Source: Enterobacteriaceae bacterium UBA2655 | GTDB taxonomy: Bacteria; Pseudomonadota; Gammaproteobacteria; Enterobacterales; Enterobacteriaceae | Assembly: GCA_002359495.1 (NCBI GenBank) | Contig: DENB01000089.1 | Coordinates: forward strand, 1 to 21,136 | Length of the DNA: 21,136 nt | Reading direction: 5' to 3' | Shown: piece by piece, positions 1-21,136 of the stretch | Layout: each line of letters opens with the position of its first letter | Position numbering within the stretch: position 1 is the first letter of the stretch | Position numbers and translations under genes: made by a program | The notes under the pieces: generated by a model | What the model was told of the DNA's origin: nothing | Databases searched by the model: none | Seen by the model: the letters and a program-made list of their open reading frames with translations, nothing else

Positions 1-706
1 AATTCAGTAAACCACTACAGACCACTACAAGACGATGCCGGAAGAGCTCAATGTCTGGATGGTCATGCGCAAGGCGCCTCCGCTACCTTTCCTGCCTGAG
101 GAGGCTCACGGGAAAGAGATGGTCGCGCTCGCTCTGTGCTATGTGGGCGATCCTGAAGAAGGAGAGCGGCTTATCGAGCCGCTGCGCGGATTTGGCGCGG
201 CGATCGGCGAGCACATCGGCGTGCAGCCCTACATCGCCTGGCAGCAGGCATTCGATCCGCTCTTATCAAAAGGAGCACGCAACTACTGGAAGTCTCACAA
301 CTTCTCAAAAATCAGTGACGACGTTATCGATCTGATCATCGAATATGGAGCCAGATTGCCGTCACCCCACTGTGAGATCTTCATCGGGACGATTGGAGGC
401 CAGACGGCCAACGTAGCGCCCGAGGCGATGGCGTACTCAAGCCGGGATGCTAACTACGTGATGAATGTGCACGGTCGCTGGGAGACAGCCGCTGAAGATG
501 AACGCTGCATCGCCTGGGCGCGGGAATTCTTTGCTAAATCGCAACCCTTCGCCAGTAGCGGCGCGTACATCAACTTCCTTACCCAGGAAGAGACCGAACG
601 CATCGCCTTCGCTTACGGCGCGGCTTACAATCGCCTGGTGGAGCTTAAGATTAAATACGACCCGACGAACCTTTTCCGAATGAATCAGAACATCAGGCCG
701 GTATAA
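1..706 (+). pseudogene. FAD-linked oxidase (berberine-bridge type), C-terminal half only, 5' frame broken
   Basis: The open part encodes about 223 residues from the ATG at 35. It matches the C-terminal half of bacterial FAD-binding PCMH/BBE oxidoreductases, which are usually about 450-480 residues long. Signs of the family are the PEELNVW segment at the start, ARNYWKSHNF near residue 82, VMNVHGRW near 142, and the terminal BBE motif KYDPTNLFRMNQNIRP. The FAD-binding N-terminal domain is absent. In this frame a TAA lies at 8-10, and the ATG at 35 has no Shine-Dalgarno site. Bases 11-20 and 21-30 are a near-perfect 10-bp tandem duplication (9 of 10 identical). Removing one copy joins the frame from base 1 (Asn-Ser-Val-Asn-His-Tyr-Lys-Thr-Met-Pro-Glu-Glu). 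I therefore read this as a full-length gene entering from the left and frameshifted by the duplication. A shortened expressed product from 35 is possible but unlikely. Confidence 0.7.
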
Positions 707-716
707 GGCCTGCGCT

Positions 717-752
717 GCGCCTGACGACAGTATGTATCCAGCCGTCAGGCGC
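717..752. terminator. Inverted repeat between convergent genes, possible terminator
   Basis: A perfect 10-bp inverted repeat, GCGCCTGACG at 717-726 and CGTCAGGCGC at 743-752, is separated by 16 nt. It sits in the 75-bp gap between the two convergent genes. No T-run follows directly on either strand; a short TTTTT occurs about 13 nt later on the plus strand. Transcription termination is therefore plausible from position but not shown. Confidence 0.4.
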
Positions 753-781
753 GATAACAACGGGTTTTTAGCTGCGCGATA

Positions 782-2002
782 TCAATCAAACCAGGGCTGA
801 AAAGGATCAGGGAATTTTTCCCAGTTATCGGCGCCGAGTGCCATCTCCTCATTGGTCAGTAAGGCGGCATCCAGCCGCTGACGCAGCCCCGCTTCATCCA
901 TATTGATGCCGATAAAAACCATCTCCTGACGCGCATCGCCGCTCCCTTCAACCCAGTTTTCGGAAATAAACTGCAGCGTTTCCGGATCTTGCGGCCAGCG
1001 ATCTTTCGGCACGCTCGCCCACCACATTCCCGCCAGTCCCTGACGGCTTACGCCGCCCGCCTGCGACCAGGATCCGGCATGGCCCGGACGGCTTGCCAGC
1101 CAGAAAAAGCCTTTCGAGCGCACCACACCCTGCATCTCTTCATTAATGATCGTCCAGAAGCGCAGGGGATGGAACGGACGGCGCGCACGGTAGACGAAGC
1201 TGCGAATGCCATACTCTTCCGTCTCCGGCGTGTGCTCGCCGCGCAGCTCCTTCAGCCAGCCCGGCGCCAGCGACGCCGCCTCAAAATCGAACAGCCCGGT
1301 ATTGAGCACCTGATCAAGCCCTACTTTACCGAAGGAGGAGGTGACAATCTTTGCGCGCGGGTTCAAGGAGTGAAGAATGGCCATCAGCCTCTCCTTCTGC
1401 GCCTCGTCGATCAGATCGGTTTTATTGAGAATCAGCACGTCGCAAAACTCAATCTGGTCGATCAACAGATCGACTACCGTACGCTCATCCTCTTCGCCCA
1501 GTGATTCGCCGCGCGAGCGGATGCTTTCATCCGACTCGTAATCACGCAGAAAGTTGAAGCCATCCACCACCGTCACCATGGTATCCAGCGACGCCACTTC
1601 CGACAGGCTCTGGCCCTCTTCATCGGCAAAGGTGAAGGTCTCTGCAACCGGCAAAGGTTCAGAGATGCCGGTTGATTCGATCACCAGGTTATCGAAACGC
1701 CCCTCTTTAGCCAGGCGATTCACCTCCAGCAGCAGATCTTCCCGCAAGGTGCAGCAAATGCAGCCGTTGCTCATTTCCACCAGCTTTTCATCGGTGCGCG
1801 ACAGTTGCGCGCCACCGTCGCGCACCAGCGTCGCGTCGATATTCACCTCGGACATATCGTTGACGATGACCGCCACCCGGCGCCCTTCCCGGTTGTTGAG
1901 AATGTGATTGAGCAGCGTCGTTTTACCCGCGCCGAGAAATCCTGACAGTACGGTAACCGGCAGCTTTGCCAGCCCGGCGGCATGGGGAGTAAGAGATGAC
2001 AT
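782..2002 (-). CDS. zigA: Zinc metallochaperone GTPase, CobW/COG0523 family, ZigA type
   Basis: A 406-residue CobW/COG0523 P-loop GTPase. Walker A GFLGAGKT is at 21-28, the ESTG switch at 109-112, the family zinc-binding CxCC (CICC) at 81-84 and the NKTD guanine motif at 193-196. The C-terminal half is the CobW C-terminal domain with the [12 protein letters not shown] block typical of ZigA-like members rather than the shorter YjiA/YeiR. Family knowledge: these GTPases deliver zinc to client enzymes during zinc starvation and are often Zur-regulated. The start at 2002 is supported by AAGGAG 5 nt upstream. A perfect Zur-like palindrome overlaps the probable promoter at 2073-2088, which supports the zinc-starvation role. 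It is transcribed alone; a strong terminator separates it from paoC upstream. Enzyme class is certain; ZigA subtype is likely. Confidence 0.92.
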
Positions 2003-2072
2003 GGCGACTCCTTAAAAAATGGCCTTTGCGTCTTTGGTTTTGAATCAGACGGAGATACGCCCCGCTTTTTAA

Positions 2073-2088
2073 TTATGTTATAACATAA
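2073..2088 (-). promoter_or_regulatory. Zur-like operator upstream of the ZigA-type GTPase gene
   Basis: TTATGTTATAACATAA is a perfect 16-bp palindrome. It matches the core of gammaproteobacterial Zur boxes (TGTTATA/TATAACA), recalled from memory rather than searched. It covers the -10 hexamer of the predicted zigA promoter, so a bound repressor would block RNA polymerase. Confidence 0.75.
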
Positions 2089-2104
2089 CAATTAACGCTG
2101 TCAC
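2077..2104 (-). promoter_or_regulatory. Predicted sigma-70 promoter of zigA
   Basis: On the minus strand, GTGACA (2099-2104) and TATAAC (2077-2082) are separated by 16 nt. Each differs from the consensus -35 and -10 by one base. The -10 lies inside the Zur-like palindrome. Assigned by eye. Confidence 0.5.
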
Positions 2105-2201
2105 TCTGGATCGCAAAAGAAGCTGGCAAGTAAGAAAATGACGCAGGCAAAAAGCGTGAAAAATGGCGCGCGATATCGCGATGATAGGGTTGAAAACGCA
2201 G

Positions 2202-2238
2202 AAAAAAGCCGTAACGGGCGGCTGCCCGTTACGGCTTT
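2202..2238 (-). terminator. Intrinsic terminator of the paoABC operon
   Basis: A perfect 14-bp stem (2206-2219 with 2224-2237), extendable by one more A-T pair, encloses a 4-nt loop. On the minus strand it is followed by a run of T (A-run at 2202-2207 on the plus strand). It starts about 15 bp after the paoC stop codon and is a textbook Rho-independent terminator. Confidence 0.9.
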
Positions 2239-2252
2239 CAGCCTCAGCGCAT

Positions 2253-4448
2253 TCAGACCAGCGTCGGCAAGCCTTTCAGCAGCTTATCGAGCGTGACAGG
2301 GTAATCCCTCACCCTTACGCCGGTCGCATTATATACCGCATTGGCAATGGCCGCGCCGACGCCGCACAGGCCCAGCTCGCCGACCCCTTTGGCTTTCATC
2401 GGCGACGAAACGGGATCGGTGTCGTCGAGGAAAATCACTTCCTGCTCGGGGATGTCGGCATGAACCGGCACCTCATAGGCCGCCAGATCGTGATTCACGA
2501 AATAGCCCAGCCGCGTATCGACCGCCAGCTCCTCCATCAGCGCCGCGCCGACGCCCATGGTCATGGCGCCGATCACCTGGCTGCGCGCCGTTTTCGGATT
2601 AAGTATCCGGCCTGCGGCGCAGACGGCCAGCATGCGCCGAACGCGCACTTCGCCGGTCGCCATATCGACGCCGACCTCAACGAAGTGTCCGGCAAAGGTG
2701 GATTGCTGAAATTTTTTCGCCAGGTCGCCGAACTCAATTGAGTCTTCAGCGGTAAGCGTCCCGGACGCGGCCGCCTCCGCCAATGGGATCTGGCGATTCC
2801 CCGCGCGTACCTGCTGGTCGGCGAAAACCGCCTCATTCGGATCGACGCCAAGCTTCTGCGCCACCGCTTCGCGCAGTTTAACGCAGGCGGCGTAGACGCC
2901 CGCCGTTGAGCTGTTGCCGCCCCACTGTCCCCCCGAACCGGCGGAAACCGGAAAATCGGAATCCCCCAGGCGCACTATCACTTTCTCCAGCGGCACGCCC
3001 AGCATCTCCGCCGCGGTCTGGGCAATGATCGTGTAGCTGCCCGTACCGATATCCGTCATATCCGTCTCTACGGTCACGGCGCCCTGCCCATCTAAATGCA
3101 CGCGCGCGCCGGACTTCATCACCAGGTTGTTGCGAAAGCCGGCCGCCACGCCCATGCCTGTCAGCCAGCGGCCGTCGCGTACCTGCGCGGGACGGGCATT
3201 GCGGCGGCTCCAGCCGAATTTCTCCGCGCCGGTGCGCAAACACTCCACCAGCTGACGCCGGGAAAAAGGACGATCGGGATTAGCGGGATCGACCTGCGTA
3301 TCGTTAAGGATGCGAAACTCGACCGGATCCATGCCCAGTTTTTCCGCCATTTCATCTATCGCGATCTCCAGCGCCATCAGGCCCGGCGCTTCGCCTGGCG
3401 CACGCATCGCGTTACCCTCGGGCAGATCGAGCTTCGCCAGCCGCAGCCCGGTAAAACGGTTCGCGCCGGCATACAGCAGTTCCGTCTGCTGAACCGCCGT
3501 CTCCGACTTCCCTTCCGGCAGGTTGCCTGACCAGCTCTCGTGCGCGATGGCGGTGATATGCCCGTCCCGACGAGCGCCGATGCGGATGTGCTGAATGGTC
3601 GCCGGACGGTGCGTAGTGTTGTTCGGGATTAGCGGCCTCGGCAGCGAAATTTTCACCGGCCGTTTCGCCGCCCGCGCGCCAAGCGCCGCCAGCAGCGCAT
3701 CGCTGCGCAGGAACAGCTTGCCGCCGAAGCCGCCGCCGATATAAGGCGACACCAGCCGCACATTCTCTTCGGGCAGATTCAGCGTTTTCGCCAGATCGCT
3801 CTTGCCCCAGTGGATCATCTGATTAGAAGTCCAGACCGTTACCTTATCGCCTTTCCACATGGCCAGAGACGCATGCGGCTCCATCGCCATGTGGCTCTGG
3901 TCGGGCGTGGTATAGGTGACGTCGAGCTGCACGGGCGCCGCAGCGAAAGCCGCTTCAAAATCGCCGGTCTTTTTGTCCGGTTCGCTCTCGTCCGGCTTCG
4001 CAGACGGTTTTTGTTGGGCAAGATCCCAGGCGCCGCGCTCGCGACGATAATGCACCTGGATCAACGTCGCCGCCGCGCGCGCCTGTTCGAACGTTTCGGC
4101 GACCACCACGGCGATCGCCTGATGGTAATGCTGAATTTCCGGTCCGCCCAACAGCGCGGCGGCATTCCTGTCGCCTTTGCCGAGGCGGCCCGCATTGTCG
4201 GCGGTTACGATGGCAAGCACGCCGGGGGCGCGCCGGGCGGCCCGCAGATCGATGGAGTTGATTCGCCCCTTGGCGATGGAAGAGCCGACCACGTAGCCAT
4301 AGGCGGCATCCGGCGCCAGATCGTGCCATTCATAGGCGTAATGGGCGGTGCCGGTGGTTTTCAGCGGCCCGTCGATGCGGTCGTGAGGACGGCCTACCAC
4401 CTTAAGCTGATCGATCGGGTTCTCTTTTGCTGGAGTGTCGAATTTCAT
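2253..4448 (-). CDS. paoC: Periplasmic aldehyde oxidoreductase, molybdenum-cofactor subunit PaoC
   Basis: A 731-residue xanthine-oxidase-family large subunit, almost the same length as E. coli PaoC (YagR). It binds the molybdenum cofactor and carries out hydroxylation of aldehydes to carboxylic acids. Visible marks are the IGGGFGGK cofactor loop, the AMRAPGEAPG block, the GQWGGNSS segment and the catalytic glutamate in KGVGELGLCGVG (Glu about 691). It has no signal peptide of its own; in the known E. coli enzyme the assembled complex is exported through the Tat signal of PaoA. Its ATG lies 4 nt after the paoB stop, with GAGGG inside the end of paoB as ribosome site. It is the last gene of the operon. 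A paoD (XdhC-like maturation factor) gene, which follows in E. coli, is absent here. Confidence 0.93.
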   Translation of the reverse strand: MKFDTPAKENPIDQLKVVGRPHDRIDGPLKTTGTAHYAYEWHDLAPDAAYGYVVGSSIAKGRINSIDLRAARRAPGVLAIVTADNAGRLGKGDRNAAALLGGPEIQHYHQAIAVVVAETFEQARAAATLIQVHYRRERGAWDLAQQKPSAKPDESEPDKKTGDFEAAFAAAPVQLDVTYTTPDQSHMAMEPHASLAMWKGDKVTVWTSNQMIHWGKSDLAKTLNLPEENVRLVSPYIGGGFGGKLFLRSDALLAALGARAAKRPVKISLPRPLIPNNTTHRPATIQHIRIGARRDGHITAIAHESWSGNLPEGKSETAVQQTELLYAGANRFTGLRLAKLDLPEGNAMRAPGEAPGLMALEIAIDEMAEKLGMDPVEFRILNDTQVDPANPDRPFSRRQLVECLRTGAEKFGWSRRNARPAQVRDGRWLTGMGVAAGFRNNLVMKSGARVHLDGQGAVTVETDMTDIGTGSYTIIAQTAAEMLGVPLEKVIVRLGDSDFPVSAGSGGQWGGNSSTAGVYAACVKLREAVAQKLGVDPNEAVFADQQVRAGNRQIPLAEAAASGTLTAEDSIEFGDLAKKFQQSTFAGHFVEVGVDMATGEVRVRRMLAVCAAGRILNPKTARSQVIGAMTMGVGAALMEELAVDTRLGYFVNHDLAAYEVPVHADIPEQEVIFLDDTDPVSSPMKAKGVGELGLCGVGAAIANAVYNATGVRVRDYPVTLDKLLKGLPTLV

Positions 4449-4452
4449 AAAT

Positions 4453-5403
4453 TTATGCCCTCGCTTCCGTCAGCGCAGAGGCGAGCGTTCGCTTCGCCAG
4501 AATCAACTTGAACTCGTTTTCATGCGTCGGGTGCGCATCCGCAAACAGCCGGTCATATACCGCCTGCGCCCCTTGCGGCAGCGCGCCATCGGCATCTTCG
4601 CGCCGCCAGGGTTTATGCGCCACGCCGCCCAGCGCCACGCGCCCGCTTCCGTCCTGCTGCACCACGGCGGCCACAGAGACCAGCGCAAAAGCGTAAGAGG
4701 CGCGATCCCGCACCTTGCGATAGATATGCGTGCCGCCGAGCGGACGCGGCAGCGTGACGCCGGTAATCAGTTCGCCTGACGACAACGCGTTCTCCAGATG
4801 CGGCGTATCGCCCGGCCCGCGGTAAAAGTCGGCGAGCGGGATTTTGCGCTCGCGTCCCTCCGGGCTGACCGTCTCCACCACGGCGTCAAGCAGACGCATG
4901 GCAACCGCCATATCGCTGGGATGGGTGGCGATGCAGGCGCGGCTTGCGCCGATGACCGCAAGCTGACGGCTGAAACCTTCTAACGCCGCGCAGCCGCTGC
5001 CCGGCAGCCGCTTGTTGCAAGGTTGATTGGTATCGTAGAAATAAGGACAACGCGTGCGCTGCAGCAGATTGCCGGCGGTGGTCGCCTTGTTGCGCAGCTG
5101 ACCCGAGGCCCCGGCCAGCAGCGCCCGCGAAAGCACAGCGTAATCCCGACGTACCCGCGCATCCGCAGCCAGATCGGTATTGCGCACCAGCGCGCCGATG
5201 CGCAGCCCGCCGTCGGCGGTCGGCTCGATTTTATCGAGCGCCAGGCCGTTAACGTCGATCAGGTGCGTGGGGGTTTCGATTTCCAGCTTCATCAGGTCCA
5301 GCAAATTGGTTCCGCCTGCAATAAATTTTGCACCGGGGGTGCGCTGTGCGCTTGCGGCGGCGTCTGCGGGCGTGGTTACGCGTTCATAGGTAAAAGCCTT
5401 CAT
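4453..5403 (-). CDS. paoB: Periplasmic aldehyde oxidoreductase, FAD / [4Fe-4S] subunit PaoB
   Basis: A 316-residue FAD-binding middle subunit of the xanthine oxidase family, close in length to E. coli PaoB (YagS, 318). [11 protein letters not shown] at 29-39 is the FAD pyrophosphate-binding loop. The segment with [13 protein letters not shown] and [10 protein letters not shown] (Cys 119, 129, 138), plus Cys 157, corresponds to the insertion that holds an extra [4Fe-4S] cluster in PaoB-type subunits. The subunit passes electrons between the Fe-S clusters and FAD. The frame is open up to 5469, but the ATG at 5403 is chosen because it overlaps the paoA stop by 4 nt (ATGA), indicating translational coupling, and gives the family N-terminus MKAFTYERV. 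Confidence 0.93.
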
Positions 5404-6119
5404 GATTGTTCGCTCCCGGAGACCTCGGTTATCGCAGCAAGGATGTTGGAGTAAGCTCCGCAGCGGCAAATATTGCCGCTCATACGCTCGCGTATTTCAT
5501 CAGGGGTGACCTGGGGAGGTGAAACCAGATCGAGGGTAACGTGGCTGGGAATGCCCATTTCGATCTCTTTCAGTGCCGCCACCGACGAGCAGATCTGGCC
5601 CGGCGTGCAGTAGCCGCACTGGTAGCCGTCATGCTTCACAAACGCGGCCTGCATCGGATGCAATTTGTCGGGCGTCCCCAGACCTTCAATGGTGGTCACT
5701 TCGGCATCCTGGTGCATCACGGCCAGCGTCAGACAGGAATTGATGCGACGACCATCCACAATGACCGTACAGGCGCCGCACTGACCATGGTCGCACCCTT
5801 TTTTAGTGCCGGTGAGGCGCAGATGTTCGCGCAGCGCGTCCAGCAGCGTCGTGCGCGTATCGACTTCCAGCCGCCGGGCGATGCCGTTCACGTTCAGTGT
5901 CAGAGGGGAGGTTTGCGGCGGCGGAGTGGTCGGCGGTTCGCCGGCGCTGAACGCCTCGGAGGGAGAAACGGCTGCGGTTGCCGCGGTTGCCGCGCCGACG
6001 ATCAATAACTCCCGCCTCGTCAGGCTGAGATCGTACTCTTCGTTCTGTTGTCCGGGATTATCGCTGCTGCAAGCATCATACCGATGCCGTTTATTAACCT
6101 CGTTCTCTGGATTGCTCAT
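5400..6119 (-). CDS. paoA: Periplasmic aldehyde oxidoreductase, [2Fe-2S] subunit PaoA with Tat signal
   Basis: A 239-residue small subunit with two [2Fe-2S] domains. The plant-ferredoxin-type cysteines are 109, 114, 117 and 129; the second set is 168, 171, 218 and 220 (CGYC and CRC). A twin-arginine signal spans about residues 31-59 (SLTRREL, then an alanine-rich hydrophobic stretch), so the assembled PaoABC enzyme should reach the periplasm folded and with cofactors. About 30 residues precede the Arg-Arg pair, as in E. coli PaoA (YagT). The start at 6119 is backed by GGAGG 6 nt upstream. It is the first gene of paoABC. Family knowledge: the enzyme detoxifies aromatic and other aldehydes. No obvious operator was found in the 188 bp upstream. 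Confidence 0.94.
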
Positions 6120-6307
6120 GCCAGGCCTCCGGTATTGGTAACGTTAAATCAGGAAAAGTGGACGCTTTTCGCGACTGCAATGCGCGATTTTTATCATCAA
6201 CTTTTAAAGATAGTCCCTGCTCGCGCTGGGGTTACCCCTGATTTCCGCATACTGTCATGAGGCGTACTAATAAATGAGTAGAAATTGAGCTTTTGGTGGC
6301 GCGGTAA
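6120..6307. other. Intergenic region upstream of paoA
   Basis: 188 bp between the tetR stop and the paoA start, both on the minus strand, presumably carrying the paoABC promoter. A small GGGGT-T-ACCCC palindrome is present near 6224-6234. No convincing -35/-10 pair or T-rich terminator was identified. Confidence 0.3.
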
Positions 6308-6868
6308 TTAGCCGGTTTGCGCGCCCATCGTTTTTTTTGCCAGCAGCAAACATTTCTCAGCGGCATCCCTGTCCTGCGTAACGAAAGCGGAAACAATTGC
6401 GCCTTCCTTTAAAAAACAGAGCAGATCGATAAAGCATTCATCTACGTCGGGCAAATGCCGGACCAGCAGCGCGCGTACCTTGATTTTATGTTCCCGACAG
6501 TACTGCGCGATGGCGCTGTCAGGCGAACGAATTTCTGCTGCCGTATTAATAAAAAAGCAGCCGTTAAAGCTATTCAGTTCTTCTACCTGATTGTGAAACC
6601 AGTCCGACAGCGCCCGAAACAACCTGGAAACGACCTCTTCCGCCGTCTCTGCGCCCTTCAGCTTGTTATCCAGCCAGTCGAGGAAAATAGCGTCCCGATA
6701 CGCAAGCGTAGCGAGCACCAGATCGTCCTTACTTGAAAAATGGTGATAAAGCGTTCTTTTCGCCACGCCTGAGACAGCAAGCACCTCGTTAATCCCGACT
6801 GAGTTAATGCCATCCTGGTTAAATAACCTCAACGCTGTAGTAATTAACAGCTCTCTTTTTTCGTTCAT
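6308..6868 (-). CDS. TetR/AcrR-family transcriptional repressor
   Basis: 186 residues from the ATG at 6868, which has GGAGGGG just upstream; the frame is open to 6925, but that upstream part runs through the operators. The N-terminus is a TetR helix-turn-helix (SVGINEVLAVSGVAKRTLYHHF, about residues 22-43, with the family YHHF SSKDDL ending). The C-terminal ligand domain is helical and resembles the group that regulates small stress-responsive membrane proteins or reductases. It diverges from the HPP gene, and two palindromic operators lie between them, so autorepression and repression of the HPP gene are the likely role. The inducer is unknown. It could also affect paoABC, which lies downstream on the same strand, but no matching operator was seen there. 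Confidence 0.9.
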   Translation of the reverse strand: MNEKRELLITTALRLFNQDGINSVGINEVLAVSGVAKRTLYHHFSSKDDLVLATLAYRDAIFLDWLDNKLKGAETAEEVVSRLFRALSDWFHNQVEELNSFNGCFFINTAAEIRSPDSAIAQYCREHKIKVRALLVRHLPDVDECFIDLLCFLKEGAIVSAFVTQDRDAAEKCLLLAKKTMGAQTG

Positions 6869-6889
6869 GATCCCCTCCGCCCTCGCATA

Positions 6890-6919
6890 TTGACAAGTGT
6901 AGACAGAGTTGTCTACATT
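6890..6919 (+). promoter_or_regulatory. Predicted promoter of the HPP-family gene
   Basis: Consensus -35 TTGACA (6890-6895) and a weaker -10 TACATT (6914-6919) are separated by 18 nt. The first palindromic operator fills the spacer and the expected start point falls near the second operator, which suits repression by the divergent TetR protein. Confidence 0.5.
6898..6917. promoter_or_regulatory. Palindromic operator 1, probable TetR-family binding site
   Basis: TGTAGACA, 4-nt spacer, TGTCTACA: a perfect inverted repeat with 8-bp arms in the divergent promoter region between the tetR and HPP genes. Its half-site TAGACA is repeated in operator 2. Confidence 0.8.
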
Positions 6920-6925
6920 GGACAA

Positions 6926-6943
6926 GTAGACAATCCTGTCTAC
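6926..6943. promoter_or_regulatory. Palindromic operator 2, probable TetR-family binding site
   Basis: GTAGACA, 4-nt spacer, TGTCTAC: a perfect inverted repeat with 7-bp arms. It is identical to operator 1 in half-site and spacer length, and its centre lies 27 bp from that of operator 1. Confidence 0.8.
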
Positions 6944-6966
6944 CTCAATAAAAGAGACAAATCAAA

Positions 6967-7431
6967 ATGAATAAGCTGCTTTTTTCTGTGGTTTCCGGGT
7001 TGGGCGCCGCTGTCGCTATCGGTCTGCTTTCTTACATTGATACGTTGCAGTCTGGCTGGGTTTTACTGATGGCGCCGTTTGGCGCAACGGCGGTGTTGGT
7101 TTTCGGCTTGCCGGAGAGTCCGCTGGCACGCCCCAAAAATGTCATCCTCGGTCATTTTCTTACGGCTTTGATCGGCGTCTGTTTTATGCAATGGGTTGGC
7201 GTGAATCCTGTCTCGCTCGCGCTGGCATCGGGGTTGGCGGTTAGCGCGATGTTGCTGACAGGCACCACTCACCCTCCGGCCGGCGCAAACCCGCTGTTAA
7301 TTATGCTCAGCGGGCAAAGCTGGTCTTTTCTGATATCGCCGGTTTTATCAGGCGCCTGCGCTATCGTCCTGCTTGGCTGGTTAATCAATTATCTGCGTAA
7401 TTATCGCGCCAGAGAGCGCATTGTCGGTTAA
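6967..7431 (+). CDS. HPP-family integral membrane protein
   Basis: 154 residues, almost entirely hydrophobic, with about four to five predicted membrane spans. The family signature TGTTHPPAGANPLL is near residues 98-111, and the segment APFGATAVLVFGLPESPLARPKN near 36-58 is the conserved first cytoplasmic part of HPP proteins. Known HPP members in cyanobacteria and chloroplasts are linked to nitrite transport; the role in enterobacteria is not established, so no substrate is assigned. The ATG at 6967 is preceded by AGAGACAAATCAAA, a weak ribosome site. It is transcribed alone from a promoter overlapped by two TetR-type operators, suggesting that it is an inducible membrane protein. Confidence 0.88.
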   Translation: MNKLLFSVVSGLGAAVAIGLLSYIDTLQSGWVLLMAPFGATAVLVFGLPESPLARPKNVILGHFLTALIGVCFMQWVGVNPVSLALASGLAVSAMLLTGTTHPPAGANPLLIMLSGQSWSFLISPVLSGACAIVLLGWLINYLRNYRARERIVG

Positions 7432-7508
7432 TTGCGGCGCGCATAAGAAAATTGTATTGGCCTAAAGCGGTGCGGCGGCGCAGTTTAGAAAAAACGTTCG
7501 GAGGCGCT

Positions 7509-7559
7509 ATGTCAGAGAGCAGGATTGCTGCCGCTACATTCTCGAGGGGGCTTTTATGA
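7509..7559 (+). CDS. Putative 16-codon leader peptide overlapping the LysR start
   Basis: A short frame, MSESRIAAATFSRGLL, begins with ATG at 7509. It has a strong GGAGG at 7500-7504, although the 4-nt spacing is tight. Its TGA stop (7557-7559) overlaps the ATG of the LysR gene (7556-7558) as ATGA, the usual geometry of translational coupling. No conservation evidence is available. It may instead be a chance frame. Confidence 0.4.
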   Translation: MSESRIAAATFSRGLL

Positions 7560-8458
7560 CGCAGTTTTCCCTTAAGCAGCTTAAATATTTTATCACGGTG
7601 GTGGAGACGGAAAGTTTCGTTGAAGCCTCCCGCCAGCTGCATATCGCGCAGCCCTCTTTATCGATCGCCATAAAAAATCTTGAGGAGAGTTTCGGGCAAC
7701 AGCTTCTGATTCGTCATCATGCGCAGGGTATCTCTTTGCACCCTGGCGGAAAGCGTTTCTATGAAAAAGCGAAAGCGCTTTTACATTTGGCGCATGAATT
7801 TGAACAGAATTCGCGCGCGGATAATGCGCTTATTTCCGGCAAGATCGCGGTTGGCTGTTTTGAATCAGCTGCGCCGCTTTATATGCCGAAATTGCTTGCC
7901 GGCTTCAAAAAGATCTACCCTAACATCACGGTTCAACTCTATGACGGGGAGCAGCATGAAGTCATGCTTGGCCTGCAGCGCAGCCGGTTTGATTTAGCGT
8001 TCCTGTACGATCTGGAACTGGGCGGCGCAATAGTTAAAGAGCGGCTAAAAGCCCCGTATAAACCCTACGCGTTATTACCCGCCAGCCACCCTCTGGCGCG
8101 CCGAAAAACCGTTACGCTGCAAACCCTCAGCAGCGAACCGATGATTCTGTTGGATACGGTGCCGAGCAAAAACTATTTCCTCAACATTTTTAAGGCGAAA
8201 GGCTATCACCCTCACGTTGCTTACAGCTCCCCCTCAATTGAGATGGTTCGCTGCATGGTAGGGAAAAACTTAGGTTTTTCGCTTCTGGTTACCCGGCCCG
8301 TTAATAAGATGACTTATGACGGTGAAAATCTGGCTTATCTGGAAATAGAGGATGAGATGGAGGCTTCTTCATTAATTATGGCCTGGCTGAAAAATAACGC
8401 GCCGACGCGCCCATCGCGTCTGTTTATCGATTATTGCCGCACGGTCGAATTGAGCTAG
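7556..8458 (+). CDS. LysR-family transcriptional regulator
   Basis: 300 residues, normal LysR length. The N-terminal winged helix-turn-helix has the family pattern LKQLKYFITVVETESFVEASRQLHIAQPSLS IAIKNLEE in residues 6-44, followed by a two-lobed periplasmic-binding-protein-like effector domain (SGKIAVGCFESAAPLYMPKLLAGF from about 95). The start at 7556 follows AGGGGGC 4 nt upstream and overlaps the short leader frame. It lies in the same direction as the D-2-hydroxyacid dehydrogenase 80 bp downstream. It is the only specific regulator adjacent to the large catabolic operon, so it could control either. LysR proteins often act on a divergent neighbour, but the upstream HPP gene is not divergent. 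Target and ligand unknown. Confidence 0.92.
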   Translation: MTQFSLKQLKYFITVVETESFVEASRQLHIAQPSLSIAIKNLEESFGQQLLIRHHAQGISLHPGGKRFYEKAKALLHLAHEFEQNSRADNALISGKIAVGCFESAAPLYMPKLLAGFKKIYPNITVQLYDGEQHEVMLGLQRSRFDLAFLYDLELGGAIVKERLKAPYKPYALLPASHPLARRKTVTLQTLSSEPMILLDTVPSKNYFLNIFKAKGYHPHVAYSSPSIEMVRCMVGKNLGFSLLVTRPVNKMTYDGENLAYLEIEDEMEASSLIMAWLKNNAPTRPSRLFIDYCRTVELS

Positions 8459-8539
8459 CTGACAACTTCAAAAAAGCATGATGTTTAACAAAAATTAAGG
8501 GGGTTCTGTCCCCAAAAACTCGCCTGCCGGGAATTGAGC

Positions 8540-9496
8540 ATGAGCAAAGCACAACCTGAAACACTGCTGATCAACTTCATATCAGAAATTGAATTACTAA
8601 CATGGCGACACTATTTCGATCGTCATTTTCCTGACCTCCATATTGCGCTCTGGGACGATCCCTGCATCGATCCCGCCAGCGTCAGCTATGTCTTAGTCTG
8701 GAAGCCGGAACCCGGACGGCTGGCTCAGTTTCCGAACTTACGGGTGATCATGAGCGAAGCGGCAGGCGTTGATCATATCACTTGCGATCCGCTGCTGCCC
8801 CGGCACGTACCCATGACGCGCATGGTCACCAGGGAAACGTCGGCGCGCATGGCGGACTACGTCACGATGGCGGCCTATATGCTGACGCGTCAAATGCCGG
8901 AAATTCTGCATGCCCAGCGCCATCAGCGTTGGGAAAGCCGTCTCACCGGCAGGCTGGCCAGCGATACCTGTGCTGGTATCCTGGGCTTTGGCGAGTTGGG
9001 CGCCGTCGTGGCCAGGCGGCTGCTGGCGAACGGCTTTAAGGTGAACAGCTGGTCACGCCGCCGCAAAAATGTCGAAGGCGTAGCCTCATACAGCGGGCAG
9101 CCAGAGCTGGCCTCTTTTCTCCAACGCAGCCAGATCCTGGTCAATCTGTTACCCAATACCGCAGAAACGCGCGGCATTATTGATGACAGGCTGCTCAGTC
9201 AATTGCCGGCTGGCGCAGGCGTCATCAATGCTGGTCGCGGTCATCAGCTGAATGCCGAAGCGCTGCTGCGATCGCTGGAAAGCGGACAGGTAAAGGGAGC
9301 GGTACTGGATGTTTTTGCACAGGAGCCGTTGCCGGCCGACGACCCGCTCTGGCGGCATCCTGGCGTTATCGTCACGGGTCACGTCGCCTCCCTGATTTCC
9401 GCTGAATCAAAAGCCGAACAGGCGATAGCGATAATTAACGCAGACCGCGCCGGATCGCCGCTGCCCTTACTTTATAATCATGAGCTGGGCTATTAA
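8540..9496 (+). CDS. D-2-hydroxyacid dehydrogenase, GhrA-like glyoxylate/hydroxypyruvate reductase
   Basis: 318 residues from the ATG at 8540 (a TTG at 8534 is also in frame; GGGAA 6 nt upstream of 8540 is a weak ribosome site). The NAD(P)-binding Rossmann motif is GFGELG at 149-154. The catalytic triad of the family is visible as Arg233 (INAGRG), Glu262 (FAQEPL) and His281 (VTGHVAS). The pattern ILVNLLPNTAETRGII followed by KGAVLDVFAQEPLPADDPLW resembles GhrA, which reduces glyoxylate and hydroxypyruvate with NADPH. It is diverged enough from E. coli GhrA that the exact 2-oxoacid is uncertain. It stands between the LysR gene and the catabolic operon. If that operon releases glyoxylate or another 2-oxoacid, this enzyme could dispose of it; that link is inference. 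Confidence 0.85.
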   Translation: MSKAQPETLLINFISEIELLTWRHYFDRHFPDLHIALWDDPCIDPASVSYVLVWKPEPGRLAQFPNLRVIMSEAAGVDHITCDPLLPRHVPMTRMVTRETSARMADYVTMAAYMLTRQMPEILHAQRHQRWESRLTGRLASDTCAGILGFGELGAVVARRLLANGFKVNSWSRRRKNVEGVASYSGQPELASFLQRSQILVNLLPNTAETRGIIDDRLLSQLPAGAGVINAGRGHQLNAEALLRSLESGQVKGAVLDVFAQEPLPADDPLWRHPGVIVTGHVASLISAESKAEQAIAIINADRAGSPLPLLYNHELGY

Positions 9497-9917
9497 ATTC
9501 GCGTTTTTTCCGAAAACCGCTTTTATCCATATATAAAAATGATGGCGGGCCGCGATGCACCTTATTATTGCACGCTGCCTCTTTATCGTGCCCGCCTTGC
9601 ACAAGGCTGAAGCATTTTGTTATTTACGCATAGAAAAAACGACTGGCGAAATTCGCTATTCGTCATCCCATCAATGTTCGGCACCAACAAAATAACCATT
9701 TAATACAATACATTAATCACATAGAACTTTTTTAAATACACAGACAATATAATTACTTGTTGCGCCATTTTTAACCCTGAAGGCATAGTCATTAACAGGA
9801 AAAATCAATATTCATTTAAATTAGATCGCGCCTCGTTTTTATTATGCGACTTAAAAATCCGTTGCGATATGGATTGAAAAACGGTTCAGCCCTTTCACCT
9901 GCTTCAGGAGCAAAGTA
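9497..9917. other. AT-rich 421-bp intergenic region upstream of the catabolic operon
   Basis: No gene is supported here. The right part (about 9610-9890) is clearly more AT-rich than the flanking genes and presumably carries the operon promoter, but several weak -35/-10 pairs are equally possible and I cannot choose. The left part holds a long inverted repeat (9544-9550 with 9590-9596) and an adjacent small palindrome (9594-9607). Confidence 0.4.
9544..9607. repeat. Structured inverted repeats downstream of the dehydrogenase gene
   Basis: GGCGGGC (9544-9550) pairs with GCCCGCC (9590-9596). The stem can extend by five more pairs allowing one bulged C and one G-U. The sequence GCCTTG-CA-CAAGGC (9594-9607) forms a second, overlapping palindrome, so two mutually exclusive folds are possible. 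No T-run follows. It could be a terminator, a processed 3' end or a REP-like unit; function unknown. Confidence 0.4.
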
Positions 9918-11012
9918 ATGTCTTATTCTCTTAACCAGGATGGAATGCATTCATCTTACGCCGCGCAGGAAATAAAAATGCGTATCGCGGGATTGTCCAA
10001 AAACTACGGTATGACCACCGCGTTGCATCCGGTGAATCTGGACGTGCGCACGGGCGAATTGCTGACGTTACTGGGACCATCCGGTTCGGGTAAAACCACG
10101 CTGCTGCAATTGATTTGCGGTCTGGCTGAACCCAGCGGCGGCGACCTTTTCATTGACGGCGTCAACAAAACGCGGGCGCCGGCGCATCAACGCGATATCG
10201 GCGTGGTGTTCCAGAACTACGCGCTGTTTCCGCATCTGACGGTACAGGAAAATATCGCTTTTCCGTTGCAGATGCGCCACATCAGCAGCGCGGAACGGCG
10301 TAAAAAAGTGGCTCACGCGCTGGAGATGGTCGGGCTCGCCCACTTCGGCCAGCGCTTTCCGCAGGAACTGTCAGGAGGCCAGCAGCAGCGCGTCGCGCTG
10401 GCCCGCTGTCTGGTCTATCAGCCTTCGCTGGTGCTGATGGATGAATCGCTTTCCGCCCTGGATCGCCAGCTGCGCGAAAACATGCAAGTTGAGATCAAAC
10501 GCATCCACCGCGAAACCGGCGCCACCATTGTCTACGTGACCCACGATCAGGAAGAAGCGCTGGCGCTGTCAGATCGGGTTTGCCTGATGAATGCCGGACG
10601 GATCGAGCAGGTCGGCACGCCGGTTGAGATTTACGAAAGCCCGCGCACCGCCTTTGTCGCCGATTTCATCGGCATCTCCAACAAGATTAGCGGCCAGGTG
10701 ACGGCCACCGGCCAGTTCAGCTGCGGCGACGGCGTGCTGCCGCTGCCTGATGTACGGCCCGCTGCCGACGGCGGCCAGCAGGCCAGCCTGGTGATCCGCC
10801 CGGAATATATCGAGCTGTCCGATCGCGACGGCTATCTGCAAGGCGAGGTGGTGGAGACGATCTATATCGGCTCGGAAACCCGACTGCTGATCAAACTGGC
10901 CAGCGGCACCTTAATGACGGCCCGGCAGACCGCCGGAAGCAAACCACGCCGGCTCGGGGAGCGGGTCTCCCTGCAATGGCAAAATACGCACGCGCGTCTC
11001 CTCAGGGCCTGA
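9918..11012 (+). CDS. ABC transporter ATP-binding protein, PotA-like (polyamine/opine/organic-compound class)
   Basis: 364 residues. Walker A GPSGSGKT is at 53-60, the Q-loop FQNYALFPHL follows, then the signature LSGGQQQRVALARCL, a Walker B reading LVLMDESLSALD and the H-loop VTHDQEEAL. The C-terminal third is a TOBE domain (IRPEYIEL, then YIGSETRLLIKL). The layout is that of the PotA/FbpC/CysA group, which powers importers with PotB/PotC-like permeases. The Walker B has Ser where nearly all relatives have Pro (DEPLSALD); the catalytic Glu is kept, so activity is expected. AGGAG lies 7-8 nt before the ATG at 9918. This is the first gene of the operon, 66 bp before its binding-protein partner. 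Confidence 0.93.
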   Translation: MSYSLNQDGMHSSYAAQEIKMRIAGLSKNYGMTTALHPVNLDVRTGELLTLLGPSGSGKTTLLQLICGLAEPSGGDLFIDGVNKTRAPAHQRDIGVVFQNYALFPHLTVQENIAFPLQMRHISSAERRKKVAHALEMVGLAHFGQRFPQELSGGQQQRVALARCLVYQPSLVLMDESLSALDRQLRENMQVEIKRIHRETGATIVYVTHDQEEALALSDRVCLMNAGRIEQVGTPVEIYESPRTAFVADFIGISNKISGQVTATGQFSCGDGVLPLPDVRPAADGGQQASLVIRPEYIELSDRDGYLQGEVVETIYIGSETRLLIKLASGTLMTARQTAGSKPRRLGERVSLQWQNTHARLLRA

Positions 11013-11078
11013 CGCATCGCCAGCAAAACGTTCGATTGATCCTGACCTTCTTCTCACTTGCCAATGGAGCCACGAAGC

Positions 11079-12140
11079 ATGTTTAAAAAGTCAGCCAGCC
11101 GGCGAGATTTTATCAAAACCGTCGCCGTCACCGGCGCGGCGCTCTCCGCCCCCTCCTTATGGATTCCGCGCGCGTTTGCCGCCGATAACCTGATTGTCGC
11201 GGATAATGGCGGCGCGCTGGCGCCCGCCCTGCGCAAAGCGTTTTATGATCCGTTCGAGAAAGAGACCGGCATTCGCATCACCAACGTCGCGCATGAATCC
11301 GACCCGGTAACGCAGTTCAAGGTGGCTGTCGACACAGGCTCGCATATCTGGGATCTGGCGATGGTCACTCCCGATAACGTGCAGCGTCTGACGATGGATA
11401 AAAACTACATCGCGCCGCTTGATATCGCCGACGACAAAGACATTTTGCCTGGCATGCTGACCCCGAACTGGTTCGGCTTCTCCGTCTGGAGCACGGTGAT
11501 GGCTTACCGCACCGATCGCTTGAAAGGCGAAGCGCCTAAAGGCTGGGCGGATTACTGGGATACCGAGAAGTTCCCCGGACGCCGCGCCCTCTACCGTTCG
11601 CCGAGCGGCACCCTGGAAATGGCGCTGCTGGCGGACGGCGTCGCGCCAAAAGATCTCTATCCGCTGGACATCGAGCGCGCCATGAAATCGATGGACAAGA
11701 TCCGCCAGTCGGTCTCCGTCTGGTGGTCTAACGGCGCGCAAAATACGCAGCTGCTGCAGAGCGGCGAAGTCGATATGTCCGATACCTGGAACGCGCGCGC
11801 CATCGCGGCCATCAACTCGGGCGCGCCGGTCAACCTCGCCTGGCAGGGCACCTACAGCGTGGACGGCTGGTCGATCGTGGCGGGCACGCCGAAGCTCAAG
11901 CAGGCGCAGGCGTTTGTGCGCTTCTGCATGCACCCGGAGCGGCAGGCGGTCTATTCGGCGATGACCAGCAACGGGCCGAGCAATCCCAACGCCCTGAAGA
12001 TGATGGATCAGAGCAAAGCGCAACTGCTGACCACCTATCCCAAGAACCTGGAGGGTTTGCAACGCCGCGACGAAGCCTGGTGGTCGAAAAACTACGACGC
12101 CGTTAACGAACGTTTCCAGGAATGGCTGCTTGAAGGCTAA
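11079..12140 (+). CDS. ABC transporter periplasmic substrate-binding protein, PotD-like, Tat-exported
   Basis: 353 residues from the ATG at 11079, chosen because GGAG at 11066-11069 precedes it; ATG 11064 and TTG 11058 are in frame but poorly placed. A twin-arginine signal is seen at the N-terminus (SRRDFIKTVAVTGAAL, cleavage after about AFA, residue 34). The mature part is a type-2 solute-binding fold of the PotD/PotF family (NLIVADNGGALAPALRKAFYDPFEKETGI; DLAMVTPDNVQRL; GWADYWD). Family members bind polyamines, opines, thiamine precursors or other small charged organic compounds. Use of Tat rather than Sec export is common in the NtaA-linked transporters. It presumably recognises the substrate of the monooxygenase pathway encoded downstream. 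Confidence 0.9.
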   Translation: MFKKSASRRDFIKTVAVTGAALSAPSLWIPRAFAADNLIVADNGGALAPALRKAFYDPFEKETGIRITNVAHESDPVTQFKVAVDTGSHIWDLAMVTPDNVQRLTMDKNYIAPLDIADDKDILPGMLTPNWFGFSVWSTVMAYRTDRLKGEAPKGWADYWDTEKFPGRRALYRSPSGTLEMALLADGVAPKDLYPLDIERAMKSMDKIRQSVSVWWSNGAQNTQLLQSGEVDMSDTWNARAIAAINSGAPVNLAWQGTYSVDGWSIVAGTPKLKQAQAFVRFCMHPERQAVYSAMTSNGPSNPNALKMMDQSKAQLLTTYPKNLEGLQRRDEAWWSKNYDAVNERFQEWLLEG

Positions 12141-12167
12141 ACCATCCCCCTTACCCGGAGTTTTGCT

Positions 12168-13499
12168 ATGAGTAACCGACAGATTCATCTCGGCCTGCTG
12201 GCGCAGCCGCAGGGCGATCATCCGGCAGGCTGGCTGAAAAGCCGCGCGCCGCTGGATGCAGCCACCAACATCGACTATTACCGTTCGGTCGCCGCGCTGG
12301 CTGAACAAGGGCTATTCGACCTGTTTTTTATCGCCGATACCCCGGCGACGCGCACCGATAACCTGCACGTTCACAGCCGTAACCCGGAATATAACAACCG
12401 TTTCGAGCCGGTGACGCTGCTCTCCGCGCTGGCGGGCTTTACCAAACATATCGGCCTCGGCGCGACGGCTTCCACCAGCTTTTACGAACCCTATAACATT
12501 GCGCGCCTGTTCGCTTCGCTCGACCACATTTCTCACGGCCGCGCGGGCTGGAATATCGTCACCTCCGCCAATGATTACGCCGCGCGCAATTACGGGCTGG
12601 ATAAGCTTCCGCCGCATGACGAACGCTATGTGAAAGCGCGTGAATTCTACCAGGTGGTCGAAAGCTTATGGGATACCTGGGAGGACGACGCCTTCGTCTA
12701 TGAGCGCGAATCCTGCACCTATTACGATCCCGCCAAATACCATGTCACCGATCATGAAGGGAAATATTTCAAGATCTACGGCGGTCTGAACATCCGTCGC
12801 ACGCCGCAGGGACGCCCGGTGATTATTCAGGCCGGCTCTTCCGAGACCGGAAAAAACTTCGCCGCCGAAACCGCCGAGGTGGTATTCGCCTCCGATCCGA
12901 ACCTGGCGAGTGGACAGCGATTTTATGCCGATTTAAAAAGCCGCCTGGCGGATTTTGGCCGCGAGCCGGACTCATTGAAAATCATGGCGGGTCTGTCGGT
13001 GATGGTCGGCGAGAGCGAAGCGGAAGCGCAGGATAAATATCAGGAACTGCAGCGCATGATCCATCCGGACGTCGGCATTATGCGCCTGAGCGCCGACCTG
13101 GAAGCCGATCTCAGCGGCCTGCCGCTGGATGAGCCGGTGCCGATCGAGATGATCCCGACGAAAGCCAATTTTCATCAGGCCTACTTCAATCAGATCGCCG
13201 GCATGATCCGCGAGCAGAAGCTGACCCTGCGCCAGCTCTATTCCGCCTATGAGCGCGGCAAGGTCACGCTCTGCGGCACGCCGCAACAGATTACCGATCA
13301 CATGATGGAGTGGATGGAAGGCGGCGCGGCGGACGGTTTCATGATGAGCTTCCACATCGTCCCTGACGATCTCGCCGACTTCGTGCAGAAAGTGGTGCCT
13401 GAAATGCAGCGTCGCGGCGTTTACCGTAGCGCTTACACCGGCAATACGCTGCGTGAGCATCTGGGTTTAACGCGTCCGGCTAACCGTCACAGCCGTTAA
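12168..13499 (+). CDS. LLM-class FMN-dependent monooxygenase, NtaA/SnaA/DszA family
   Basis: 443 residues, the typical length for this family. The core motif DHISHGRAGWNIVTS is at 119-133, followed by NDYAARNYG near 135-143; the region PVIIQAGSSETGKNFAAETAEVVF near 217-240 lines the reduced-FMN pocket. The fold is a TIM barrel. Characterised relatives oxidise nitrilotriacetate (NtaA), EDTA (EmoA), dibenzothiophene sulfone (DszA) or pristinamycin IIB (SnaA), always using FMNH2 supplied by a separate reductase. The reductase is encoded in the same operon (16032-16544). GGAG lies 7 nt before the ATG. The gene is placed between the binding protein and permease genes, which ties oxidation to import. 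Substrate unknown; C-N, C-S or ring oxidation are all possible. Confidence 0.92.
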   Translation: MSNRQIHLGLLAQPQGDHPAGWLKSRAPLDAATNIDYYRSVAALAEQGLFDLFFIADTPATRTDNLHVHSRNPEYNNRFEPVTLLSALAGFTKHIGLGATASTSFYEPYNIARLFASLDHISHGRAGWNIVTSANDYAARNYGLDKLPPHDERYVKAREFYQVVESLWDTWEDDAFVYERESCTYYDPAKYHVTDHEGKYFKIYGGLNIRRTPQGRPVIIQAGSSETGKNFAAETAEVVFASDPNLASGQRFYADLKSRLADFGREPDSLKIMAGLSVMVGESEAEAQDKYQELQRMIHPDVGIMRLSADLEADLSGLPLDEPVPIEMIPTKANFHQAYFNQIAGMIREQKLTLRQLYSAYERGKVTLCGTPQQITDHMMEWMEGGAADGFMMSFHIVPDDLADFVQKVVPEMQRRGVYRSAYTGNTLREHLGLTRPANRHSR

Positions 13500-13517
13500 G
13501 AGTTGAGGAGAGATACT

Positions 13518-15305
13518 GTGAGCAGCCTGACTGAAATCAGCAAAAAAGAGCGCAGGCCGCTGAAGCTGCCGCGTCCCGGCCCTTTATGGCTGGCTTTGCC
13601 GGGCGTGGCGTTTCTGCTGCTGTTTCTTATCTGGCCTTCGCTGAGAATTTTCAGCCTCAGCCTGTTCGATCGCAGCGGTCAGTTCTCTTTCGCCGCCTTC
13701 GCCCGGTTTTTTGGACCGGGCGTCTATCAGCGCGTGCTGCTGAACACCTTCAATATCGCCTTCTGGACCACGTTATGGTGTCTGGCGCTGGGTTATCCGC
13801 TGGCCTACTGGCTCTCCGGCTTATCGAAGCGCAGCCAGCAGGCCCTTTCGCTGCTGGTGTTGCTGTCGTTCTGGAGCAGCACGCTGGTGAAAAACTTCAC
13901 TTGGCTGATTTTGCTCGGCAGAGGCGGCTTTGCCGAGCAGGTTATGCAGATGCTTGGGCTTGGCACGATGCAGTTTCTTTTTAACCGCGGCATCGTGATT
14001 TTCGCCATGGTGCATACGCTGTTGCCGCTGGCGGTAGTCACTATGCTGCCGGTGATGAACCAGCTCGATCGCCGTCTGACGATGGCGGCGACGACGCTGG
14101 GCGCCGATCCGGCCCAGGCATTCTGGCGCGTCTTTTTTACCCAGTCGATGCGCGGCGTCGCCGCCGCCGGGCTACTGGTGTTTATCAGCAGTCTTGGGTT
14201 CTTTATTACCCCTACCTTTCTGGGCAGCCCGCGTGAAATGATGCTGGGCCAAATGATCATCATGCAGATTAACGAACTGCAAAACTGGCAGCTCGGTAGC
14301 GCGCTGGCGGTGGTGCTGGTCTTTGCGGCGCTGATCAGCTGCATTATCTATAACCTGATCTTCGGCCTCTCATCGCTGGCGGGCGGCGCCGCAAAACCAG
14401 GCTCGCTGCACAGCCGCTACTTACGTCTGACGGGACTGGCGATAGTTAACGCGCTGGCGACGATCGCCTCGCCGATCGCGCTGGCCTGGCGTAAATCGCT
14501 GGGTCGCCTGTTGCGGGTTAATTTGCTCGGCGTTTACGCCTGCCTGCTGATTGTCGTTCTGCTGTTCCCGGTGTTCGCCGTGGTGCCGATGTCCTTCACC
14601 AGCGGCAGCTTTCTCAGCTTTCCGCCTAAAGGGTTCAGCCTGAAATGGTTTGAGGTCTGGTTTGACTCCCCGCTGTGGATTGGCGCGACGCTGCGTTCCT
14701 TCGGCATCGGCATCGTGGTAGGCCTGATCGCCTGCATATTGGGCGCGTCAGGGGCGCTGAGCGTTTCTCGTTCCCGCAGCAAAGCGCGCGGCGGGCTGTT
14801 CTTTCTGTTTCTGCTGCCCATGATGATCCCCTCGATCGTCATCGCCATTGCGCTGTTCTATTTTGCCGCTCAGCTGGGACTGGTGGCGACCAATACCGGC
14901 ATCGCCATCGGCCATGTGGTGATTGCGCTGCCGATGGTGTTCGTCATTCTGCTCACCACTTTTCAGGGCCACGACTGGCGCCTGGATCATGCCGCCGCCA
15001 CGCTGGGCGCCAACAAGCTGCAGGTTTTGATGCGCGTCACGCTGCCGTCGATAAAAGGCGGGCTGGCCGCCGCCTTTGTGATCGGTTTCCTGACCTCGTT
15101 CGAAGAACTGACCGTGGCGCTGTTTATGGGCGGCGGGATGAAAACCACTATTCCGAAACAGATGTGGGACGACATTCTGCTTCAGGTCAGCCCGACGCTG
15201 GCGGCGGCTTCCACCATCGTATTGCTGGTGGTGGTGATCCTGTTTTCCGTGATGCAGCTGGTGAAGCCGCGCGATAAGCGCGCGCCGACTGAATCAACTA
15301 ATTGA
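13518..15305 (+). CDS. ABC transporter permease with two fused permease domains (PotB-PotC-like fusion)
   Basis: 595 residues from GTG 13518, which has GAGGAG 7 nt upstream; the frame is open further up but lacks a ribosome site. It carries about 12 membrane spans in two homologous halves. Each half has an EAA-type cytoplasmic loop that docks on the ATPase: AATTLGADPAQAFWRVFF near 190-207 and AAATLGANKLQVLMRVTLP near 492-510. Most PotABCD-type importers encode the two permeases separately; fused forms are known in the iron (FbpB/SfuB) and some organic-compound branches. The linker around 285-335 is polar with a short amphipathic stretch (SLHSRYLRLTG). With the ATPase and binding protein it completes one importer in the inner membrane. 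Confidence 0.92.
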   Translation: MSSLTEISKKERRPLKLPRPGPLWLALPGVAFLLLFLIWPSLRIFSLSLFDRSGQFSFAAFARFFGPGVYQRVLLNTFNIAFWTTLWCLALGYPLAYWLSGLSKRSQQALSLLVLLSFWSSTLVKNFTWLILLGRGGFAEQVMQMLGLGTMQFLFNRGIVIFAMVHTLLPLAVVTMLPVMNQLDRRLTMAATTLGADPAQAFWRVFFTQSMRGVAAAGLLVFISSLGFFITPTFLGSPREMMLGQMIIMQINELQNWQLGSALAVVLVFAALISCIIYNLIFGLSSLAGGAAKPGSLHSRYLRLTGLAIVNALATIASPIALAWRKSLGRLLRVNLLGVYACLLIVVLLFPVFAVVPMSFTSGSFLSFPPKGFSLKWFEVWFDSPLWIGATLRSFGIGIVVGLIACILGASGALSVSRSRSKARGGLFFLFLLPMMIPSIVIAIALFYFAAQLGLVATNTGIAIGHVVIALPMVFVILLTTFQGHDWRLDHAAATLGANKLQVLMRVTLPSIKGGLAAAFVIGFLTSFEELTVALFMGGGMKTTIPKQMWDDILLQVSPTLAAASTIVLLVVVILFSVMQLVKPRDKRAPTESTN

Positions 15306-15316
15306 GGTAACGCGAA

Positions 15317-16042
15317 ATGATGAATGAAAAACAGATTCGGATCGATTTGGCGGCGTCGTTCCGTATGTTTGCCCGCCTGGGCATGCATGAAGCCGTGGCT
15401 AACCACTTCAGCGCGGCGGTCTCCGCCGATGGCCGCCGGTTTCTGATGAACCGCAAATGGCAGCACTTCTCCACCGTGCGCGCCAGCGACTTAATTCTGC
15501 TGGACGCGGACGATCCCGGCAGCATGGCGGGCGGCACCGTCGATCCGACCGCCTGGGCGATCCACGGCCAGCTGCACCGCCGCGCGCCGCACATCCGCGT
15601 GGCCATGCATCTGCATCCCGTCTACGCCACCGCCCTCTCCACGCTCGCCGATCCCACTATTAAACCGATTGAGCAGAATACCGCCCGTTACTTTAATCGC
15701 GTCGCCACCGACAGCGATTTCGGCGGCATGGCGGATACCGAAGAAGAAGGCGCGCGGCTGGTGGCGCTGCTGGGGAAAAAATCGCGGCTGATGATGGGCA
15801 ATCATGGCGTGATGGTGACTTCAGAGACCATCGGCGAAGCCTTCGACGATATGTATACCCTGGAGCGCGCCTGCCAGATCCTGATGCTGGCCTATGCCGC
15901 CCAACAGCCGCTGAAAGTGCTGTCCGATGAGGTAGCGGAAAAAACCGCGCGCGACTGGGAAGGGATCCGTGACTTTTCCATCGCGCACTTTGAAGAGATG
16001 AAACGCATCCTGGATCGCGAGGAGCCTGACTATGCCGACTGA
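15317..16042 (+). CDS. Class II aldolase/adducin-fold protein
   Basis: 241 residues. The zinc-binding histidines of the class II aldolase fold are visible: MHLHP (His98, His100) and GNHGVMV (His162). The family start FARLGMHEAVANHFSAAV at 18-35 is also present. In fuculose-1-phosphate aldolase the catalytic acid sits in a PS-E-W motif; the equivalent segment here reads DPTAW (76-80) with no Glu, as in many uncharacterised members of this group. It may therefore act as a decarboxylase, hydratase or another metal-dependent lyase rather than a classic retro-aldolase. GAGGT lies 8 nt before the ATG. Its last 11 nt overlap the flavin reductase gene, so the two are translationally coupled. A role in breaking down the oxidised product is likely but unproven. 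Confidence 0.88.
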   Translation: MMNEKQIRIDLAASFRMFARLGMHEAVANHFSAAVSADGRRFLMNRKWQHFSTVRASDLILLDADDPGSMAGGTVDPTAWAIHGQLHRRAPHIRVAMHLHPVYATALSTLADPTIKPIEQNTARYFNRVATDSDFGGMADTEEEGARLVALLGKKSRLMMGNHGVMVTSETIGEAFDDMYTLERACQILMLAYAAQQPLKVLSDEVAEKTARDWEGIRDFSIAHFEEMKRILDREEPDYAD

Positions 16043-16544
16043 ACTAAGCCCGGCGCCGCTGGCGGAAGCCATCACGGCGCAGCACACTTTTCGTAACGCC
16101 ATGGCGCAGCTCGCCGCCGCCGTTCACGTTGTCACGACCGACGGCCGCGGCGGCAAAGCGGGCTTCGCCGCCTCAGCGGTATGCAGCGTAACCGATTCCC
16201 CGCCTACGCTGCTGGTGTGCCTGAACCGCGGTTCTTCCGCCTGGCAGGCGACGACCGAAAATGCGCGCGTCTGCATCAATACGCTGAGCGCCGGACAGCA
16301 GGCGGTTTCCGCCCTATTTGGCGGGAAAACCGCCATGACGGAACGGTTTGCCGGCGTGGAATGGCTGGAGCGCGCAGGCAAAGCCCCGGCGCTGGCAGGC
16401 GCGGCGATGTCGATAGATTGCCGCATCGTCAACGCCACGACCGTAGGAAGTCATGATGTGCTTTTTTGCGAGGTCGACGAAATTATCGATAACCAGGCGG
16501 GCAGCAGTTTGCTCTATTTCAACCGGCAATATCATTCGCTGTAA
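16032..16544 (+). CDS. Flavin reductase (RutF/HpaC/NtaB family)
   Basis: 170 residues with the flavin-reductase-like split-barrel fold: FRNAMAQLAAAVHVVTTDGRGGKAGFAASAVCSVTDSPPTLLVCLNR across residues 20-67 is the FMN-binding family core, and SHDVLFCEVDEI near 145-156 is the conserved second strand pair. Family knowledge: it reduces FMN with NAD(P)H and hands free FMNH2 to a partner monooxygenase. The obvious partner is the NtaA-like enzyme encoded at 12168-13499. The start overlaps the end of the aldolase gene by 11 nt, and GAGGAG (within 16019-16024) lies just before the ATG. The 160 bp after it contain a palindrome, so the last two genes may have their own control. Confidence 0.92.
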   Translation: MPTELSPAPLAEAITAQHTFRNAMAQLAAAVHVVTTDGRGGKAGFAASAVCSVTDSPPTLLVCLNRGSSAWQATTENARVCINTLSAGQQAVSALFGGKTAMTERFAGVEWLERAGKAPALAGAAMSIDCRIVNATTVGSHDVLFCEVDEIIDNQAGSSLLYFNRQYHSL

Positions 16545-16622
16545 CTATGCGGAAAAGCGAAGGGGTGAAACAGACCGCCCCTAAGCTAAATCATTAAACA
16601 ATCAGCAGTTAACCTTAACTTC

Positions 16623-16638
16623 ATCTTATTAATAAGAT
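16623..16638. promoter_or_regulatory. Perfect 16-bp palindrome in front of the last two operon genes
   Basis: ATCTTATTAATAAGAT is self-complementary over all 16 bases and lies in the 162-bp gap between the flavin reductase and FAD monooxygenase genes. A TTGACG that could act as -35 begins at 16641, 3 nt later, but the downstream -10 is poor. It may be a regulator site or an internal promoter element; no regulator is assigned. Confidence 0.45.
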
Positions 16639-16706
16639 CGTTGACGTTATTCTGCGGCTCATTTTCAGGCAGCGCCGCTGCTCTCTTTATCTTCGCGGGT
16701 AAAAAT

Positions 16707-17993
16707 ATGACAGACGCAATAACCGATATTGATACGCTGGTGGTCGGCGCCGGACAGGCTGGCATCGCAATGAGCGAACATCTTAGCGCACTGAATATTC
16801 CCCATCTGGTAGTAGAAAAAAACCGGATCGCCGAAGCCTGGCGAAGCGGACGCTGGGACTCGCTGGTCGCCAATGGCCCGGCCTGGCATGATCGTTTTCC
16901 GGGGATGCGCTTCGACGCCGATCCCGACAGTTTTATCCCTAAGGAGGGCGTTGCCGACTATTTTGCGCGTTACGCCGAAAAATTTAATGCGCCGGTGCGT
17001 ACCGGCGTGACGGTTCAGCGCGTGACGCGCAATGCGGGACGTGCAGGATTTACTGTCGAAACCAGCGCCGGCGCTTTTCAGGCGCAGCGCGTCGTGGCGG
17101 CCTCCGGGCCTTTTCACCGCCCCCTGATCCCGGCTATCGCGCCAACGTCGGACGTCATTCATCAATTGCATTCCGCAGACTATAAAAATCCGCAGCAGCT
17201 GCCGGAGGGCGCGGTTCTGGTAGTAGGCGCGGGATCTTCAGGCGTGCAAATCGCCGATGAACTGCAACGCGCCGGGCGGCAGGTCTGGCTGTCGGTGGGT
17301 CCGCACGATCGTCCGCCGCGCGCCTATCGCGGACGCGATTATTGCTGGTGGCTGGGAGTGTTAGGGTTATGGGACGCGGCGACCAAAGAGCCGCATAAAG
17401 AGCATGTCACCATCGCCGTCAGCGGCGCGCGAGGCGGCGAAACCATCGATTTTCGCCGCCTCGCCCATCAGGGCATTCGCTTAACCGGCGTGACCCGCCA
17501 GTTTAAAGACGGCAACGTGCAGTTTGCCGACGATCTTCAGGAGAATATCCGTCTCGGCGATGAAAATTATCTCTCCGTGCTGGCGGCGGCGGATGAATGG
17601 ATTGCGAATAACGGGGCGGATTTGCCTGAAGAGCCGGAAGCGAGACGATTTGCAGCCGATCCGGAATGCTTGCTGAACCCCGTACGGGAGTTGAATCTGG
17701 CGGACGAAGGTATTCATACCATTATTTGGGCCACCGGCTATGCCACGGATTACAGCTGGCTGGGGGTGAACTGTTTTGATGAGCAACAAAGGCCGGTTCA
17801 TCACCGCGGCGTGGCCAAAGAGCCGGGGATCTATTTTCTCGGCCTGCCGTGGCTTTCGCGTCGCGGCTCGACCTTTATCTGGGGCGTCTGGCACGATGCG
17901 AAATATATCGCCGATCAGATCGCGATACAGCGTAATTATGCTGCCTATAAGACGAATGACGGGATCCCGCTGAATGCTCACCAACTGGGATGA
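16707..17993 (+). CDS. CzcO-like FAD-dependent monooxygenase (flavin-containing monooxygenase family)
   Basis: 428 residues from ATG 16707; the longer frame to TTG 16641 would add residues unlike the family. The FAD-binding GAGQAG is at 14-19 right after the start, as expected, and the NADPH-binding GAGSSG is at 174-179. Between them come VVEKNRIAEAWRSGRWDSL and the SGPFHRPLIP segment, and near the end ATGYATDYSWL, the family FAD-dependent C-terminal motif. Relatives hydroxylate N- or S-containing or carbonyl compounds, or are annotated CzcO without proven metal function. In this operon it offers a second oxygenation step besides the NtaA-like enzyme. The coding end overlaps the next gene by 20 nt, implying coupled translation. 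Substrate unknown. Confidence 0.9.
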   Translation: MTDAITDIDTLVVGAGQAGIAMSEHLSALNIPHLVVEKNRIAEAWRSGRWDSLVANGPAWHDRFPGMRFDADPDSFIPKEGVADYFARYAEKFNAPVRTGVTVQRVTRNAGRAGFTVETSAGAFQAQRVVAASGPFHRPLIPAIAPTSDVIHQLHSADYKNPQQLPEGAVLVVGAGSSGVQIADELQRAGRQVWLSVGPHDRPPRAYRGRDYCWWLGVLGLWDAATKEPHKEHVTIAVSGARGGETIDFRRLAHQGIRLTGVTRQFKDGNVQFADDLQENIRLGDENYLSVLAAADEWIANNGADLPEEPEARRFAADPECLLNPVRELNLADEGIHTIIWATGYATDYSWLGVNCFDEQQRPVHHRGVAKEPGIYFLGLPWLSRRGSTFIWGVWHDAKYIADQIAIQRNYAAYKTNDGIPLNAHQLG

Positions 17994-19110
17994 ATTAAAG
18001 CGAAAAGCGCAACGGACGTTGCCTGCTTTCGCCTTCAGTTATATCGCCGGCGGGGCGGATGATGAAAAGACGCTGGCGCATAATATGGCGGTGTTTGACC
18101 GCTGGCAGTTTGCGCCCGCCGTGCTGAAAGACGCCAGCCAGCGGGATCTCACGACCCGGCTGGGCCGCTCTTGTTTCAGGGCGCCGCTGCTGATCGCGCC
18201 GACGGGTTACAACGGCATGTTGCGTCATCAGGCTGATTTAATGCTGGCGCGCGCGGCGGTCGCACAGGGAATCGGCCATATTCAAAGCACCGTCTCCACC
18301 TCATCCATCGAGCAAGTGGCGGCCGCGTCGGACGGGCCGCGCTGGTTCCAGCTCTATGTGCTGAAAGATCGCGACGTCACGCGGGATTTAATCGACAGAG
18401 CCGGCAAAGCGGGATGCGAAGCGCTGGTCGTCTCGGTGGACGCCGTGCATTTCGGCAACCGCGAGCGGGATAAGCGCCATTATCGTCAGCCGATGAAACT
18501 CTCTTTTAAAGCGATGCTCGACATCGCCTGCCATCCGGGCTGGCTACGGCGCACCCTGATCCCGCACGGCATGCCGGGGTTCGGTAATCTGACGCCTTAC
18601 CTGCCGAAGCAGTTTCAAAAAGGCATGGGCGCCGCCGCCTATTTCGCCAGCCAGATGGATCAGACGCTCAGCTGGCAAACCCTGGCCTGGATACGCGAGC
18701 TGTGGCAGGGACCGCTTTATATTAAAGGGGTGATGACGCCAGAAGATGCGCTGAGGGCAAAACAGCTTGGCACCGATGGCGTCGTGCTGTCGAATCATGG
18801 CGGCAGACAGCTAGATGGCAACGCCAGCCCGATGCTGATGCTGGCGGCGACGCGTCAGGCGGTAGGAAACGACTTTACCCTACTGATCGACAGCGGGTTC
18901 CGACGCGGGACGGATGTGGTAAAGGCGCTGGCTTTAGGCGCCGATGCGGTGCTGCTGGGTCGGCCGCTGCTCTGCGCGGTGGCGGCTGGCGGAGAACGCC
19001 TGGTTGCGCTGACCCTCGCCAATATGATTCAGGAAGTGGACAGAACCCTGGCGCAGCTGGGTTGCCGGTCGATAGCGGAACTTCATCCTGAGATGGTTTT
19101 TAAAACCTGA
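17974..19110 (+). CDS. FMN-dependent alpha-hydroxyacid oxidase/dehydrogenase (LldD / glycolate oxidase family)
   Basis: 378 residues with the complete active-site set of the family: Tyr23 in FSYIAGGADDE, the QLYV motif at 126-129, Asp156 in SVDAVHFGNRERDKR, Lys251 (YIKGVM), the catalytic base His275 and Arg278 in SNHGGRQLD, and the FMN-phosphate motif DSGFRRGTDV at 306-315. The enzyme oxidises an L-2-hydroxy acid (lactate, glycolate, mandelate or similar) to the 2-oxoacid. No membrane anchor like that of LldD is obvious, although residues 170-215 form the variable loop that binds membranes in that subfamily. Its ATG overlaps the monooxygenase gene by 20 nt. It is the last gene of the operon and suggests that a 2-hydroxyacid is formed during catabolism. 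Confidence 0.92.
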   Translation: MLTNWDELKRKAQRTLPAFAFSYIAGGADDEKTLAHNMAVFDRWQFAPAVLKDASQRDLTTRLGRSCFRAPLLIAPTGYNGMLRHQADLMLARAAVAQGIGHIQSTVSTSSIEQVAAASDGPRWFQLYVLKDRDVTRDLIDRAGKAGCEALVVSVDAVHFGNRERDKRHYRQPMKLSFKAMLDIACHPGWLRRTLIPHGMPGFGNLTPYLPKQFQKGMGAAAYFASQMDQTLSWQTLAWIRELWQGPLYIKGVMTPEDALRAKQLGTDGVVLSNHGGRQLDGNASPMLMLAATRQAVGNDFTLLIDSGFRRGTDVVKALALGADAVLLGRPLLCAVAAGGERLVALTLANMIQEVDRTLAQLGCRSIAELHPEMVFKT

Positions 19111-19230
19111 TTTGCCATCATTTTTCCTGCTGATAGCGCTTTTCGCCTTATAAGCAATAAACCTGACAGCCAGCCCTGACAGAGCTGGCCCAGATAAATA
19201 AAAGGATATTTATTTCTCGATAGTGAAGTA
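19111..19230. other. Convergent intergenic gap
   Basis: A 120-bp gap between the end of the catabolic operon and a minus-strand gene. GCCAGC and GCTGGC (about 19170-19190) form a 6-bp hairpin with a 9-nt loop, but no T-run follows it on either strand, so a terminator is not firmly supported. Confidence 0.3.
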
Positions 19231-19557
19231 TTAATGCAGCATTTGGATCTGCTTCTGAATCGTCTGCAGCTGTTTGTTCAACGTCTGGCGGGTTCTCGCA
19301 TCTGTTGTGCCGCCGATTTCAACTCTAAGCCGATCAGCCTGTGACTGAAGCTCCACTCTTTTTAAATTTTGGGATTGGTTGGTTTTCGCCTGAGTTACGA
19401 TTGATCTTCCAACTGTTTCGCTTTTATTTATAAGCGCCCTGGCAAGCCTCTCAGAAATTTTGTTCGCTGCGTGAACGTTGTTCATCATAAACAGTGACGC
19501 GAACACAACCAGGCATGTTTTAACTATCATTTTCTTCAGCGATACTCTCTCGTCCAT
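19231..19557 (-). CDS. Small exported helical protein of unknown function
   Basis: 108 residues; I do not recognise the family. The N-terminus is a Sec signal peptide (KKMIVKTCLVVFASLFMMNNVHA, cleavage after about residue 31, VHA-A). The mature part is short, charged and helical, and its last 40 residues look like a coiled coil (LQSQADRLRVEI, then TLNKQLQTIQKQIQMLH). GAGGAG lies 3 nt before the ATG at 19557, close but usable; an internal ATG (Met10) would still leave the signal peptide. It follows a truncated upstream gene on the same strand by 18 nt, so it was probably the downstream member of an operon that has been cut. Base composition is more AT-rich than in the catabolic genes. Confidence 0.55.
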   Translation of the reverse strand: MDERVSLKKMIVKTCLVVFASLFMMNNVHAANKISERLARALINKSETVGRSIVTQAKTNQSQNLKRVELQSQADRLRVEIGGTTDARTRQTLNKQLQTIQKQIQMLH

Positions 19558-19575
19558 GATCTCCTCAGCATAATT

Positions 19576-19669
19576 TCATAGCGCATAGGTGCTGTACTGC
19601 ACGGTAAATTTCACCGCCAGAATAATGATTTCCATACACAGGCCAATGATGGCGATCAAAGTCAGCTAA
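19576..19669 (-). pseudogene. C-terminal remnant of a truncated membrane-protein gene
   Basis: Reading on the minus strand, the last 29 codons before the TGA at 19576-19578 encode LTLIAIIGLCMEIIILAVKF followed by TVQYSTYAL, a single membrane helix with a short tail. A TAG at 19667-19669 precedes it in frame, directly beside the left 60-bp repeat. The rest of the gene is missing, so it appears to have been cut off at that junction. The stop is 18 nt before the start of the exported 108-residue protein. Family not recognised. Confidence 0.45.
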
Positions 19670-19670
19670 A

Positions 19671-19730
19671 AAACAACGACCGTATAGCCACACAGTTGTA
19701 ATTCTGAATGATCCAGATTGTTAATAGCCT
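19671..19730 (+). repeat. 60-bp direct repeat, left copy
   Basis: Matches 21027-21086 in direct orientation at 54 of 60 positions without gaps; the blocks CGTATAGCCACACAG and ATCCAGATTGTTAATAGCCT are identical. The two copies start 1,356 bp apart and enclose the decayed oxidoreductase start and the two-gene toxin cassette. The left copy begins exactly where the minus-strand remnant ends. Confidence 0.9.
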
Positions 19731-19820
19731 TTTTGCAATGCTCAGAATGTTTTTTAAATTCATTCATCAGGGTCAACGTGAAGCGTTCGATTTAGTGATA
19801 ACAGCGGAACAGGAGAGAGG

Positions 19821-19958
19821 ATGAGAATAGGCATTGTGGGATAGGGTACGGGCGGCAGACATTTTCACGCGCCTTTTATCTGTGCGGCCAAAGGGCTGAA
19901 GCTGGCCGGGATCGTGGCTCGCGCGCCGCATGCGCAGCTAAGTTTATTTAGCTTATAG
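19821..19958 (+). pseudogene. Decayed 5' fragment of a Gfo/Idh/MocA-family NAD-dependent oxidoreductase
   Basis: ATG at 19821, with AGGAGAGAGG upstream, starts MRIGIVG, then TAG at 19842-19844, then GTGGRHFHAPF and about 18 more residues (AAKGLKLAGIVARAP). This is the typical Rossmann N-terminus of Gfo/Idh/MocA oxidoreductases, which read VGYGTGG at this place; TAC (Tyr) to TAG is one base change. The similarity stops near 19937, and the frame closes at TAG 19956-19958. About 300 residues of the normal protein are absent. So this is the leftover front end of a gene, killed by a nonsense codon and truncated where the next cassette begins. Confidence 0.8.
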
Positions 19959-20016
19959 TTAAATTCAGTAGTAAAATGCTACGCCTCGTCGAGAAATGAC
20001 GATTATGGAGTCTATC

Positions 20017-20544
20017 GTGAAATTCAAAATTCAGCATTTACAGGCAGCAGTGGCGCTGGTACTTACCAGTTTCCAGCCGCAACCAAAAGCGGTTGCGTGT
20101 CAGCCTGAAATTGTAGAGCGGGTTTATGAGATGGGCGCCAGAATTAACAAAACTGATATCAAAGATCTCACCGCTGCGCTTAATACACTGGCGGAGGAAC
20201 TGCGCGACAGCCGCGCCGAACTTTCCCATTATGCTGACAACGATTTTGAGGGCGCGGTCAGAACGGCTAAAGAAATCCAGAGCCAGACTGTCCATGTCGC
20301 CGGCATTGCTGAATCTTTTGTTCTGATGCTGCCTGAAAAAGATGTCATCGTCTCTTACGACAAAAACTCCGTTGAGTTTGGTTTCGTTAAGGCCATTAAA
20401 ATGGTCAGCATAGCGACCAGAAACTACCTCAGCCTTATTGACCAGCTTACCCGGCCAACCGATGCGCGCGATTCAGGCGTCAATCTTTTAGCCATGAACC
20501 ATCTGCTGGACACGGGTAACAAGGCCGCTGTTAAATGGCGTTAA
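20017..20544 (+). CDS. Unrecognised protein, probable partner of the YafO-family toxin
   Basis: About 175 residues from GTG 20017, chosen because GGAG (20007-20010) sits 6 nt upstream; the frame also contains ATGs at 19996 and 20005, which lack good ribosome sites and would give up to 182 residues. I recognise no family. It is predicted mostly helical, with charged amphipathic stretches (IKDLTAALNTLAEELRDSRAEL) and a more mixed C-terminal half. It shows none of the features of the Phd/YefM-like antitoxin YafN (about 97 residues) that normally pairs with YafO, and no clear DNA-binding helix-turn-helix. Its last 10 nt overlap the toxin gene, the order and coupling expected of an antitoxin. Role as antitoxin or toxin modifier is inference from context. 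Confidence 0.7.
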   Translation: MKFKIQHLQAAVALVLTSFQPQPKAVACQPEIVERVYEMGARINKTDIKDLTAALNTLAEELRDSRAELSHYADNDFEGAVRTAKEIQSQTVHVAGIAESFVLMLPEKDVIVSYDKNSVEFGFVKAIKMVSIATRNYLSLIDQLTRPTDARDSGVNLLAMNHLLDTGNKAAVKWR

Positions 20545-20951
20545 CGGCTGAATACAGTCACGTTACGTGGAGTGAGTTTTTTCAGCCCACATTTGCCGTT
20601 TACCCGGACCTCGCAAATCAACTCAAAGCCGAGTTCATCATTTACAAATCAACTGGCGCGCCTTCAAATTTGCTTGGTCGTGATGCGCCTTTTGACTTCC
20701 CACCGTTCGCGGTTGATGCGAATGTTCAACATATTCACGTTAATCTGCACTTTCAGTTGACCTGGAACGCCAGGCAAGAAAACTACAACCGAACCTCCGA
20801 CCACTATCTCGTTTACACTGAGCATATGTGGGAGAGCGGCCGCTTTCTGTTGATGGGCCTGATTACACCAGCCCATGAACGTATGCCTGCCCGAGATACC
20901 CGGTTGCTCAAATATTTTTCTGACGTCGCAGAAAACTTTCACGCCTCTTAA
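20535..20951 (+). CDS. YafO-family toxin (ribosome-dependent mRNA interferase)
   Basis: 138 residues, E. coli YafO being 132. The family pattern is visible across the protein: FIIYKSTG (near 34-41), LLGRDAPFD (46-54), HIHVNLHF (near 67-74), NRTSDHYLVY (near 85-94), LLMGLITPAHE (near 105-115) and the C-terminal ARDTRLLKYFSDVAENF, aligning with YafO segments FISYKRDG, FGRDALYD, AHIHLAN, FSRTNDEAHLVY and LLIAILKPEPH. Family knowledge: YafO binds the ribosome and cleaves translated mRNA, stopping growth. The ATG lies inside the end of the preceding gene (10-nt overlap) with only a distant AAGG, so its translation probably depends on upstream translation. The gene is more AT-rich than the catabolic genes. 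No YafN-like gene is nearby. Confidence 0.78.
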   Translation: MALTAEYSHVTWSEFFQPTFAVYPDLANQLKAEFIIYKSTGAPSNLLGRDAPFDFPPFAVDANVQHIHVNLHFQLTWNARQENYNRTSDHYLVYTEHMWESGRFLLMGLITPAHERMPARDTRLLKYFSDVAENFHAS

Positions 20952-21026
20952 ATCAACAAAAATAGATTAACGGATTAAAAAATTCGTTACTGCTCCGCTC
21001 AAAACCTTCATGAAAGCGACTTTATA
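20952..21026. other. AT-rich tail after the toxin gene
   Basis: 75 bp without a gene. AACGGATT (20969-20976) and AATTCGTT (20981-20988) can pair with one G-U across AAAA, but no T-run follows, so termination is uncertain. Confidence 0.25.
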
Positions 21027-21086
21027 AAACAACCGCCGTATAGCCACACAGCTGTAATTTTAAGTGATCCAGATTGTTAATAGCCT
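21027..21086 (+). repeat. 60-bp direct repeat, right copy
   Basis: Direct partner of 19671-19730 (54 of 60 identical). A T-run follows both copies; after this one the sequence passes at once into the IS200/IS605-type end. Confidence 0.9.
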
Positions 21087-21091
21087 CTTTT

Positions 21092-21136
21092 TGACATCCT
21101 CCCCGCCCTAAAGGTCGGGGATTTCTACAGCTAGAC
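21092..21136 (-). mobile_element. End of an IS200/IS605-family element (tnpB side), continuing outside the window
   Basis: TGACATCCTCCCCGCCCTAA followed by AGGTCGGGGATTTCTACAGC is the hallmark terminal sequence of IS605/IS1341-type elements. The subterminal hairpin has arms CCCCG (21101-21105) and CGGGG (21116-21120). Read on the minus strand it is the segment that normally follows the tnpB stop codon, so tnpB, if present, would lie beyond the right edge and be transcribed leftward. Such elements move as single strands by a Y1 transposase and make no target duplication. Only about 45 bp are visible, so neither the exact outer boundary nor the completeness of the element is known. Confidence 0.75.

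Follow-up and report, generated by a model that had tools for sequence, protein, structure and literature searches.

The window, by which we mean the whole 21,136-nt stretch analyzed here, comes from Enterobacteriaceae bacterium UBA2655 (DENB01000089.1). Near its 3' end lie two adjacent plus-strand genes, the second encoding a toxin of the YafO family and the first a protein, here called the partner, that is a candidate antitoxin. The features of the locus are as follows.

19927..20016, plus strand: upstream stretch common to plasmid relatives, from the alignment
20007..20010, plus strand: Shine-Dalgarno-like GGAG ahead of the partner GTG, with 6 nt spacing
20017..20544, plus strand: partner gene, GTG start, 175 aa, candidate antitoxin; all-helical model, matching no family
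20017..20100, plus strand: first 28 codons of the partner, a conserved hydrophobic, signal-peptide-like segment (from composition, conservation, and codon conservation)
20485..20538, plus strand: C-terminal helix of the partner, residues 157-174 in the AlphaFold model
20535..20544, plus strand: 10-nt overlap of the partner and toxin genes, read from the sequence
20535..20951, plus strand: YafO-family toxin gene, 138 aa; PF13957; RelE/HigB-type model

The partner reading frame is open from an ATG at 19996, which would give 182 aa. A preliminary description of this DNA placed the start there while giving the length as about 175 residues; the length fits a start at GTG 20017. ATG 19996 has no Shine-Dalgarno match, GTG 20017 follows a GGAG, and the Klebsiella relative L004 has a GGAG with the same 6-nt spacing ahead of an ATG that corresponds in position to GTG 20017. 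The start is most likely GTG 20017, with a product of 175 aa. Homology with plasmid relatives spans about 19927 to 20967, and the stretch upstream of the pair is conserved in this alignment. The promoter presumably lies within 19927..20016; a scan of this stretch for sigma-70 promoters found none.

Both reading frames are present on the plus strand with the 10-nt overlap that had been described, and an identical overlap occurs in relatives L002, L003, L004, L010, and L033. It likely reflects translational coupling. Two adjacent, coupled protein genes, one of them a toxin of known family, make up the layout of a type II toxin-antitoxin system. Both genes are under purifying selection: in three comparisons each, dN/dS was 0.09 to 0.11 for the partner and 0.03 to 0.04 for YafO, values that are rough at a dS of 0.6 to 1.7 (a fourth comparison, with L004, was saturated). 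Because of this selection and the wide recurrence of the pair, we regard it as more than a chance arrangement.

The second gene had been called YafO, and its product does match PF13957 (YafO), with E 4.5e-21 and a score of 75.3 bits, well over the cut-off of 25. It also matches the NCBIfam YafO model (E 5.5e-14), at 52.8 bits, which is under the equivalog cut-off of 153 bits. The toxin model has the RelE/HigB-type (BECR) fold of the YafO family, and residues F34, G48, H68, L92, Y94, H114, and F135 are invariant across 27 aligned YafO proteins, including 6 encoded beside YafN-sized partners. Identity to E. coli YafO is ~27%, and a PADLOC search with the toxin gave no match. Based on its family, the protein is predicted to be an mRNA endonuclease.

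The partner, in turn, gave only chance-level matches in Pfam, NCBIfam, PADLOC, and PHROGs (best E 0.021, in PADLOC). No known DNA-binding family was found in these searches, which counts against an antitoxin role, since YafN autoregulates its own operon (PMC2814082). Type II antitoxins usually, though not always, have a DNA-binding domain and operator repeats. The AlphaFold model (pLDDT 80.5, with the first 30 residues among the less certain parts) consists only of helices, at residues 2-19, 23-28, 30-41, 45-75, 77-103, 108-113, 119-145, and 157-174. Nothing among solved and viral structures matched the model at E <= 0.001, and its VIA-align list holds matches commonly given by helical bundles.

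Large partners of several types occur beside YafO, and profile comparisons with hhalign bear on how these types relate. HK639-type and Pseudomonas-type partners are related, judging from an E of 2.6e-8 (probability 94), and HK639-type and pJN2-type partners perhaps are as well (E 2.6e-4, probability 19). The window type matches the HK639 type weakly (E 0.041), no better than the HK639 type matches YafN (E 0.035, taken as noise). An intermediate from Enterobacter, P0090, is 31% identical to the window partner over 112 residues (BLASTP E 3e-17, a single comparison) and also matches phrog_8416, the HK639 family (E 0.0018), as does the Pseudomonas protein P0084 (E 1.8e-5). Common descent of the partner types appears likely from these similarities, if not proven for all of them.

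How widespread is the pairing? In PLSDB, the toxin occurs in 620 records (E <= 1e-5). Separate tallies, not matched to these record by record, give 257 records with the window-type partner or a distant relative of it, 317 with the pJN2-26-type partner, the commonest plasmid type, and 43 with an HK639-like Klebsiella-type partner. We also surveyed the open reading frame (ORF) upstream of the toxin in 55 sources, a set that includes duplicates of the window (L001), of L005 (L036), and of L006 (L040). A toxin ORF was present in 54 (L034 has no intact toxin). The ORF upstream of it was at least 150 aa in 40 cases, 97-105 aa, the size of YafN, in 9, and 53-65 aa in 4; in L039, where a contig end cuts the locus, it was 80 aa. 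A large partner was found in 19/20 viral contigs, the exception being L039, and a large upstream ORF in all 11 plasmid and phage records (L002-L012). With the very distant L011 (Saccharobesus, upstream ORF of 150 aa) left out of the branch, an ORF of 174-213 aa lies upstream in 29/30 loci from phages, plasmids, and viral contigs, the 30th being L039, and the junction with the toxin in these 29 ranges from a 10-nt overlap to 11 nt of spacing. Among 19 loci from other assemblies of the order and class, in which chromosome, plasmid, and prophage were not told apart, the upstream ORF was YafN-sized in 8, large in 7, and short in 4.

A tree was built from 40 different toxins, without the incomplete L017, L018, L019, and L039. 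One side holds 28 of 30 large-partner toxins and one short-partner toxin, and the other holds all 6 YafN toxins, 3 short-partner toxins, and 2 large-partner toxins; the backbone is weakly supported (53/80), and long branches come together. YafO with a large partner makes up an extensive plasmid and phage branch. The preliminary description had proposed a new toxin-antitoxin arrangement and suggested following both families across genomes. The arrangement is a real, conserved alternative to YafN, with the large upstream ORF accompanying the toxin in those 29 of 30 branch loci, and it extends well beyond this genome. YafO genes beside another antitoxin, which had been named as evidence against the proposal, do occur in the YafO family overall and not in the branch loci examined.

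Elsewhere in the survey, a short ORF of 53-65 aa, distinct from both YafN and the large partner, precedes the YafO-like gene in four other assemblies (L016, L027, L031, and L032). By eye, the L016 and L027 ORFs, both 59 aa long, are similar. These short ORFs are possibly a third partner type.

The surroundings of the pair vary with the element that carries it. In the annotated phage-plasmids L002, L007, L010, and L012, a glutaredoxin gene precedes the pair and an integrase gene follows it, and three of the four have an annotated phoH before the pair. The pair sits between tail genes in phage HK639, downstream of a CI-like repressor in Pseudomonas phage R656, and near traI in pECL_A. Such neighbors are typical of modules for maintenance or lysogenic conversion. 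Only one of the four phage-plasmids, L012 (pKPHS1, Klebsiella), has a putative reverse transcriptase gene (4524-6008) between the pair and the integrase; it is absent in L002, L007, and L010.

In the window itself, a 68-nt direct repeat, 88% identical, flanks the pair at 19667-19734 and 21023-21090, the sole two copies in the assembly. It may be a trace of the arrival of a ~1 kb cassette. Between the left copy and the partner, a short interrupted ORF at 19821-19943 breaks off near the onset of plasmid-like DNA; by eye, a motif in it resembles the start of a Gfo/Idh/MocA-type oxidoreductase, and a Pfam search with a 33-residue piece of it gave no match. Right after the second repeat copy, 21085-21136 looks by eye like the end of an IS200/IS605-type element.

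The reading we favor, with a probability of about 0.62, is a type II-like toxin-antitoxin module carried by mobile elements, with the helical upstream protein as its putative antitoxin. The analysis supports the toxin family, the modeled fold of the toxin, the fold class of the partner, the gene overlap, selection, and recurrence. RNase activity is inferred from the toxin family, and binding, neutralization, release, and the role of the module are likewise inferences. The all-helical antitoxin would be translated first, with toxin synthesis coupled to it through the overlapping start and stop. It would keep YafO inactive, most likely by direct binding through the conserved N-terminal hydrophobic helix, the C-terminal helix, or both. 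If the element were lost, or the antitoxin depleted by a phage or by stress, YafO would be free to cut mRNA. Cells carrying the plasmid or prophage would thereby be favored, so that the element persists, and infections could be aborted. The preliminary description had raised a possible defense or stabilization cassette; in PADLOC, neither gene gave more than a chance-level match to a known defense system.

Decayed copies of the pair bear on this reading. In L063, the toxin has an internal stop and the partner is intact; L084 keeps 162/175 partner residues and has no toxin match; both genes are broken in L034/L064 (one genome); and in L085/L086 (two related plasmids) the partner is broken and the toxin match lacks its first 19 residues. 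The toxin is thus damaged in all four independent loci read and the partner in two, and none of the four combines an intact toxin with a broken partner, as predicted if the partner is the antitoxin. Shortened partner proteins were also found in the protein search, apart from these loci.

The N-terminus of the partner is harder to accommodate. By composition (hydrophobicity and charge), it resembles a Sec signal peptide in 15/20 partner loci, using cut-offs (mean hydropathy of 1.8, one or more K/R, and no more than one acidic residue) that were chosen after the values were known. Among K-12 controls, whose labels were partly our own assignments, 8/8 exported, 2/9 inner-membrane, and 0/22 cytosolic proteins passed, along with one more protein of uncertain label; 0/9 YafN proteins did. 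A signal-peptide-like N-terminus is ill suited to a cytosolic antitoxin, which counts against the antitoxin reading. The partner might instead be exported by Sec or anchored in the membrane, making the pair a lysogenic-conversion or superinfection-exclusion unit with its two proteins in different compartments. The place of the HK639 pair among tail genes fits such a unit. However, we consider it unlikely. The five partners that fail the composition test are those of HK639, Saccharobesus, and three pJN2-26-type rows (L007, L008, and L012), so the commonest plasmid type is without signal-like features in the three rows tested.

The pattern of conservation also argues against simple export. In all four partner families, conservation is higher in the first 30 residues than in either the middle or the last 30 (first 30/middle of 0.78/0.66, 0.74/0.55, 0.89/0.60, and 0.69/0.52, from 30, 4, 6, and 19 chosen full-length sequences, respectively). 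In contrast, in 5/5 comparisons of the exported controls MalM, LamB, MalE, and AphA (twice), with assumed signal peptide lengths, conservation is lower in the signal peptide than in the mature part. The last 30 partner residues exceed the middle in conservation in three of the four families, the window's own not among them. In pairwise comparisons, the first 28 residues exceed the middle in 7/8 partner pairs; the edge is slight between the window and L010 (0.32/0.25), and the order is reversed between R656 and L054 (0.14/0.25). Across six partner loci, the fraction of identical codons is 0.69-0.70 in the first 42 codons (20017-20142) and 0.38-0.63 in later windows, with one later window equal to the first 42 codons at fourfold sites. 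Because its conservation is the reverse of that in the signal-peptide controls, the N-terminus is probably a specific functional element. We favor a toxin-binding or stability helix and keep export as a rival explanation.

A further reading is an export-gated toxin-antitoxin pair, in which the conserved signal-like N-terminal helix would tie the stability or location of the antitoxin to the Sec machinery or its chaperones. Disturbance of the membrane or of protein export, by a superinfecting phage or another stress, would then release YafO. We hold this to be a rather doubtful proposal. If true, the toxin-antitoxin pair would act as a sensor of membrane state.

It is also conceivable, at longer odds, that the partner serves as a regulator or is cargo with no tie to the toxin, with YafO controlled otherwise (by an RNA or a distant gene) or no longer toxic. 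The ~27% identity to E. coli YafO leaves room for this; however, the tight linkage over diverse elements, the strong purifying selection, and the shared invariant residues speak against it. Finally, the shared gene order and toxin family might suggest that the partner is a YafN/Phd antitoxin that has diverged strongly and gained a helical region. This is very improbable, as the model has no strands and thus lacks the mixed strand-helix N-terminal domain of YafN/Phd, Phd/YefM families were absent from the Pfam matches up to E 1, and hhalign of the window-type partner against eight YafN proteins gave E 0.98. The partner had been described as helical and not Phd-like, and the structure and profile checks proposed at the time agree, recognizing no divergent YafN/Phd.

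Because a Phd/YefM antitoxin is absent, the pair is not a YafN-YafO module. It resembles YafN-YafO of E. coli K-12 (dinB-yafN-yafO-yafP) in having an upstream gene beside a PF13957 toxin, in the order antitoxin-toxin (PMC2814082), but the partner has 175 aa and is all-helical, where YafN has 97 aa, YafO is only distantly similar, and the pair is found on plasmids and phages without dinB alongside. The partner also differs by profiles from the antitoxins of the RelE-fold modules HigBA, DinJ-YafQ, and YefM-YoeB, and toxin identity to these is low. A hydrophobic antitoxin segment and a possible dependence on export chaperones have a parallel in HigBA1-SecB of Mycobacterium tuberculosis; however, the segment there is C-terminal and a SecB-like gene lies in the operon (PMC5105189), whereas the partner has its segment at the N-terminus, with no chaperone gene seen alongside the pair.

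Our literature search found no description of this partner. YafN-YafO is the sole YafO pairing in the list consulted in PMC8790059, and the YafO passages of a RelE-superfamily study give the order antitoxin-toxin and mention no other partner (PMC11980606). YafO is reported in P. aeruginosa prophages, with no antitoxin named in the passages concerned (PMC10449497, PMC12066637). An E. coli survey summarizes 6 YafO toxin clusters with 13 partner clusters, 8% known (PMC10790755), and the helical partner may be among those 13.

Altogether, the pair is real, conserved, and widespread, and an antitoxin role for the partner is likely, if not proven. Given the conserved signal-like N-terminus, an unusual release mechanism deserves testing. 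If the partner neutralizes YafO, one toxin family would be served by unrelated antitoxin folds, the helical one in its plasmid and phage branch, and antitoxin replacement would be directly testable. There would then also be a function for hypothetical proteins on several hundred Klebsiella, Enterobacter, and E. coli plasmids.
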